This document shows positions 1-64,000 of a stretch of 64,000 bases of DNA, in pieces. The stretch comes from Paracoccus lichenicola. GTDB lineage: Bacteria > Pseudomonadota > Alphaproteobacteria > Rhodobacterales > Rhodobacteraceae. The stretch is from the NCBI RefSeq assembly GCF_009708075.1, contig NZ_WMBT01000001.1, forward strand, positions 62,001 through 126,000. The letters are read 5' to 3'. The translations under genes and the position numbers were made by a program. The notes beneath the pieces are model-generated. The model ran no database searches and had not been told where the DNA came from. It worked only from the letters and a program-made list of their open reading frames with translations. Position 1 is the first letter of the stretch. Each line of letters opens with the position of its first letter.

Positions 1-978
1 TCGGGCGGGTTGACGCTGGGCAATTACCTGGGCGCGCTCAAGCGTTTCGCGGCGCTGCAAGGGGGCGAGGCCCAGACGATCTATTGCCTGGTGGACCTGC
101 ACGCGATCACCGTCTGGCAGGATCCCGAAACCCTGCGCCGCAACATCCGCGAGGCCGCGGCGGCCTTCATGGCGGCAGGCGTGGATCCCGCGCAGTCGGT
201 CCTGTTCAACCAGAGCCAAGTCAGCGCCCATGCCGAAATGGCCTGGCTTTTCAACACGGTCGCCCGCGTCGGCTGGATGTACCGGATGACGCAGTTCAAG
301 GACAAGGCGGGCAAGAACACCGAAAACGTCAGCCTGGGCCTGCTGGCCTATCCCGCACTGATGGCCGCGGACATCCTGACCTATCAGGCCACCGCCGTGC
401 CGGTGGGCGAGGATCAGAAGCAGCATCTGGAACTGACCCGCGACATTGCCGCCAAGTTCAACCACGACTATGGCGTCGAGCAGTTCCCGATCACCGAACC
501 GCTGATCGAGGGGGTGGCGACCAAGGTCATGTCGCTTCGGGACGGATCGAAAAAGATGTCGAAATCGGACCCCTCGGACGCAAGCCGCATCAACCTGACC
601 GACAGCGCCGACGCCATTGCCCAGAAGATCCGCAAGGCCCGCACCGACGCCGACCCCCTGCCCGGCAGCACCGACGGGCTGAAGGACCGCCCCGAGGCAC
701 GGAACCTGGTCAACATCTATGCCGCCCTGGCGGACGAAACGCCCGACCAGGTGCTGGCGCGCTTCGAGGGCCAGGGCTTCGGCGCCTTCAAGCCCGCGCT
801 GGCGGACCTGGCCGTCGCCTCGATGGAGCCGATCACCCGGCGGATGAACGACTACATGGCCGATCCGGCGGAAATCGACCGGATCCTGGGCCAGGGCGCA
901 GTGCGCGCGGACGAGATCGCGACCCCGATCCTGGAGCGCACCAAGGAAATCATGGGCCTGCTGCGCACCCGGCCCTGA
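1..978 (+). CDS. trpS: Tryptophan--tRNA ligase, 5' end cut by window
   Basis: Charges tRNA-Trp with tryptophan in the cytoplasm (class Ic aminoacyl-tRNA synthetase). The reading frame is open from base 1, beginning [13 protein letters not shown], which is the HIGH-type ATP-binding region in its usual TrpRS form (TLGN), so only the first dozen or so residues lie outside the window. The second signature [10 protein letters not shown] is present near base 550. The remaining 325 residues match a family of about 335-345. A stem-loop terminator follows 20 bases after the stop. The TTG at base 10 is not a real start. Very confident of the function. Confidence 0.97.
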
Positions 979-998
979 TTTTCGGGAAGCTGAAGAAA

Positions 999-1028
999 CC
1001 GCCGATGCGGACGTGTCGGCGGCTTTTT
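999..1028 (+). terminator. Rho-independent terminator after trpS
   Basis: Seven-base perfect stem CCGCCGA (999-1005) and TCGGCGG (1016-1022), ten-base loop, followed directly by CTTTTT. It lies 20 bases past the trpS stop and points the same way. Confidence 0.8.
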
Positions 1029-1141
1029 CATGCCGTGGTTGACCAAGGGTGCGGCATCACCCGACCGAAACAATCAACTATCTGATTTTGCTTGTTTTCT
1101 CTTGCATGACGCCTGAACGCGGGCTAGAAGAAAGGCAACAG

Positions 1142-1191
1142 CCAGCCAGCCTTTCCGCAAGCCAGCTTGTGAACACCAGCCAGCCTTCCGC
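1142..1191. repeat. Two-copy imperfect direct repeat
   Basis: The sequence CCAGCCAGCCTTTCCGC (1142-1158) recurs as CCAGCCAGCCTTCCGC (1176-1191), lacking one T, about 33 bases apart in the 274-base gap between trpS and the convergent oxidoreductase gene. No gene is visible in this gap; the rest is C-rich sequence without other clear structure. Confidence 0.45.
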
Positions 1192-1252
1192 CCGCCCGTG
1201 TTCAGACAAGACCGCCAGCAAGACAGCACAGCGCCATCCTGCCAGCCGCGTC

Positions 1253-2239
1253 CTACAGGGAGTTCATCACCTCTGCCGCGATCTCGAAGCTGCGCAGCCG
1301 CGCCGCATGGTCGTGGATCTGTCCGGTCAGGATCACCTCGTCCGGCCGGTATTGCGCGATCAGCGCCTGAATCTGGTCCTTCACCTGCACCGCATCGCCG
1401 ACCGCACTGATCTTCAGCGCCCCATCGACCATGTGCCGCATCTGCGGGCCGATCTCGCCGTCCAGGTCGCGCACCGGGCGCGGCAGCTTGCCGGGCATCC
1501 CGGTCCGAAGCCGCGCAAATGCCAGTTGCATCGAGGTCCGCAGATACCGCGCCTCCTCGGCCTCATCGGCGGCAAAGACATTGACCGCGATCATGACCCG
1601 AGGCTGGTCGTTCCACGGGCCGGGGCGGAAACGGTCGCGATAGATGGCGATGGCCTGCTCCATATCCCCCGGCGCGAAATGGCTGGCAAAGGCATAGGGC
1701 AGCCCCAGATGCGCGGCCAGTTGCGCGCCGAACAGGCTGCTGCCCAGGATCCAGACCGGGACATTCGTCCCCTCGCCCGGCAGCGCGCGCACCGCGGCGC
1801 CGGGACGCTCGGGACCAAGATAGTCCAGCAACTCGACCACGTCCTGCGGAAAGCTGTCGGCCATCGGGTCGCGCCGCAGCGCGCGGATGACGGCACCGTC
1901 CCCGCCCGGCGCCCGGCCAAGGCCCAGGTCGATGCGATCCGGGAATGCAGTGGCCAGAGTGCCAAACGCCTCGGCCACGGTCAGCGGCGCGTGGTTCGGC
2001 AGCATGATGCCCCCCGCGCCCACCCGGATCCGCGAGGTCACCTGGGCCACCAGCCCGATCAGCACGGCAGTCGCGGCGCTGGCGATGCCGGGCATGTTGT
2101 GGTGTTCCGCCAGCCAGAAGCGGCGATAGCCCCAGCCTTCCGCCTGACGCGCAAGGTCCAGGGTGTTGCGGATCGCGTCCGCGGCCTCGGAACCCTCGGG
2201 CACCGGCGACAGGTCGAGAAGGGAATACGGAATGTTCAT
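1253..2239 (-). CDS. LLM class flavin-dependent oxidoreductase
   Basis: Predicted FMN-dependent oxidoreductase of the bacterial-luciferase superfamily, group 1 (YhbW-like). The 328-residue protein starts [16 protein letters not shown], has the family segment [14 protein letters not shown] near residues 41-54, and the [14 protein letters not shown] and [12 protein letters not shown] segments of the TIM-barrel core. Length fits the group. It stands alone: convergent with trpS on one side and separated by about 140 bases from the GNAT gene on the other. The substrate cannot be told from sequence; members range from monooxygenases to proteins of unknown role. Confidence 0.88.
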
Positions 2240-2377
2240 GAGGCCGAGTTATGCGCTTGGCCCCGGAATGCAAGCGGCCGGATGCAGATTCTGCAACCGG
2301 CTTCTTCTTCACGAAAATATCCTCAGGGGGTGAATGGCGCGTTTGCGCGCCAGAGGGGGCGCGAGCGCCCCCTGCCC

Positions 2378-2962
2378 TTACATCTTGCGCAGATAGGTCC
2401 AGGTCGGCACCCGGGCATCGCGGGCCACCGACCAGCTTTCGGCATCGCCCAGATAGACGAAGCCGCAATTGGTCAGCACCCGGGCCGAACCGGGATTGTC
2501 CTGGAACGCCTCGGCGAACAGGGTGCGGGCCTTGTGCGGGTTGGCGCGCACCAGCGCATCCACCGCCTCGGTCGCGAAGCCGGTGTTCCAGAATCCCGCG
2601 CCGATCCAGAAGCCCAGTTCGGACTGGTCCCCCTCCATCCGGGTCAGGGACACGACGCCCAGCAGTTCGGCCAGCTTGTTGGCGGAACCGTCGATGGCCC
2701 AGACATCCTCGGTCCGGTCGGGCGACAAGGCGCGCGCGACAAAGGCTTCGGAAGCCCCGGGCGGCAAGGGATGCGGAATGGCCCGCGTCCCTTCGGCCAC
2801 GCGCTTGTCCGAGGTGTAATGCGCGATCATCCCGGCATCCGAAGGACGCAGCGGGCGCAGGATGAACCGTTCGGTGGCGATGACGGGCTGGTTCAGCGCA
2901 GAGTCCGAAATCTTCAGATCGTCCAAGCGCGTTCCCTCCCGCATCGGTGCAGACATGACCAT
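2378..2962 (-). CDS. GNAT family N-acetyltransferase, RimJ/RimL-like
   Basis: Predicted acetyl-CoA dependent N-acetyltransferase of 194 residues. After a 27-residue leader comes the typical opening IATERFILRPLRPSD; the acetyl-CoA loop is GFWNTGFATEAVDAL, in which the first position of the usual (Q/R)xxGx(G/A) is W. The C-terminal segment NPGSARVLTNCGFVYLGD is also typical of the RimJ/RimL group. It lies just downstream of rplU-rpmA on the same strand, an arrangement common in this family, but a GAAA-capped hairpin between them suggests partial transcriptional separation. The true start could be the second methionine at residue 3 or 7. Its target protein or small molecule is unknown. Confidence 0.85.
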   Translation of the reverse strand: MVMSAPMREGTRLDDLKISDSALNQPVIATERFILRPLRPSDAGMIAHYTSDKRVAEGTRAIPHPLPPGASEAFVARALSPDRTEDVWAIDGSANKLAELLGVVSLTRMEGDQSELGFWIGAGFWNTGFATEAVDALVRANPHKARTLFAEAFQDNPGSARVLTNCGFVYLGDAESWSVARDARVPTWTYLRKM

Positions 2963-2984
2963 CTTCCCTCCCCGGAAAACAGGC

Positions 2985-3010
2985 GGGGGACCGGCTTTCG
3001 CCGATCCCCC
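2985..3010 (-). terminator. Hairpin with GAAA tetraloop after rpmA
   Basis: An 11-base stem with one wobble pair (2985-2995 with 3000-3010) closed by a GAAA loop on the minus strand, placed 26 bases after the rpmA stop. A short T-rich stretch follows a few bases later. It probably ends or attenuates the ribosomal protein transcript before the GNAT gene. Confidence 0.55.
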
Positions 3011-3036
3011 TGTAACAGTGAAATGTTAAGCTCGGG

Positions 3037-3309
3037 TTACTCGGCGGCTTCGAGGGTCGCGGGGACCACCGAAATGAAGGTGCGGCCCTTCAGGCCCTTC
3101 TTGAAGGTCACGTGCCCGTCGGACAGGGCGAACAGGGTATGGTCCTTGCCCATGCCGACATTGTCGCCCGCCCACCACTTGGTGCCGCGCTGGCGCACGA
3201 TGATGTTGCCGGCAATGGCGGCCTGGCCGCCATACAGCTTGACGCCCAGACGGCGACCGGCGGAATCACGACCGTTGCGGGACGAACCGCCTGCTTTCTT
3301 GTGTGCCAT
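3037..3309 (-). CDS. rpmA: 50S ribosomal protein L27
   Basis: Large-subunit ribosomal protein near the peptidyl transferase centre. The 90-residue protein has the standard start [20 protein letters not shown] and the VRQRGTKW segment. There is no N-terminal prepeptide of the Firmicutes kind. It is 12 bases downstream of rplU, the standard L21-L27 pair. Confidence 0.98.
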
Positions 3310-3321
3310 GGTTCGATCTCC

Positions 3322-3684
3322 TTACGCGTTTTCTTTGGTGCGGGCGCCGACGGCGGTCTTCACGCCGGTCGAAGCCGCGCCTTCGGCCAGAACATCGGTC
3401 ACCCGCAGCAGGGTCAGCTGCTGGCGATGCCCGCGCGTGCGCTGCGAGCTGTGCTTGCGGCGGCGCTTGACGAAGGTGATGACCTTGTCGGCCTTGATCT
3501 GGTCGATCACCTCGGCCTGGACGCAGGCGCCATCGACCATCGGCGCGCCCAGGGTCGATCCGACCATCAGGATTTCATTGAACTGGACCTTGTCGCCAGC
3601 CGCGGCATTCAGCTTTTCGACGCGCAGAACGTCGCCCGCCTGCACCTTGTATTGCTTGCCGCCCGTCTTCAGAACCGCGAACAT
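3322..3684 (-). CDS. rplU: 50S ribosomal protein L21
   Basis: Large-subunit protein that binds 23S rRNA. It begins MFAVLKTGGKQYKVQAGD, the invariant family start, so the frame's 33 upstream residues are treated as untranslated leader. The 120-residue product carries a tail after the KRRRKHSSQRTRGHRQ segment that is longer than the E. coli protein (103 residues), as in many alphaproteobacteria. First gene of the L21-L27 operon; its promoter must lie in the 261-base gap shared with the divergent peptidase gene at 3946. Confidence 0.97.
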   Translation of the reverse strand: MFAVLKTGGKQYKVQAGDVLRVEKLNAAAGDKVQFNEILMVGSTLGAPMVDGACVQAEVIDQIKADKVITFVKRRRKHSSQRTRGHRQQLTLLRVTDVLAEGAASTGVKTAVGARTKENA

Positions 3685-3945
3685 CGCTTCGTTTCCCTTG
3701 TTTCCGCGCCCTTTGGCCCCGGATCGCTCCGGCGTTGGGGTTTCCCGCCTTCGGACAGCGCATCCCGCGCATGGGGATGTCATTGAAAATAACGCACCGG
3801 CCCAGGGCGTTCGCCCGGCCGGTCCGCGTGCATATGGCGGATCAGGCCCTGCAAGTCAAGCAGGCAACAGCGGCGATATTTCGGCGGGCGGCTGGAACCG
3901 CGGCGCGGGACGCGGTTTTCCTGTCAGCCCTTCAAGGACATCATC

Positions 3946-4920
3946 ATGCAAAGCTTCACCTGCCCCGCCTGCGACACCCGCGTCTATTTCGACAACCTGT
4001 TCTGCGCCTGCGGCGAGCCGCTGTTCTACGAACCCGAGGCCCGCGCCATGTGGAACGAGGCCGAGCCTTGCGCCAACCGCGACACCATCCAGTGCAACTG
4101 GGCCGCCGTTCCGGGCGAAACGCTGTGCCGGTCCTGCGCCATGTCCGACACGGTGCCCGCGCTGAACGTGGGCGACAACCAGCAATTGCTGGCGCGCGCC
4201 GAACGGGCGAAACGCTGGGTGCTGGCCAACCTGTCGAACTGGCAATGGTTCACCGACGCGGACGGGGGGATGCGGCCCCGCTTCCAGATGCTGTCCGAAA
4301 ACACCGGCGGCGGGCGGGCCGTGCAGATCATGATGGGCCACGACAACGGCGAGATCGTCATCAACGTGACCGAGGCGGACGAGTTGATCCGCGTGCAACG
4401 CCAGCACCAGCTGGGCGAGCAGTATCGGTCGATGGTCGGCCATTTCCGGCACGAACTGGCGCATTTCCTGTTCGACCGGCTGGCTGCCGCGCCGGGCTTC
4501 ACCGACGAATTCCGCCCCCTGTTCGGGGACGAGACCGCCGATTACGCCGCCGCGCTGCAAGAGCATTACGACAATCCCAAGGATTCGGGAGAGGATTTCA
4601 TCACCGCCTATGCGACCTCTCACCCGCACGAGGACTGGGCCGAGACGGTAGCCCATCTGCTGCACATGGTCGATTTCACCGACAGCTTCGTCAGCGCGGG
4701 CCTGTCCATGAAGGACATCCCCGAGGATTATCAGCCCTATGCCGACACGGATGCCGACCGGCTGCTGAACATCGCGGCCGCCGTGGCCATCGCCATCAAC
4801 GACATCAACCGCGCGCTGGACAATTCGGACCTGTATCCCTTCATCCTGACGCCGAAAATCCGGGAAAAGATCAAGTTCGCGCATGGCTGGATCAGCAGCC
4901 ATGCGGAACGCGGGGCCTAG
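3946..4920 (+). CDS. Putative zinc-binding metallopeptidase with N-terminal zinc ribbon
   Basis: A 324-residue protein of the family annotated as putative zinc-binding peptidase. The N-terminal 70 residues hold paired cysteines of a zinc ribbon (FTCPACDTRVYFDN, CACGEP, LCRSC). The catalytic HExxH is HELAH near residue 169, and HEDWAET about 60 residues later could supply the third metal ligand or catalytic acid. No signal peptide, so probably cytoplasmic. A purine-rich AAGGA lies about 9 bases before the ATG. Its stop overlaps the stop of the convergent uup gene in the tetranucleotide CTAG. The biological substrate is not known. Confidence 0.8.
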   Translation: MQSFTCPACDTRVYFDNLFCACGEPLFYEPEARAMWNEAEPCANRDTIQCNWAAVPGETLCRSCAMSDTVPALNVGDNQQLLARAERAKRWVLANLSNWQWFTDADGGMRPRFQMLSENTGGGRAVQIMMGHDNGEIVINVTEADELIRVQRQHQLGEQYRSMVGHFRHELAHFLFDRLAAAPGFTDEFRPLFGDETADYAAALQEHYDNPKDSGEDFITAYATSHPHEDWAETVAHLLHMVDFTDSFVSAGLSMKDIPEDYQPYADTDADRLLNIAAAVAIAINDINRALDNSDLYPFILTPKIREKIKFAHGWISSHAERGA

Positions 4921-6725
4921 GAGGCGGCCTTTTCCTCCAGCGTCAGCCATTCTTCCTCGGCGGCCGACAGCGCCTGCTGCCGTTCGGCAAGCGCCTCGGT
5001 CGCCTTTCGGAACTTGGCAGGCGCGGTCGTGAACAGGTCGGGCTGCGCCAGGAACTCGGTCAGCTTGGCGATCTCGGCCTCCAGCCGCGCGATCACGGCA
5101 GGCAGCGCGTCGAGGCGGTGGCGTTCCGTAAAGGACAGGCCGGCCTTGGTGGCCTTGGGCTTCTCAGACGCGGCCTCGGGCTTCTTCGGCGCGCTGTCGA
5201 GGGTGACGGGCGCATCCTCGCCCCGCTGCGCCTGGTAATCGGACCAGCCGCCCGCATAGACGATGGCCTGCCCGTCGCCTTCCATCGCCACGGTCGTGTC
5301 GGCCACGCGGTCGATGAAGTCGCGGTCGTGGCTGACCAGCAGCACGGTGCCGTCGTATTCGCCCAGCAGATCCTGCAACAGATCAAGCGTTTCCACGTCC
5401 AGGTCGTTGGTCGGCTCGTCCAGCACCAGCAGGTTCGACGGGCGCGCCATCAGCCGCGCCAGCAGCAGCCGCGCCTTTTCGCCGCCCGACAGGCTGCGCA
5501 CGGGCGCGCGGGCCTGCGCGTCGTCGAACAGGAAATCCTTGAGATAGGCCACGACATGCCGGGGCTGCCCCCGCACCATCACCTGATCGGCCCGGCCCGA
5601 GACGCGCATGTCGGGATCGCCCGTCAGCGATTCCCACAGCGTCTGGTCGGGGTTCAGCGCCGACCGGGTCTGGTCAAAGACCGCCAGCTCCAGGTTGGTG
5701 CCCAGCGTGACGGTGCCCTGGTCGGGTGCGATCTCTCCGGTCAGCATCTTGATCAGCGTGGTCTTGCCCGCGCCGTTCGGACCGACGAACGCCACCCGGT
5801 CGCCCCGGTTCACCCGCAGGTCAAAGGGTTGCAGGATGGTGCGGTCGCCAAAGGCCTTGGCGATGCCCTTGGCCTCGATCACCTTCTTGCCCGATTGCGT
5901 GCCGGAATCGAACGCCATGGCCGCCGTGCCCTGGCGCCGGATCTGGGCGCCGCGTTCGGCGCGCAGGGCCGCCAGCGCGCGGACCCGGCCCTGGTTGCGC
6001 TTGCGCCGCGCGCTGATGCCTTCGACCGCCCAGCGGGCCTCGGCCTTGATCTTGCGGTCCAGCTTGTGGCGGGCGTCATCTTCCGCCGACCACACGGCCT
6101 CTCGCCAGTCCTCGAACCCCTCGAAGCCGCGTTCCTGGCGGCGCACCTCGCCCCGGTCGATCCACAGGGTCGCGCGGGTCAGACGGCGCAAGAAGGCGCG
6201 GTCGTGGCTGATGATGACGTAAGCCGCGCGGGTCTGCGACAAGTGATCTTCCAGCCAGCCGATCGCCTCGATGTCCAGGTGGTTGGTGGGTTCGTCCAGC
6301 AGCATCAGTTCGGGCGCCCGCGCCAGCAGCCGGGCGAGTGCCGCGCGGCGGCGTTCGCCGCCGGATGCGGTTTCCACGGGGCGGGCAGGATCGAACTTCA
6401 ACCCCTCGGCCGCCATGGCGACGCGGTAGGATTCGGATTCCGGCAGGCCCGATGCGGCGAAATCGCCCAGGGTGGCGAAGCCCGACAGGTCGGGATCCTG
6501 CTCCATGTAGCCGGTGGACACGCCCGCGCTGACCACGACCTCGCCCCGGTCCACCTCGACCAGGCCCGCCATGACCTTCATCAGCGTCGATTTGCCCGAT
6601 CCGTTGCGGCCCACCAGGGCCACGCGGTCGCCCGGCTGGACCGTCAGGGACAGCCCGTCGAACACGGGATCGCCGCCAAAGGTCAGGGAAATGTCGGTCA
6701 GTTGAAGAAGGGGTGCGCGTGCCAT
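4917..6725 (-). CDS. uup: ABC-F family ATPase Uup
   Basis: Soluble tandem-ATPase of the ABC-F group, acting on ribosomes or on branched DNA intermediates rather than in transport. The 602 residues contain two cassettes: Walker A GRNGSGKST, signature SGGERRRAALARLL and Walker B LMLLDEPTNHLD in the first; GPNGAGKTT, LSGGEKARLLLARLM and LLVLDEPTNDLD in the second. A linker and a C-terminal domain of about 80 residues, predicted coiled coil (SFTERHRLDALPAVIARLE onward), identify it as Uup rather than EttA. No membrane segments. Convergent with the peptidase gene, sharing CTAG at 4917-4920. Confidence 0.9.
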   Translation of the reverse strand: MARAPLLQLTDISLTFGGDPVFDGLSLTVQPGDRVALVGRNGSGKSTLMKVMAGLVEVDRGEVVVSAGVSTGYMEQDPDLSGFATLGDFAASGLPESESYRVAMAAEGLKFDPARPVETASGGERRRAALARLLARAPELMLLDEPTNHLDIEAIGWLEDHLSQTRAAYVIISHDRAFLRRLTRATLWIDRGEVRRQERGFEGFEDWREAVWSAEDDARHKLDRKIKAEARWAVEGISARRKRNQGRVRALAALRAERGAQIRRQGTAAMAFDSGTQSGKKVIEAKGIAKAFGDRTILQPFDLRVNRGDRVAFVGPNGAGKTTLIKMLTGEIAPDQGTVTLGTNLELAVFDQTRSALNPDQTLWESLTGDPDMRVSGRADQVMVRGQPRHVVAYLKDFLFDDAQARAPVRSLSGGEKARLLLARLMARPSNLLVLDEPTNDLDVETLDLLQDLLGEYDGTVLLVSHDRDFIDRVADTTVAMEGDGQAIVYAGGWSDYQAQRGEDAPVTLDSAPKKPEAASEKPKATKAGLSFTERHRLDALPAVIARLEAEIAKLTEFLAQPDLFTTAPAKFRKATEALAERQQALSAAEEEWLTLEEKAAS

Positions 6726-6834
6726 GGCTGCGCCCTAGCGCGGGGCGGGCGGGTGGTCAATGGATCACCGGCCACGCGGGGCTTGCGTCCCGCGCGTTTC
6801 GATCCCACAACAGCGGCGCAAGTCAGGAGTCGGC

Positions 6835-7773
6835 ATGGCGCGCAAGATCATCATCGACACGGATCCCGGCCAGGACGACGCGGTGGCGATCCTGCTGGCG
6901 CTGGCCAGCCCGGAACTGCAGGTGCTGGGCCTGACCGCCGTGGCCGGAAACGTGCCGCTGCCGCTGACCGCGTTGAACGCGCGCAAGATCGTCGAACTGG
7001 CGGGGCGGCCCGACATCCCGGTCTTCGCGGGCTGCGACCGGCCCTTGTCGCGCAAGCTGGTGACGGCCGAGAACGTCCACGGCCAGACGGGACTGGACGG
7101 CATCGAGCTGCCTGAACCGACCGTTCCCCTGCAAGCGCGGCACGGCGTCGATTTCATCATCGACACGCTGCGGCGCGAACCGGCGGGCACGGTGACGCTG
7201 GTGCCCATCGGTCCCCTGACCAACATCGCCCAGGCCTTCCGCCAGGCACCCGACATCATCGCTCGCGTCCAGGAAATCGTCCTGATGGGCGGCGCCTATT
7301 TCGAGGTGGGCAACGTCACCCCCGCCGCCGAATTCAACATCTTCGTCGATCCCGAAGCCGCCGCCGCCGTCTTTGCCGCAGGCGTGCCGCTGGTGGTGAT
7401 GCCGCTGGACGCCACCCATCAGGCGCTGACCTCTCGCGACTGGATCGAGGGGATGCGCGCCCTGCCCGGCCGCTGCGGCCCGGCCATCGCCAGCTGGATC
7501 GATTTCTTCGAACGCTTCGACAAGGAGAAATACGGCAGCCACGGCGCGCCCCTGCACGACCCCTGCACCATCGCCTGGCTCTTGCGCCCCGACCTGTTCC
7601 GGGGCCGCGAGATCAATGTCGAGATCGAGACGGAAGGCCGCTTCACCACCGGCATGACGGTCGCCGACTGGTGGCGCGTCACGGGGCGGCCCGCCAACGC
7701 GCTGTTCATCCGCGATCTGGACCGCGGCGGCGTCTTCGACCTGCTGAGCGAACGGCTGGCGCGGCTGCCCTAG
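6835..7773 (+). CDS. Nucleoside hydrolase
   Basis: Hydrolyses the N-glycosidic bond of nucleosides to base and ribose (IunH/Rih family). The diagnostic calcium-binding motif DTDPGQDDA is at residues 8-16, followed by the AENVHGQTGLDG segment and the late AEFNIFVDPEAA motif, all typical. The ATG at 6835 is chosen because a CAGGAG site sits 5 bases before it and the motif is then at the usual distance; the frame is open further upstream. 312 residues is the normal length. Whether it prefers purine or pyrimidine nucleosides cannot be read here. Its stop overlaps that of ompH (CTAG, 7770-7773). Confidence 0.9.
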   Translation: MARKIIIDTDPGQDDAVAILLALASPELQVLGLTAVAGNVPLPLTALNARKIVELAGRPDIPVFAGCDRPLSRKLVTAENVHGQTGLDGIELPEPTVPLQARHGVDFIIDTLRREPAGTVTLVPIGPLTNIAQAFRQAPDIIARVQEIVLMGGAYFEVGNVTPAAEFNIFVDPEAAAAVFAAGVPLVVMPLDATHQALTSRDWIEGMRALPGRCGPAIASWIDFFERFDKEKYGSHGAPLHDPCTIAWLLRPDLFRGREINVEIETEGRFTTGMTVADWWRVTGRPANALFIRDLDRGGVFDLLSERLARLP

Positions 7774-8396
7774 TCCGCCTGACCCTTCAAGGGCACGGTC
7801 CCGGCGCCGTCGCCCAGGTCCCTGTTCAACCGCGCGACCAGATCCTGCGTCAGGTCGATGGCGTCCAGCGACACGAAGACCGTGCGCCGGTCCAGGACCG
7901 CGACGGCCCCGCGTTCCTGCATCATCTCGCCCATCAAGGGCAGCGCCGCGCGATAAAAGGCCGCGCGGTCGGCCGCGGCCCAGGCGTTCAGATCCTGCAC
8001 GACCTGCGCGCGCTGGCGTCTGATCTCGGTCGCGCGGGTGTCGAAGGCTTCGGCCTGCTTGCGAAACTCGGCCGGGTCCAGCGTGGCGCGCTGTTCGGTC
8101 AGCTCGGCTTCCTCGGCTGACAACTGGGCGGCAAGGCGGTCGTTCTCGGCCTCGATCTTGCCGCCTTCCTCCTCCAGCACGCGCTGCGTGCGCCTGCCCC
8201 AGTCGGATGCCGTGAACAGCACGTCCTGGTCCACGGTCAGGATCGGCGCGGCCAGGGGCTTGGCACCGGCGGGCGTCTGGATCGTGCGCGAGGGCAGTTC
8301 CGGCGCGGCGGGGGCGCCTTCGGGCGCCTCTTGCGCCAGCGCGCCGCCTGCCAGGACAAGCAGCGCACAGGTGGCAAGCCGCCGCATGGTCCCCAT
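7770..8396 (-). CDS. OmpH/Skp family periplasmic chaperone
   Basis: Periplasmic holdase that escorts unfolded outer-membrane proteins to the BAM complex. The 208-residue protein has a signal peptide (MGTMRRLATCALLVLAGGALA), a proline-rich linker, and the long charged helical arm from about residue 80 to 140 that forms the jellyfish-like trimer in Skp. It starts on the last base of the bamA stop (TGATG), so the two are translationally coupled. It ends the envelope operon here: no lpxD, fabZ or lpxA follows, the next gene being a convergent nucleoside hydrolase. Confidence 0.9.
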   Translation of the reverse strand: MGTMRRLATCALLVLAGGALAQEAPEGAPAAPELPSRTIQTPAGAKPLAAPILTVDQDVLFTASDWGRRTQRVLEEEGGKIEAENDRLAAQLSAEEAELTEQRATLDPAEFRKQAEAFDTRATEIRRQRAQVVQDLNAWAAADRAAFYRAALPLMGEMMQERGAVAVLDRRTVFVSLDAIDLTQDLVARLNRDLGDGAGTVPLKGQAD

Positions 8397-10696
8397 CAGA
8401 ACCGGGTCGAGATGGTCAGGTCGAAGTTCTGCTCCTCGTCGTAGTCTTCCTTCTTGAGGGCCTTCGAGAAGTTGAACCGCAGCGGACCGATGGGCGTCGT
8501 CCAGAACAGCGAGGCCCCGACCGAGGCGCGGATGTTCATCGAATCGTCCACGATGGCGCCCCCGGTCCCGACCGTCTCGTCCAGCCCCCAGATGGACCCG
8601 ACATCGGCGAACAACCCGCCCGAAATCCCGTATTCCTCGGGCAGGCCGACGGGGAACTGCGCCTCGGTGCGGACCACCCAGAAATAGTTGCCGCCCAACC
8701 CGTCCTCGTTCTCGGCCGCCAGGTCGCGCGGGCCGATGCCGTTGGGTTCAAAGCCGCGGATGCGCGTGCCGCCGCGATAGCGGTCCAGGATCCAGGTCGA
8801 ATAGTCGTCATAGGAATGGATCGCGCCTGCCTCGAATTCGGCGCGCAGGGTGACTTCCTCGCGCCAGGCGGTGCTTTCCACCCCGGCCAGCCCGCTGGTC
8901 GTCACGCTTTTCGTGTCGCCCCCAAGCCCCGCGAAATCCTGCGAGAAGCGCAGCTTGTAGCTGGTCAGCGGATCCAGCCCGGTGACGCGCGTGTCCCACA
9001 GATAGCTGTAGCCAAGCGCCGAGGTGACGCGCTGCCCTTCCTCGGCCTGCAGCAGGGTCGAGCTGTCCTCCTCGACCCCGCCCAGGGTTTCCTTGGAAAT
9101 GCGATAGCGCAGTTCCAGCCGCCCGTTTTGCGAAATCGGGAATTCGATGGACGGACGGATCCCCACGGACCGGGTGTTGTAGTCCGAGTTCAGGGCTTCC
9201 GTGACGTTGTAATAGGTGTTGAAGCCGAAGCGCAGGTCGCGGCCCAGGAAATACGGCTCGATGAAGGTCAGCGACGAGGACTGGTCGCCATCCGCGGTCG
9301 AAACCGACAGCCCGACCGTCTGGCCCCGGCCCAGGAAGTTGTTTTCCTGCAAGGACGCGTTCAGCCCCACGCCCGAGGACACGCCATAGGACGCCCCGAA
9401 GGACAGCGAGCCGGTCGGCTGTTCCTCGACGTTGACATCGACGATGACCTGTTCGTTGCTGCTGCCGGGGCGGCTTTCGACCTGGGCATCGCTGAAATAG
9501 CCAAGCGCGCGGATGCGTTCGGCGGCGTTGCGGATTTCGCGCGGGCTGAAGGGATCGCCCTCGACCGTGTTGAACTGGCGGCGGATCACCTGGTCCAGCG
9601 TGGTGGTGTTCCCCTCGATGTCGATGCGTTCGACGAAGACGCGCGGGCCACGGGTGACGGCAAAGGTCAGGTCCAGCGTCTGCGACTGCGGGTTGCGCGT
9701 CACGCGGGGTTCGATGTTGACGAAGTTCAGCCCCTGCTGGATGGCTACCGTTTCCATCCGGCGGATGGTGTTGTCGATGGCGGCGGGGTTATAGACATCG
9801 CCCCGCCCGACGCGGTTCTGCGCGGCAAAGGCCGCCGCATCGACGCCCGGGATCTCGGACACCGTGTTGACCTGCGCGAAACGGTAGCGCGGGCCTTCCT
9901 GGATGTTGAAGGTGATGTAGAAGGCGTCGCGTTCGCGGGCCAGTTCGGGGGCCACCGCCTGAACCCGGAAATCGGCGTATCCGCGCGAACGGTAAAAATC
10001 GGTCAGCAGCTGTTCGTCCAGTTGCAGCCGTTCGGGCGCGAAGGTGTCGCGGCGGATGAAGGTGCGCAGGATGCCCGCCTGCTTGGTGTCCAGCACGTTG
10101 CGCAGGCGGCGGTCGCTGAAGGCGCGGTTGCCGGTAAAGCCGATGCGCTCGATTTCCGTGACGTTGCCTTCGCGGACCTCGAAGACCAGATCGACGCGGT
10201 TGTCGCTGCGGCGGATGATGCGAGGGTCCACGCGCGCGGCCAGGCGGCCCTGCGCGGCATAGGCCTGGGCGATGTTGTTGGCGTCCTGCAAGGCCTGGCT
10301 GGGCTGATAGACCCGGCGCGATTCGCTTTGCACGACCTCGGCCAGCTGTTCGTCATTGATGCGGCGGTTTCCCTCGAAGCTGATCTGGTTGATCGTGGGA
10401 TATTCGCTGACGCGGATCACCAGGACGTTGCCCTGCGGCACGATCTCGACCGTCTCGAACAGGCCGGAATTCTGCAACCGTTGCAGGGCGTCGTTCAACT
10501 CGCCCGCCGACACGTCCTGGCCGCGCGCGATGTCGGCATAGGACAGGACCGTTGCCGGCTCGACCCGCGCCGAACCCTCGATGCGCACGTCGTTGAAGAC
10601 ATAGGCTGCCGCAGCACCCGGGATCAGCGCCGCCGGGGCCGCGATCGTCAAGGCGGTCATCAGCGCGACCGCGCCCTTGCCCAGTTTCCGTGTCAT
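8396..10696 (-). CDS. bamA: Outer membrane protein assembly factor BamA
   Basis: Central outer-membrane component that folds and inserts beta-barrel proteins. The 766 residues comprise a signal peptide (about 1-30, ending GAAA), five POTRA repeats (about 31-355; the first starts FNDVRIEGSARVEPATV) and a C-terminal 16-strand barrel. It contains the RGFEPNGIGPRD segment, matching the conserved RGF motif of loop 6, and ends in the beta-signal LTISTRF with terminal phenylalanine. Located between rseP and ompH as in most proteobacteria. A 104-base gap separates it from rseP and may carry its own promoter. Confidence 0.97.
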   Translation of the reverse strand: MTRKLGKGAVALMTALTIAAPAALIPGAAAAYVFNDVRIEGSARVEPATVLSYADIARGQDVSAGELNDALQRLQNSGLFETVEIVPQGNVLVIRVSEYPTINQISFEGNRRINDEQLAEVVQSESRRVYQPSQALQDANNIAQAYAAQGRLAARVDPRIIRRSDNRVDLVFEVREGNVTEIERIGFTGNRAFSDRRLRNVLDTKQAGILRTFIRRDTFAPERLQLDEQLLTDFYRSRGYADFRVQAVAPELARERDAFYITFNIQEGPRYRFAQVNTVSEIPGVDAAAFAAQNRVGRGDVYNPAAIDNTIRRMETVAIQQGLNFVNIEPRVTRNPQSQTLDLTFAVTRGPRVFVERIDIEGNTTTLDQVIRRQFNTVEGDPFSPREIRNAAERIRALGYFSDAQVESRPGSSNEQVIVDVNVEEQPTGSLSFGASYGVSSGVGLNASLQENNFLGRGQTVGLSVSTADGDQSSSLTFIEPYFLGRDLRFGFNTYYNVTEALNSDYNTRSVGIRPSIEFPISQNGRLELRYRISKETLGGVEEDSSTLLQAEEGQRVTSALGYSYLWDTRVTGLDPLTSYKLRFSQDFAGLGGDTKSVTTSGLAGVESTAWREEVTLRAEFEAGAIHSYDDYSTWILDRYRGGTRIRGFEPNGIGPRDLAAENEDGLGGNYFWVVRTEAQFPVGLPEEYGISGGLFADVGSIWGLDETVGTGGAIVDDSMNIRASVGASLFWTTPIGPLRFNFSKALKKEDYDEEQNFDLTISTRF

Positions 10697-10800
10697 TGCT
10701 GCCCCTCTTGTCGTCAGCCTGCGTTGGCGCTGCTTGCGGCACCTTCTTTTGCATTCAGCTTGTGCCTCAAACCGTTTGCCCTGTCAAAAGCACATCGCGG

Positions 10801-12132
10801 TCAGGGACAGAAAAGATCGTTGCTCAGGCCGAAAATCATCAGCGACAGCACAGCCGCCATGCCGATCGCCGTCAGCAGATTCAGCGCCTTGTCCGGGGGC
10901 GGACGGCCGGTCACGGCCTCCCACGTGTAGAACATCAGGTGGCCGCCATCCAGCACCGGGATCGGCAGCAGGTTCAGGAACCCGATGGCCGCCGACAGGA
11001 CCGCGATCCACCACAGGAAGCTGCCGCCCCCCGCGCTGGCCGCCTGGCCCGTGCTTTCCGCGATGCTGATCGCGCCGCCCAGGTTGCACGTCCCGATCTG
11101 GCCCGAGATCATCGCCCACATCCCCGACAGCGACGACGTGACGATCCCCCAGGTCTGCCGGACGCCCAACCACAAGGACTCCAGCGGCCCGGCTTTCCGG
11201 GTTGCGGGCGCGAAGAAGCTTTCGCCGCCGGTGACGCCGATCAGCCAGCGGCGTTCGTAACCGCCGCCCTCGGCCGGCAAGTCCTGCATCTTGGGGACCA
11301 ACGTGTAATCCGCGATCCCTGTCCCGGGGCGCCAGACCTGAAGCGCCAGCGGCTGGCCCTCGGCGGCCTCGACGGCCTGGCGCATCTGGGTGAAGCGGCT
11401 GACGGGCTGGCCTTCGATGGCCACCACCACGTCGCCTGCGCGCAAGCCAGCCTCGGCCGCCGCGCTGCGCGGGGCGACGCCGCTGATGCGGGCGGGCATG
11501 GGATCGGGACCGCGCACGGTGATCTCGGCCCCGTCGCGCCCGACGCGCCAGTCCTGATGGTCCGCCACGGGCAAGGTTTCCGCGATCCGGCCGATGTCGC
11601 GCCAGCTTTCCACCGGCTGGCCGCCCACGGCCAGGATCCGGTCGCCGGGCTGCAACTCGTTGACGATGCCCGGCGGCGCGTCGGCAATGGTGCCGACCTG
11701 CGGTTCCTCGACAGGCAGGCCCTGGAACAGCGCAAAGCCGCCGAAGATCAGGATCGACAGCACGAAGTTGAACACCGGCCCTGCCAGCAGCGTGGCGAAC
11801 CGCGCCCATAACGGCGCCCCAGACAGCGTTTGCCGCCGCAGCGCCGGATCGACGGGACGGCTCGGCCCCGCGCTTGCCGCGTTGTCGTCGCCCAGAAAGC
11901 GGACATAGCCCCCCAGCGGAATCGCCGCCACCTGCCACAGCGTGCCCCGCCGGTCGCGGCGCGAGACGAGGCGCGGGCCGAAGCCGACCGAAAACACCTC
12001 GGCCCGGATGCCCGACAGGCGGCCGATGTAATAGTGGCCGAATTCGTGCACCGTGACGATCACGGCAAGCGCCACGAAGAACGCCGCCAGCGTCCACAGC
12101 GTGCCGCCGAATTGCGGGATCAGGTCACTCAT
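10801..12132 (-). CDS. rseP: RIP metalloprotease RseP
   Basis: Inner-membrane site-2 protease that cleaves anti-sigma factors and remnant signal peptides within the membrane. The zinc motif HEFGH is at residues 29-33 in the first membrane helix, and the second active-site region near the C-terminus reads NLLPIPVLDGGHL. Two PDZ-like domains occupy the middle (for example around SAAAEAGLRAGDVVV). 443 residues, typical length. Its start overlaps the end of dxr by 4 bases. Confidence 0.96.
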   Translation of the reverse strand: MSDLIPQFGGTLWTLAAFFVALAVIVTVHEFGHYYIGRLSGIRAEVFSVGFGPRLVSRRDRRGTLWQVAAIPLGGYVRFLGDDNAASAGPSRPVDPALRRQTLSGAPLWARFATLLAGPVFNFVLSILIFGGFALFQGLPVEEPQVGTIADAPPGIVNELQPGDRILAVGGQPVESWRDIGRIAETLPVADHQDWRVGRDGAEITVRGPDPMPARISGVAPRSAAAEAGLRAGDVVVAIEGQPVSRFTQMRQAVEAAEGQPLALQVWRPGTGIADYTLVPKMQDLPAEGGGYERRWLIGVTGGESFFAPATRKAGPLESLWLGVRQTWGIVTSSLSGMWAMISGQIGTCNLGGAISIAESTGQAASAGGGSFLWWIAVLSAAIGFLNLLPIPVLDGGHLMFYTWEAVTGRPPPDKALNLLTAIGMAAVLSLMIFGLSNDLFCP

Positions 12133-13286
12133 GCGGCGGCTTCCTTGCGTGCTGCGCGGTCCCAGTGCAGGACCGTGTCCAGGTCGGCCGGATCATCGCC
12201 GAAACCGGCGCGCCCCGACAGGGCCTGCAAGGTCATTTCCACGCGAGGCGCCATGGCCGTGAACCCGATCCGCCCCCCGATGAAATCGTCCAGCGCCTGT
12301 TCCTTGGCCGCGTTGAAGACCGCGCCCGCCATGCCGCCTGCCGCCATCACCTCTCGGGCCAGGCGCAGGGCGGGCCAGCGGTTCTCGTCGGGCGCGCGAA
12401 AGGTCAGGCTGCCGAGTGCGGCCAGATCCAGCGGCGCCACCGGCAGGGGCGCGCGGCGGGGCCAGTTCAGTGCATAGCCTATGGCGTGGCGCATGTCGGG
12501 CGCGCCCAGATGGGCAATGGTGCCGCCATCAACATGGCTGACCATGGCGTGGATGATGGATTCCGGGTGAACCAGGACCCTGATCCGGTCCGGCCTGAGG
12601 CTGAAGAATTCCCTTGCCTCAATGACCTCCATCGCCTTGTTGAACATGGACGCGCTGTCGATGGTGATCCGCTGGCCCATGGCCCAGTTGGGATGGGTGG
12701 ACGCCTCGGCCACCGTCGCCGCCGCCAGACGTTCCAGCGGCCAGTCGCGGAAGGCCCCGCCCGAGGCGGTAATGGTCACGTCCTGGACAGATTCCAGGTT
12801 TTCCTGTCCAAGGGCTTGAAAGATCGCGGAATGTTCGGAATCGACCGGCAGGATCCTTGCGCCGCTGGCCTTGGCCGCACGGCGCAGCAGCGGCCCGGCG
12901 CAGACAAGGGACTCCTTGTTGGCAAGCGCCAGGATGCCGCCCTGTGCAAGGGCCGTCAGCCCCGGCACCAATCCCGCCGCCCCGACGATGGCGGACAGCA
13001 CCCAGTCGGCAGGCCGCTGCGCCGCCTCGACCAGAGCCTGCGGACCCGCCGCAGCCTCGACCCCGCTGCCCGCCAAGGCGTCGCGCAGATCGTCCAACAG
13101 TTCGGGATGCGCGGTCACGGCGACCTCGGCCTGCAACTCGCGCGCCATCTGCGCCAGCCGTGCGATGTTGCGCCCGCCGGTCAGGGCGACCGTCTGGTAA
13201 GCCGCAGGCCCGCCCGCCCGCCGGATCAGGTCAACGCCATTCGCGCCCACGGACCCGGTGGCCCCAAAGATCGAAATGCGCCGCAT
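12129..13286 (-). CDS. dxr: 1-deoxy-D-xylulose-5-phosphate reductoisomerase
   Basis: Second enzyme of the MEP isoprenoid pathway: converts DXP to MEP with NADPH. The 385-residue protein starts MRRISIFGATGSVGANG (NADPH-binding loop) and has the metal and substrate motifs PVDSEHSAIFQAL and ASGGAFRDWP, followed by HPNWAMGQRITIDSASMFNKAMEV-like residues of the active site. Four bases separate it from cdsA and it overlaps rseP. It supplies isoprenyl units used by the neighbouring uppS. Confidence 0.97.
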   Translation of the reverse strand: MRRISIFGATGSVGANGVDLIRRAGGPAAYQTVALTGGRNIARLAQMARELQAEVAVTAHPELLDDLRDALAGSGVEAAAGPQALVEAAQRPADWVLSAIVGAAGLVPGLTALAQGGILALANKESLVCAGPLLRRAAKASGARILPVDSEHSAIFQALGQENLESVQDVTITASGGAFRDWPLERLAAATVAEASTHPNWAMGQRITIDSASMFNKAMEVIEAREFFSLRPDRIRVLVHPESIIHAMVSHVDGGTIAHLGAPDMRHAIGYALNWPRRAPLPVAPLDLAALGSLTFRAPDENRWPALRLAREVMAAGGMAGAVFNAAKEQALDDFIGGRIGFTAMAPRVEMTLQALSGRAGFGDDPADLDTVLHWDRAARKEAAA

Positions 13287-13289
13287 CCG

Positions 13290-14135
13290 TCAGTTCACCG
13301 CCGGCAATGCCGTCAGCAGCCCGATCAGCATGGTGGCCAGCACCGCACCCGTCACCGCATCGAAACGATCCATGAAGCCGCCATGGCCGGGGATCAGGTT
13401 GGAACTGTCCTTGACCCCTGCCCGGCGCTTCAGCCAGCTTTCGGCGATGTCGCCCATCTGCCCGGCGAAGCAGACGATCGGCGAACACCAGACCAGCATG
13501 GCGTCGCCCCGTCCAAGCCGCCACAACAGCACCCCCAGCAACAGCGCGCCGATCCATCCGGCGATTGTCCCCGACCAGGTCTTCTTCGGGCTGAGCGAGG
13601 GCCAGAACTTTGGCCCCCCGATCATCCGCCCGAAGAAATAACCCGCCGTGTCGGACACGATCACGATGCCCATCAGCCACAGCACGAAGTTCAGGCCGTA
13701 AGCTTCCCGGAAGCCGACCAGGCCATAGGCCACCAGCATGATCGCAAGACCGAACACCGCATAGGTCCAGCGGTCGCGCGTGGCGGCGCCGGGGATGCCC
13801 GCGACCAGCGGGAACAGCAGCGCCAGGACCGCCAGGGGATGGCCGAACATCGTCGCCACGACCTGCGACATGAAGGCGATGACCGCCAGCGCAAAGGGCC
13901 GCCATGCGCCGAAGATGCCGGGATGCAGGCGCGGGTTCTTCCACCCCGTCATTGCCGCCAGTTCCCAGAAGGTGATGGCCGAGATCGCGGCCATCGCCAG
14001 CCGCAGCCAGATCCCCGTCGCCACCGCCAGCATGATGCCGATGCCCAGCAGCACCAGCGTCGAGGCGACACGGCGCGACAGGTCGGCCCATTTGCCCGGC
14101 GGGGGCTTCAGCGCCTGGACGCGCCCGGCGCTCAT
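13290..14135 (-). CDS. cdsA: Phosphatidate cytidylyltransferase
   Basis: Makes CDP-diacylglycerol from phosphatidate and CTP in the inner membrane, the branch point of phospholipid synthesis. 281 residues with several hydrophobic helices and, near the C-terminus, the family signature running SNLIPGHGGFMDRFDAVTGA. It overlaps the uppS stop by 4 bases, within the pyrH-to-ompH operon. Confidence 0.95.
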   Translation of the reverse strand: MSAGRVQALKPPPGKWADLSRRVASTLVLLGIGIMLAVATGIWLRLAMAAISAITFWELAAMTGWKNPRLHPGIFGAWRPFALAVIAFMSQVVATMFGHPLAVLALLFPLVAGIPGAATRDRWTYAVFGLAIMLVAYGLVGFREAYGLNFVLWLMGIVIVSDTAGYFFGRMIGGPKFWPSLSPKKTWSGTIAGWIGALLLGVLLWRLGRGDAMLVWCSPIVCFAGQMGDIAESWLKRRAGVKDSSNLIPGHGGFMDRFDAVTGAVLATMLIGLLTALPAVN

Positions 14136-14869
14136 ACGCCCCCGAAGCGGCGGTCGCGCATCCCGAAGCGGTCCAGGATCTGCGCAAGGTGGTCAGGGGT
14201 GAAATCCGGCCACAGGGTCGGCGTGAATTCGTATTCCGCGTAAGCCGCCTGCCAGGGCAGGAAGTTCGAGGTCCGCGTCTCGCCCGAGGTGCGGATCACC
14301 AGGTCCGGGTCGGGATGGCCGGCCGTGTCCAGGCAGGCGGCCAGATCGGCGTCGGTCGGCGTCTCGATCTCGCCCCGCGCGATCTTCTGGGCCAGCCGCG
14401 CCGACGCCCGCGTCAGCTCGTCCCGCCCGCCATAGTTGATCGCGACGGTCAGGTTCAGCCGGGTATTGCCCGCCGTGCGCGCCTCGATCGAGGACATCAG
14501 GGCGCGCAGCTTGCCGTCCAGCCGGTCGCGCCCGCCGATGAAGCGCAGGCGCACGCCCTCGGCGGCCATGCCCTCGGCCTCGTACTGGATATAGCGGCGA
14601 AAGATCTTCATGAGGCCCAAGACTTCCTCGGTCGATCGCTTCCAGTTCTCGGTCGAGAAGGCGTAAACGGTCAGCCAGTTCACCCCCAGGTCGGGGCAGG
14701 CGCGGACGATCTGCTTGACACGTTCCGCCCCCCGGCGGTGGCCGACAAGGCGCGGCCAGCCGCGTTCGGTCGCCCAGCGGCCGTTGCCGTCCATGATGAT
14801 CGCGACATGGCGAGGCCGCTGATCGACCCCGCCCGATAACAGCAGCGGTGCGGTTTCAGCGGCCATCAT
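14132..14869 (-). CDS. uppS: Isoprenyl transferase (undecaprenyl diphosphate synthase)
   Basis: Cis-prenyltransferase that makes the C55 lipid carrier for peptidoglycan. The 245-residue protein has the catalytic motif HVAIIMDGNGRWA (Asp27), the YAFSTENWKR segment and the substrate motif LVIRTSGETRTSNFLPWQ. The family usually has RxSNF(L/M)(L/P)WQ here, which fits. The start MMAAETAP gives a short non-conserved leader; the second Met is equally possible. It is six bases after frr. Confidence 0.96.
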   Translation of the reverse strand: MMAAETAPLLLSGGVDQRPRHVAIIMDGNGRWATERGWPRLVGHRRGAERVKQIVRACPDLGVNWLTVYAFSTENWKRSTEEVLGLMKIFRRYIQYEAEGMAAEGVRLRFIGGRDRLDGKLRALMSSIEARTAGNTRLNLTVAINYGGRDELTRASARLAQKIARGEIETPTDADLAACLDTAGHPDPDLVIRTSGETRTSNFLPWQAAYAEYEFTPTLWPDFTPDHLAQILDRFGMRDRRFGGV

Positions 14870-14875
14870 TGTCCC

Positions 14876-15439
14876 TCAGACCTGCATGATTTCGGCTTGC
14901 TTGCCTTCAAGCGTCTGATCGACAAGGGCGATCATCTTGTCGGTCAGCTCTTGCACGGCGGTTTCCCAGAACTTCTGGTCATCCTCGGGCATCCCGTTGG
15001 CCTTGCCCTTCTTGATCTGGTCCATGCCGTCGCGGCGCACGTTGCGGATGGCGACGCGCGCGCTTTCGGCATATTGGGCCGCGACCTTGGTCAGTTCGCG
15101 GCGCCGTTCCTCGTTCAGTTCGGGGATCGGCAGCATGATGATGGTGCCGTTCGTCTGCGGGTTGATGCCCAGGCCGGATTCGCGGATGGCCTTTTCGACC
15201 TTGTTGACCATGCCCTTGTCCCAGACGTTGATCGTGACCATGCGCGGTTCCGGCACGTTGACGGTGCCCAGCTGGTTGACCGGGGTCATCTGGCCATAAG
15301 CCTCGACCTGGACGGGTTCGACCATCGAGGCCGAGGCGCGGCCCGTGCGCAGGCTGGAAAATTCGTGGCGCAGGCTTTCCATCGCGCCCTTCATCCGCCG
15401 TTCCAGATCGTCGATGTCGATTTCGATGTCCTCTGCCAT
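14876..15439 (-). CDS. frr: Ribosome recycling factor
   Basis: Acts with EF-G to split post-termination ribosomes. The start [20 protein letters not shown] is chosen over two upstream in-frame Met codons (15457 and 15523) because it fits the family start and has an AGAGG site; this gives 187 residues, close to the usual 185. The conserved [20 protein letters not shown] segment and C-terminal helix are present. It follows pyrH after a 116-base gap that contains no gene. Confidence 0.96.
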
Positions 15440-15555
15440 GTGGGACTGCCTCTGCATTGAATTTTCCCCGCTTGTAGCGGGATCCGTTAATGATGGCAAA
15501 GACTTTGCCCCTAAAATGCGCAAGGCTTTGCCGTCCCGGCGACGGCCCCCAGGGG

Positions 15556-16296
15556 CTAGTTATGCACCCGCGTATAGGTGCCCTTGCCTTCCAGGATGGT
15601 GCGGAAGCCGCCCGGTTCGTCCAGCGAGAAGACGATGATCGGCAGGCGGTTGTCGCGGGCCAGCGCGATGGCGGAGGCGTCCATCACGCCCAAGTGCTTC
15701 TGCAACACCTCGTCATAGCTGACGTTCTCGTAGCGCTTTGCGTCCGAATGCTTTTTCGGATCCTTGTCATAGACGCCATCGACCTTGGTGCCCTTGAAGA
15801 TGGCCTCGCAGTTCATCTCGTTCGCGCGCAGGGTGGCGGCGGTGTCGGTGGTGAAATACGGGTTCCCGGTTCCGGCGGCGAAGATCACGATGCGCTTCTT
15901 TTCCAGGTGCCGGATGGCGCGGCGGCGAATGTAGGGTTCGCAGACCTCGTCCATGCGGATGGCGCTGATGACGCGGCAATGCAGGCCCTTGGCTTCCAGC
16001 GCGGATTGCATGGCCAGCGCGTTCATGACGGTCGCCAGCATCCCCATGTAGTCGGCGGTCGTCCGTTCCATCCCCTGGGCGCTGCCTTGCAGGCCCCGGA
16101 AGATGTTGCCGCCGCCGATGACCATGCAGACCTCGACGCCCATCTTCTGGACCGATTCGACCTCGTCGGCGATCCGGCTGACGGTGGGGGGGTGCAGCCC
16201 GTAGCCCTGATCGCCCATCAGCGCCTCGCCCGATATTTTCAGCATCACCCTGCCATAATGCGCGGGCGCGCCGCCCTGATGATCGGTCATGTCCAT
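15556..16296 (-). CDS. pyrH: Uridylate kinase
   Basis: Phosphorylates UMP to UDP, supplying pyrimidine nucleotides. The 246-residue protein of the amino acid kinase fold has [14 protein letters not shown] near the N-terminus (ATP phosphate binding), the glycine-rich [11 protein letters not shown], and [16 protein letters not shown], all diagnostic for bacterial PyrH. First gene of the leftward operon; divergent from miaA, with an 87-base gap for both promoters. Confidence 0.97.
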
Positions 16297-16383
16297 TCCC
16301 TCGTGTCAGCGCCGGTCGCTTTCATCGCGGCGCAAAATGTCGCAAAAGGCGGCGGTGTTCAACTGCCCGAAAGCCGCCCTGCC

Positions 16384-17277
16384 GTGACCCCTCTGCACCA
16401 GATCGACCCCGGGCGCCACCTGCTGATCGCGGGGCCGACAGCCAGCGGCAAGTCGGCGCTGGCCTTGACCGTGGCGCGCGCCCAGGGCGGGCTGATCGTC
16501 AATGCCGATGCCTTGCAGATCTGGTCCTGCTGGCGTGTCCTGACCGCGCGCCCCACGTCTGATGACGAGGCCGCGGCCCCCCACGCGCTTTACGGCCATG
16601 TCGCGCCTGATGTGGCCTATTCCGTGGGCGACTGGCTGCGCGACGTGGCGGGGTTGCTGCACCGGCGGCTGATCGTCGTGGGCGGGACCGGGCTTTACCT
16701 GACCGCGCTGACCCAAGGGCTGGCCCATGTGCCGCCCGTGCCCCCTACTGTGCGGGCCGAGGGGGATGCCCGGCTGGCAACCGAGGGCGGGCTGGCGCGC
16801 ATGGCGGCCGATCTGGACCCGGCCACCCGCGCCCGCATCGACACGCGCAACCCCGCCCGCGTCCAGCGCGCGTGGGAGGTGCTGACCGCCACGGGACGCG
16901 GGTTGGCCGACTGGCAGGCCGACACGCCGCCGCCCCTGATCGCCGCGCATGACGCGCAGCGCATCCTGGTCACGGCGGATCGCGACTGGCTGGCCGACCG
17001 GATCGCGGGGCGTTTTCATGCGATGATGCGGCAGGGCGCGCTGGAGGAAGCGCGCGCCATGCTGCCGTCCTGGGATCCCGCCCGGCAATGGGCGCGCGCC
17101 ATCGGCGCGCCCGACCTGGTCGCCCATCTGCGGAGCGAGATCGACCTGCCGACCGCCACCGAACGCGCGATCATCGCCACCCGGCAATACGCCAAGGCGC
17201 AGCGCATCTGGTTCCGGGGGCGGATGAAGGACTGGCAGCCCGTCCAGGCTGACGCGAAAAGCACAGACCGAAACTGA
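16384..17277 (+). CDS. miaA: tRNA dimethylallyltransferase MiaA
   Basis: Transfers a dimethylallyl group to A37 of tRNAs that read U-starting codons. A GTG at 16384 is taken as start, giving 297 residues and placing the P-loop GPTASGKS at residues 17-24 as in homologues; there is no suitable ATG in frame. The catalytic region VVGGTGLYLTAL and the late RQYAKAQRIWFRGR segment are present. In the usual DxxQ(V/L)Y substrate motif the sequence reads NADALQIWS, with Trp in place of Tyr, a substitution seen in related genera. Divergent from pyrH. Confidence 0.93.
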   Translation: MTPLHQIDPGRHLLIAGPTASGKSALALTVARAQGGLIVNADALQIWSCWRVLTARPTSDDEAAAPHALYGHVAPDVAYSVGDWLRDVAGLLHRRLIVVGGTGLYLTALTQGLAHVPPVPPTVRAEGDARLATEGGLARMAADLDPATRARIDTRNPARVQRAWEVLTATGRGLADWQADTPPPLIAAHDAQRILVTADRDWLADRIAGRFHAMMRQGALEEARAMLPSWDPARQWARAIGAPDLVAHLRSEIDLPTATERAIIATRQYAKAQRIWFRGRMKDWQPVQADAKSTDRN

Positions 17278-17354
17278 TCGCGCGTCGAGGGCGTTGAGTT
17301 TGAAACGTCCATAGGCAATAATTCGCTCATTGTCCTTTATGTCAGGCGAATCTC

Positions 17355-18356
17355 ATGACCGCGTTCGAGCATTCGCAGTGGAAAGACGGATTTCCGTTCT
17401 CGCCCAGTCAGATCCGGGCGGGCCGGCGCTTGGGGGTGGACGGGGTCAACGCGCCCTTCATCGCCGACGCGCCCCAGCCGGTGGCCGGTCCCCCGGCGAT
17501 CCCGCAACCCCAGGACCGCCCCGCGCCCGCCGCCCTGCAACCCGCCTGGCGCGAGGCGCATCCCGTCGGGCGGCAGAGCGGCATCCGCCTGCTGCCGCTG
17601 GCGGCATTCCTGTGGGGCAGCCGGGCCAATCCGCCGCAGCCCCGCACCCGCCCCGATCACGTGCTGATCTGGGTGACACAAGGGCGCGTGCAGCTTGATT
17701 TTCCCCGCGACCGCTTTTGCCTGCGGTCGGGCGATCTGCGCTATATCCCGGCGGGCACGGCCTTTGCGGCCTCGCCCGCCCATGGGACCACCGGCCATGT
17801 CGCGCTGATCTCGGCCCGGCTGGGGGCGCAGGCGGTGCCGCCCCTGCCCGATCATGTCCTGGCCGCGCAGGTCGGCAACCATGCCGCGCAACTGGAGGCC
17901 ACGCTGCGCGAGATCGGGGTCGAGACGCCGGGGGGCGACCCCGGAACCCTGTCCTGCCTGGTCAACCTTTTGTCGCTGCGCCTGCGCCAGCTTGCGCCGG
18001 GCCGCGCGCCCGACATGCGGGACACCGGCTTTCCCGACCGCCCGCTGATCGACCGCTTCCTGGCGCTTGCCCGTGAACAGCTGGGCGAATCCCGGTCCGT
18101 GGCGGAACTGGCCGCCGAACTGGGCAGCAGCACGCTGCAACTGGACCAGGCCTGCCTTGCGGCCCATGGCAAGCGCGCGGTGGCGCTGATGCACCAGCTG
18201 CGGCTGGACTGCGCGGCCCGGATGCTGCGCGAGACGGCGCGCCCGACGCAGCGCATCGCGGCGGACCTTGGCTATTCCAGCCATGCCCATTTCATCCGCG
18301 CCTTTGTCGCCGCGACCGGGAGGACGCCCGACGCGTTCCGCGCTCAGTCCTGCTGA
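17355..18356 (+). CDS. AraC family transcriptional regulator
   Basis: DNA-binding regulator with a cupin-like sensor domain (about residues 90-165: [27 protein letters not shown]) and a C-terminal AraC double helix-turn-helix (about 235-330), including [30 protein letters not shown], the family signature. The first 70 residues are proline-rich and not conserved. It stands alone between miaA and the convergent rlmE, so its target and inducer cannot be guessed from neighbours. Confidence 0.9.
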
Positions 18357-19093
18357 TCGTCCTGCGCCTGCCTGCCGCGAAAGCCGGTGGCGACCACGAA
18401 CTTCTCGGACGAATCGCTGCGGCTGGCGGGCGGCTTGACGTTGGCGACCTTGTCGAAGTTGCGCTTCAGCATGGCCTGCATCTCGGTTTCCGCCCCGCCT
18501 GCCAGGACCTTGGCGATGAACGTTCCACCGGGTTCAAGGATGTCGAAGGCCAGCGCCGCCGCGGCCTCGACCAGGGCCACGATGCGGATATGGTCGGTGC
18601 CCTTGTGGCCGGACGATGCCGCCGCCATGTCCGACATCACCACGTCGGCGGGGCCGCCCAGCCATTCCTTAACCTTTTCGTCCGCGCCTTCGGACAGGAA
18701 ATCAAGCTGGTGGATCTCGGCCCCCGCGATCGGATCGACCTCTTGCAGATCGACGCCCAGGACCTTGCCCACCGCCTTGCCGCCCTTTTCGCCAAGCGCA
18801 TTGACGCGGCTCACGGCGACCTGGCACCAGCCGCCGGGCGCGCAGCCCAGATCGACCACCCGCGCGCCGGGGACCAGGAAGCGATACTTGTCGTCCAGTT
18901 CCAGGATCTTGTAGGCCGCGCGGCCGCGATAGCCCTCGCGCCTGGCGCGGACGACGTAAGGGTCGTTCAGCTGCCGTTCCAGCCACAGCTTGGAGGACAG
19001 CTTGCGGCCCTTGGCGGTCTTGACCCGCACGCGCAGGTCGCGCGCGCCCCGCCCGCTGGATTTGCCTTCACGGCTGCCCGGCGCCTTTGTCAT
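18344..19093 (-). CDS. rlmE: 23S rRNA (uridine-2'-O)-methyltransferase RlmE
   Basis: Methylates the 2'-OH of U2552 in 23S rRNA (E. coli numbering) late in 50S assembly. The 249 residues show a basic N-terminal extension, then SRSAYKLLEL-like [17 protein letters not shown] motif [11 protein letters not shown], and catalytic Lys/Asp/Lys/Glu region including [17 protein letters not shown] and FIAKVLAGG. It follows the Ppx/GppA gene by one base and overlaps the convergent AraC gene by 13 bases. Confidence 0.94.
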
Positions 19094-19094
19094 C

Positions 19095-20216
19095 TCATGC
19101 CACCCCGTTCAGTCCTTCCGATGCCAGCACCCCATCGCGCACCATCTGGGCATAAAGCAACCCCTCTCGCAGGCCGCGGTCGGCGACCGACAGCTTGCTG
19201 GTGGGCCAGATCCGCATCAGGGTCTGCAGGATCGCCGCGCCGGACATGATCAGCGCATGGCGTTCGCGCCCGATGCGCGGGTCGGCGCGGCGGCCATCGG
19301 GACCAAGCTGCAGATAGGAATGGATCACCCGGTCGATCTGGGTGCTGGTCATCTCCAGCCCGTCCACCTTGGTCCGGTCATAGCGGCGCAGGCCCAAGAA
19401 GCTGGCCGCGACCGTCGTGACCGTCCCCGAGGTGCCGATGATCTGGAAACCCTCGTCGGGCGAACCTTCGGCATAGGGGGTGAAGCCCGCCAGCATCTCC
19501 TCGAAATACCAGGACATCAGGGCAAAGCGGCCCCCGTCGTCCTCGACATCGGCGAACTGGTCGCGCAGCGTGGCAACCCCCAGCGGCACGCTGATCCAGT
19601 CCACCACGCGCGCCCCGCCGGGCTGCGGATTGCCGAAGCCGTCCGACAGCCGCATGATCGCGCGCGGGCGTTCCTTGGGTTCCACATCTTCCAGGTCGAT
19701 CCAGACAAGCTCGGTCGATCCGCCGCCGATGTCCACGACCATCAGCGTTTCCGTCTTGTGGCTGACCAGCGGCGCGCAGGAGATCACGGCCAGCCGGGCT
19801 TCTTCCTCGGCGGTGATGGTCTCGATCTGCAGGCCGGTCTCGCGCCGGATGGTGCGCAAAAGGTCGCGGCTGTTGCGGGCGCGCCGGCAGGCCTCGGTCG
19901 CGACCAGGCGCATGTTGCGCACGCGGTGCTGTTCCAGCTTGCGCCGGCAGACCTGCAAGGCATGGACTGTGCGCGCCATCGAACTGCGCGACAGGCGGCC
20001 AGACGCTTCCAGCCCCTGGCCAAGCTGAACCGGCTTGGAGAAGCTGTCGATGACCTGGAACTGACTGCCCTTCGGTCGGGCAATCAGCATCCGGCACGAG
20101 TTTGTGCCGAGGTCGAGGGCAGCATAAAGCGCCCCCTCCTCGGGGTTTCGGGTGCCGGACGGCTCTACCGCGGTTTTCGGGAACGCGTCCGCACCCGCAG
20201 GACGCTTGGGCGTCAT
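19095..20216 (-). CDS. Ppx/GppA family phosphatase (exopolyphosphatase-like)
   Basis: Member of the ASKHA-fold exopolyphosphatase / guanosine pentaphosphate phosphatase family, acting on polyphosphate or pppGpp. [14 protein letters not shown] is the first phosphate-binding loop; [10 protein letters not shown] and [14 protein letters not shown] complete the active site. The ATG at 20216 is chosen over the upstream one at 20273 because of a GGAGGG site 9 bases before it, giving 373 residues. At this length it lacks the C-terminal HD-like domain of E. coli Ppx. Pairing with rlmE is frequent in Rhodobacterales. Polyphosphate versus pppGpp preference is not decided. Confidence 0.88.
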
Positions 20217-20426
20217 CACGATACGCCCTCCGATATCAAGTTGAACAAAACGTAACCTGCGCCCCCCGACCATTCAAGGGGCGGCAAATGGGCGATTGCC
20301 GAACCTTTGCCAGTCGGTTGATAACGGTGCCAAGTTTAGTTGCGGAATGACCATGCCGACCGCCCTGTTGACAGGACATGTTGCCCCCCTTGCAGGGACC
20401 GGCGCGAAAAGCGCCATTGCCGGGAC

Positions 20427-21263
20427 ATGAAGCCGGCGCTGGTGATTTCCATCCAGAGCCAGGTCGTCCACGGCCATGTCGGCAACTCCGCCGCCGTCTT
20501 TCCCATGCAGGCCGCGGGATTGGAGGTCGCGGCCATCCCCACGGTGATCTTTTCCAACACGCCCGATTATCCGACATTGCGCGGTGCGCCCTTGCCGCCG
20601 GACCTGTTCGCCGACCTGCTGCTGGGGGCGTGGGAACGCGGGTTGCCGCAGCGCGCGGCATGGCTGATGACCGGCTATATCGGCTCGGTCGGGGTGGGGC
20701 TGCTGGTGGCCGACTTCGTCGCCCGAGCCAAGGCTGCGAATCCCGGCCTGCGTTATCTGTGCGATCCGGTCATGGGCGACCATGGGCCGGGACTTTACGT
20801 GCCCGCCGAACTGGCCGGGATCATGCGCGACCGGCTGCTGCCGCTGGCCGATCTGGCGACGCCCAATTCCTTTGAACTGGGCCACCTGACAGGCCGCGCC
20901 ATCACCGGACTGGCGGACCTGCAAGCCGCCGCCGCCGACCTGCGCCTGGCGCCGGGCGGCACGCTGATCGCCACCGGTTGCGTGCTGGACGACAGCCCCG
21001 CCGATTGCCTGGAAAGCGTGATCCTGGGACCAGAGGGCACGACGCGCCACCCGACCCGCCGCCTGCCCGTGGCCCTGCCCGGCACCGGCGACCTGTTCGC
21101 GGGGCTGGTCGTGGCGTCCCTTGGCCGGGGCCACGGCCTGCCCCAAGCGGTCGAGACCGCGCAGGATCTGACATCGCTGGCGCTGGCTCATGCCGACCGC
21201 ATCGGCGCGAACGAGGTGGTGCTGTCCGACCCCGGCTTCCGCGCCGCCCTGCTGACCCTGTAG
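20427..21263 (+). CDS. pdxY: Pyridoxal kinase
   Basis: Phosphorylates pyridoxal in the PLP salvage pathway (ribokinase fold). Starting at MKPALVISIQSQVVHGHVGN, with the conserved Ser-Gln/His and GNSAAVFP segment, the protein is 278 residues. LCDPVMGDHG and LPGTGDLFAGLV (anion hole and catalytic Asp) are present. The frame is open 29 codons upstream but the family start fits 20427. PdxY and PdxK cannot be firmly separated here. The gap to the divergent Ppx gene is about 210 bases, without other genes. Confidence 0.9.
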   Translation: MKPALVISIQSQVVHGHVGNSAAVFPMQAAGLEVAAIPTVIFSNTPDYPTLRGAPLPPDLFADLLLGAWERGLPQRAAWLMTGYIGSVGVGLLVADFVARAKAANPGLRYLCDPVMGDHGPGLYVPAELAGIMRDRLLPLADLATPNSFELGHLTGRAITGLADLQAAAADLRLAPGGTLIATGCVLDDSPADCLESVILGPEGTTRHPTRRLPVALPGTGDLFAGLVVASLGRGHGLPQAVETAQDLTSLALAHADRIGANEVVLSDPGFRAALLTL

Positions 21264-21276
21264 CCCGGAGGACAAG

Positions 21277-21723
21277 ATGGAGATTGGCAGCGACCTGCCC
21301 GACGCGACCGTGACCCGCATCCGCGACAGCTTCGCCCGTCAGGGCCTGATGCGCCTGCTGGGCGCCGAACTGGCCGAGGTCAAGGCCGGGCTGGTCACGA
21401 TCCGCCTGCCCTTCAAGCCGGACCTGACGCAGCAGCACGGCTATTTCCACGCGGGCGGCACGGCCTCGATCGCGGATTCGGCGGGCGGCTATGCGGGCTT
21501 CACGCTGTTTCCCCAGGACAGCGAGGTCCTGACGGTCGAATTCAAGCTGAACCTGATCAATCCGGCGCAGGGTGACTGGCTGGAGGCCACGGGCCGCGTC
21601 GTCAAGCCGGGCCGCACCCTGACCATCTGCCAGCTTGATGTCTGGGGCGTGACGCCCGCCAGGCGCACCCATGTCGCGACGGGCTTGCAGACGCTGATCC
21701 GCGTGCAAGGCAAGCCCGCCTGA
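21277..21723 (+). CDS. PaaI family thioesterase (hotdog fold)
   Basis: Predicted acyl-CoA thioesterase. 148 residues with the family motif QQHGYFHAGGTASIADSAGGYA (His, Gly, Asp region of the hotdog active site) and FKLNLINPAQGDWLEATGRV. A clear GGAGGA site lies 5 bases before the ATG, and it follows pdxY by 13 bases, so they are likely co-transcribed. The acyl substrate is unknown. Confidence 0.87.
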   Translation: MEIGSDLPDATVTRIRDSFARQGLMRLLGAELAEVKAGLVTIRLPFKPDLTQQHGYFHAGGTASIADSAGGYAGFTLFPQDSEVLTVEFKLNLINPAQGDWLEATGRVVKPGRTLTICQLDVWGVTPARRTHVATGLQTLIRVQGKPA

Positions 21724-21792
21724 CGGTGCCGTGACAACCCCGATCCGTTAGCGTAAACGGCCTGCCATCACAGACTGCGGAAGGATTGCATC

Positions 21793-23193
21793 ATGGCACA
21801 GGCTCGGATCGGGCTGATCGGATTGGGGACGATGGGCGCGGCGCTGGCGCTGAACATCGCCGAGAAAGGCTTCCCGATAGCGGTCTGGAACCGCACGACC
21901 GCCGTGACGCGGGCCTTCGCCGCAGGCGCAGGTGCCTTGGCCGAACGGATCGTCCCGACCGAGACATTGGCCGATCTGGTCGCGGCCATCGCACCGCCCC
22001 GCGCGATCATCCTGATGGTGCCCGCGGGCCAGGCGGTGGACGACCAACTTGCGGCGCTTGCGCCCCTGCTGGACGCCGATGATCTGGTGATCGACGCGGG
22101 CAACGCCGATTTCCACGACACCAGCCGCCGCAACGCCGCCGGCCTGCCCTTCCGCTTTCTGGGCATGGGCGTCTCGGGCGGCGAGGAAGGCGCGCGCCAT
22201 GGTCCCGCCATCATGGGCGGGGGCGACGTGGCCGACTGGGCGCGCGTGGCCGACGTGATGACCGCCATCGCCGCCCGGGCCGAGGACGGCACCCCCTGCG
22301 CCGCCCGGATGGGCGATGCGGGCGCGGGCCATTTCGTGAAGATGGTTCATAACGGCATTGAATATGCCGACATGCAGATGATCGCCGAGGTCTATGGCCT
22401 GCTGCGCGACGGCATGGGGCTGGACGCCGCCGCGATCAGCCGGACCTTTGCCGCCTGGAACGAAGGCGCGCTGAAATCCTATCTGATCGAGATTTCGGCC
22501 ATCGTGACCGCCGCCGCCGATCCCCATACCGGCCGCCCGATGGTGGACATGATCCTGGACCGCGCGGGGCAAAAGGGCACCGGCCGCTGGACCGCAATCG
22601 AGGCGCAGCACCTGTCCGCCCCCATTCCGGTGATCGAGGCCGCGGTGATGGCGCGCAACGTATCCGCCCGTCTGGACGAACGGCTGGCCGGTCAGGCGCT
22701 GTTCGGACCGGCGCCGCAGCCCTGCGCCCTGGCGCCCGACACCCTGGAACTGGCGCTGATCGCGGGCAAGATCCTCTGCTATGCGCAGGGCTTCGCGATG
22801 ATCCGGGCCGCGTCCGAGCGATTCGGCTGGACGCTGGACCTGCCGGAAATCGCGCGGGTCTGGCGCGCAGGCTGCATCATCCGCTCGGCCATGCTGAACG
22901 ACATGGCCGCCGCCCTGGCCGCCGATCCCTCGCGCAACCTGATCATGGCGCCCTTCTTCGCGGACCTGATCGAAACCGCCATGCCCGCGCTGCGCCAGGT
23001 GGTGTCGCAGGGTGCGGCGGCAGGCCATGCCCTGCCTGCGCTGGCCTCTGGCCTGATGTGGTTCGACGGGATGCGCACCGGGCGTGGCACCGCGAACCTG
23101 ATCCAGGCGCAGCGCGACTTTTTCGGCGCGCACGGTTTCCAGCGGATCGACGGCCTGGACGACCCGCATGGTCCCTGGGCCGGAACGGTGTGA
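21793..23193 (+). CDS. gnd: 6-phosphogluconate dehydrogenase, decarboxylating
   Basis: Third enzyme of the oxidative pentose phosphate pathway: 6-phosphogluconate plus NADP to ribulose 5-phosphate, CO2 and NADPH. 466 residues. N-terminal Rossmann motif GLIGLGTMGAALALNIAEKG, substrate segment FLGMGVSGGEEGARHGPAIM, and catalytic HFVKMVHNGIEYADMQMIAE are all intact. No zwf or pgl next to it. The ssrA gene begins about 40 bases after the stop. Confidence 0.97.
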   Translation: MAQARIGLIGLGTMGAALALNIAEKGFPIAVWNRTTAVTRAFAAGAGALAERIVPTETLADLVAAIAPPRAIILMVPAGQAVDDQLAALAPLLDADDLVIDAGNADFHDTSRRNAAGLPFRFLGMGVSGGEEGARHGPAIMGGGDVADWARVADVMTAIAARAEDGTPCAARMGDAGAGHFVKMVHNGIEYADMQMIAEVYGLLRDGMGLDAAAISRTFAAWNEGALKSYLIEISAIVTAAADPHTGRPMVDMILDRAGQKGTGRWTAIEAQHLSAPIPVIEAAVMARNVSARLDERLAGQALFGPAPQPCALAPDTLELALIAGKILCYAQGFAMIRAASERFGWTLDLPEIARVWRAGCIIRSAMLNDMAAALAADPSRNLIMAPFFADLIETAMPALRQVVSQGAAAGHALPALASGLMWFDGMRTGRGTANLIQAQRDFFGAHGFQRIDGLDDPHGPWAGTV

Positions 23194-23229
23194 CGCCGGC
23201 CTTGCAGGCCGCGAACCCTGCGCCTATAT

Positions 23230-23570
23230 TCACCCTGTCCGGGGCAACCCGGACTATGGACATAAACGCGCATGGAATAAGCGGATCGGACCCGGGGGCG
23301 GTACCCGGCGACTCCACCAGATCACCCTCGTTGGGGGACAATGGGGTCGAAACAGGATCGACGAACGTCTAAAGATGTTTGCTTTGTCTCGGTGAGCTAC
23401 CACCGTTATCGGTGCAAAATGTACAGTTGCCAACGACAACCGTGCTCCGATCGCCCTGGCTGCGTAAGCAGTTCGAGTGATCGAAACCTAAGCCCTTGCG
23501 CCTAGCAGCGTAAGGCGGGGCCTGCAGGAGCCTGGCAACAGAATCCTGCACCTTCAACCCTTTTCCGGAC
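23230..23570 (+). ncRNA. ssrA: Transfer-messenger RNA, circularly permuted two-piece form
   Basis: Rescues stalled ribosomes and tags the unfinished peptide for proteolysis. The gene is permuted as in alphaproteobacteria. The acceptor piece comes first: a GTCCGGG/CCCGGAC hairpin with GCAA loop (23237-23254) and a T-arm, ending CGACTCC-ACCA at 23319. A 23-base spacer to be removed follows. The coding piece then starts GGGGTCG at 23343, pairing base for base (one G-U) with CGACTCC. The tag frame 23429-23467 reads ANDNRAPIALAA then TAA. Hairpins at 23494-23515 and 23523-23550 follow. The outer ends are approximate. Probably the whole 500-base gap between gnd and sspB is taken up by this RNA and its signals. 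Confidence 0.93.
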
Positions 23571-23695
23571 CTGCCTGCCACGCCGCCGCCATGCGTAACG
23601 GCGGGCATTGCAGGTTTCTTGCCCGGGCGTCAGCCGCCCCCCTTTTCAATACCCGTCATATGCCTATGCTGGCCCGGAATTCTAAGGGGACGGGC

Positions 23696-24160
23696 ATGGC
23701 GCGATCGGGAATCGACTACGGCGGAATGATGCACCGCGCGTTGCAGGGGCTGATCGCCGACGTGCTGGAAGGCGTGGCGGAACACGGCCTGCCGGGCGAC
23801 CACCACTTTTTCATCACCTTCGACACCCGCGACGAAGGCGTGGAAATGGCCGACTGGCTGCGCGAACGCTATCCCGAGGAAATGACCATCGTTATCCAGC
23901 ACTGGTTCGACAACCTGACCGTGGACGACGAGGGTTTCACCGTCACCCTGAACTTCGGCAATTCCCCCGAACCGCTGCGCATCCCCTTCGACGCGCTGCG
24001 GACCTTTGTGGACCCTTCGGTCGAATTCGGCCTGCGCTTCGAAACGCAGGAATCCGAAGATGAGGACGACGAAGACGGCAATGAGGACGGCGACGACAGC
24101 CCCGATGGCGGGCCGAACGGCGGGGGCGAGGTCGTGCAGCTGGACAGGTGGCGGAAATAG
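23696..24160 (+). CDS. sspB: SspB family ClpXP adaptor, alpha type
   Basis: Binds ssrA-tagged proteins and hands them to the ClpXP protease. The 154-residue protein starts MARSGIDYGGMMHRALQGLI and has the substrate-binding fold segment GDHHFFITFDTR and FTVTLNFGNSPEPLRIPFDAL. A long acidic linker (about residues 120-145) ends in VVQLDRWRK, resembling the ClpX-docking tail of alpha-type SspB. The frame is open upstream to 23591, inside ssrA sequence, so the family start at 23696 is used; GGGGA lies about 8 bases before it. It follows ssrA directly, putting tag and adaptor side by side. Confidence 0.93.
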   Translation: MARSGIDYGGMMHRALQGLIADVLEGVAEHGLPGDHHFFITFDTRDEGVEMADWLRERYPEEMTIVIQHWFDNLTVDDEGFTVTLNFGNSPEPLRIPFDALRTFVDPSVEFGLRFETQESEDEDDEDGNEDGDDSPDGGPNGGGEVVQLDRWRK

Positions 24161-24164
24161 CGCC

Positions 24165-24551
24165 CTAGCTGTCCCGAAAGACGGCCCGCGCCGCCGCAAG
24201 GCTGTTCAACGCCGCCGGAAATCCCGCATAGACGGCCATCTGCATCAGCACCTCGACGATCTCCTGCCGGGTCAGCCCGACATTCAGCCCGGCGCGGATA
24301 TGCACCTCCAGTTGCGGGCGCGCATTGCCCATGGCGGCAAGCGCCGCGATGGTGGCGATCTCTCGGTCGCGCAGGCCCAGGCCAGGCCGGGCATAGATGT
24401 CGCCAAAGGGAAACTCGAACAGCAGTTCGGCGAAATCCGGGGCGATGTCCGCCAGGCTGTCGATGACCGCCTGCCCCGCTTCGCCGTCGATCAGCGCCAG
24501 CAGGCGGCGGCCGCGTTCGTTGCGGGTTTCATGAATGGTGTCCTGTGGCAT
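24165..24551 (-). CDS. Carboxymuconolactone decarboxylase family protein
   Basis: 128-residue helical protein of the CMD/AhpD fold. It has the segment FGDIYARPGLGLRDREIATIAALAA and HIRAGLNVGLTRQEIVEVLMQMAVYAGFPAA, with the conserved His and Tyr positions but no CxxC pair, so a gamma-carboxymuconolactone-decarboxylase-like rather than AhpD peroxidase role is likelier. It overlaps the MerR gene by 23 bases and must be expressed from the MerR promoter, suggesting that it belongs to the stress response sensed by that regulator. Confidence 0.88.
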   Translation of the reverse strand: MPQDTIHETRNERGRRLLALIDGEAGQAVIDSLADIAPDFAELLFEFPFGDIYARPGLGLRDREIATIAALAAMGNARPQLEVHIRAGLNVGLTRQEIVEVLMQMAVYAGFPAALNSLAAARAVFRDS

Positions 24552-24921
24552 CGGGTGCGTCCTTTCCGCTGGAAATCATCGCCCCATACAGGGCGATCTT
24601 TTGATCCATCAGGGAAAGACACTCGGCCAGGTCGGCCAGCCGTTGCCGCAGCCCGTCGCGGTGGCGCATCAGCAGGTCGCGCCGGGCAGCAGCCGTCGCA
24701 TCGCCCTGCGCCCGCAGCCGTGCATAGGCCTGCATCTCGGCGATGGGCATACCGGTCTGGCGCAACCGGATCAGAAAGCGCGCCCAATCCAGGTCGCGCG
24801 CCCGATACACCCGGCGCCCGCCGCCGTCACGCAGCGGCGGCTGCATCAGCCCGATCCTTTCGTAATAGCGCAACGTGTCGGCACTCAGGCCGGTCTGCCG
24901 CGCGAAATCGGAAATCTGCAT
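24529..24921 (-). CDS. MerR family transcriptional regulator
   Basis: 130-residue regulator with an N-terminal winged helix-turn-helix (MQISDFARQTGLSADTLRYYERIGLM) and a C-terminal coiled coil (about 80-118) for dimerisation. There are no conserved metal-binding cysteines, so it is closer to the AdhR/NmlR-type thiol- or aldehyde-responsive or drug-responsive group. The start at 24921 is the family start with an AGGTGG site. It is preceded by a promoter of the MerR-controlled kind (19-base spacer), implying autoregulation together with the downstream CMD gene. Confidence 0.9.
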   Translation of the reverse strand: MQISDFARQTGLSADTLRYYERIGLMQPPLRDGGGRRVYRARDLDWARFLIRLRQTGMPIAEMQAYARLRAQGDATAAARRDLLMRHRDGLRQRLADLAECLSLMDQKIALYGAMISSGKDAPDATGHHS

Positions 24922-24968
24922 CGCCACCTGTCCGCCCGATTCGAGGCTTTCCCCAAGGAACGCCCTTT

Positions 24969-24999
24969 CACCTAGGGGTTGGAGCGCGCTCCAGGTCAA
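24969..24999 (-). promoter_or_regulatory. MerR-type promoter with operator palindrome
   Basis: On the minus strand: -35 TTGACC (24999-24994) and -10 TAGGTG (24974-24969) are 19 bases apart, the overlong spacing typical of promoters that MerR proteins untwist. The perfect 14-base palindrome TGGAGCGCGCTCCA (24980-24993) fills the spacer. The MerR start codon lies 47 bases downstream. Confidence 0.75.
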
Positions 25000-25002
25000 G
25001 CG

Positions 25003-26598
25003 TCAGACCATCATTTCCTTTGTCGCCGTCAGCCGCAGCTCCGGGTGATCGCGGCTCACGCGGTCGATGTCCCATTGCAGCCGCGTCAGATAAACCATGT
25101 CGCCGTCGTGGTCCTGGGCGATGTGGCCCTTGTTGGCGTTCACGAAGGCCTCGACCTTGTCGCGCGGCCCCGCGACCCAGCGGGCCGAGGTGAATTGCGA
25201 TCCCTCGAAGCGGACGGGGATGCCGTATTCGATCTCGATCCGGCTGGCCAGAACCTCGAATTGCAGCGCGCCCACGACCCCCACGATGAAGCCCGACCCG
25301 ATCATCGGCTTGAAGACCTTGGCCGCACCCTCCTCGGCGAATTGCATCAGCGCCTTTTCCAGGTGCTTGGCCTTCATCGGGTCGGTCGCGCGCACCGTTT
25401 GCAGCAGTTCCGGCGCGAAGGACGGGATGCCGGTGAAGCGCAGCGCCTCGCCCTCGGTCAACGCATCGCCGATGCGCAACTGGCCGTGGTTCGGGATGCC
25501 GATGATGTCGCCGGCCCAGGCTTCCTCGGCCAGTTCGCGGTCGGCGGCCAGGAACATCACGGGGTTCGTCACCGCCATGGGTTTCTTCGTGCGCACATGG
25601 ACCATCTTCATGCCGCGCTCGAAATGGCCCGAGGCGAGCCGCACGAAGGCCACCCGGTCGCGGTGCTTGGGGTCCATGTTGGCCTGGACCTTGAAGACAA
25701 AGCCCGTGACGGTCTTTTCCTCGGGCGCGATCTCTCGGTCGGCGGCGTTCTGCGGCTGCGGGGGCGGGCCGTATTGGCTGATGCCCTTCATCAGTTCGCG
25801 CACGCCAAAGCTGTTGATCGCGCTGCCGAACCAGATCGGCGTCATGTGCCCTTCCAGGAAGGACTTGCGGTCGAAGGCGGGCAGCAGTTCGCGCGCCATC
25901 TCGACCTCGTCGCGCAGTTTTTCCAGCAGGTCGGCAGGGACATGGTCGGCCAGGCGGGGGTCGTCCAACCCCTCCATCGCCACCGACTCGGCAACCTTGT
26001 TGCGGTCGGCGCGGTCCATCAGCTCCAACCGGTCGTGCAGCATGTCGTAGCAGCCGATGAACTCTCGCCCCACGCCGATGGGCCAGGACGCCGGGGCCAC
26101 GTCGATGGCCAGGTTTTCCTGGATTTCGTCGATGATCTCGAACGTGTCGCGGGATTCGCGGTCCATCTTGTTGCAAAAGGTCAGGATCGGCAGGTCGCGC
26201 AGCCGGCACACCTCGAACAGCTTGCGGGTCTGGCTTTCCACGCCCTTGGCCCCGTCGATCACCATGATCGCCGCGTCCACGGCGGTCAGGGTGCGATAGG
26301 TGTCCTCGGAAAAGTCGCTGTGGCCCGGCGTGTCCACCAGGTTGAAGCGATAGCCGTCGAAGTCGAAGGACATCGCCGATGCGCTGACGGAAATCCCCCG
26401 CTCCTGCTCCATCTTCATGAAGTCCGACCGCGTCCGGCGCGCCTCGCCCTTGGCGCGCACCTGCCCCGCCATCTGGATCGCGCCGCCATACAGCAGGAAC
26501 TTTTCGGTCAGCGTGGTCTTGCCCGCGTCGGGATGCGAGATGATCGCGAAGGTCCGGCGGCGGGCGATTTCGGGCGGAAGCGAGGGGCGGTTTGTCAT
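25003..26598 (-). CDS. prfC: Peptide chain release factor 3
   Basis: GTPase that removes RF1/RF2 from the ribosome after termination. Starting at MTNRPSLPPEIARRRTFAII gives 531 residues, the family length; the frame is open 19 codons further up. GTP-binding motifs are SHPDAGKTT (G1), DTPGHSDFSEDTYRTL (G3) and NKMD (G4), with the RF3-specific domain III ending near the C-terminus (FVNANKGHIAQDHDGDMVYL). Separated by 81 bases from the MerR gene, whose promoter lies in that gap. Confidence 0.96.
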   Translation of the reverse strand: MTNRPSLPPEIARRRTFAIISHPDAGKTTLTEKFLLYGGAIQMAGQVRAKGEARRTRSDFMKMEQERGISVSASAMSFDFDGYRFNLVDTPGHSDFSEDTYRTLTAVDAAIMVIDGAKGVESQTRKLFEVCRLRDLPILTFCNKMDRESRDTFEIIDEIQENLAIDVAPASWPIGVGREFIGCYDMLHDRLELMDRADRNKVAESVAMEGLDDPRLADHVPADLLEKLRDEVEMARELLPAFDRKSFLEGHMTPIWFGSAINSFGVRELMKGISQYGPPPQPQNAADREIAPEEKTVTGFVFKVQANMDPKHRDRVAFVRLASGHFERGMKMVHVRTKKPMAVTNPVMFLAADRELAEEAWAGDIIGIPNHGQLRIGDALTEGEALRFTGIPSFAPELLQTVRATDPMKAKHLEKALMQFAEEGAAKVFKPMIGSGFIVGVVGALQFEVLASRIEIEYGIPVRFEGSQFTSARWVAGPRDKVEAFVNANKGHIAQDHDGDMVYLTRLQWDIDRVSRDHPELRLTATKEMMV

Positions 26599-26665
26599 GG
26601 GGCGGCATGTAGCGCGCGGCGGGCGGATGCGCAATCGCCCGGTGTGGTTCGGCATGGTGTGAGGA

Positions 26666-26740
26666 TGGTGCTGTGAGAGAGGATTGAACTCTCGACCTCA
26701 CCCTTACCAAGGGTGTGCTCTACCACTGAGCTACCACAGC
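26666..26740 (-). tRNA. tRNA-Thr (GGT)
   Basis: A full cloverleaf reads on the minus strand: acceptor stem GCTGTGG with TCACAGC (one G-U), D arm GCTC/GAGC, anticodon stem CACCC/GGGTG around TTGGTAA giving anticodon GGT (codon ACC), and T arm GAGAG-TTCAATC-CTCTC. The discriminator is A and the CCA end is encoded (26668-26666). It lies between prfC and the murA region. Confidence 0.97.
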
Positions 26741-26871
26741 ATCGTGTGGCGGCGTTTAGACAAAGCCGCCGCCCCGCGCAAGGGGGATCGGCAGAAAAAT
26801 CTGCCCGCCCCGAACCCCTGCCCGGGCGGGCTTTGCTGGACTGCGGCCGCAACCGGCGATAACAGGTGCGG

Positions 26872-27036
26872 ATGAACGACCGCCCGGACGACAACAAAAA
26901 GCAGGACACGCGCGAGGAACGGCTGCGGGCCGCCCTGCGCGCCAATCTGCAACGGCGCAAGGCGCAGGCGCGCGCGCGGGCGGCGCAGGACGGCGACACG
27001 CCGCAGGACAGTGACACAGGCAAGGACGACGCTTAG
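26872..27036 (+). CDS. Small charged hypothetical protein upstream of murA
   Basis: 54-residue open frame starting MNDRPDDNKKQDTREERLRA, then a basic helical middle (residues 14-40, rich in Arg and Ala) and an acidic tail. AGGTG lies 5 bases before the ATG. Its TAG is followed with no gap by the murA ATG, so translation is probably coupled. A small protein of this kind occurs in front of murA in related genera, as far as I recall; the function is unknown. It could regulate or merely lead translation of murA. Confidence 0.65.
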   Translation: MNDRPDDNKKQDTREERLRAALRANLQRRKAQARARAAQDGDTPQDSDTGKDDA

Positions 27037-28308
27037 ATGGACCAGATCATCGTTCGCGGGAACGGCCCGCTTTCGGGGGAAATCCCCATCGCGGGGGCCA
27101 AGAACGCCTGCCTGACGCTGATGCCCGCGACGCTGCTGACCGACCAGCCGCTGACGCTGACCAACGCGCCGCGCCTGTCGGACATCCGCACCATGACCGC
27201 GCTGCTGCAATCCCTGGGGGCCGAGGTCGCCAGCCTGCAGGACGGCCAGGTTCTGGCACTGTCCAGCCATGCGCTGACCAGCCACCGCGCGGATTACGAC
27301 ATCGTGCGCAAGATGCGCGCCTCGATCCTGGTGCTGGGACCGATGCTGGCGCGCGATGGCCGGGCCGAGGTCTCGCTGCCCGGCGGCTGCGCCATCGGCG
27401 CGCGGCCGGTGGACCTGCATCTCAAGGCGTTCGAGGCGATGGGCGCGGAACTGGACCTGCGCGACGGCTATGTCCATGCCAAGGCGCCTGCGGGGGGCTT
27501 GCGCGGCGCGATGGTGGATTTCCCCGTCGTCTCGGTCGGCGCCACGGAAAACGCGCTGATGGCCGCCACCCTGGCGCGCGGCACCACGGTGCTGAAGAAC
27601 GCCGCGCGCGAGCCGGAAATCGTCGATCTGGCCCGCTGCCTGCGCGCGATGGGCGCGCAGATCGAGGGCGAGGGCACATCGACCATCACCATCCAGGGGG
27701 TCGATGCCCTGCACGGCGCGACCCACCCCGTCGTCACCGACCGGATCGAGCTTGGCACCTACATGCTCGCGCCCGCGATCTGCGGGGGGGAGGTCGAATG
27801 CCTGGGTGGCCGGATCGAGCTTTTGTCGGCATTCTGCGACAAGCTGGACGAGGCGGGCGTCAGCGTCACGGAAACCGCGCGCGGGATCAAGGTCAGCCGC
27901 AGGAACGGCGCCGTCCGCGCAGTGAATGTCACGACCGAGCCTTTCCCGGGCTTCCCCACCGACCTCCAGGCGCAGTTCATGGCGCTGATGTGCGTGGCTG
28001 AGGGCACCAGCGTGCTGGAGGAAACGATCTTCGAGAACCGCTTCATGCACGCCCCCGAACTGACCCGCATGGGCGCCCGGATCGAGGTTCACGGCGGCCA
28101 CGCCACCGTGACCGGCGTCGACGGCTTGCGCGGCGCGCCGGTGATGGCCACCGACCTGCGCGCATCCGTCAGCCTGATCCTGGCGGGGCTTGCCGCCCAG
28201 GGCCAGACCACCGTCAGCCGGGTCTATCACCTGGACCGCGGCTACGAGCATGTCGTCCGCAAGCTGCGCGGCGTGGGCGCCCATATCGAACGCGTGAAAG
28301 AGGAGTAA
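27037..28308 (+). CDS. murA: UDP-N-acetylglucosamine 1-carboxyvinyltransferase
   Basis: First committed step of peptidoglycan synthesis: transfers enolpyruvate from PEP to UDP-GlcNAc in the cytoplasm. 423 residues, with the N-terminal [26 protein letters not shown], the fosfomycin-target cysteine in [16 protein letters not shown], and [18 protein letters not shown] at the C-terminus. Directly abuts the 54-residue gene before it and is followed after 3 bases by the DUF2948 gene. Confidence 0.97.
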
Positions 28309-28311
28309 GCG

Positions 28312-28788
28312 ATGCCACAGGACGCCCGTTTCGCCGATGCCGACCCCGCCCCCCTGGCCCTGATGGCCGAGGATGAACAGGATCTGCGCATCCTGTCCGC
28401 GCTGTTGCAGGACGCGATCCTGCCCGCGTCCGAGATGTCCTATGACCATCGGGGCCGGACACTGGCGCTGCTGGTGAACCGCTTCCGGTGGGAGGACGCC
28501 GAACAGGCCGCGGCCGAGGGGCGCGATTACGAACGCGTCCGGTCGGTCCTGCTGATCCGCGACGTGCAGCGGGTGCTGTCCGACGGCATCAGCCGGGACG
28601 CGGACACCGTGCTGGAACTGCTGGCGATGGTCTGGCAGCCCGGTCCCGACGGCACCGGGCGGCTGCTTCTGGAATTCGCGGGCGACGGGACGTTGGCGGT
28701 CGAGCTGGAATGCATCAACATCGACCTGCGCGACGTGACGCGCCCCTATCGCGCGGTGTCGGGCAAGGCGCCCGTTCATCCCGAATAA
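28312..28788 (+). CDS. DUF2948 family protein
   Basis: 158-residue protein of unknown function. It has the conserved opening LALMAEDEQDLRILSALLQDAI, then SYDHRGRTLALLVNRFRWED and the ending LECINIDLRDVTRPYRAVSGK. The family is found mainly in alphaproteobacteria between murA and hisD, as here, so it is probably co-transcribed with them. No catalytic motif, signal peptide or membrane segment is visible. Confidence 0.88.
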   Translation: MPQDARFADADPAPLALMAEDEQDLRILSALLQDAILPASEMSYDHRGRTLALLVNRFRWEDAEQAAAEGRDYERVRSVLLIRDVQRVLSDGISRDADTVLELLAMVWQPGPDGTGRLLLEFAGDGTLAVELECINIDLRDVTRPYRAVSGKAPVHPE

Positions 28789-28880
28789 GAGGGTATCTGG
28801 ACAAAGAAGAAGCCGCCCTTTGCGGTGCTTGAGGCGGGCGGGGGTTGCGGCTAACAAGGCGCGATACCAGAGGACAGATC

Positions 28881-30194
28881 ATGCCCGTCACGCTGAACAC
28901 ATCGGAACCCGACTTCGAGGCGCGCTTTGCCGACATGCTTGCGGCCAAGCGCGAGGATTCCACCGATGTGAACGACGCCGTGGCGGCGATCATCGCCGAT
29001 GTGCGCAAGCGCGGCGACGCTGCGCTGTGCGACCTGACCAGCCGCTTCGACCGGCTGGACCTGACCCCCGACCGGCTGCGCTTTTCGCCCGAGGAGATCG
29101 CGGCGCAGGTCGCCCATGTCTCGGCCCCGGACCGCGCCGCCCTGACGCTGGCTGCCGAACGCATCCGCGCCTATCACGAACGCCAGATGCCCGAGGATGC
29201 GATCTGGACCGACCCGCAGGGCGCGACCCTGGGCTGGCGCTGGACACCCGTGTCGGCGGCGGGACTGTATGTGCCGGGCGGCCAGGCGGCCTATCCGTCG
29301 TCCGTCCTGATGAACGCGATCCCGGCGCGGGTGGCGGGGGTGGATCGGCTGGTGATCTGCGTGCCGACGCCGGGGGGCCACCTCAACCCGCTGGTCCTGC
29401 TGGCAGCCCAACTGTCGGGCGTCACCGAGATTTATCGCATCGGCGGCGCGCAGGCGATCGCCGCCATGGCCTTTGGCACCGACACCATCGCGCCGGTGGA
29501 CAAGATCACCGGGCCGGGCAATGCCTATGTCGCGGCGGCCAAGCGGCAGGTCTTTGGCCGCGTCGGCATCGACATGATCGCTGGTCCCTCCGAAGTCCTG
29601 GTGATCGCCGAAGGGGACCAGCACCCCGACTGGCTGGCCCTGGACCTGCTGGCGCAGGCCGAACACGATGCCGACGCGCAGTCGATCCTGATCACCACCG
29701 ATCCCGCGCTTGGCCATGCCGTCGCGGGCGCGGTGGACCGCATCCTGCCCAGTCTGCCCCGCGCCCGGATCGCGGGCGCCAGCTGGCGCGATTATGGCAC
29801 CATCATCATCGTCCGCGACTTGGAGGAAGCCGCCGCCCTGTCGAACCGGATCGCCCCCGAGCATCTGGAACTCTGCGTGGACGACCCCGAGGCGCTGGCC
29901 GCGAAATGCGTCCATGCCGGCGCGATCTTCCTGGGACCGCACACGCCCGAGGCCGTGGGCGATTACATCAGCGGCCCGAACCACGTCCTGCCCACGGCGC
30001 GGTCGGCGCGGTTTTCGTCGGGGCTGTCGGTGCTGGATTTCCTCAAGCGCACCACGATGGCGCGGCTGACGCCCGGCGCGCTGAATGCCGTGGGCCACGC
30101 CGCCATGCGCCTGGCCGCCGCCGAGGGGTTGCAGGCGCATGGCGAATCGATCCGCGCGCGCCTGGACCTGCTGAACGAAAGGCCCCCGGAATGA
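28881..30194 (+). CDS. hisD: Histidinol dehydrogenase
   Basis: Last two steps of histidine synthesis: oxidises L-histidinol to L-histidine with two NAD. 437 residues from MPVTLNTSEPDFEARF; an AGAGGA site precedes this ATG, and the frame is open 12 codons further up. Signature residues include YVPGGQAAYPSSVLMNAIPA, ITGPGNAYVAAAKRQVFG and the zinc/catalytic GPSEVLVIAE and AQAEHDADAQ regions. It is detached from other his genes and overlaps the next gene by 4 bases. Confidence 0.97.
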   Translation: MPVTLNTSEPDFEARFADMLAAKREDSTDVNDAVAAIIADVRKRGDAALCDLTSRFDRLDLTPDRLRFSPEEIAAQVAHVSAPDRAALTLAAERIRAYHERQMPEDAIWTDPQGATLGWRWTPVSAAGLYVPGGQAAYPSSVLMNAIPARVAGVDRLVICVPTPGGHLNPLVLLAAQLSGVTEIYRIGGAQAIAAMAFGTDTIAPVDKITGPGNAYVAAAKRQVFGRVGIDMIAGPSEVLVIAEGDQHPDWLALDLLAQAEHDADAQSILITTDPALGHAVAGAVDRILPSLPRARIAGASWRDYGTIIIVRDLEEAAALSNRIAPEHLELCVDDPEALAAKCVHAGAIFLGPHTPEAVGDYISGPNHVLPTARSARFSSGLSVLDFLKRTTMARLTPGALNAVGHAAMRLAAAEGLQAHGESIRARLDLLNERPPE

Positions 30195-30670
30195 GCCGGA
30201 TCATCCAGATCGAGATCGACGATTCCCAAGCCTCGCCCGCCACACCCGAGATGGAGCAGGAACGCCGCGTGGCGATCTTCGACCTGATCGAGGACAACAG
30301 CTTTTCCGTCCCCGGCCGCGACGGCCAGCCTGCGCCGCAAGGGCCGTTCAAGCTGGACCTGTGCATCCGCGAACGCCGCCTGGTCTTCGACGTGGCCGCC
30401 GAAGGGGGCGACAAGGTCGCCGAATTCCACCTGTCGATGGGTCCGTTCCGGCAGGTGACCAAGGATTATTTCCAGATCTGTCAAAGCTATTTCGACGCGG
30501 TCAAGCGCCTGCCCCCCGCCCAGATCGAGGCGATCGACATGGCCCGGCGCGGCATCCACAACGAAGGCGCGCGCACGCTTCAGGAACGGCTGGAAGGCAA
30601 GGCCGAACTGGACATCGACACCGCCCGGCGCCTGTTCACCCTGATCTGCGCCCTGGTGCCCCAGGGCTGA
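30191..30670 (+). CDS. UPF0262 family protein
   Basis: 159-residue cytoplasmic protein of unknown role, starting MSRIIQIEIDDSQASPATPE. It carries the family segment EQERRVAIFDLIEDNSF and the late GPFRQVTKDYFQICQSYFDAVK and IEAIDMARRGIHNEGA. Translation is coupled to hisD (ATGA). The order hisD - UPF0262 - low-molecular-weight phosphatase is conserved in Rhodobacterales, which hints at a shared but undetermined function. Confidence 0.9.
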   Translation: MSRIIQIEIDDSQASPATPEMEQERRVAIFDLIEDNSFSVPGRDGQPAPQGPFKLDLCIRERRLVFDVAAEGGDKVAEFHLSMGPFRQVTKDYFQICQSYFDAVKRLPPAQIEAIDMARRGIHNEGARTLQERLEGKAELDIDTARRLFTLICALVPQG

Positions 30671-30672
30671 CG

Positions 30673-31137
30673 ATGGTGCAGAACACGATCCCCGCCTCGG
30701 TCCTGTTCTGCTGCGATCACAATTCCATTCGGTCCCCCATTGCCGAAGGCATGATGAAGAAGTTCTATGGCCGCGCCGCCTATGTCCAGTCGGCGGGCGT
30801 CAAGAACGACATGGAGGTGGACGGCTTCGCCATCGCCGTCTGCGACGAAATCGGCGTCAGGATCGAAAACCACCGCAGCCGCAGTTTCGACGAGATGAAG
30901 GACTGGGGCGACGACCTGGGCGGCTTCGACCTGATCGTGGCCTTGTCGCCCGCCAGCCAGCGGCAGGCCCTGGAACTGACGCGGGTCTATCACCTGGACG
31001 TGGAATACTGGCCGATCATGGACCCCACGGGCCTGGCCGAGGGACGCGAGGCGAAACTTGCCGCCTATCGCCAGACCCGTGACCAGATCCGGACGCGCAT
31101 GATCGAACGCTTCGGCCCGCCCATGGCCGAGGATTAA
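30673..31137 (+). CDS. Low molecular weight phosphatase family protein
   Basis: 154 residues with the catalytic P-loop CDHNSIRS near the N-terminus (C-x5-R-S, as in LMW protein tyrosine phosphatases and arsenate reductases) and the distal acid region WPIMDPTGLAEG. The cysteine doublet (FCCDHN) leaves the second Cys as nucleophile. It starts 2 bases after the UPF0262 stop and ends this operon. Tyrosine phosphatase and arsenate reductase roles cannot be told apart; no ars genes are near. Confidence 0.87.
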   Translation: MVQNTIPASVLFCCDHNSIRSPIAEGMMKKFYGRAAYVQSAGVKNDMEVDGFAIAVCDEIGVRIENHRSRSFDEMKDWGDDLGGFDLIVALSPASQRQALELTRVYHLDVEYWPIMDPTGLAEGREAKLAAYRQTRDQIRTRMIERFGPPMAED

Positions 31138-31145
31138 GGCCGAGG

Positions 31146-31179
31146 AAAAAACCGCGCCGGCCCGGTGCGGGCGGCGCGG
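31146..31179 (-). terminator. Terminator of the DUF1127 gene
   Basis: On the minus strand, stem CCGCGCC/GGCGCGG (31179-31173 with 31158-31152) around a GC-rich loop, followed by six T. It lies 28 bases after the DUF1127 stop and between convergent genes. Confidence 0.75.
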
Positions 31180-31206
31180 CAGTATGGCAATCGTGATGGG
31201 GTAGGA

Positions 31207-31431
31207 TCAGCGACGCCAGTTATTGGGCACGTCCCAGATGGGACGCGCGATCTCGTCCGCGACATCCTCGCGGGTCAGGCCGATGTCGCGCAGTTGCTCG
31301 TCGCCCAGATGCGACAGATCCTGGCGGGATCGGCGGACGCTCAGCATGGTCATGATGCGCTTGCCCAATGACGGGCGCGAAGAAAAGCCGTGCCCGGCAA
31401 GGACATGAAGCGATGTGGTCTTGATGGCCAT
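31207..31431 (-). CDS. DUF1127 domain-containing protein
   Basis: 74-residue protein with the C-terminal YjiS-like motif LSHLGDEQLRDIGLTREDVADEIARPIW. Small DUF1127 proteins in alphaproteobacteria are often stress-induced and in some species affect RNA turnover or phosphate and carbon uptake; that role is not shown here. It is divergent from a LysR gene, with a 137-base spacer holding a 21-base palindrome, so LysR control is likely. Confidence 0.88.
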   Translation of the reverse strand: MAIKTTSLHVLAGHGFSSRPSLGKRIMTMLSVRRSRQDLSHLGDEQLRDIGLTREDVADEIARPIWDVPNNWRR

Positions 31432-31452
31432 CGTTCATCTCCGGTGATTGAA

Positions 31453-31473
31453 CGCATCATCAACAGTGATGCG
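31453..31473. promoter_or_regulatory. Palindrome between DUF1127 and LysR genes, candidate operator
   Basis: CGCATCA (31453-31459) and TGATGCG (31467-31473) form a perfect interrupted palindrome with a 7-base centre. It lies 22 bases upstream of the DUF1127 start codon, inside the divergent promoter region, a place where LysR proteins commonly bind. Confidence 0.5.
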
Positions 31474-31568
31474 TGATGGTTGTCTGATTTCCGTTCTTGA
31501 TAGATAGAAGCGTCCGATGTATTTTTGAAACGAATGTTTTTGATCCATCCCATCAGGATTGTTGAACC

Positions 31569-32435
31569 ATGCGCAATCTCGACATCAGCACCCTGCGGTC
31601 GCTTCAGGCCGTGGCCGAATACGGCGCCGTCACCCGCGCGGCCGAGGCGCTGAACATGACCCAAAGCGCGCTGTCCATGCAGATGAAGCGGCTGGAGGAT
31701 CTGTTCGCCGAACCGATGCTGCAAAAGCAGGGGCGCGGCGTGGTGCTGACCGACTTTGCCGAGGAATTGCTGATCGAGGCGCGCAAGCTGGTCGCCCTGA
31801 ACGATGCCATCGTGTCGCGCTTCACCGGCCAGCGCCCCGAGGCGCGGCTGCGCGTGGGCCTGACCAGCGACTGGCTGTTCACCAAGGTGGCCCAGGCGGT
31901 GCGCGCCTTCCGCCAGGCCAATCCGCGGGTCGAACTGGTCATAAACGACGGCCGCAGCAAGGACTTGCGCCACCAGATGAAGCGCGGCGACCATGACGTG
32001 ATCCTGACCACGGAATTCGAGACCCCGCCGGGGGCGATCCACCTGTCCAAGGTCGATCTGGCCTGGTTTGGCGCCATCGGCGGCACCGCCTGGGAACAGC
32101 GCCCGCTGCCCTTGGCGAACTCGCCGCATTGCGCCTATTACCCGGTGGGGCTGGCGGCGCTGGAACGGGCCGGGATCGAATGGGTCCAGGGCGTGGCCGA
32201 CGGCGGCAGCGACACCTGGCGCGTCACCGCCGCCGCCGATCTGGGCATCACGATCCTGCCGCGCGGCATCGCCCAGGCGGGACTGGAGCCGGTGGACCAC
32301 GGCGGCGCCCTGCCGCCCTTGCCGCCCACCTGGCTGAACGTCTATGTGGCCGACGGCCCGGCCCGGCGCGAAGCGGCCGAGTTCGCGGGCTATCTTCGAC
32401 GGGCCGTGAGCGAGGTCGCGGCGATGGCCGCATGA
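31569..32435 (+). CDS. LysR family transcriptional regulator
   Basis: 288-residue regulator. The N-terminal winged helix-turn-helix reads LDISTLRSLQAVAEYGAVTRAAEALNMTQSALSMQMKRLE, and the effector-binding domain begins near residue 95 (ARLRVGLTSDWLF). The divergent DUF1127 gene is the obvious candidate target. It is not linked by function to trpA, which follows after 60 bases with its own start signals. The inducer is unknown. Confidence 0.92.
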   Translation: MRNLDISTLRSLQAVAEYGAVTRAAEALNMTQSALSMQMKRLEDLFAEPMLQKQGRGVVLTDFAEELLIEARKLVALNDAIVSRFTGQRPEARLRVGLTSDWLFTKVAQAVRAFRQANPRVELVINDGRSKDLRHQMKRGDHDVILTTEFETPPGAIHLSKVDLAWFGAIGGTAWEQRPLPLANSPHCAYYPVGLAALERAGIEWVQGVADGGSDTWRVTAAADLGITILPRGIAQAGLEPVDHGGALPPLPPTWLNVYVADGPARREAAEFAGYLRRAVSEVAAMAA

Positions 32436-32495
32436 CGGCAGATTGACAGCCCGCCCCCGGCGCTGCACTTAGGCAGCGGCAGAGCGGAGTGGCAG

Positions 32496-33293
32496 ATGAC
32501 CCGGATCGACGATACCTTTCAGCGGCTTCAGGCCCAGGGGCGCAAGGCCTTCGTGACCTATATCATGGCCTCGGATCCTGACGAGGCGACGACGCTGGAG
32601 ATCATGCGCGGCCTGCCTGGCGCGGGCGTGGACATCATCGAACTGGGAATGCCCTTCACCGATCCCATGGCCGACGGCCCTACGATCCAGGCGGCGGGCC
32701 AGCGCGCGCTGGCCGCAGGCGGCAGCGTCACCCGCACGCTGGAGATCCTGCGCCAGTTCCGCCAGTCCGACGACACCACGCCGGTCGTGCTGATGGGCTA
32801 TTACAACCCGATCTATGCCCGCCCGGGCGGGGTCGATGCCTTCCTGGCAGAAGCCAAGGCGGCAGGCGTGGACGGGCTGATCGTCGTGGACCTACCGCCC
32901 GAGGAAGACGACGAACTGTGCATCCCCGCCCAACGCGCGGGCCTGAACTTCATCCGCCTTGCCACCCCCACGACCGACGACCGCCGCTTGCCCGCCGTGG
33001 TCAAGAACACCTCGGGCTTCGTCTATTACGTCAGCGTCACCGGCATCACCGGCGGCCCCGCCGCCAACGCCGCCGAGGTCGCGCCCGAGGTCGCGCGCAT
33101 CCGCGCCTCGGCCAACCTGCCCGTGGTGGTGGGCTTCGGCATCTCGACCCCCGATGCCGCCCAGCAGATCGCGGGTGTCGCGGACGGTTGCGTGGTGGGC
33201 AGCGCCATCGTCAAGAAGATCGGCGAAGGCCGCCCCGTCCCCGAGGTGCTGGACTTCGTGCGCGATCTGGCCGCCGGGGCGCATCGCGGCTGA
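32496..33293 (+). CDS. trpA: Tryptophan synthase alpha chain
   Basis: Cleaves indole-3-glycerol phosphate to indole, which channels to TrpB. The 265-residue TIM-barrel protein has the catalytic Glu in [19 protein letters not shown] and Asp in [12 protein letters not shown], plus the phosphate loop [12 protein letters not shown]. No trpB or trpF is adjacent. A GTG/ATG overlap places the next gene directly on its stop codon (TGATG). Confidence 0.97.
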
Positions 33294-33793
33294 TGATCCT
33301 GCGCGAGGCCACACCGGAGGACGTGCCCGCCATCGCGTCGATCTGGAACCCCATCGTCCGCGACATGGTGATCACCTTCTGGCCGACCGAGCGTTCGGAC
33401 GCCGAAATCGCCACCCTGATCCGCGACCGGCAGGCCATGGGCCATCCCTTCCTGGTGGCCCAGGATGAAGGCCGTATCCTGGGCTTTGCGACCTATGCCC
33501 AGTTCCGCCACGGCGGCGGCTATGCGCGCAGCATGGAACACACCATCTACTTGGCCCCCGACGCGCGGGGCAGCGGCACGGGCCACTTGCTGCTGGCAGC
33601 CCTGGAAGACCATGCCCGCACGAAAGGACACCGGCTTTTGATCGGCGGCATCACGGCCTCGAACGAAGGATCGCTGCGGTTTCACGCGCGGGCGGGCTAT
33701 GCCGAATGGGGCCGGATCCCCTGTGCTGGCTGGAAATTCGGCAGCTTTCACGACCTTGTGCTGATGGGCAAGGATTTGATGTCTCCGCCCTAG
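33293..33793 (+). CDS. GNAT family N-acetyltransferase, phosphinothricin-type
   Basis: 166-residue acetyltransferase with the opening [19 protein letters not shown] typical of the Pat/YncA group, GFATYAQFRHGGGYARSMEHTIYL, and the acetyl-CoA loop APDARGSGTGHLLLAAL. Its ATG overlaps the trpA stop by one base, so it is expressed with trpA. Related enzymes acetylate phosphinothricin or methionine sulfone derivatives, but the true substrate is unknown. Confidence 0.88.
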   Translation: MILREATPEDVPAIASIWNPIVRDMVITFWPTERSDAEIATLIRDRQAMGHPFLVAQDEGRILGFATYAQFRHGGGYARSMEHTIYLAPDARGSGTGHLLLAALEDHARTKGHRLLIGGITASNEGSLRFHARAGYAEWGRIPCAGWKFGSFHDLVLMGKDLMSPP

Positions 33794-33846
33794 GACGCGA
33801 CACCCTGCCCCTACCCTTGCCGCGCGTTAGCGGCTAACCTGCCCCC

Positions 33847-34581
33847 ATGGACATGCGCGCGACCGATACCCCCTGCCCCAACCTGCCGAAGCCCCGCAGC
33901 TTCTGGCAGCGCATCGGCGACCGCTTCGCGGCACTTCTGGGCAGCCATCGCGCGACCATCCCGCCCGAACGGTCCGTGGCCTTCACCATCGCCGTGATCG
34001 CCCTGGGCGCCAAGCTTGCGAAATCCGACGGCGCCGTGGGCCGGGCCGAGGTCGCGGCCTTCCGCCGCGTCTTCATCATCCCGCGCGCCGAGGAAAAGAA
34101 CGCCGCCCGCGTCTTCGACCTGGCGCGCCAGGACGTGGCGGGGTTTGATGCCTGGGCACGCCGCATCGCCGCCATGTTCCCGCCGGGCGATCCGGTGCTT
34201 GCCGACGTGATCGAAGGATTGTGCATCATCGCCGTGGCCGATGGCGGAATGCATGAAAACGAGATCATCTTCATCGACGAGGTGGGCCGCATCTTCGGCC
34301 TGCCTGCCGAACGCGTGGCCGCCATCCGCCTGCGCCACGACCGCAAGTCCGACTGCCCGCCCTGCGACGTGCTGGGCATCCCGCTGGACACCCCCCTGCC
34401 CGAGGCGCGCAAGCGGTTCCGCTCGCTGATCCTGGAAGCCCATCCCGACCGCGCCATCGCCCGCGGCCTGCCGCCCGAGGCCGTGCGCCTGGCCGAGGCC
34501 CGCACCCGCCGCCTGAACGAGGCCTGGGAAAAGTTCCGCCAGATGCGCCGCGGCACCACGGTCCCCGAACCCGCCGAATAG
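33847..34581 (+). CDS. TerB-DnaJ protein (DjlA-like J-domain protein)
   Basis: 244-residue co-chaperone-like protein. Residues 40-155 form a TerB-type helical domain (AFTIAVIALGAKLAKSDGAVGRAE, then ADGGMHENEIIFIDEVGRIFGL). The C-terminal 65 residues are a J domain with CDVLGIPLDTPLPEARKRFR and the HPD motif in AHPDRAIARG, through which it would stimulate a DnaK. Unlike E. coli DjlA no N-terminal membrane anchor is evident. It sits just before dnaX. The client is unknown. Confidence 0.88.
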   Translation: MDMRATDTPCPNLPKPRSFWQRIGDRFAALLGSHRATIPPERSVAFTIAVIALGAKLAKSDGAVGRAEVAAFRRVFIIPRAEEKNAARVFDLARQDVAGFDAWARRIAAMFPPGDPVLADVIEGLCIIAVADGGMHENEIIFIDEVGRIFGLPAERVAAIRLRHDRKSDCPPCDVLGIPLDTPLPEARKRFRSLILEAHPDRAIARGLPPEAVRLAEARTRRLNEAWEKFRQMRRGTTVPEPAE

Positions 34582-34631
34582 GGCCGGCCCTTGCCGCGCG
34601 GGGCGGCAGCGACTAGGTTCGCCATGACCCT

Positions 34632-36419
34632 GTGACGGACCCTTCGATGCCCCAAGACGCAGCACCTGCCTATCAGGTCCTGGCCCGGAAATACCGGCCG
34701 GAAACCTTCGCCGACCTGGTCGGCCAGGACGCCATGGTGCGCACGCTGAAGAACGCCTTCGCCGCGGACCGCATCGCGCAGGCCTTCATCATGACCGGCA
34801 TCCGCGGCACCGGAAAGACCACCACGGCGCGGATCATCGCCAAGGGCATGAACTGCATCGGTCCCGACGGCGGGGGCGGTCCCACGACCGAACCCTGCGG
34901 GATCTGCGAACATTGCGTGGCGATCACCGAAGGCCGCCATGTCGATGTGCTGGAAATGGACGCGGCATCCCGCACCGGCGTGGGCGACATCCGCGAGATC
35001 ATCGAATCGGTGCATTACCGGGCGGCAAGCGCGCGCTACAAGATCTACATCATCGACGAAGTCCACATGCTGTCCACCAGCGCCTTCAACGCGCTTTTGA
35101 AGACGCTGGAAGAACCGCCTCTCCATGTGAAGTTCATCTTTGCCACCACCGAGATCCGCAAGGTTCCCGTCACCGTCCTGTCGCGCTGCCAGCGCTTCGA
35201 CCTGCGCCGCATCGAACCCGAGGTGATGATCGCCCTGCTGCGCCGCATCGCCGCGGCCGAGGGCGCGCGGATCACCGACGACGCGCTGGCCCTGATCACC
35301 CGCGCGGCGGAAGGATCGGCCCGCGACGCGACCAGCCTTCTGGATCAGGCGATCAGCCACGGGGCGGGGGAAACCAGTGCCGAACAGGTCCGCGCCATGC
35401 TGGGCCTGGCCGATCGTGGCCGCGTTATCGACCTGTTCGAGATGATCCTGAGGGGCGATGCCGCATCCGCCCTGACCGAGCTGCAATCGCAATATGCCGA
35501 TGGCGCGGACCCGGTCGCCGTGCTGCGCGATCTGGCCGAGATCACGCATTGGATTTCCGTGGTGAAGATCACGCCGGATGCGGGCGACGATCCGACGATC
35601 GCGCCCGACGAACGGGTGCGGGGCAGGGAACTGGCAGGCAAGCTGGCGATGCGCGTGCTGACGCGGCTGTGGCAGATGCTGCTCAAGGCGCTGGAGGAGG
35701 TGTCCGCCGCGCCGAATGCGATGATGGCCGCGGAAATGGCGGTGATCCGCCTGACCCATGTGGCCGACCTGCCCGACCCCGAACAATTGATCCGCCGCGT
35801 CCAGCAGGCCCAGGCGGCGGGCGATTTCGCGCGATCCGCCGCGCCTGCCGCGCCCGCGCAGGCGCCCCGCGCCGCCCGGCCCGCGCCGGTGATCGCCCAG
35901 CGGTCGGGTGCCGCGACGGCCCTGGCGCTCAGCCCGGACGCTTTCGCGGCCTGGCCCGACTTCGCCTCGGTCCTGGAGCTAATCCGGCGGATGGGGGACA
36001 TGCTGCTGTTGGTGCAGGTGGAGCGGCATGTGGGCCTTGTCCGCTACAGCCCCGGCCGGATCGAGTTTCAGCCGAAGGGCGACGCCCCCCGCGACCTGGC
36101 GCAAAGGCTGGCCGAACGCCTGCGCGGCTGGACCGGCGGACAACGCTGGGCCGTCACCGTCACGAACGAGGGCGGCGCGCCCACGATCGCCGAACGGCAG
36201 GCCGCCGACCAGCGCGAACGAGAGGACCGCGCCTTGCAACTGCCCATCGTGCAGCAGGTGCTGGCGGCGTTTCCCGGCGCCACGCTGAAGCGCGTGACCC
36301 GCGCCGCGCCCGAGGCGCCCGCCGAGGATGCGGCGGACGGCGCGGTGAACCCGCACGAACTGACCCAAGGCCCCGTGGCCGAGGTCGAGGAATGGGATCC
36401 CTTCGAGGATGAGGAATAG
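34632..36419 (+). CDS. dnaX: DNA polymerase III subunits gamma and tau
   Basis: ATPase of the clamp loader. 595 residues: AAA+ Walker A GIRGTGKTT, a four-cysteine zinc module (CIGP, then EPCGICEHC), Walker B YIIDEVHML, and the SRC sensor LSRCQRF. A proline/alanine-rich hinge near residues 400-420 and a tau-like C-terminal domain follow. GTG at 34632 is taken as start (MTDPSMPQDAAPAYQVLARKYRP); ATG at 34647 is the alternative. I saw no A-rich slippery site, so a separate frameshifted gamma form is not supported. Upstream of ybaB-recR, a widespread arrangement. Confidence 0.96.
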   Translation: MTDPSMPQDAAPAYQVLARKYRPETFADLVGQDAMVRTLKNAFAADRIAQAFIMTGIRGTGKTTTARIIAKGMNCIGPDGGGGPTTEPCGICEHCVAITEGRHVDVLEMDAASRTGVGDIREIIESVHYRAASARYKIYIIDEVHMLSTSAFNALLKTLEEPPLHVKFIFATTEIRKVPVTVLSRCQRFDLRRIEPEVMIALLRRIAAAEGARITDDALALITRAAEGSARDATSLLDQAISHGAGETSAEQVRAMLGLADRGRVIDLFEMILRGDAASALTELQSQYADGADPVAVLRDLAEITHWISVVKITPDAGDDPTIAPDERVRGRELAGKLAMRVLTRLWQMLLKALEEVSAAPNAMMAAEMAVIRLTHVADLPDPEQLIRRVQQAQAAGDFARSAAPAAPAQAPRAARPAPVIAQRSGAATALALSPDAFAAWPDFASVLELIRRMGDMLLLVQVERHVGLVRYSPGRIEFQPKGDAPRDLAQRLAERLRGWTGGQRWAVTVTNEGGAPTIAERQAADQREREDRALQLPIVQQVLAAFPGATLKRVTRAAPEAPAEDAADGAVNPHELTQGPVAEVEEWDPFEDEE

Positions 36420-36422
36420 GCG

Positions 36423-36767
36423 ATGATCAAGGGTTTGGGCGGCTTTGGCGACATGGCCAAGATGATGAAGGCCGCGAAGGACATGCAGGACCGGATGCAG
36501 CAGATGCAGGCCAGCCTGGACAGCATCACCGTGACCGGCGAATCCGGCGCGGGCCTGGTCCGCGCGACCGCCACCGCCAAGGGCGAGTTGACGGCGCTGG
36601 AGATCGATCCGTCGATCTTCGTCCCGTCCGAGAAGGAAGTGGTCGAGGATCTGATCCTGGCCGCCATCAAGGACGCGCAGCGCAAGGCGCAGGACCGGAT
36701 GCAATCGGAAATGGCCCGCGTCAGCCAGGAACTGGGCCTGCCGACCGACATGAAGCTGCCCTTCTGA
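36423..36767 (+). CDS. YbaB/EbfC family nucleoid-associated protein
   Basis: Small dimeric DNA-binding protein of 114 residues that coats the nucleoid. Typical start MIKGLGGFGDMAKMMKAAKDMQDRMQQMQ, ending in an amphipathic helix (EMARVSQELGLPTDMKLPF). Sits between dnaX and recR with 3-base and 0-base gaps, the standard operon. Confidence 0.95.
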   Translation: MIKGLGGFGDMAKMMKAAKDMQDRMQQMQASLDSITVTGESGAGLVRATATAKGELTALEIDPSIFVPSEKEVVEDLILAAIKDAQRKAQDRMQSEMARVSQELGLPTDMKLPF

Positions 36768-37367
36768 ATGGCTGACGGCAGCGACGACATCCAGGCGCTG
36801 GTCGGGCTGATGGCGCGGTTGCCGGGGCTTGGGCCGCGGTCCGCGCGGCGCATCGTGCTGCACCTGATCCGCAAGCGCGCCGGGCAGATGTCGCAACTTG
36901 CGGGGCTGCTGGACCGGGTGGCGGTCAATTCGCGCGAATGCGTGACCTGCGGCAACATCACCGACCGCGACGAATGCGCGATCTGCACGGACCCCGCCCG
37001 CGCCACGGGGGAACTTTGCGTGGTGCAGGACGTGGCCGACCTGTGGGCGATGGAACGCGGCCGGGCCTTCGGCGGGCGCTATCACGTGCTGGGCGGCACG
37101 CTGTCGGCCCTAGACGAGATCGGCCCGGACGACCTGGGCATCCCCGCGCTGATCGACCGGGTGGAGCGCGAGAAAATCCGCGAGGTGATCCTGGCCCTGA
37201 ACGCCACCGTGGATGGGCAGACGACGGCGCATTACATCGCCGATGCCTTGGCGGACTCGGGTGCGGCCGTGACGGTCTTGGCCCAAGGGGTGCCGATCGG
37301 GGGGGAACTGGATTATCTCGACGACGGCACGATCAGCGCGGCGCTGCGCGCGCGGCGGCGGCTTTAA
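36768..37367 (+). CDS. recR: Recombination protein RecR
   Basis: Acts with RecO and RecF in loading RecA at gaps. 199 residues: helix-hairpin-helix [20 protein letters not shown], zinc finger [18 protein letters not shown], and Toprim domain ([24 protein letters not shown]). Its ATG immediately follows the ybaB TGA. A structured 239-base spacer separates it from the convergent lysS. Confidence 0.97.
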
Positions 37368-37382
37368 AGAGCTGCCCCGAAA

Positions 37383-37449
37383 TGGCGAAGGCCATCGCCT
37401 TCGCCACGGCATGCCCTCCCAACCGGAACCGCCGGGCTTCAAAAGCCCG
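37383..37449. repeat. Two inverted repeats after recR
   Basis: A perfect ten-base stem TGGCGAAGGC/GCCTTCGCCA with loop CATC (37383-37406), followed by CGGGCTT/AAGCCCG with loop CAA (37433-37449), in the non-coding 239-base spacer between recR and lysS. They have no T run and may be recR 3' end structures or remnants of a mobile repeat. Confidence 0.6.
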
Positions 37450-37557
37450 ACCAGCGCCCGCCCCGCCCCCACGCGGGCGCTTCACGCCCCCCTCGGGTCA
37501 GGCGCTTGCCTTCCGTGGTCATGGGCTGCACCGTCTTTTACGGCACTGTCGCACAAA

Positions 37558-37594
37558 GGGCGGGGGAAACGCAGTGCGTTTCCTTTTCCCGCCC
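37558..37594. terminator. Long hairpin between recR and lysS, likely bidirectional terminator
   Basis: Inner stem GGAAACGCA/TGCGTTTCC (37565-37573 with 37575-37583, single-base loop) and outer stem GGGCGGG/CCCGCCC (37558-37564 with 37588-37594), with a TTTT bulge on the right arm. It lies 12 bases past the lysS stop and between convergent genes. Confidence 0.6.
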
Positions 37595-37606
37595 GCTCAC
37601 CGGCAG

Positions 37607-39190
37607 CTATGCCTCCACCAACTCCCCCGCCAGCGCCTTCTCGATCAGCGCGCGCGTCTCATCAATGCCATACAACGCGATGAACCCGCCGAAGCGCGGC
37701 CCCTGGTCCGCGCCCAGCAGCACCTGATACAAGGCCGCGAACCAGTCGCGCAGCGGCTCGAAGCCGTGGTCCTTGCCGATGGCGAAGACCATGGATTGCA
37801 GCGCCTCGGGGTCGGCAGGCTGATCCCAAGCGGCCAGACGGCCCGCCAGATCCTCCATCGCCCGGCGTTCCACCTCGGTGGGCGCGCGGAACTGGCGGGT
37901 GGGGGCCACGAAGTCGGTGAAGTAGCGCACGGCGAAACCCGCCGCCTGGTCCAGGCCGGGATGCGTCTCGGGCGAAGCCTCGGGCGCATAGCGGCGGATG
38001 AAGCCCCAGAGGCCCTCCTTGTCCTTGGCCCCGGCGACGGATGCCAGGTTCAGCAGCATCTGGAACGGCACCACCATGTCGGACGCGGGCACCTCGCCGC
38101 CGTGGATGTGCCAGACCGGATTGGCCAATTGCTGATCGACCGGCTGATCGGGATAGGCGCGCAACTGCTGGTGATATTCATCAACGGCCTTGGGGATCAC
38201 GTCGAAATACATCCGCTTGGCCGTCTTGGGCTTTTGATACATGAAATAGGACAGGCTTTCCGTCGCCGCATAGGTCAGCCATTCGTCGATGGACAGCCCG
38301 TTGCCCTTGGACTTGCTGATCTTCTGGCCGTTCTGGTCCAGGAACAGCTCATAGGTGAAATGCGTGGGAGCGCGCCCTCCCAGGATCTCGCAGATGCCGT
38401 CATAGATCGGCGTGTTGGTGGAATGGTCCTTGCCGTACATCTCGAAGTCCACGTCCAGCGCGGCCCAGCGAGCGCCGAAATCGGGCTTCCATTGCAGCTT
38501 CACCTGGCCGCCCGTGACCGGCAGGGTCAGTTCGTGCCCGTCCTCGTCGTCAAAGGTGATGGTGCCGTTCTTCGCGTCCACATGCTTGATCGGCACATAC
38601 AGCACCTTGCCGGTCTTGGGGCTGATCGGCAGGAAGCAGCTGTAGGTCTGCTGGCGTTCCTCGCGCAGGGACGCCAGCATCACCTCCATGATCGCGTCAT
38701 AGCGTTCGGCCGCAAGCCTCAGCGTGTCGTCGAACTGGCCGGACTTGTAGAACTCGGTCGCGCTGATGAATTCGTATTCGAACCCGAAGGTGTCCAGGAA
38801 GCGGCGCAGCATGGCGTTGTTGTGCGCGCCGAAGCTGTCGTATTCGCCGAAAGGGTCGGGCACCGTGGTCAGCGGTTCCTGCAGATGCCGGCGCAGCATG
38901 TCCTGGTTGGGAACATTTTCCGGCACCTTGCGCATCCCGTCCATGTCGTCGGAAAAGCAGACCAGGCGGGTGGGGATGTCGCTGATGATCTCGAAGGCGC
39001 GGCGGATCATCGTGGTGCGCGCCACCTCTCCGAACGTGCCGATATGGGGCAGGCCCGAGGGGCCATAGCCCGTCTCGAACAGGACATAGCCCTTGTCGGG
39101 ATCCTTCCTTTCATAGCGTTTCAGCACCCGGCGCGCCTCCTCGAACGGCCAGGCCTTCGATTGCATCGCGGCGTCGCGCAGGGTGGTCAT
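37607..39190 (-). CDS. lysS: Lysine--tRNA ligase, class I
   Basis: Charges tRNA-Lys. This is the class I form typical of archaea and alphaproteobacteria, not the class II enzyme of E. coli. 527 residues, starting [21 protein letters not shown], with the HIGH motif as [10 protein letters not shown] and KMSKS as [19 protein letters not shown] site precedes the ATG; the longer open frame upstream is not used. Divergent from the terB-like gene, convergent with recR. Confidence 0.97.
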
Positions 39191-39283
39191 GCGTCTTCTC
39201 CTGTTCCAAGACCTTGACGCCTTATTGAAAGCGGCCTCTATCGTCAATAATTTGCGCCCGAACCGAATGCCGAAGGACAAGCC

Positions 39284-39706
39284 ATGACCATCGACCTGCC
39301 CTCGTTCTCGCCTTGCGATGCCCTGGTGGCGGTGATGGTCGCGGTGCTGGCCTCGGACCAGACCTATCGCACGTCGGAACTGATCGCGATCCAGCGCAAC
39401 GTCGATCACGCCCCGGTCTTTGCCGAATACGACGACGACCGCATCCGGGCCATCAGCCAGACGGTGATCACCCTGTTCGAGGATGAGGACGGCATCGACG
39501 CGCTGTTCGGCCTGGTCCGCGACGCACTGCCCGAGAAACTGTATGAAACCGCCTATGCGCTGGCCTGCGACGTGGGCGCGGCGGACGGGCGGCTGTATGA
39601 AGGCGAGGTCGCCATGCTGGCCGAGATCCGGCACCAGCTGAACATCTCACGCCTGCACGCCGCCGCCATCGAGCTGTCGGCCCAGGTGCGCCACCGGGTT
39701 CTGTAG
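39284..39706 (+). CDS. TerB family protein
   Basis: 140-residue all-helical protein with TerB-like repeats: [27 protein letters not shown] and [27 protein letters not shown], in which acidic residues at helix ends could bind metal. Stand-alone TerB proteins are usually annotated as tellurite resistance, but no other ter gene is present, so a different cytoplasmic role is likely. Its stop directly abuts the stop of dacB. Confidence 0.82.
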
Positions 39707-41071
39707 TCAGGACCAGATCGCCAGGATGTCGCGCTGAAGCTGCCTGGCGTCCCGCGTCCAGGACAGCACGCCAGCGGGCAGTTCCTGCCCCGCCGTTGCC
39801 GCCTGCCGGGGCGGATCGGCGCACAGGATCGCGAAGGCCGACCGGTTGCCGTCCGGGCGGGTCAGATAGCCCGCCAGGTTCGACACGAAGTTCAGCGTCC
39901 CCGTCTTGGCGCGGATCTGCATGGCGGCGGTCGCGCCCCGGCCCAGATGCTCGTCCAGGGGGTCGGGTTTCAGCAGGTCGGGCAGGCCCACTGTCAGCCC
40001 CGGTCCCGCCAGCAGCCGCGCCATGCCCTGCGCCGTCACGCGGCTGTCGGGCGACAGGCCGGAATGATCGGCCAGGGTGAAGTCCGCGCCGTGCCCCTGC
40101 TCCGTCAACCACGCAATCATCGCGCGGGCCGAAGCCGCCGGATCCGCCGCGCCGCTGGCGTGAAGGCCCACGACCTCGGCCGTCAGGTTGGTCGAGAAAT
40201 GCAGCATCCCGCGCAGGACCTCCTCCAGCGGCGGGCTGGAATGGCTGACCAGCACCTCGCCCGGCGGCAGGTCGCGGATGACCTCGGGCGCGGGCAGGAC
40301 CAGGCCCTGCGCGCGGCACAGCGTCTGGAAGACATCGCCCGCATAAAGCTCGGGCTTGCGGACGGGAAGCCAGCGGCTGCCGGGGCGCGCGATGGCGCTG
40401 CGCGAGATGGTCCAGCTTTCGTGCAGCCCGTCTTGGCGCCAGGAAAACAGGTCCGCCCCATCGCCCGGCGCCGCCGTGATCGTATAGGCGCGCGGGGAAT
40501 GGCTTGCCGCCCGCGCCTCCAGCGACATCCGGGAACCGCCCTGCCGCCAGCCCAGATGCACGCGGTTGAAGTTCAGGATCATCCCCGACAGCGCAGGGTT
40601 ATAGGCCAGGTGATCGGCCTGCGCAGGCGCGATTTCGTCAAGCTGCGGCAAGGCCCCGCCCCAGACGGCGAAGCGCGCGGGCGCAGGCTGGCCGGATGCC
40701 GCCAGATCGGCGGCCAGCCGCGCCAGGTCGTCGGTGGACAGCACCGGATCGCCCCCGCCCGCCAGAACCAGGGTGTCGCCCGCGCGGATGACGCGGGTGG
40801 CAAAGGTCCGGTTGCGTCCCAGCTTCGCCAGGGCGTAAAGCGCCGTCACCGCCTTCAGCGTGCTGGCGGGCATCATCGGCGCGGCGGCCAGCGCGGCATC
40901 GGCCAGACTGTCGCCCGGCAGGTCCAGGCGCGCATAGGCGACGATGCCGGGCAGCCTGGTCGCAGCGACCACCGGACGGGCCGAGAAGGCGGGCTTGGCC
41001 GGCGGGCGGCCCCAGGCGGGCGCCACCGGCAGCGCGGCAAGGCCCGCCAGAAGGGCGCGCCGGTGCATCAT
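39707..41071 (-). CDS. dacB: D-alanyl-D-alanine carboxypeptidase/endopeptidase (PBP4-like)
   Basis: Periplasmic class C penicillin-binding protein (peptidase S13) that trims or cuts peptidoglycan cross-links. 454 residues; the N-terminus [21 protein letters not shown] is a signal peptide with an arginine pair. The serine motif is PASTLK, and the KTG motif is [16 protein letters not shown]. The SxN position reads SGLSPDS, which departs from the usual SDN-type but fits S13 proteins with DGSGLSRxN-like text. Starts within the end of nadD (4-base overlap). Confidence 0.93.
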
Positions 41072-41661
41072 CGCCCGGCCCTCAGCGCGGTCGAGGATTG
41101 GCGCGACATCGGCAGGTTGACCAGCACCCAGGCAGGCGGCTTGCGCCCGGCCAACGTCCCCGCCTGCGACAGCGGCAGGCGCGCGCGGGCCATGACCTGC
41201 GCGGCTTTCGTGTGGCGCGCCGCGGTCCGCGATCCGGGCCGGGCCAGCACGCCGATGGGGACGGTGGCGGCGATCCGTTTCCAGCGGTCCCAGCGGTGGA
41301 ACTGCACCAGATTGTCCGACCCCATCAGCCAGACGAAGCGCACGCCGGGATACAGGCGGCGCAGCGCGGCAAGGGTGTCCGCCGTCATCCGGGTGCCAAG
41401 GCGCTGCTCGATATCCGTCACGACGATGCGCGGGTCGGTCAACAGCCGCCGCGCCTGCGCCAGCCGCTGTGCCATGGGCGCGGGTCCCCGTGCCTTCAGC
41501 GGGTTGCCGGGTGACACGAGCCACCAGACGCGGTCCAGCCGGAACTGGCGCATGGCGGCCTCGGTGATCGCCACATGGCCTTCGTGCGCGGGATCGAAGG
41601 ATCCGCCCAGCAGGCCGATGCGCATCCCCCGCGCCGCCAGCGGAAGCCCCGCCCGGATCAA
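41068..41661 (-). CDS. nadD: Nicotinate-nucleotide adenylyltransferase
   Basis: Makes nicotinate adenine dinucleotide from NaMN and ATP on the NAD pathway. The nucleotide-binding motif is [15 protein letters not shown] and the C-terminal motif is SSTALR. I take TTG at 41661 as start, overlapping the pgeF TGA, because relatives have a short extension ending P-L-A-x-x-G just before the Rossmann strand; this gives 197 residues. The ATG at 41625 is the conservative alternative (185 residues). Co-transcribed with pgeF and dacB. Confidence 0.93.
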
Positions 41662-42422
41662 AGCGTGATGGCCGAGATCAGCCTGCCGTAATCGGCCTTG
41701 CCCTCGTGCGTGGCGCGGCGATAGCTGAAGAACCGAGCCGGATCGGAATAGGTGCAATGGCCGGACCATACGGCATCCACCCCGGCATCGCGCAGCCGCA
41801 TCAGGCCAAAGGACGGCAGGTCGAACATGGGCCGCCCGTTCGGTCCGCCGCTGAAGAAGCGGTCATGGGCGGGATCCTCGGCCAGGAAGCTGTCCATGAA
41901 ATCGGGACCGACCTCGTAGGCGCGCTGGCTGATCGTGGGACCGATCACTGCGCGGATCCGGGCCGCGCCCAGGGCACGCATGGCATCCACCGTGGCTTCG
42001 ATGATGCCGTCCAGCGCCCCGCGCCAGCCCGCGTGGCAGGCGCCGATCACCCCGGCGTCGGGATCGGCCAGCAGGATCGGCTGGCAATCGGCGGTCAGCA
42101 CCGCCAGGGCCACGCCGCGGCGGGCGGTGACGATGCCGTCGGCCTCGGTGTTCGCGACCGCTGCGATGTCGTGGGCGTCCGTCAACGTGACCACATCCGC
42201 CGAATGGACCTGCTTCACGGTCGCCAGCGCCTCGGCGGGGACGCCCATGGCGGTGGCGACGCGGCCACGGTTCAGCGTCACCATTTCCGCCTGGTCGGTG
42301 GACCGCCGTCCGCAGTTCAGCCCCGAGAACAGCCCGGACGACGCGCCGCCCTTGCGGGTGAAGAACCCGTGGTTGACGCCGCGCAGCAGGGGATGGGTCA
42401 GGATCTCAAGCGTGGTCTGCAT
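41658..42422 (-). CDS. pgeF: Peptidoglycan editing factor PgeF
   Basis: 254-residue cytoplasmic protein of the former polyphenol oxidase/laccase-domain family, which in E. coli hydrolyses wrong L-Ser-containing peptidoglycan precursors. Conserved metal-site text includes [42 protein letters not shown], and the late [22 protein letters not shown]. Overlaps the methyltransferase gene upstream by 17 bases. Confidence 0.93.
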
Positions 42423-43464
42423 GAAGCCTCAGCGCGTCAAATCCGGGCACCGGGGGCGCCCCTTTCGGCCAGATGGCCATGGCCTTGAACAGGTGACCCA
42501 TTTCGTCCGGGTGGGTCAAGCGCCGAAGCGCCGCCATCGCGGTGGCGTCCTTTGCAGCCGCCAGCCGTTCGGCCCGCTGCCCTGCGCTCAGCGACAGCAG
42601 CCAGTCGCCCTGGCGGATCGGGCGGGACGCCACGGCCCCCGCCCGGATGGCGGCGGCGGCAAGGGGGGCGAAATCGACATGGGCGGTCAGGTCGGCCTCG
42701 CCCGGGCGCGCCAGCGGATCCTCGGGTTGGTGGTTGCGCAGGGCCTGGAAGGTGTCGCCATAGCCGTTCCAGCCGCCGTAATCGACAAAAATCGCCGCCC
42801 CGCCATGGGCGGCGATGCGGCGGCCGATGGCCTCGACCATGGCAGGGGCGGCGGGACATTCCTCGACCACGTCGCCCGGCTGGCCCTCGCGCGGCAGATC
42901 CACCACGGGGCCGAGGCCAAGGCACAGGCCATCGTCCGACAGGCCCACCATGCGTTCGGCCCAGCCGGCTTCGGTGCGCTGATACTGCCGGATCGGCAGG
43001 GCGTCGAAGAACTCGTTCGCGATCAGGAACAAGGGTTTGGCCGGCAGTTCCTCGACGCTGTCGAGATGCGTGACCGCGCCCAGGCGGTCCCGCTGGATCC
43101 GGCGCAGATGCGGGGATGCCTCGATCAGCGCGATCTGCGCGGCGTCCGCCATGCCCGGCGCCTTGCGGATCGCGCGCAGCATGTCGGCCATCAGCGTGCC
43201 GCGGCCCGGTCCCGGCTCGGCCAGGGTAAAGGGCGTGGGGCGGCCCTGGTCCATCCAGGCCTGTGCCAGGGCCAACCCGCAGAGTTCCCCGAACATCTGG
43301 TGGATTTCCGGCGCGGTTGTGAAATCGCCCTGGACCCCGAAGGGATCGCGCGTGGTGTAGTATCCGTATCGCGGATGCAGCAGGCAGATCTCCATGTAAT
43401 CGGCCAGGCTGATCGGCCCCGTGGCCCGGATGCGCGTCGCGATGATTTCCGCCAAGGGCGTCAT
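42406..43464 (-). CDS. SAM-dependent methyltransferase, MidA/NDUFAF7 family
   Basis: 352-residue class I methyltransferase of the DUF185 family. The human relative NDUFAF7 methylates an arginine of complex I subunit NDUFS2. It starts [24 protein letters not shown] with [20 protein letters not shown], typical of the family, and SAM motif [34 protein letters not shown] is the usual late motif. It overlaps lgt by 4 bases. A role in NADH dehydrogenase assembly is an inference from the eukaryotic member. Confidence 0.88.
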
Positions 43465-44345
43465 GCGGGGGCCGTTGCGGGGCGGCGGGTGGCGCGCAGG
43501 ATCAGGAACAGCCCGATCAGCACCATGGGCAGCGACAGCACCTGCCCCATGGTCAGCCCGATGACCGGTCCGCCGATCACGTGGCCCAGCGGATTGTCGG
43601 GCGTGATGAACTGCGCGTCGGCCACGCGGAACAGTTCCACGACCATGCGCGCCAGCCCGTATCCGGCGAGGAAGACCCCGAAGGCCAGGCCAGGACGGCG
43701 TAGGCCACCCGCGCGAACCAGAGCGAACAGGATCAGGCCCAGAAGCAGCCCCTCCAACCCCGCCTCGTAAAGCTGGCTGGGATGGCGGGCGCAGGGACCG
43801 ACCACGCCGGGACAGGCCTGCGCGGCCTCGACCGGGAAGATCACGCCCCAGGGCAGGTCGGTGGGACGGCCCCACAGTTCCGCATTGATGAAGTTGGCGA
43901 TGCGGCCGAAGAAGATGCCGATGGGCGCGACCACCGCCATGGCGTCCGCCAGCCGCAGGGCCGGGATGCCGTTCGCGCGGCAAAAGGCCCAGGTGGCGAC
44001 GATCACGCCCGCGAAGCCGCCGTGAAAGCTCATGCCCCCTTGCCAGACCTTGATGATCTCGGCGGGGTTCGCCAGGTAGAAGGCGGGTTCGTAGAACAGC
44101 ACGAAGCCCAGGCGGCCGCCCAGGATCACCCCCAGGATCACCCAGGTCAGCAGGTCGTCCACCCGGTCGGCAGGCATCGGCGCGCGGTCGCCCCAGATGC
44201 GGTCGCGGCGCATCATGGCGATGATGATCCGCCAGCCGATCAGCAGCCCCGCCAGATAGGCCAGCGCATACCAGCGCAGCGACAGGGTCAGGCCGCCCAG
44301 GTGGATGGTAAAGATCTCGGGGGCGACGGGGGGAAAGGGGATCAT
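43461..44345 (-). CDS. lgt: Prolipoprotein diacylglyceryl transferase
   Basis: Inner-membrane enzyme that adds diacylglycerol to the lipobox cysteine of prolipoproteins. 294 residues with about seven hydrophobic helices. The Lgt signature reads [21 protein letters not shown], and [15 protein letters not shown] is the second conserved block. First gene of the leftward run ending in dacB; divergent from ubiK with a 160-base spacer. Confidence 0.96.
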
Positions 44346-44505
44346 GGGGCCTCTGCTTCTGCGCGGCGCACGCTAGTCGGCGGGGGCGCGGTGTCAACGG
44401 GGGCGTCCGGGCGGCGCGGGGACGCGATCGGCGACGGCCCGCATTGAACCCGGACGCGGCGCGGCCCATATAGGACGCCAAGCACGCATCAGGGGCAAAG
44501 GCCAA

Positions 44506-44754
44506 ATGACCACGCAAAACAAGTTCTTTGACGACATCTCGAAGCTGATGACCAACGCCATGGGCGTGGCCCACGGCGCCAAGGCCGAGGCCGAAACCGC
44601 CATGAAGGGCTGGATCGACCGCTGGCTGGCCGATCGCGACTTTGTGACCCGCGAGGAGTTCGAGGCCGTGCGCGAGATGGCCATCAAGGCCCGCACCGAG
44701 AATGCCGAGCTGAAGGCCCGGCTGGACGCGATGGAAGCGGGCCGTCAGGGCTGA
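44506..44754 (+). CDS. ubiK: UbiK family accessory factor (BMFP domain)
   Basis: 82-residue coiled-coil protein starting MTTQNKFFDDISKLMTNAMG, with a helix that could insert into membranes and a C-terminal predicted coiled coil (FEAVREMAIKARTENAELKARLD). In E. coli and Salmonella UbiK helps aerobic ubiquinone synthesis by working with UbiJ. Its end overlaps the DUF6476 gene by 10 bases on the opposite strand. Confidence 0.87.
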   Translation: MTTQNKFFDDISKLMTNAMGVAHGAKAEAETAMKGWIDRWLADRDFVTREEFEAVREMAIKARTENAELKARLDAMEAGRQG

Positions 44755-45050
44755 ACCCGGTCCCGCAGCGCGCCGGAACGGTCGAACAGCAGAACCTCGC
44801 CCGCGTCGGTGACGACCACGATCCAGTCGCGGGCGAAGGTCACGGCCTCGGGCCGCGCGCCATCGGGCAGCGTGATCGCCTCGGGCAGATCCGGCAGCAC
44901 CGGCTGGCCCAGGCGCAGCCACAGCAGCGCGACGATGGCGATCATGCCCAGGCCCATCACCAGCGCCAGTCCCGTCACCAGCCAGCGCAGCAGCCGCAGT
45001 TCCGGCACCGCTTTCGCCGCCCGCTTCCAGTCGCTATCATCGTGATCCAT
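44745..45050 (-). CDS. Small membrane protein, DUF6476-like
   Basis: 101-residue protein starting MDHDDSDWKRAAKAVPELRLLRWLVTGLALVMGLGMIAIVALLWLRL-type sequence: a short cytoplasmic lead, one membrane helix (about residues 22-46) and a soluble part with TLPDGARPEAVTFARDWIVVVT, which reads like a single beta-propeller blade facing the periplasm. Its start codon shares the bases AT with the start of the divergent rluD-like gene (CATG at 45048-45051). Function unknown. Confidence 0.75.
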   Translation of the reverse strand: MDHDDSDWKRAAKAVPELRLLRWLVTGLALVMGLGMIAIVALLWLRLGQPVLPDLPEAITLPDGARPEAVTFARDWIVVVTDAGEVLLFDRSGALRDRVQP

Positions 45051-46071
45051 GTCCAACCTTGTCGTCACCATTCCGGCCAATCCGCCCGACCGGCTTGATA
45101 AGGCCCTTGCCCTGGCGGTGCCAGAGGCGGCGGCCCTGTCGCGCTCGCGCCTGGCGCGTCTGATCGCCGACGGTGCGGTCAGCGGACCCGACGGCGTGGT
45201 GCGTGACGGCAAGACACGGGTGGTTCAGGGACAGGATTACCGCATCCATATCCCTGACCCCGAACCCGTCGAAACCCGTCCCGAGGCTATCCCCCTGGTC
45301 ATCGCTTACGAGGACGCCGACCTGATCGTCATCGACAAGCCGGCGGGCATGGTCGTCCACCCGGCCCCCGGATCGCCCAACGGCACGCTGGTCAACGCCC
45401 TTCTGGCCCATTGCGGCGACACGCTGTCGGGGATCGGCGGCGAAAAGCGCCCCGGCATCGTGCATCGGATCGACAAGGACACCTCGGGCCTGCTGGTCGT
45501 GGCCAAGTCCGACCGCGCCCATCATGGGCTGGCTGCCCAGTTCGAGGCGCATACCGCGCAACGGCGATACCTGGCGCTGGCCCATGGCGTGATCGACGGC
45601 GCCGATGCGCGGCTGCGAGGCACGCCCGGTATAGGTTTCGAGGACGGCGCGGTGCTGAAGATCACCACCCGCCTGACGCGCCACGCGACGGACCGGCAGC
45701 GGCAGGCCGTGTATTTCGACAAGGGCCGCCATGCGGTGACGCGGGCGCGGATGCTGGAACGCTTCGGAACGCCGCCGGTCGCCATGCTGGTGGAATGCCG
45801 CCTGGAAACCGGGCGCACGCACCAGATCCGGGTCCACATGGCCCATGCCGGCTTGGGGCTGATCGGCGATCCGGTCTATGGCGGGGCACGGCGCGCGTCC
45901 GCCAAGGCACTTGGCGCGGCGGCCGAGGCGGTCGGCGCCTTTCCCCGGCAGGCGCTTCATGCCGCGCATCTGGGCTTCGACCATCCGGTGACGGGCCAGC
46001 CCTTGTCCTTCGACAGCCCCCTGCCCCCCGACATGCAGGCGCTGCTGGATGCGCTGCGGGCGGCCACATGA
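45049..46071 (+). CDS. RluA/RluD family pseudouridine synthase
   Basis: Isomerises specific uridines in 23S rRNA. 340 residues: N-terminal S4 RNA-binding domain (RLDKALALAVPEAAALSRSRLARLI), the catalytic Asp in GIVHRIDKDTSGLLVVAKS, and GRTHQIRVHMAHAGLGLIGDPVYGG. The arrangement fits RluD (U1911/1915/1917), though RluC-type cannot be fully excluded. The neighbour rpoH follows after 132 bases. Confidence 0.92.
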   Translation: MSNLVVTIPANPPDRLDKALALAVPEAAALSRSRLARLIADGAVSGPDGVVRDGKTRVVQGQDYRIHIPDPEPVETRPEAIPLVIAYEDADLIVIDKPAGMVVHPAPGSPNGTLVNALLAHCGDTLSGIGGEKRPGIVHRIDKDTSGLLVVAKSDRAHHGLAAQFEAHTAQRRYLALAHGVIDGADARLRGTPGIGFEDGAVLKITTRLTRHATDRQRQAVYFDKGRHAVTRARMLERFGTPPVAMLVECRLETGRTHQIRVHMAHAGLGLIGDPVYGGARRASAKALGAAAEAVGAFPRQALHAAHLGFDHPVTGQPLSFDSPLPPDMQALLDALRAAT

Positions 46072-46149
46072 CGGCATCGTGAAGGTGCCGCGTTTGTCGC
46101 GTTCATGATTTCTCAACAGAATGTCACCATGACCCCCGTCGAGGGTGCC

Positions 46150-46175
46150 GGAACCTTGCGCGCGCAGGTTGCGTT
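46150..46175 (+). promoter_or_regulatory. Candidate ECF-type promoter upstream of rpoH
   Basis: GGAAC (46150-46154) and CGTT (46172-46175) are 17 bases apart, matching the consensus of EcfG-type stress promoters, and lie 29 bases before the rpoH start. No EcfG or PhyR gene is in view and many Rhodobacteraceae lack them, so this is tentative. Confidence 0.3.
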
Positions 46176-46203
46176 CCCCGGGCATATGCGAAAGGCCAGA
46201 AGC

Positions 46204-47112
46204 ATGGCGAATTATGGAAACCTTCCCGCCCCCAGTCCCGAACAGGGCCTGAACCGCTATCTGCAAGAGATCCGCAAGTTCCCTCTGCTGGAGCCGGAGG
46301 AGGAATACATGCTGGCCAAGGCTTGGGCCGACCACCAGGACAGCGAGGCCGCGCACAGGCTGGTCACCTCGCACCTGCGGCTGGCCGCCAAGATCGCCAT
46401 GGGCTATCGCGGCTATGGCCTGCCCCAGGCCGAAGTGATTTCCGAGGCGAACGTGGGCCTGATGCAGGCCGTCAAGCGGTTCGACCCCGAACGGGGCTTC
46501 CGCCTGGCGACCTATGCGATGTGGTGGATCCGCGCCTCGATCCAGGAATACATCCTGCGGTCCTGGTCGCTGGTGAAGATGGGCACCACCAGCGCGCAGA
46601 AGAAGCTGTTCTTCAACCTGCGCAAGGCCAAGTCCAAGATCGGCGCGCTGGAGGAAGGCGACCTGCGCCCCGAAAACGTCGCACAGATCGCCACCGACCT
46701 GAACGTGACCCAGCAGGAGGTGATCGAGATGAACCGCCGCCTGTCGGGCGGGGACGCATCCCTGAACGCCACCGTCGGATCGGGCGATGGCGAATCATCC
46801 TCTCAATGGCAGGACTGGCTGGAGGATACCGAAGCCAACCAGGCCGAGGCCTTCGCGGAATCCGAGGAACTGGACACCCGCCGCCAGATGCTGATGCAGG
46901 CGATGGACGTGCTGAACGATCGCGAAAAGGACATCTTGATCGAACGCCGCCTGCGCGACGACCCCCTGACGCTGGAGGATCTGTCGGCGCGCTACGAGGT
47001 GTCGCGCGAACGGATCCGCCAGATCGAGGTGCGGGCCTTCGAGAAGCTGCAGGACCGGATGCGGGTGCTGGCGCGCGACAAGGGGATGCGGGTTCCCGAA
47101 GGGGCGGTTTGA
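46204..47112 (+). CDS. rpoH: RNA polymerase sigma factor RpoH (sigma-32)
   Basis: Heat-shock sigma factor of the sigma-70 family. 302 residues from MANYGNLPAPSPEQGLNRYL. Region 2 holds RFDPERGFRLATYAMWWIRASIQEYILRSW; the RpoH box QKKLFFNLRKAKSKI identifies the heat-shock group; region 4 ends VSRERIRQIEVRAFEKLQDRM. The in-frame ATG at 46105 is rejected because the family start is at 46204 with an AAAGG site. Alphaproteobacteria often have two rpoH genes; only one is seen here. Confidence 0.96.
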   Translation: MANYGNLPAPSPEQGLNRYLQEIRKFPLLEPEEEYMLAKAWADHQDSEAAHRLVTSHLRLAAKIAMGYRGYGLPQAEVISEANVGLMQAVKRFDPERGFRLATYAMWWIRASIQEYILRSWSLVKMGTTSAQKKLFFNLRKAKSKIGALEEGDLRPENVAQIATDLNVTQQEVIEMNRRLSGGDASLNATVGSGDGESSSQWQDWLEDTEANQAEAFAESEELDTRRQMLMQAMDVLNDREKDILIERRLRDDPLTLEDLSARYEVSRERIRQIEVRAFEKLQDRMRVLARDKGMRVPEGAV

Positions 47113-47186
47113 CCGGCTTCGGCGGGTGCAATTGACCTGCCATTGCCGCGCGCTATGGTCGGCTGGAACCTCACAGACCGGACCCG

Positions 47187-48209
47187 ATGACCGCGCTTAC
47201 CAAATTTCAACGGCTCGAAGCCCAGGGGTCGTGGCGCGCGGCCCCTGATGCGCCCTTGCGCGAGGTCATCGTGTCCTTGGGTGACGCCACGCTGGTCTTG
47301 TCCGATCCTGGAACCGACCGCCCGCTGTCGCACTGGTCCCTGCCCGCGGTCGTCCAGTTGAACCCCGGCGCCCTGCCTGCCTTGTATGCACCCGGGGCCG
47401 AAGGAACGGACGAAACCGTCGCCATCGACGATCCGCTGATGATCGACGCGATTTCCCGGGTCCAGGGGGCGGTGGCCAGCCATCGCGCCCATTCCGGCAG
47501 GCTGCGCGGCGTGCTGCTGGCCCTGGCGATCCTGGCGGTCCTGGGTTTGCTGGCCTTCTGGCTGCCGGGGGCGCTGATTGCCCATGCGGCGCGCATCGCG
47601 CCGCCGGCGCAGGCGCGCGACATCGGCATGGCGATCCTGGCCGATCTGGAAAGGGGCGCGGGCAAGGTCTGCACCCGCGAATCCGGCCAGGCGGTGCTGG
47701 ATCACCTGGCGCCGCATCTGCTGGACCCGGATGCCATCATCCGCGTCGTTCCCGGTCCCCTGGGCGGCGCGCGCCGCCTGCCCGGCGATCTTTATGTCAT
47801 CGGCAGCGACCTGCTGCGCGCCGCCCCCGGTCCCGAGGCCGCCGCCGCGCATCTGGTCTCGGCCCGGCTGGCAACGGCCGAGCCGGACCTGAAGGCGGAT
47901 GCCGTGCGCCACGCGGGCTTGGCGGCATCTCTGCGGCTGATGACCCTGGGCCACCTGCCGCGCGAGGCGATGGCGGGCTATGGCAATGCGCTGCTGATGC
48001 AGCCCGCCCCCCGACCCGCGGATGCCGACCTGCTGGCCGCCCTGGGCGAACGCGGCATCCCGGCCGAACCCTATGCCCGCTCCATCGACCCCACCGGCCA
48101 GACCGTCCTGCCCCTGATCGAGGGCGACCCGTTCCGCACCGATCCCCCCGCCCGCCCGCTGCTGACCGACGAACAATGGCTGGCCCTGCAACAGATCTGC
48201 GCGGGCTGA
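47187..48209 (+). CDS. Hypothetical membrane protein, possibly a degenerate M48-like protease
   Basis: 340 residues. Residues 1-105 form a soluble domain, one membrane helix follows (about 108-132, LRGVLLALAILAVLGLLAFW), then a periplasmic or cytoplasmic domain. The latter recalls the M48 layout (ARIAPPAQARDIGMAILADLE; LPGDLYVIGSDLLRAAPGPEAAAAHLVSAR), but where HExxH would be expected the text reads LVSAR. It may be a catalytically dead homologue; this is an inference, and it is otherwise unrecognised. Transcribed after rpoH with a 74-base gap. Confidence 0.7.
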   Translation: MTALTKFQRLEAQGSWRAAPDAPLREVIVSLGDATLVLSDPGTDRPLSHWSLPAVVQLNPGALPALYAPGAEGTDETVAIDDPLMIDAISRVQGAVASHRAHSGRLRGVLLALAILAVLGLLAFWLPGALIAHAARIAPPAQARDIGMAILADLERGAGKVCTRESGQAVLDHLAPHLLDPDAIIRVVPGPLGGARRLPGDLYVIGSDLLRAAPGPEAAAAHLVSARLATAEPDLKADAVRHAGLAASLRLMTLGHLPREAMAGYGNALLMQPAPRPADADLLAALGERGIPAEPYARSIDPTGQTVLPLIEGDPFRTDPPARPLLTDEQWLALQQICAG

Positions 48210-48270
48210 GGGCCATCCGGTCGTTTTCGCCGTTGCGCGCCCGCATCACTGCGGTTATTCACGGCCCCAG

Positions 48271-48347
<77 letters not shown>

Positions 48348-48413
48348 TTCCTCACGACCCTCTGGACGCCGCGCCTTGTGTCAGGTCTTCTGACGCAAAC
48401 GGACGGAGGCACC

Positions 48414-50111
48414 ATGGACGATCTGGAACGGCGCATTGCGCAGGCGCGCGGCGATGAACCCGCCGACCTGGTGCTGCGGGGCGGGCAGGTCTTCGACCTG
48501 ATCACCGGCACGACCATCGCGGGCGATGTCGCCATCTGCGGCGACCGCATCGTCGGCCTAGGCGAGGATTACGAGGCCCGCCGCGTGATCGACGTGACCG
48601 GCCTGACGCTGGTGCCGGGCTTCATCGACACCCACCTGCATGTCGAAAGCAGCCTGGTCACGCCCTTCGAGTTCGACCGCTGCGTCACCCCGCGCGGCAT
48701 CACCACCGCCATCTGCGACCCCCACGAGATCGCCAACGTCATCGGCCCCGACGGCATCCGCTGGTTCCAGGCAGCCAGCGAGCACACCCTGATGGACCTG
48801 CGGGTGCAACTGTCCTCCTGCGTGCCCTCGACCGAGATGGAAACCTCGGGCGCCCGGATCGAGGCCGCCGATCTGCGCGCCGTGATGGGCCACCCGTCGG
48901 CCATCGGGCTGGCCGAGTTCATGAACTATCCCGGCGTGATCCACCGCGACCCTTCGGCCATGGCCAAGCTGCGGCTGTTCGCGGGCGGCCATATCGACGG
49001 CCATTGCCCGCAACTGTCGGGCCGCGACCTGTCGGCCTATGTCGCGGCGGGCATCCGCACGGAACACGAGGCGACCACCGCCGCCGAGGCCTTGGAAAAG
49101 CTGCGCAAGGGGATGCGGGTTCTGATCCGAGAGGGATCCGTCAGCAAGGATCTGGCAGCCCTGCAGCCGGTGCTGACCGATGTGACCGCGCCCTACATGT
49201 GCCTTTGCACCGACGACCGGAACCCGCTGGACATCGCGGAACATGGGCACATCGACCACATGATCCGAGAGCTGATCCGGCGCGGCAGCCCGGTTCTGGC
49301 GGTCTATCGCGCGGCATCCCTGTCGGCGGCCGAGGCCTTCGGGCTGAAGGATCGCGGGCTGATCGCGCCGGGCCTGCGCGCCGACATCGTGGCGCTGGAC
49401 AGCCTGGACAACTGCCGGGCGCAACTGGTCCTGTGCGGCGGGCGCCTGGCCGACGACGCCGCCTTCGCCGCGCGTGGCGACCTGGCCCTCATCGGTCGCC
49501 ATTCCGTCAAGGCGCCTGCGGTCACCGCCCGGCACTTCCGCCACCCCGGCAACCGCCGCGAGACGCCGGTGATCGGCATCATCGAGGGCAAGATCATCAC
49601 CGCCCACCTGACCCACGACATCGCCCCCGAGGATGGCGACAAGCGCCCCGATCCCTCGCGCGACCTGGCCCGCATCGCGGTGATCGAACGGCACGGCCGG
49701 AACGGCAACATCGCGACGGGCTTCGTGCAGGGCTTCGGGCTGCAGCGCGGCGCCATCGCCTCGACCGTTTGCCACGACCATCACAACATCGCCGTGGTCG
49801 GCACCGATTACGACGACATGGCCCTGGCCGCGAACCGCCTGTCGCAGATTGAGGGGGGTTTCGTCGTGGTAGATGCGGGCCGCGTGCTGGCCGAACTGCC
49901 GCTGCCCGTCGCCGGCCTGATGAGCCTGGACCCGTTCGAGACGGTGCGCGACCGCCTGATCCTGCTGCGCGAGGCCGCCAGAAGCCTGGGCGTCGTGCTG
50001 GAGGAGCCGTTCCTGCAACTGGCCTTCCTGGCCCTGCCCGTCATCCCCGCCCTGAAGATCACCGACCGCGGCATGGTGGACGTGACGCGGTTCGAGATCA
50101 TCGCGAGCTGA
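48414..50111 (+). CDS. ade: Adenine deaminase
   Basis: Deaminates adenine to hypoxanthine in purine salvage (amidohydrolase superfamily). 565 residues from [20 protein letters not shown], with a GGAGG site 5 bases before the ATG. Metal-binding text [20 protein letters not shown] and [10 protein letters not shown], then [11 protein letters not shown]; the C-terminal Ade-specific domain has [17 protein letters not shown] and [18 protein letters not shown]. It is intact, and the foreign element starts just after its stop. Confidence 0.95.
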
Positions 50112-50204
50112 AAGTTGTATAAAAAACAGCAATCTAGATGATTTTGGCTGGGGCGGTAGGACATTATTACAGAATTTTTCAACGCTCTGAAATCGCCTAG
50201 TTTA

Positions 50205-50233
50205 TTGACTATAAACGCCTTTTCACCCTAGAA
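50205..50233 (+). promoter_or_regulatory. Promoter of the integrase gene
   Basis: TTGACT (50205-50210), 17-base spacer and TAGAAC (50228-50233) resemble a sigma-70 promoter about 60 bases before the integrase ATG. Two direct copies of GTTCCGGT (50235-50242 and 50248-50255, 13 bases apart) lie just downstream and may bind a regulator or directionality factor. Confidence 0.55.
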
Positions 50234-50292
50234 CTGTTCCGGTCAGGTGTTCCGGTTTGATGATCCGGCAGCCCCCTTGAAAGGTATCCGGG

Positions 50293-52095
50293 ATGGCGCG
50301 AGTTTCCTATCTCTATCGGCGCGGTGCGATCTACTATGCGCGCATTGACGTGCCCAAAGACCTTGTGTCTGTGACCGGCACAACGACTTGGAAGGAGTCG
50401 CTTCGCACGAAGGATGAGACTGAGGCGAAGCGCCTGCTGCCCGCCGTGGTGTTGCGTTGGCAGCGTGAATTCGACGACCTGCGCGCCCGGCGGGCGCTGA
50501 TGCCGGGCGACCGGGAAAACGCGGTGTGGGATCATTACAGCGACACCCTGGCCCGTGATGATCAGGAACGCGCCATGCTTCCCGGTGAAGCCGAGATCGA
50601 CGCGGCAACAGAACAGGCCGTGCAGCGCGTCCATGCCGAACGCATCGACATACACGACCCTCTGGCGATGATGGACGTGATTCTCGACGTGCAGGTGGTG
50701 AAGGAAGCCGCCAGCTTCAACACGAACGCCCGCAAGGTGAAGCTGGCCGAAATGCGGAAGCATCTGGCGAAAGGCGAAACTGCGCTGATCGCCGATGAGG
50801 TTGACGACTACCTGCGCCGCAACCGGCTTTTCGTGGATCACGGAACGCCTGACTGGATCAGCCTTGCCCGGCACATGATGCGGGCCGAGATTGAGGCGCT
50901 ACAGCGCACCTTAGAGCGCGACCAGGGCGACTACACCGGCCAGCCTGCCGACCCGCTGGTGAAGCCCGCCACCGGCCCCAGGCGCGAGACAGCGAAACCG
51001 GGCGAGTCCATCATGGAGATCTTCGAGATTTTCGCCCGCGAGAACCCGCGCGGCGTGGCAAAGGATCGCGTTGATCAGTGTCGCCGGGACATCGGCACAT
51101 TCATTGAACTTGTCGGTGCCAGCTTCCCTATCGCCAAGATCAGCAAGGCCGAGGTCCGCGACTGGAAGCAGCTTCTGGTCAAGTATCCCGTGAAGGCCAC
51201 CGAGACGAAAGCCTTTGCCGGGATGAACATTCAGCAGATAGTCAAGAAGAACGAGGAAGTGGGCAAGCCGGTGATCGCTGACCGCACCGTGAACCGCTAC
51301 CTGTCCAGCCTGTCGGCGTTCCTATCTTGGGCGGTGAACAACGGCTATTTGGAGCGCAACCCTATCGAGGGGCTGATGCTCAAGAAGGAAGCCAAAGCCC
51401 CTACCCTTCCTTTCAAAACCGATCAGCTACAGACACTGTTCAAGTCGCCCTGGTTTGCCGGATGCCAGAGCGCTGATGAGTGGCGGAATGTGGCAAAGCC
51501 CGGCAACGTCCTGATCCGCGATCATCGCTTTTGGGTGCCGCTGATCATGCTTTTCTCGGGCGCACGTCCCGGCGAGATCGGCCAACTTGCCTTGTCGGAC
51601 GTTCGGCAAGAGCATGGGCATTGGATCATGCATATCACGACCGAAGGCGACGAAACCGTAGAAGGTAAGAGCGTCAAGACGGCTGGCTCTATGCGCGTGG
51701 TGCCTGTCCATCCCGAACTGATCAGCCTTGGCTTTATCGACTACCACGCGAAACGGTTGGAGGAAGGCGGTAATGCCTTGTTCCCAGGCGCGGTGCGAAA
51801 TGAGCGCGGGCAAATGTTGGCAGATGTGTCGCGGGAATCTGGACGCTACTTGACCAAGATCGGTTTGAAGAACGGGCGCGGTCTGTCACTCTATTCCTTC
51901 CGGCACGGTGCTGCTGATGCCCTGCGCCGGGCTGGGTATCTCGACAATCAATTCGGCTTCATCCTGGGACATACTGAAGCAAGCATGACTGGGCGTTATG
52001 GAATCATGCCGCAAGGGATGCTGGAACAGCGTGTGGAACTGGTGAAGGCGATTGCCTATCCAGAACTGGACCTGTCGCACCTTATGCCAAATTAA
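50293..52095 (+). CDS. Tyrosine site-specific integrase with DUF6538-like N-terminus
   Basis: Inserts and excises the element by strand exchange. 600 residues: N-terminal MARVSYLYRRGAIYYARIDVPKDL is the DUF6538-like domain; residues about 235-345 are the core-binding SAM-like domain; the catalytic domain has Arg in FSGARPGEIGQL, box II as SLYSFRHGAADALRRAG, and the end ILGHTEASMTGRYG with the tyrosine nucleophile. Box II has Tyr where H-x-x-R usually has His, a variant seen in a subset of phage integrases. The product is unusually long for the family. An AAAGG site precedes the ATG. Confidence 0.92.
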   Translation: MARVSYLYRRGAIYYARIDVPKDLVSVTGTTTWKESLRTKDETEAKRLLPAVVLRWQREFDDLRARRALMPGDRENAVWDHYSDTLARDDQERAMLPGEAEIDAATEQAVQRVHAERIDIHDPLAMMDVILDVQVVKEAASFNTNARKVKLAEMRKHLAKGETALIADEVDDYLRRNRLFVDHGTPDWISLARHMMRAEIEALQRTLERDQGDYTGQPADPLVKPATGPRRETAKPGESIMEIFEIFARENPRGVAKDRVDQCRRDIGTFIELVGASFPIAKISKAEVRDWKQLLVKYPVKATETKAFAGMNIQQIVKKNEEVGKPVIADRTVNRYLSSLSAFLSWAVNNGYLERNPIEGLMLKKEAKAPTLPFKTDQLQTLFKSPWFAGCQSADEWRNVAKPGNVLIRDHRFWVPLIMLFSGARPGEIGQLALSDVRQEHGHWIMHITTEGDETVEGKSVKTAGSMRVVPVHPELISLGFIDYHAKRLEEGGNALFPGAVRNERGQMLADVSRESGRYLTKIGLKNGRGLSLYSFRHGAADALRRAGYLDNQFGFILGHTEASMTGRYGIMPQGMLEQRVELVKAIAYPELDLSHLMPN

Positions 52096-52100
52096 ACTAG

Positions 52101-52158
52101 TCTGTTGTAAATTAGCAACACATGTGTTATAAAAGGCACAGTTGAGTTTGTTGCGAGT
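52101..52158 (+). promoter_or_regulatory. Leader A: promoter and shared operator-like motifs before the portal gene
   Basis: TTGTAA (52105-52110), 17 bases, TATAAA (52128-52133) form a sigma-70-like promoter. A perfect 12-base palindrome AACACATGTGTT (52117-52128) abuts the -10. TCTGT (52101), GCAACA (52115-52120) and TGTTGCGAGT (52149-52158) recur in the same order and partly the same spacing at 58758-58801. TGTTGCGAGT ends 6 bases before the GTG start and may act as the ribosome site. Confidence 0.6.
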
Positions 52159-52164
52159 TTTCTG

Positions 52165-53379
52165 GTGTCCATCCTGTCGCGCCTTGGCCGTGCATTCGGC
52201 CAAGGCCAGCCCATCGAACAGAAGTCTGTCACCCTGACCGATCCCGAGGCTTTCGGGCTGTTCGGCGTCAAGCCCGTCGCCAGCGGCGTGAACGTGACCC
52301 ATGCCACTGCCATGCGCGTCCCTGCCGTGGCCTGCGCTGTTGGTTTGATCTCGGAAACCTGTGGCGCGCTTCCCTTCAAGCTGCACAAGCGCGAGGCCCG
52401 CGCAGCCGTCAAGGATCACCCGGCCTATCGCCTAATCCATGACGAGGCGAACCCCTGGACCAGCGCCGAAGATCTGCGCGAGGCCCTAACGCTCGACGCC
52501 CTGCTGCGCGGCCATGGCTTTGCCCAGGTGGTGCGCACCAGCGAGGGCAAACCGATGGAACTGCACCGGATGGACCCCGGCGCGGTCAGCGTTGAATATG
52601 ACACCTTGGGCGAACCGTCCTATCGCGTGCGCCTGCAAGGCGGCGGTGACGTGATCCTGGCCTATCAGGATGTGCTGCACGTTTCAGCTTTCGGCGGTGC
52701 CAGCCCGATCACCCTGGCCCGCGAGGCCATCGGCCTTGCCATCGCCGCCGAACAGCACCTTGCAGGCTTCTACAGCAACGGCGGGCGTCCTTCGGGCATC
52801 ATCAAGCATCCGAACAAGTTGGACGCAGAAGGCGCGAAAAAGATCGCCGCAAGCTGGTTTCAGACTCATGGCGGCAAGCAGGCAGGCGGCACCGCCGTCT
52901 TGGACGAAAATATGGACTATGTGCCGATCAGCGGCACCCATACCGATGCGCAATTCCTGGAGAACCGCCTGGAGCAGGTGCGCGAGATCGCCCGCGCCTT
53001 CAGGATCCCGCCAACCCTTTTGTTCGAACTGTCGCGCGGCACCTGGAGCAACACCGAGGAGATGGGCCGGCAGTTTCTGACCATGACCCTGCGGCCTTGG
53101 TTGAAGCGCTGGCAGGCCGCCTATGCACGCGTGCTGCTGTCGCCCGAAGAACGCGCCCGCCTCTATGTCGAAGCTGTCACCGACGATCTGCTGACGACCG
53201 ACTTTGCCGCCCGTTCCACGGCATATAGCCAGTATCGCAGCGCTGGTGTCCTAACTGCCAATGAGGTGCGCGCCGGTCTGAACCTGCCGCCCATGCCCGA
53301 AGGCAACAGCCTGTCCAATCCCTACACCACGACCGGCGCAGAACCCGCCCCGGCCAATCCCCAGGATGATGACGAATGA
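52165..53379 (+). CDS. Phage portal protein, HK97 type
   Basis: Forms the dodecameric ring at the capsid vertex through which DNA enters. 404 residues from a GTG start (MSILSRLGRAFGQG), with family text VTHATAMRVPAVACAVGLISETCGALPF, YQDVLHVSAFGG and the helix EQVREIARAFRIPPTLLFEL. C-terminal LTANEVRAGLNLPPMPEGNSL is typical. It comes straight after the integrase, where a standard phage would have regulators. The end overlaps the next gene by 4 bases (ATGA). Confidence 0.93.
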   Translation: MSILSRLGRAFGQGQPIEQKSVTLTDPEAFGLFGVKPVASGVNVTHATAMRVPAVACAVGLISETCGALPFKLHKREARAAVKDHPAYRLIHDEANPWTSAEDLREALTLDALLRGHGFAQVVRTSEGKPMELHRMDPGAVSVEYDTLGEPSYRVRLQGGGDVILAYQDVLHVSAFGGASPITLAREAIGLAIAAEQHLAGFYSNGGRPSGIIKHPNKLDAEGAKKIAASWFQTHGGKQAGGTAVLDENMDYVPISGTHTDAQFLENRLEQVREIARAFRIPPTLLFELSRGTWSNTEEMGRQFLTMTLRPWLKRWQAAYARVLLSPEERARLYVEAVTDDLLTTDFAARSTAYSQYRSAGVLTANEVRAGLNLPPMPEGNSLSNPYTTTGAEPAPANPQDDDE

Positions 53380-53687
53380 TCGACCATAGCGTCTTTTTCG
53401 GCGATGGGCCGCGCCTGTTTCGTTTGACCGATCCAATGGTGATCGAATTGGAACGCCTGACCGATACCGGCATCGGTGGCCTGTTCAGCCGTATGACCCG
53501 CAACGACTTCCGGCTGTCCGATCTGATCGAGGTGATCCGCCTGGGCCTGATCGGTGGCGGCACCAACCCCGAGGAGGCCGCCCGGCTGGTCGCGACATAC
53601 GCCAAGGATCGGCCAATCGGGGAAATCCTGCCCTTGGCCCTGGACGTGCTGGACGCCCGGTGGAGCGGATCGGAGACCGCAGAATGA
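53376..53687 (+). CDS. GTA gp10-like tail assembly chaperone (TAC_11 type)
   Basis: 103 residues. The text FRLTDPMVIELERLTDTGIGGLFSRM and LSDLIEVIRLGLIGGGTNPEEAARLVATY matches the GTA_gp10/Phage_TAC_11 family of tail assembly chaperones, which keep the tape measure soluble during tail building. These normally sit between the tail tube and tape measure genes; here the gene lies between portal and capsid. It overlaps its neighbours on both sides with ATGA junctions. Confidence 0.8.
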   Translation: MIDHSVFFGDGPRLFRLTDPMVIELERLTDTGIGGLFSRMTRNDFRLSDLIEVIRLGLIGGGTNPEEAARLVATYAKDRPIGEILPLALDVLDARWSGSETAE

Positions 53688-53809
53688 ATCCCGTTCACGC
53701 CCAGATCGCCCGCCATGCCGAAGGGCTGCCAGATGAGGCCCTGACCCTGGCCGGTGCCGTGCTGAAGCGCGCCCTGCGCGAGAGGAAAGAGGTCCAGGCT
53801 AATGACTGA
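53684..53809 (+). CDS. Small hypothetical phage protein (41 aa)
   Basis: Starts MNPVHAQIARHAEGLPDEAL and ends in a basic helix (KRALRERKEVQAND). It overlaps the previous gene by ATGA and the protease-capsid gene by 8 bases. Its position and tight coupling support translation, but no family is recognised. Confidence 0.65.
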   Translation: MNPVHAQIARHAEGLPDEALTLAGAVLKRALRERKEVQAND

Positions 53810-55367
53810 GGATCTGCAACACCTGGAAACCAAGGCCACGCTTTCCGTTGCCGAGACAGGCGAGATCACCGGCTTGGCTTGGCCGTTCGGCACGGTTGAT
53901 CTTGTCGGCGACAGTATCACGCCCGGCGCGTTCGACCGGCCCGCATCCCTGCCCATGCTGGCTGAACATGACAGCGGCCAGACAATTGGCGTCTGGTCCG
54001 AAATCACCGAAACCGATGAAGGGCTGACCGTCAAAGGCAAGCTGCTGATCCATGACGTGCCCCGCGCCCGCGAGGTTGCCGACCTGATCCGCCAAGGCGA
54101 GATCGGCGGCTTGTCCATCGGTTTCGTCACCCAATCCGCGCAGCGACACCAGAAGGGCCGCAACATCACCGCCCTGTCGCTGCGCGAGATCAGCGTCGTC
54201 AAGACGCCCTGCAATCCGGGGGCGGCTGTTCGCACCCTGAAATCTGCCATTCCCGCATCACAGGAGAATCCAAGCGTGGAAAACGAAGACCTGGCCCTGA
54301 AGGCCGACCCCAAGACCCCGGCCAATGACGCGCCGGTCATTGACCTGAAGGCATTCGAGGCCGTCAAGTCGCGCCTGGACAAGCTGGAAGCCAAGGGCAA
54401 CCGTCCTGGTGCACCGGCCATTGTGCTTGGCGAACAGCCTGAACGGAAAGCCTTTGCGAACTACCTGCGCGTTGGTGAGGCCCGCATGGACGCGGCCGAA
54501 ACCAAGGCGCTTGCTGTCGCGGCCAATGCCAACGGCGGCTATCTGGTGCCGCCCGAATACAGCGCGGAAATCCTGAAGCTGCTGACCGAAATGTCGCCGC
54601 TGCGCCAGTATGCCGATGTGCAGACTGTCACCAGCCCGGAAATCACCTTCCCGACCTTGCTGTCTGGCGTCAACGCGTTCTGGACCGAAGAAGGTGCGGA
54701 CATGACCGTCAGCGAACCCACGTTCGGGCAGGTCAAGATCGCCAACCATGAACTGTCCAGCTTCTATGTCGCCAGCAACAAGGTGCTGGAAGACAACGCT
54801 TATGACCTTGAAGGCGTCATGAGCCGCGAGATTGCTTCTGGCTTCGCGAAGGTCGAAGGTCTGGCTTTCGTCAAAGGCACCGGCACCGGCCAGCCGCGCG
54901 GCCTGATGACCGCCCCCGGCGTTGCCGAGATCAGGACCGGCGTTGCAGCGGCCTTCCCGGCATCGAACCCGATGGACGTGCTGATCACCATGCAGCACAG
55001 CATCCCGTCCTTCCATGCCCGCAGCGCGGTCTGGCTGATGAACCGCACGACGCTCGCGACCATCCGGCGCTTCAAGGATGCGCAAGGCCAGTATCTTGTC
55101 ACCGATCCGAAGGACGGCGGCGTCATGCGCCTTCTGGGCAATCCCATCGTGGAAATGCCGGATATGGACAACGTGGCGGCAGGCACCGCGCCCATCATGT
55201 TCGGCGATCTGTCGGGCTATCGTGTCTTCGACCGGGTTGACCTGTCGATCCTGCGCGACCCCTACACGCTGGGCACCAAGGGGCAGGTTCGGTTCATCGC
55301 CCGCAAGCGCGTCGGTGCCGATCTGACCCATGCCGACCGCTTCGTGAAGCTGCGCGTGGCCGCCTGA
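53802..55367 (+). CDS. Fused HK97 prohead protease and major capsid protein
   Basis: 521 residues in one frame. Residues about 1-150 are the S78 (U35-type) prohead protease: ITGLAWPFGTVDLVGDSITPGAFD, catalytic His in LAEHDSGQTIG, Ser in GEIGGLSIGF. Residues about 160-225 form a helical scaffold-like delta region. From about 240 the HK97-fold capsid follows: GGYLVPPEYSAEILKLL, FWTEEGADMTVSEPTFGQVKI, and the end RVGADLTHADRFVKLRVA. Self-cleavage would release the mature capsid protein. Protease and capsid are usually separate genes, but fusions are known. Confidence 0.93.
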   Translation: MTEDLQHLETKATLSVAETGEITGLAWPFGTVDLVGDSITPGAFDRPASLPMLAEHDSGQTIGVWSEITETDEGLTVKGKLLIHDVPRAREVADLIRQGEIGGLSIGFVTQSAQRHQKGRNITALSLREISVVKTPCNPGAAVRTLKSAIPASQENPSVENEDLALKADPKTPANDAPVIDLKAFEAVKSRLDKLEAKGNRPGAPAIVLGEQPERKAFANYLRVGEARMDAAETKALAVAANANGGYLVPPEYSAEILKLLTEMSPLRQYADVQTVTSPEITFPTLLSGVNAFWTEEGADMTVSEPTFGQVKIANHELSSFYVASNKVLEDNAYDLEGVMSREIASGFAKVEGLAFVKGTGTGQPRGLMTAPGVAEIRTGVAAAFPASNPMDVLITMQHSIPSFHARSAVWLMNRTTLATIRRFKDAQGQYLVTDPKDGGVMRLLGNPIVEMPDMDNVAAGTAPIMFGDLSGYRVFDRVDLSILRDPYTLGTKGQVRFIARKRVGADLTHADRFVKLRVAA

Positions 55368-55372
55368 AGCCA

Positions 55373-56020
55373 ATGACCGTGCGGCCCGCCTTCGAGACGA
55401 TCCTGGAGCATGACGGCGCTGTCGTCATGCTGCGCGCGTCCTTGCGGGCTGCCGTCGCCATCGACAACCTGCCGGGCGGCTTCCCCCAGGTCTGGGAACA
55501 GATCGCCCGGCAATCCCTCTCGACCATCCGGGCGGTGTTACTCGCCACCGCAACGGATCGGCAGGACGCGCAACGCTTCCTTGCCGCCACCGCCGACAAG
55601 CCCCTGGCGTCCTTCCTGGCCGATGCCCAGGCGGCTTGTCTGGCGGTCCTGGCTGCCCTTCTCAAAGCAGGTGACGACAGCGCAGCGAATGCGCCGAGCC
55701 AAGGCAGAGCCAGCGACAAGCCCATGTCGTTGAACGAGTATCACAAGACCCTGTTTCAGTATGCGACCGGCTGGCTTGGCTGGTCGCCTGCTGAGACCTG
55801 GAACGCCAGCCCTGCCGAGATCGAGGCCGCGTTCGAGGCCCATGTTGACCGGCTGGTGAAGCTGACGCCCGGCCTGTCCGATGCCCATGACACAGGCAGC
55901 GCCCGCCCGACTACAACGAACGAATACACGCCCGAACGCCTGCGCGAGATCGAAAACCTAGGCTATGACCCCGCCTTTGACCGTCAGGCGCTGCGGCAAC
56001 TGCAAGCGAGAAACCAATGA
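55373..56020 (+). CDS. Tail-assembly-chaperone-like protein, two-part
   Basis: 215 residues. The N-terminal half (LRASLRAAVAIDNLPGGFPQVWEQIA, STIRAVLLATAT) is a helical domain resembling chaperone-type proteins of GTAs. After a linker, YHKTLFQYATGWLGWSPAETWNASPAEIEAAFEAH resembles the Phage_TAC_6 segment. It may be an in-frame counterpart of the gpG/gpGT pair made by frameshift in other phages; this is inference. It overlaps the following gene by ATGA. Confidence 0.6.
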   Translation: MTVRPAFETILEHDGAVVMLRASLRAAVAIDNLPGGFPQVWEQIARQSLSTIRAVLLATATDRQDAQRFLAATADKPLASFLADAQAACLAVLAALLKAGDDSAANAPSQGRASDKPMSLNEYHKTLFQYATGWLGWSPAETWNASPAEIEAAFEAHVDRLVKLTPGLSDAHDTGSARPTTTNEYTPERLREIENLGYDPAFDRQALRQLQARNQ

Positions 56021-56475
56021 CGATTGACCCCTTCGGCGGGCGTATCCCGGCCAGCACCCAACTGCCGCCCTACAGCAACGCCCTGACCATCACGCCGGAC
56101 GACGATACCGATCTGCCGGTCATCCCTTCGGCCCTTTATATCCCCGCCAGCATTCCGGCGGTCTGGAACCCCGATCTGCCAAGCAGCACAAACAATCCTG
56201 ACCAACCCGGCGACGTTGTGACTGACAGCATGGGCGAGATTGTTGACGATGCGGCAGGCGAGCCGACCGAGATCAGCAACGAATTTCCTTGGCGTTGGGG
56301 CGGCGGAGCACGGCCTAACCGCATCATAATGATTGCTCAGAACGGCAACCGGCTGTCCATTGACGTGCCGAGCATCGTCAACCTGATGGCTGCGCCCGCC
56401 CTGATCTTGGCGCTACGCCCGCGCCGGATCCTTCGCACCGGCACGACGCTGCACCGCGTCACCTTGCTCTGGTGA
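56017..56475 (+). CDS. Spike base protein of the Rcc01079 type
   Basis: 152 residues. The beginning PFGGRIPASTQLPPYSNALTI and then DDDTDLPVIPSALYIPA, and the end LRPRRILRTGTTLHRVTLLW, match the two blocks of the R. capsulatus GTA head-spike base family (RCAP_rcc01079). Between them is an insert of about 60 residues that the usual short family members lack. Such proteins anchor fibres that bind the capsule. The functional match is by pattern only. Confidence 0.6.
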   Translation: MTIDPFGGRIPASTQLPPYSNALTITPDDDTDLPVIPSALYIPASIPAVWNPDLPSSTNNPDQPGDVVTDSMGEIVDDAAGEPTEISNEFPWRWGGGARPNRIIMIAQNGNRLSIDVPSIVNLMAAPALILALRPRRILRTGTTLHRVTLLW

Positions 56476-56481
56476 TCCGCC

Positions 56482-57159
56482 ATGATGAGAAACATTCACC
56501 TGCATGGCGCACTTGGCGCTGAATTCGGAAAGACCTATTGCTTTGACGTGAACAGCGTGGGCGAAACCATCGCGGCGCTTCAAGCCAATTTTCCTCGCTT
56601 CGCCAACGCCATCCGCAACGGCTTCTACAAGATCGTGCTGGGCAAGACGGTGCGTCAGGGTCTTGCCTTGCGCGAAAACCAGCTTGGCGTGGACCTGGCC
56701 GATCGGGCCATCCATATCGTGCCGACCGTGGCGGGCCGCAAGAACGGCGGCCTGGGCAAGGTGATCGCGGGCATTGCCCTGATCGGCCTTTCCATGGTGA
56801 CAGGTGGCGCTGCGGGGGCGCTGATGGCTACGCCTTTCGCGGGCGGCACAGTCGGCGCAATGGTGGGCAGCATGGGCCTTGCAATGGCTGTCAGCGGCGT
56901 TTCGGCCATGCTGGCACCAGAACAGAAAGCCGAAGATCGCAAAGAATCCTTCACCATGTCCGGTCCTTCATCGGTCATCAGGGAAGGCAACATCGTGCCC
57001 ATCGCCTACGGTGAAGTCGTCACTGGCGGCTACATGATCTCGGGCAGCGTGGTCATCAACGGCCCGGCGGGCGACTTGCCGCCTGCCGTTGCGACCAACC
57101 CGAACAACGGTGCAGGCGGATCGCTGCAAGATGATCGCATTTACGGCGGCAATGGCTAA
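56482..57159 (+). CDS. Tail assembly protein, lambda gpI-like
   Basis: 225 residues. MRNIHLHGALGAEFGKTYCFDVNSVGETIAALQANFPRFA is the ubiquitin-like N-terminal domain of lambda gpI. Two glycine-rich hydrophobic segments (about 95-150) follow, then SSVIREGNIVPIAYGEVVTGGYMISG, typical of the family. It helps build the tail tip. In standard phages it lies downstream of the tape measure; here it lies 5 kb upstream of it. Confidence 0.85.
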   Translation: MMRNIHLHGALGAEFGKTYCFDVNSVGETIAALQANFPRFANAIRNGFYKIVLGKTVRQGLALRENQLGVDLADRAIHIVPTVAGRKNGGLGKVIAGIALIGLSMVTGGAAGALMATPFAGGTVGAMVGSMGLAMAVSGVSAMLAPEQKAEDRKESFTMSGPSSVIREGNIVPIAYGEVVTGGYMISGSVVINGPAGDLPPAVATNPNNGAGGSLQDDRIYGGNG

Positions 57160-57493
57160 GCCGCCCCGTCTTTGTGGTTGCGGCCAGATCGTGCCGGCCG
57201 ATCAGCTTTGCGCCTGCCAGCTCGACCGCCAGCGCGAGCGGAAGGCCCGGCATGACCGCAGGCGCCCGTCTGCCGCCCAACGTGGCTATGACAGCGAATG
57301 GCGCAAGCTGCGGGCCGAATTCATCCGCCTGCACCCGTTCTGCGCCTTCTGTGGTGCCGAGGCAGAGCATGTTGACCACAAGGAACGGCACCGGGGCAAC
57401 CGCGCCCTGTTGCTGTCTTGGACCAACCTGCAAAGCCTCTGCGCCCATTGCCACAACAGCGTGAAGCAAAGGCAGGAACGGGCCGCAGGATGA
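57152..57493 (+). CDS. HNH endonuclease
   Basis: 113 residues with a leading zinc knuckle (CGCGQIVPADQLCACQ), then SEWRKLRAEFIRLHPFCAFCG, HVDHKERHRGN and WTNLQSLCAHCHNSVKQR, the HNH nuclease with paired cysteines. In HK97-type phages such enzymes aid terminase cutting and are encoded beside terS. Here terS is 2.8 kb away. The start at 57152 overlaps the previous gene by 8 bases; 57131 is an in-frame alternative. Confidence 0.88.
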   Translation: MAKPPRLCGCGQIVPADQLCACQLDRQRERKARHDRRRPSAAQRGYDSEWRKLRAEFIRLHPFCAFCGAEAEHVDHKERHRGNRALLLSWTNLQSLCAHCHNSVKQRQERAAG

Positions 57494-58239
57494 GCCGCGA
57501 ACTATGGCAGGCGGTGTTGCTGCGCACGGTGGCAGATGCCGTCCTGGGCGTTTCTCAAGAGTCAAATCGCGACACCCGCATTCGCATCTGCGAGGAAGCG
57601 CGGCGCTACCTGACCAGTCCAAGCCGCGACCTGAGTGAAGTCTGCGCCTTGGCCGACATGGACATGAACGCGGTGATAGAGAAGATGCGCAACCAGATCG
57701 CCCAGGCACCCACGCCCAAGGAATTGGCCGACAATCCCGGCCGAAGCATCGCTACCTTCACCAAGGCCGCGGCAAAGCCCAAGCAGAAGCGCATCCCCTT
57801 CCCGGATCGGCAATTCACGTTCGACGGCATCACCAGAACGGCGGCAGATTGGTGTGCCCGCACGGGCATCGCCCTACAAACAGCACAGTGGCGCATCAAT
57901 CAGTCCTGGGCACCAGAACGCGCATTCACACTGACAGCCGAAGACGCAAGGGCAGAGCATAGGGCATCGGCCCGCCGGTCCTTCAACATGAACAGTGCGG
58001 AGATCAGTGCCCGTATCAAGGAAGGTCTGCGCCGGTCTGCCGCCATGAACGGCGCACCGCATAAGAGAGGCACAGAGCCAACCTTATACCAGTATGATGG
58101 TGAAGCCCGTTCACTGGCGGAATGGTCCGAGATCACCGGCATTGGAAAGAACACGATCTACAAACGCATCACGGTGCAAGGCATGACCTTTGCCCAGGCT
58201 ATCGAGACGCCAGTGGGCAAAGGTCAAAAGACTGCTTAA
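57490..58239 (+). CDS. Phage protein with two homologous helix-turn-helix-like repeats
   Basis: 249 residues. The N-terminal domain (LWQAVLLRTVADAVLG, to about residue 95) is unrecognised. Two similar units follow: FTFDGITRTAADWCARTGI-x-TAQWRINQSW (about 118-150) and YQYDGEARSLAEWSEITGI-x-NTIYKRITVQGMTFAQAI (about 205-240). They resemble NUMOD/homeodomain-like DNA-binding units in homing endonucleases and phage proteins. It follows the HNH gene by ATGA overlap, so it may target that nuclease or regulate transcription. Function unproven. Confidence 0.65.
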   Translation: MSRELWQAVLLRTVADAVLGVSQESNRDTRIRICEEARRYLTSPSRDLSEVCALADMDMNAVIEKMRNQIAQAPTPKELADNPGRSIATFTKAAAKPKQKRIPFPDRQFTFDGITRTAADWCARTGIALQTAQWRINQSWAPERAFTLTAEDARAEHRASARRSFNMNSAEISARIKEGLRRSAAMNGAPHKRGTEPTLYQYDGEARSLAEWSEITGIGKNTIYKRITVQGMTFAQAIETPVGKGQKTA

Positions 58240-58559
58240 TTGGTCTTAGGGATATATTGGTAATGTTCGCGTCCGATAAAAACGCCAATCATACCCAGAG
58301 TAGCCAAGATTGCAGAAATCAGAGCAATGACCCCTTTTGTCAATGCCGACTTTTCGGCGCTTTCCGCTGAATAAGTATATCCATTTGCATAACTGTAAGC
58401 AGCCTTCGCTGAATCACTTACGTATTCCATATAGGCATATCCAAATATCATTGGCATTATCAGCATCAAGATTAAACCCCACCAGCCAAGCGCCGTGAGC
58501 CTTTGACGAATTGGATAGGATAGTGCCGAGCTAACGAGTGGGCTTTCCATTTGAGACAT
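58236..58559 (-). CDS. Small opposite-strand membrane protein, moron-like
   Basis: 107 residues with two membrane helices: WWGLILMLIMPMIFGYAYM (about 27-46) and GVIALISAILATLGMIGVFIG (about 75-95), joined by a Tyr/Ala/Ser-rich loop. The start at 58559 (MSQMESPLV) is used; the frame upstream begins only with TTG. The DNA is AT-richer than the neighbours, and this is the only minus-strand gene in the element, the usual marks of a lysogenic-conversion gene (moron). Its stop overlaps the convergent gene's stop. No family recognised. Confidence 0.65.
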   Translation of the reverse strand: MSQMESPLVSSALSYPIRQRLTALGWWGLILMLIMPMIFGYAYMEYVSDSAKAAYSYANGYTYSAESAEKSALTKGVIALISAILATLGMIGVFIGREHYQYIPKTN

Positions 58560-58571
58560 GACTGCAATCCG

Positions 58572-58592
58572 ACAGAGTGTTGACAACTCTGT
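58572..58592. promoter_or_regulatory. Palindrome in front of the opposite-strand membrane protein gene
   Basis: ACAGAGT (58572-58578) and ACTCTGT (58586-58592) are perfect inverted repeats around GTTGACA, 13 bases upstream of the minus-strand start. It could be an operator or a leader hairpin. Confidence 0.45.
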
Positions 58593-58757
58593 GAGCTATG
58601 CACGGCCAACCAGAAACAGCAACGGCTGAAATGAGACGATGTTGAGGATAAAAGGGAGGGGGTATCTTCCAATTTGTGCCCTGTGGACAGAACCGGCGTG
58701 TGGAGTCGCGCGCAAGACAGGTCGAATATAACTTTTCCACCTAGCGTTGCGACCGCA

Positions 58758-58801
58758 TCTGTGATATTTTTGCAACAGTAATGATTACACCTGTTGCGAG
58801 T
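58758..58801 (+). promoter_or_regulatory. Leader B: shared operator-like motifs before the head-tail connector gene
   Basis: TCTGT (58758-58762), nine bases, GCAACA (58772-58777), then TGTTGCGAGT (58792-58801), which ends 6 bases before the ATG at 58808. This repeats the layout of the leader at 52101-52158. GCAACAG and CTGTTGC (58772-58778, 58791-58797) form an inverted repeat. The rest of the 220-base gap to the opposite-strand gene has no clear gene; a TATAAC at 58727 could be a -10 but lacks a good -35. Confidence 0.55.
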
Positions 58802-58807
58802 ATGCCC

Positions 58808-59116
58808 ATGCCTGCCCTGCCGTTGCCTCTCGTGAAGGCGCATCTTGTCGTTGACCACAGCGAAGACGACCAACTTCTGAACCACTACGGCAATGTCGCA
58901 GCCGCATGGGTAGCGGCCTACACAGGCCAAGAATTCGATGCCGATAACGCCCTGATGGTGCAGGCCGGCTTGCTGTTGACGGCAACCCAATATGAAAGCC
59001 GCGAGGCCGTCACCTTCGCCAGTGCCTATCAACTGCCCTTCGGCGTCCATGATCTACTGTCGCCGCTGAAAGCCCGCGTCACCGGCCACCAGCCCGAGCC
59101 TGAGGCCGCAGAATGA
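58808..59116 (+). CDS. Head-tail connector protein, gp6-like
   Basis: 102 residues from MPALPLPLVKAHLVVDHSED, ending in AVTFASAYQLPFGVHDLLSPLKA. Both the opening (leucine-lysine-alanine-histidine pattern) and the LPFGVHDLL-type close fit the HK97 gp6/gp15-like connector that docks on the portal. ATG 58808 is chosen since the shared TGTTGCGAGT motif then has the same distance as at the portal gene; 58781 and 58802 are in-frame alternatives. First gene of the second structural block. Confidence 0.8.
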   Translation: MPALPLPLVKAHLVVDHSEDDQLLNHYGNVAAAWVAAYTGQEFDADNALMVQAGLLLTATQYESREAVTFASAYQLPFGVHDLLSPLKARVTGHQPEPEAAE

Positions 59117-59568
59117 GCATCACCCGGCAGTCATCCGACGCTCTGGCAAAGCGCTTGGCCGCCATCCCGCGCGAGATCGTCGCCCAAGTGCAGCCTGCCC
59201 TGATCAAGGGCGTGCAGAAAGTCGCGGCGGATGCCCGCACCCTGGCAGAGGCATCGCGCAGGACGGGCGAGACGATTGACTCAATCGAGACGACCGGCCC
59301 GAACTCGACCACGCCCGCCTATGCCCAGGGCGGTGCCACCCGCACAACTCACGAATTGCAAGCGGTGGTGACTGTCGGCAACCCTGATGTGCGCACCGCG
59401 CACTTGGTCGAATTTGGCACTGATGAGCGCCACCACCAGGACGGCGCCAGCACCGGCACCATGCCCGCCACACCCTTCCTGCTGCCCGCGTGGCGGCTCA
59501 ATCGTGCCCGCGTTCAAAGGCGTATCAATAGCGCAGTCAACAAGGCCATCCGTGAGGCCAGCCAATGA
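59113..59568 (+). CDS. HK97 gp10 family neck protein
   Basis: 151 residues starting MSITRQSSDALAKRLAAIP, with a basic helical front and the diagnostic end RTAHLVEFGTDERHHQDGAS followed by MPATPFLLPAWRLNRARVQ. Members join head and tail. Overlaps the previous gene by ATGA and the next by 4 bases. Confidence 0.88.
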   Translation: MSITRQSSDALAKRLAAIPREIVAQVQPALIKGVQKVAADARTLAEASRRTGETIDSIETTGPNSTTPAYAQGGATRTTHELQAVVTVGNPDVRTAHLVEFGTDERHHQDGASTGTMPATPFLLPAWRLNRARVQRRINSAVNKAIREASQ

Positions 59569-59978
59569 TTCCGACCCTGGCGCTTCAAGAGGCCATCCGC
59601 GCCCGGCTGCTGGCTGACCCGGTGATCACCCAGCATATCGAACCGGCCCGCATCCGCATGGCGGCGGTGCGGCCTGAGCAACTGCCCGCCATCCACCTGT
59701 CACCGAGCCGAACAGAAATCCTTGGCCGGGCAAGCGGTGGTCAAATTGTGGCCGAGGTTAGCCAGCTTTTACACGTCTGGGCCGTGCAGGATGGTTCCGG
59801 CACCGCCGAAAGCATCGCGGCTGCCGCCTTGGTCACGCTCATGGACGCGCCCGACGCTCAAGGCTTTGACTTTGACTCTTGGGAACGCCCGGCCCTGGTC
59901 TGGTCTGAACAACCTGCGTTCGATGGTGCTGCGCACGCTGCCATCAGCCTGCGCGCTGTCATCCGGTGGCACGAATGA
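59565..59978 (+). CDS. DUF3168 tail completion protein
   Basis: 137 residues: MIPTLALQEAIRARLLADPVITQHI, then ARIRMAAVRPEQLPAIHLS and the strand pattern ending AISLRAVIRWHE. DUF3168 proteins (gp17-like) close the tail end that meets the head. Translationally coupled on both sides. Confidence 0.88.
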   Translation: MIPTLALQEAIRARLLADPVITQHIEPARIRMAAVRPEQLPAIHLSPSRTEILGRASGGQIVAEVSQLLHVWAVQDGSGTAESIAAAALVTLMDAPDAQGFDFDSWERPALVWSEQPAFDGAAHAAISLRAVIRWHE

Positions 59979-60292
59979 GGGCGGGCAAGCTGCAAGCGCG
60001 TATCCAGATCGAACGCGAACAGGAAGCGGTCAGCGACAACGGCCTTGTGCGCCAAGTCTGGCTGCCGGTCCTGACGACGCGCGCCGAGATCAAGGAAGCG
60101 ACCACGACCGAATTCTTGACCGGCCAGATCGAAGGCAACCAGAACAAGGTGGTTTTCCTGATCCGCTGGCCGTCGCAGCCGATCAGCACGGGCGACCGCC
60201 TGACCCACAACGGCGCGGTCTGGAACATCACCGGCTTGTCGGAGATCGGCCGCAAGCGCGGCCTGGAGATCAGGGCAGAGGCGGTTGCATGA
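59975..60292 (+). CDS. Phage head closure (head-tail adaptor) protein
   Basis: 105 residues: MRAGKLQARIQIEREQEAVSDNGL, VWLPVLTTRAEIKEAT and DRLTHNGAVWNITGLSEIGRKRGLEI match the SPP1 gp16-like adaptor family. Usually this gene precedes the gp10-like gene; here it follows DUF3168. Overlaps by ATGA at both ends. Confidence 0.87.
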   Translation: MRAGKLQARIQIEREQEAVSDNGLVRQVWLPVLTTRAEIKEATTTEFLTGQIEGNQNKVVFLIRWPSQPISTGDRLTHNGAVWNITGLSEIGRKRGLEIRAEAVA

Positions 60293-60684
60293 GCGCTGCG
60301 CATCTTCGCGGGATCAAGCCAAAGGTCAGCGCCGATCAACAGCCGCTGATCCGTGCCCCGAAGCCGCCTGCCTATTTTTCGACCTATGCCCGCGACGAAT
60401 GGCGGCGGATCATGCCAACGCTGATCAGCCGGCGCGTGATCTGCAAGGCCGATCTGGCCCAGGTCGAAACCTACTGCGAGATGACCGGCCTTGTCCGGCA
60501 AATTGCCCATGAGCGCCAGCTTGCGGGCGGCCTGATCGACGTGAAGCTGTTCGGCGTCCAGAACCGGGCGGCGCAGACTGCCCGCCAGATCGCTGCCACC
60601 CTTGGCCTTGATCCTGTCAGCCGGGCGCGCATCGGATCAGCAGCGCCCGAGGATGACGACGACAACCCCCTGGCGGTAGCCTGA
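60289..60684 (+). CDS. Phage terminase small subunit, P27 type
   Basis: 131 residues: MSAAHLRGIKPKVSADQQPL, PKPPAYFSTYARDEWRRIMPTL, and helical text up to QIAATLGLDPVSRARIG, as in P27-family small terminases that recognise the packaging site. Its stop and the terL start share one base (TGATG). Confidence 0.87.
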   Translation: MSAAHLRGIKPKVSADQQPLIRAPKPPAYFSTYARDEWRRIMPTLISRRVICKADLAQVETYCEMTGLVRQIAHERQLAGGLIDVKLFGVQNRAAQTARQIAATLGLDPVSRARIGSAAPEDDDDNPLAVA

Positions 60685-62330
60685 TGGCTTCGACCTTCCC
60701 GGCCTGGATCAGCGACGGATCGGCCATCCCTGATCCTCTCGGGCATGGGCAACGTGCCGTCACGTTCCTGCGCCGTCTGCGCCATCCCAATGCCGCCAAC
60801 ACCAACGCCCCGCCGGTGGTGGCCAACACGAACAGCCATCCGCGCGCGTTCCAGCTTTACGACTGGCAAGAGCGGATCGTCAGGCGCATCTATGGCCCGC
60901 GCAACCTGGATGGCAGCCGAACCGTCAAGACCGTGTTCCTGATGCTGCCCAGGGGCAACCGCAAGACCAGCTTGGCCGCTGCCTTGTCGCTCTTGCACCT
61001 GTTCGGCCCCGAGGCCCGCCCTGCCGGTCAGGTGATCTTTGCCGCATGTGACCGGGAACAGGCCAGCATCGGCTTTCGCGAGGCCGCCAACATCATCCGT
61101 GAAGATCACCGGCTGTTGCGGGCGGTGACGATCCGCGATGCCTTCAACAGCAAGAAGCAGATCACCTTTCCGGCCAAAGGTTCGACCTTAACCGCCCTTG
61201 CCAGCGATGGCGGCGCAGCGCACGGCTTGACGCCTGCCTTCACCCTGATCGACGAGGTTCACGCCTGGAAAGGCCGCGACCTATGGGAAGCCATCAAGAG
61301 CGGGCAGGCCAAGACTGACGACACGCTGATGGTGATCTGCACGACCGCCGGGCGCGGTGCCGAAGGGCTGGCGGCCGATCTATTCGACTATGCCCGGCGC
61401 GTGGCAATGGGTGAGATCGTCAACCCGGAATTCCTGCCGGTCCTGTTTATGGCCGAACCGGATGACGACTGGCAGGACGTGGCGACATGGCACAAGGCCA
61501 ATCCCGGCTTGGCCTATGGCTTTCCATCCATGTCGGGCCTGCGCGCCCTGGCGAAAGAGGCCGAAGGCAACCCGGCGGAACTTGCCAGCTTCAAGCAATT
61601 CAACTTGAACGTGTGGCAGGCCAACAGCCGCGACCCGCTCTTTGACCTGGGCACCTATGACGCCCGCTGCCTGGACGACGACGACGCCGACCTGGAAGCG
61701 CTGCCCGCCTATATCGGCTGCGACATGAGCGTGTCGGGCGACCTGACCGCCGTTGCCATCGCCTTCCGGCACGATGACGGCCAGATCACCCTTCGGTCGC
61801 GCGTCTTTGTTCCTGGTGAAGACCTGCGCGCCCGTGGTGATCGCGATGGCGCACCCTATGAGCGATGGCGCGATGACAACCTGATCACGGTCTGCCCTGG
61901 CCCGATCATTGACCATGGCACCGTCGAAGATCATATCCGCGACCTATGCGGAACCTTCGACGTGCAGGAAATCGCCTTCGACCCGCATCTAGCCCGCGTC
62001 ACCATGCAGCACCTGCACGACGATGGGCTGCCGGTCTTTGCCTTTCCGCAGCGCCCGCTGACGATGGGCGTTGCCGCCGGTGACATGGAGAGGATCGTCA
62101 CCGGGCGGCTGATCCGCCACGATGGCGACCCCGTGCAGCGCCATCACTTCGAGAACGTGGTGACATCGCGCAACCCGACCAGCGGCCTTGTCAGGATGCA
62201 CAAGGCCCGCACCGCCAGCCGGATCGACGCTGCCGTGGCATCTGCCATGGCCGTGTCCCGCGCCACGACCGCCCATAACCAGAAATCCCGATATGACAGC
62301 CCCGAAGTTTCGGGCCTGTTTGTTATTTAA
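60684..62330 (+). CDS. Phage terminase large subunit
   Basis: ATPase and nuclease that pumps DNA into the capsid. 548 residues. The P-loop is MLPRGNRKTS, a variant of the (A/P)RGxGKS form with Arg before Lys-Thr. Walker B is FTLIDEVHAW, and the nuclease starts at IGCDMSVSGDLTAVAI. The family is the YmfN/HK97 type. It lies at the end of the connector block instead of ahead of the portal gene. Confidence 0.93.
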   Translation: MASTFPAWISDGSAIPDPLGHGQRAVTFLRRLRHPNAANTNAPPVVANTNSHPRAFQLYDWQERIVRRIYGPRNLDGSRTVKTVFLMLPRGNRKTSLAAALSLLHLFGPEARPAGQVIFAACDREQASIGFREAANIIREDHRLLRAVTIRDAFNSKKQITFPAKGSTLTALASDGGAAHGLTPAFTLIDEVHAWKGRDLWEAIKSGQAKTDDTLMVICTTAGRGAEGLAADLFDYARRVAMGEIVNPEFLPVLFMAEPDDDWQDVATWHKANPGLAYGFPSMSGLRALAKEAEGNPAELASFKQFNLNVWQANSRDPLFDLGTYDARCLDDDDADLEALPAYIGCDMSVSGDLTAVAIAFRHDDGQITLRSRVFVPGEDLRARGDRDGAPYERWRDDNLITVCPGPIIDHGTVEDHIRDLCGTFDVQEIAFDPHLARVTMQHLHDDGLPVFAFPQRPLTMGVAAGDMERIVTGRLIRHDGDPVQRHHFENVVTSRNPTSGLVRMHKARTASRIDAAVASAMAVSRATTAHNQKSRYDSPEVSGLFVI

Positions 62331-62344
62331 AAAGTGAGACAACC

Positions 62345-64000
62345 ATGAATGCAGTAACGCCCGGCCTGATTATCGACGTTGAAGCGAGAATCAACAAACT
62401 CGAAAGAAGCTTGAAAATCGCCAATGAGAAACAGCGACGTGCCGCCGATCAAATGGAAAGGCGAGCGAAACAATCCGCCGATAAAATCAATGCCACCTAC
62501 GGCCAGATGGGCAACGGCATTGCCGCACAATTCGGAAAGCTGCAAGGGCTGACCCTGCCTTTCCTTGGTGGTCTGGCAGGTGGCATTGCTGCCGGTGGTG
62601 CAACTGCCCTGATTGGCAACCTGAACCAAGTCGCCGAAGGCATGGCCAATATCGGCAATGAGGCTGCCCGTGCTGGTCTATCAACGCAGGCTTTTCAAGA
62701 ATGGTCATTCCTGGCGAAACAGAACCGGATCGACGTTGACGCCCTGATTGATGGTTTCAAAGAACTGAACCTGCGCGCTGACGAATACATTGTGACCGGC
62801 GTTGGCCCTGCCGCCGAAGCTTTCACCCGGCTTGGCTATCGTGCCGACGACCTGAAGCAGAAGCTGAAAGACCCTTCGGCCCTGATGTTGGAGATCCTTG
62901 GCCGGCTTCAGAGTCTGGACAAGGCCGCGCAGATCAGGATCGCGGATGAGGTTTTCGGCGGCACCGGTGGCGAGCGCTTTGTGGAATTGCTGGCCCAAGG
63001 TCAGGGCGCGCTGCGGGCGACTATCGACAGGGCGCACGAAACTGGCGCGGTGCTGGATGCCGAGCTGATCGCGAAAGCGGACCAGATCAACCGCAAGTTT
63101 AGCGAGTTGACCACCGGCGCGGCCAACTTTGCCAAGGCAGCGGTGGTCAACTTGGCCGCTGCTGGCACCGAACTGACTGACTTCCGCGCCCGGCTTGACG
63201 GCATCTTTGACTCCGAGGCCGAAGGGCGCGCCGTCCTGGGTGATGAACTCTATGACACCCTGTCCCGTGACCGTGACGCGGTGGACGATCAGGCCGAAGC
63301 CCTGACCCGATTGAATGAACGCTATTCCACCCTTGCCGAGGAAGCAGGCCGCGCGGGCGTGGCGATGCTGGATGCCATCAGCAGGCTCGACAGCTTGGGC
63401 TATGACACGGCAGCCGATGCCCTGCGCGTGGCCTATGAGCAGATGCAGAACCTGGTTCAAGCCTTCCACGATGGCGAGATCAGCGGCGAGGATTTCACGA
63501 CGCAGCTTGGCGAGATCGAAGCCGCGGCGTCCCATGCCTTTGCCACCCTAGAGGCGGGCGACCGCGTTCAATTCTCTGGCGTCATGAGCCAGCTTTCCCG
63601 CCTTGGCGGCGTGATCGCCTCTGTCACCAGCTTGGCGAACAGCATGGGCGCGGCCATTGCCCGCGCGGCTGGCACGGCACCGGACCAGAAGGCCACGCAG
63701 GCCATGCGGGACCGGCATGCAGCCGAGGCCGCCAGCATGGATTCCATGGAGGTGCAACGCGAGGCCCTGGATGGCTTCACCCAGGCCGAACAGGCGCGCA
63801 ATGCCGCCACTAGCGAACAACTGGCCCTGCAACGCGAGATCGAGGCCGTCAGGAGGCGCGCAGGCGAGTCTGGAGCGACCCTGACCGATCAACAGGCCAC
63901 AGAGACCGCACAAGCCGCCATCGCTGCCGAGGAGGCCCGCGCAGCCGCTGACAGGGCATCCCGCGTCGGTGGTGCCAGCAAGCCCGCCGGTGGCGGTGGT
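62345..64000 (+). CDS. Tail tape measure protein, 3' end cut by window
   Basis: 552 codons without a stop up to the window edge. Begins MNAVTPGLIIDVEARINKLER with a heptad-rich helix, then a Gly/Ala hydrophobic stretch (about 62-95), and the segment ADEVFGGTGGERFVELLAQGQ followed by AHETGAVLDAELIAKADQINRKF, common in tape measures of alphaproteobacterial phages. The rest is long alpha-helical text rich in Ala, Gln and Glu. GTGAG lies 8 bases before the ATG. It sets tail length in siphoviruses. Confidence 0.85.
   Translation, partial: MNAVTPGLIIDVEARINKLERSLKIANEKQRRAADQMERRAKQSADKINATYGQMGNGIAAQFGKLQGLTLPFLGGLAGGIAAGGATALIGNLNQVAEGMANIGNEAARAGLSTQAFQEWSFLAKQNRIDVDALIDGFKELNLRADEYIVTGVGPAAEAFTRLGYRADDLKQKLKDPSALMLEILGRLQSLDKAAQIRIADEVFGGTGGERFVELLAQGQGALRATIDRAHETGAVLDAELIAKADQINRKFSELTTGAANFAKAAVVNLAAAGTELTDFRARLDGIFDSEAEGRAVLGDELYDTLSRDRDAVDDQAEALTRLNERYSTLAEEAGRAGVAMLDAISRLDSLGYDTAADALRVAYEQMQNLVQAFHDGEISGEDFTTQLGEIEAAASHAFATLEAGDRVQFSGVMSQLSRLGGVIASVTSLANSMGAAIARAAGTAPDQKATQAMRDRHAAEAASMDSMEVQREALDGFTQAEQARNAATSEQLALQREIEAVRRRAGESGATLTDQQATETAQAAIAAEEARAAADRASRVGGASKPAGGGG

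Follow-up and report, generated by a model that had tools for sequence, protein, structure and literature searches.

A 17.5-kb integrative element of Paracoccus lichenicola with its own head and tape-measure genes: a probable capsid-forming phage satellite

In the parts of PMC10690885 and PMC10803314 cited here, cf-PICIs are small integrative elements with their own capsid, protease, portal, connectors, HNH gene and both terminase subunits. Some cf-PICIs are reported with a putative tmp (PMC12987554, legend of Extended Data Fig. 10). The capsid-forming cf-PISP of Vibrio persists as a satellite-plasmid of ~15.8 kb and is reported without tail genes in the part of PMC13230959 cited here. MulchRoom and MiniFlayer of Streptomyces (14.8 and 17.4 kb) have their own capsid and terminase and heads of ~43 nm, according to passages of PMC10690885; the term 'tape measure' does not occur in its main text.

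The PLEs of Vibrio cholerae have been described as the earliest known case of satellites that incorporate a tape measure of their own into tails (PMC12987554, 2026). In PLE11, tape measure and hub replace those of the helper in chimeric tails, and deletion of tmp lowers transduction by ~99.9%. A chaperone gene adjoins the tape measure and hub genes of the PLEs (PMC12987554, section 8).

Element and gene content

The window, i.e. the whole stretch of 64,000 nt analysed (contig NZ_WMBT01000001.1, positions 62,001 to 126,000), contains four fifths of an integrative element of 17,537 bp, from its left end onwards; the complete element extends 3.7 kb beyond the right edge. An empty integration site is present in three congeners. 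The adenine deaminase gene is also present in 21 other congeners, and there tRNA-Gln was absent from the flank shown. In its two att sites, empty site and size, the locus shows one general trait of satellites, which are discrete elements, integrative or episomal, and much smaller than phages.

Genes were identified by Pfam and PHROGs. Gene calls followed ORF rules, with no trained caller, and all genes from the integrase to the tape measure lie on the plus strand:

50145..50161, no strand: attL, 17-bp core TGGCTGGGGCGGTAGGA, exact repeat of attR
50293..52095, +: tyrosine integrase (DUF6538 + Phage_integrase; PF20172 4e-19, PF00589 5e-7, PHROG integrase)
52165..53379, +: portal protein (PF04860 5e-97)
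53376..53687, +: short tail assembly chaperone (TAC_11 / GTA gp10 family; PF11836 1e-24)
53802..55367, +: fusion of S78 prohead protease and HK97 major capsid protein (PF04586 3e-22, PF05065 6e-73)
55373..56020, +: putative long tail assembly chaperone, 215 aa (TAC_6 match at the C-terminus, under the curated cut-off; AF2 model)
56017..56475, +: 152-aa ORF (sole match a 28-residue PHROG tail-fibre hit, E 4e-6)
56482..57159, +: lambda gpI-like tail assembly protein (phrog_32 1e-42; accessory in the family)
57089..57493, +: small Cys-rich HNH protein (PF01844 4.5e-5; family in 47/47 elements)
57418..58239, +: second HNH-family ORF (phrog_3377)
58658..58741, +: conserved non-coding 85-bp element, candidate cos/packaging site (E 2e-12 in the window)
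58781..59116, +: gp6-like head-tail connector (PF05135 4e-8)
59113..59568, +: HK97 gp10-like neck protein (PF04883 7e-6; phrog_5)
59565..59978, +: gp17 / DUF3168-type tail terminator, tail completion (PF11367 4e-12; phrog_176 tail terminator 3e-4)
59966..60292, +: head closure protein (family homologues; relatives annotated as phage head closure protein)
60289..60684, +: P27-type small terminase (terS), 131 aa from ATG 60289 (PF05119 1e-13)
60684..62330, +: large terminase (terL; PF20441 1e-36, PF03354 8e-20)
62345..64000 in the window, ending at 64891, +: tape measure protein (TMP), 848 aa (phrog_10574 5e-99)
64869-65243, outside the window: gpM-like minor tail gene, followed by small ORFs and attR
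67682-67698, outside the window: attR, identical 17-bp copy in the 3' end of the tRNA-Gln(TTG) gene (minus strand)

Neighbouring genes mostly overlap or almost touch; gaps occur 5' of the capsid gene (~115 bp) and 5' of gp6 (~410 bp). At the place equivalent to the 152-aa ORF, the P. marcusii plasmid encodes a 135-aa homologue. An earlier note, made from the letters alone, had listed the phage genes as intact and in this order, and Pfam and PHROGs bear this out. Most of its assignments stood, except that its 'moron' (82 aa) had no family support and its repeat protein was not identified. A terS start at 59722 is an artefact of choosing the long ORF; ATG 60289 matches the length of the family members. 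The integrase was missing from its list. The rightward extension that it proposed yielded attR, but a tube or lysis gene was not recognised there.

Within the whole element, Pfam and PHROGs recognised no tube, fibre or lysis gene and no replication or repressor gene; unnamed ORFs remain. Neither Pfam/PHROGs nor comparisons with the proteins of two siphophages and of the GTA gave a tail tube gene or, the gpI- and gpM-like genes aside, a tail tip gene.

The AF2 model of the short chaperone (pLDDT 91) consists of a beta-hairpin and five helices. The model of the long chaperone (pLDDT 85) has an N-terminal beta-hairpin and helices as in the short one, and TAC_6-like helices at the C-terminus. Both are chiefly helical and not tube-like in these models. 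A structure search with the two proteins gave weak matches only.

The element resembles cf-PICIs in being small and integrative and in encoding the same set of own capsid, protease, portal, connectors, HNH, terS and terL. By description, cf-PICIs differ in that TMP, two chaperones and a tail terminator belong to the core of the family found here, which also has an alphaproteobacterial host range and larger elements (17.9 vs ~14 kb). AlpA and primase are the regulation and replication genes of PICIs. Neither was found in the element, which is why it was not filed as a cf-PICI. No AlpA match over the threshold was obtained in the host genome, and its sole Prim-Pol sits in another island. A partial basis for the use of such genes is given for PICMI in the methods of PMC10803314.

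Like the PLEs, the element encodes its own TMP and chaperones. Unlike the PLEs, which are without capsid genes and take the helper's capsid, the family encodes portal, protease-capsid and terminase. The P. marcusii member is a 17.5-kb plasmid and in this respect like the cf-PISP, but it has a TMP, which the cf-PISP lacks as far as described in the cited part of PMC13230959. MulchRoom and MiniFlayer differ in their actinobacterial helpers and terminal repeats (passages of PMC10690885). GTAs of the RcGTA type are non-mobile, with the order portal-protease-capsid...-tube-TMP-tip; the element has an integrase, att sites and another order. The order is unlike that of HK97-like phages and of the host's own GTA cluster; the earlier note had set it apart from HK97-like phages and GTAs in general. 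The note's suggestion of a GTA-related lineage found nothing in its favour past distant head and chaperone homology.

Conserved order and extent of the family

A related terminase is encoded in 208 GTDB and 513 IMG/VR stretches, and the analysis covered the best 80 of each set, with some loci shared between the two. Of the usable loci, 67 of 69 from GTDB and all 58 from IMG/VR retained the gene order. Nearly every well-covered locus among the best 80 per set encodes both a head and a tape measure with chaperones of its own. Because the order recurs in these other loci, it is due neither to chance nor to misassembly, and the att sites agree with this. Hence, the unusual gene order is a fixed layout of a large family and not a one-off scramble, and the view of a lineage newly rebuilt from modules did not hold. 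The same order in many described phages had been named as a finding that would refute that view. The order did recur in many uncharacterised elements, but it was absent from the three deposited phage regions inspected.

The TMP was found in 74 of 80 GTDB terL loci, and four of the six loci without a match lay no more than 1.6 kb from the end of a contig. This count is independent of the selection, whereas portal, TMP and terL reach 47/47 partly owing to the way in which the elements were chosen. The dN/dS ratio was 0.12-0.44 in 29 comparisons (ten core genes versus three relatives), and the 30th was saturated. Judged by these ratios, the core genes, TMP included, are under purifying selection, as expected from the earlier description of the locus as phage-like and not decaying. 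On the 3' side of the tape measure, no gene family was common to more than 20 of 47 elements, and several ORFs per element had either no family match or a match to an unnamed family. The members carry variable anti-phage cargo (R-M, TIR, Abi, PD-T4-2, AIPR).

At a tRNA end, 42 of 67 tested loci showed an exact repeat (14-49 bp long); the other 25 showed none, with too short a flank in some. The 42 elements with both att copies, for which portal and TMP matches >60 bits were required (13 of 80 loci dropped), measured 15.8-19.1 kb (median 17.9), in keeping with a fixed head volume. A search for exact att repeats found none in P. versutus and G252, and only 14- and 13-bp matches of doubtful significance in G016 and P. 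ferrooxidans, respectively. No exact terminal repeats ≥15 bp were present in the 80 IMG/VR stretches, a number of which had been excised from longer contigs. A P. fontiphilus scaffold of 17,974 bp had an integrase-like match at its right end; checked as an excised circle, it showed no terminal overlap, and its integrase differs (51 bits). The family occurs in plasmid and integrated forms.

Within the genus, terL relatives at E ≤ 1e-100 occurred in only 9 of 61 genomes, the host counted. Sites in terL-negative congeners (20 of 38 fetched) were considered as further candidate hitchhikers without head genes; the copies in G350, G340, G324 and G390 keep head genes without the terminase-TMP part. 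The best-ranked terminases among 50,697 deposited phage records were ~30% identical, and all 2009 matching records were below 60%.

Tape-measure-type proteins of two siphophages matched 119, 136 and 145 of 181 sequences, while their tube, fibre and lysis proteins matched none of the 181 (some loci are duplicated in this set). In main-clade relatives, no tube, fibre or lysis match was among the matches listed; unnamed ORFs remain there. Divergent relatives carry a tail tube gene. On the terL tree (midpoint rooting only, quick tree search, some loci present twice), the tube label requires at least three changes on starred branches. A TMP-only scan of IMG/VR gave five loci, all on contigs <18 kb, and no helper.

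The family is widespread in alphaproteobacteria, is apparently unnamed and consists of small genetic parasites that seem to make a head of their own and the protein ruler of the tail. New here are the family, a conserved candidate packaging site (85 bp, single copy) and, in the same genome, a sibling of 17 kb that lacks head genes but retains this site. A survey of Rhodobacteraceae prophages describes Loktanella hongkongensis prophage 1 as a circle of 17,661 bp that encodes an S78 protease (passage in PMC8224337). By size, host and protease as described in that passage, it is possibly an unrecognised member.

Probable satellite with a hybrid tail

The element encodes a full head and packaging set, the neck, a tail terminator, two tail-chaperone-type proteins and a TMP. 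It is likely a capsid-forming phage satellite that unites its own head and tape-measure complex with tail parts of a helper. We favour this reading because the element is whole, is bounded by two att sites and has an empty counterpart in congeners, and because order, TMP and purifying selection are maintained across the family. It is also favoured because siphophage tape-measure proteins match the family while tube, fibre and lysis proteins match none, and because the chaperone models are helical. Moreover, the deposited-phage terminases are distant, members have anti-phage cargo and plasmid as well as integrated forms, and PLE11 is a precedent for a satellite TMP in chimeric tails.

The element would excise upon entry or induction of a helper phage and would then be replicated. 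Its terminase would cut at the 85-bp site and fill the element's own small head. The TMP, coated by its two chaperones, would start on the helper's tail tip, and the helper's tube protein would wrap it. Tail length would thus be fixed by the satellite's ruler, at ~125 nm for 848 residues with a tape measure ratio of 0.15 nm per residue. Terminator and neck of the satellite would connect the hybrid tail to its head, and the particles would be freed by helper lysis. A helper is probably needed only for the rest of the tail. If this model is true, a widespread type of alphaproteobacterial satellite, with members that carry anti-phage cargo, relies on tail manipulation as a core strategy.

A very small self-sufficient tailed phage, with tube, tip and lysis proteins diverged past recognition, would account for the 3' ORFs without a named family, the tube gene of divergent relatives and the gpI- and gpM-like genes. 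However, tube, tip and lysis genes should then be universal, and the absence of any family common to more than 20 of 47 elements after the TMP and the ~30% identity to deposited-phage terminases speak against it. This explanation is unlikely, and the sequences indicate that the element itself is very probably not such a phage. We regard it as quite improbable that TMP and chaperones are decoys which block helper tail assembly and form no part of the satellite's own particles. Satellite interference is known to target the tape measure (passage in PMC12987554), and defence genes are reported to disturb tail or virion assembly (PMC11364771, PMC10884400). But the element retains its own terminator and neck, and a VanY peptidase domain in the TMP of a relative suits an injected, working protein.

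A decaying prophage or chance deletion product would fit the congener copies without the terminase-TMP part and the split TMP gene of the host's sibling element. It is largely refuted by the intact att sites, the fixed order and size and the selection, and we give it very little credence. The same low credence applies, taken together, to descent of the element from a GTA and to parasitism on the tail of the host's GTA. Portal, protease, capsid, gp6 and TAC are distantly homologous to those of the host's GTA, which also contains the genome's only PF13550 tail tip. But the element is mobile through its integrase and att sites, its close terL relatives are sparse in the genus, and its TMP resembles siphophage TMPs. 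The TMP-sized ORF (218 aa), tube, hub and megatron of the GTA match nothing in 47 elements, so that the GTA tail was rejected as the helper and stays a weak rival.

Candidate packaging site and a sibling without head genes

The 85-bp element is non-coding, conserved and present in single copy, and it is a candidate cos/packaging site by sequence. The genome start of RcapNL showed no resemblance to it. The tube-bearing relatives and this single-copy site open both the packaging signal and the way in which tail parasitism evolved to direct testing.

The same genome contains a 17-kb sibling (C14:22838-27036 and C33:1-12952) with 46-bp att repeats at tRNA-Thr. It carries an integrase, primase/helicase-type ORFs, the small HNH gene of the family and the same 85-bp site; no match to head or terminase genes was found in it. 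A two-tier parasitism, in which the element makes its own heads and hybrid tails and the sibling is packaged in trans as a satellite of a satellite, is conceivable but doubtful. The sibling's related tape measure gene is split in two pieces, which lie at contig ends.

Gene content and ends of the element

The window spans C11 62001–126000 of a 3.7-Mb genome. The gene list given for the element in an earlier note was borne out by family searches. An integrase gene directly left of the portal was added to it, and the start of terS was moved. The note had expected an extension to the right to reveal tail tube, lysis genes and attR. The attR was found; otherwise, only the gpM-like gene, the 239-aa protein and two short ORFs lay beyond the tape measure gene.

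Features of the element (window coordinates; L005 is the locus carrying it)
50145: left copy (attL) of a perfect 17-bp repeat (L005 2146)
50293–52095: integrase gene
58658–58741: conserved non-coding site
about 60289: revised start of terS
64891: end of the tape measure gene
beyond the tape measure gene: gpM-like minor tail gene (PF05939; phrog_14)
beyond the tape measure gene: 239-aa protein (unnamed PHROG)
beyond the tape measure gene, before attR: two short ORFs without family
67682: right copy (attR) of the repeat (L005 19683), the 3' end of an intact tRNA-Gln(TTG)

The spacing of the two repeat copies was 17,537 bp. The adenine deaminase gene next to the element is present at 25 loci (the host's own and those of 24 congeners), which we compared. 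In three of the 25, the same tRNA-Gln (75/75 identical) followed 25–40 bp past this gene, and the right flank was also the same (82–84% over about 840 bp). Hence, an unoccupied integration site exists.

Two copies of TGTTCCGGT were located just inside attL (50235 and 50248) and one just inside attR (67622), with none elsewhere in the element on either strand. They are possible integrase arm sites.

Gene order and the probable satellite family

The strongly rearranged morphogenesis order reported earlier was real. Its reading as a phage or GTA-related lineage rebuilt from modules was replaced: the element is a well-preserved member of an apparently undescribed family of probable satellites encoding both a capsid and a tape measure.

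With a terminase alignment as query, we obtained 208 relatives from GTDB genomes and 513 from IMG/VR; the best 80 of each were examined. The best 80 of the 208 GTDB relatives were from Rhodobacterales and Hyphomicrobiales, except for a few whose labels were vague or doubtful, and the nearest terminase outside the host genome among them was on a Paracoccus fontiphilus scaffold (L064). A match was found at practically identical coordinates in G316:C150, a genome scored as the same genus. These two findings make Paracoccus the most likely host genus.

Portal, terL and tape measure were all present in 69 of the 80 GTDB loci, which were thus usable for the order test. The order portal, short TAC, protease–capsid, long TAC, gp6, gp10, gp17, closure, terS, terL and tape measure was conserved in 67 of these 69 loci (all 11 genes present in 62) and in 58 of 58 usable IMG/VR loci (54 with all 11 genes). 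In the two exceptions (L133 and L139), gp10, tube and TAC preceded closure, terS, terL and tape measure, an arrangement nearer to the order of normal phages. The ten core genes compared between the element and three relatives were under purifying selection.

Outside the GTDB and IMG/VR scan, the same order was seen on the S. meliloti megaplasmid psymB and on two small plasmids. One, from P. marcusii, is 17,494 bp long and has a Rep gene but no annotated integrase; the other, Methylorubrum populi pMPOP02, is 23,392 bp long and carries a tube gene. The tape measure protein of the S. meliloti element (L040:26614–29334) has a VanY D-Ala-D-Ala carboxypeptidase domain; a plasmid database lists this domain as a predicted vancomycin-resistance gene, even though it belongs to a tail protein of phage type. 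Separately, portal, protease–capsid fusion and a 1128-aa ORF, tape-measure-like by eye, were consecutive in L056 (G294:C1 18816–24989); no family terminase match was found near this row.

Att sites were tested in 67 loci; the other 13 of the 80 lacked a portal or a clear tape measure and were left out. In 42 of the 67, an exact repeat coincided with the end of a tRNA and bounded elements of 15,766 to 19,089 bp (median: 17,906 bp).

The proposed satellite mechanism draws on gene content and a published precedent. In PLE11 virions, the satellite's tape measure and hub are combined with the helper's other tail parts, and tmp deletion lowers transduction by about 99.9% (PMC12987554). The literature also describes putative tmp genes in some cf-PICIs (PMC12987554), capsid-forming satellite-plasmids (PMC13230959), cf-PICIs (PMC10690885, PMC10803314) and, from Loktanella, a circular element of 17,661 bp that encodes an S78 protease (PMC8224337). 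Tabulated Paracoccus prophages were 36–58 kb among the entries listed (PMC6536676). Among the papers listed, no title or abstract opening named the alphaproteobacterial family; most subscription literature, including the founding cf-PICI paper and the large satellite survey, lay outside this scope and may contain an earlier description.

Tail genes, chaperones and the conserved site

The ORFs of 160 terL loci and 21 further sequences (181 in all) were compared with proteins of two phages: tail and lysis proteins for Sinorhizobium phage phi2LM21, and tail proteins for Rhodobacter phage RcapNL. The tape-measure-type proteins of these phages matched 136, 119 and 145 of the 181 sequences, down to 1e-92; tube, fibre and lysis proteins gave 0 matches. 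One chaperone matched weakly in 10 sequences, and the remaining proteins gave one gpM-like match (genome G250) and two of terminator class. The M. populi-type gpM matched in 31 of the 181 sequences. An M. populi-type tube gene was present in 8 sequences. In the terminase tree (90 rows), a 73-row clade (support 100) was without tube, and 7 of the 17 rows outside it had one. This distribution suggests that, with midpoint rooting, the main clade lost the tube at its base.

In the family libraries, PF11836 and phrog_8985 have "tail tube" in their names. Despite these names, we read the PF11836 protein and the 215-aa one as a gpG-like and a gpGT-like chaperone, encoded by separate genes flanking the capsid gene, because the host GTA has a separate tube-like gene directly before its PF11836 gene and the predicted models of both proteins show a beta-hairpin followed by helices, with no beta-sandwich. 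Their direct fold match to the HK97 TAC was weak.

Upstream of gp6, nine-base words were common to up to 33 of 43 regions, versus at most 6 in five shuffles. A profile built from these 33 regions was searched in 101 sequences, 68 of them outside training. It matched 86 at E ≤ 1 (83 below 0.001), always once and never twice; outside training, the numbers were 53 and 50. Of the IMG/VR stretches above 12 kb, 59 of 59 had the site. There was no match in two phages, the GTA, two other host-genome islands, three distant relatives (plasmids or genomes) and seven family loci (several incomplete). Within the genus, 31 of 125 genomes, counting the host's, had the site, at 38 places. In three genomes (G046, G047 and G250) and at least seven congeners, it adjoins the portal gene and opens the structural module. 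The simplest reading would be a packaging (cos) site.

Accessory cargo and other islands of the host genome

The 42 sized elements held 359 accessory ORFs; the scan covered the 146 that reach at least 120 aa. Many matched defence families (BglII-type R-M, TIR, KAP/PDC-S49, AIPR, Abi, DpnI, PD-T4-2, SieB and GmrSD), each in one or two members. The matches listed comprised 25 of 58 PHROG, 25 of 85 PADLOC and 25 of 38 Pfam families; among them were two gpI-type matches, one gpM-type match and no lysis or tube family. In the G016 element, a type II R-M pair sits between HNH and gp6.

The host genome carries a second copy of the conserved 85-bp site (C33:12374–12456), within a sibling element at C14:22838–27036 and C33:1–12952 (L062 and L063; about 17.1 kb plus an assembly gap). 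A 46-bp repeat was found at C14:22838 and C33:12907, the latter copy inside a tRNA-Thr. The tape measure gene lies in two halves at the C33 start and the C14 end (378 and 422 aa), with 74 and 77% DNA identity to that of the window over 763 and 409 bases. The sibling also has an integrase, an exonuclease-type gene, two overlapping ORFs matching a primase/helicase family and an HNH gene. The HNH protein shares 39% identity over 113 residues with the window's small HNH protein and matches ORFs in 47 of 47 elements. Family portal, capsid and terminase had no match in the C14 and C33 sequence, the assembly gap falling within the tape measure gene.

A second type of capsid-encoding island was observed at about C33:72740–82800 (L281/L282), with an integrase-like ORF, a Prim-Pol primase, TerL, an HNH-like gene, an HK97 capsid, a portal-like ORF recognised by eye and an AlpA-like protein below the cut-off (E 0.002). 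It resembles a cf-PICI, here in an alphaproteobacterial genome. A third small island at about C11:610900–619500 (L279/L280) has a gp6-like connector, TerL and an integrase, with capsid- and portal-like ORFs recognised by eye.
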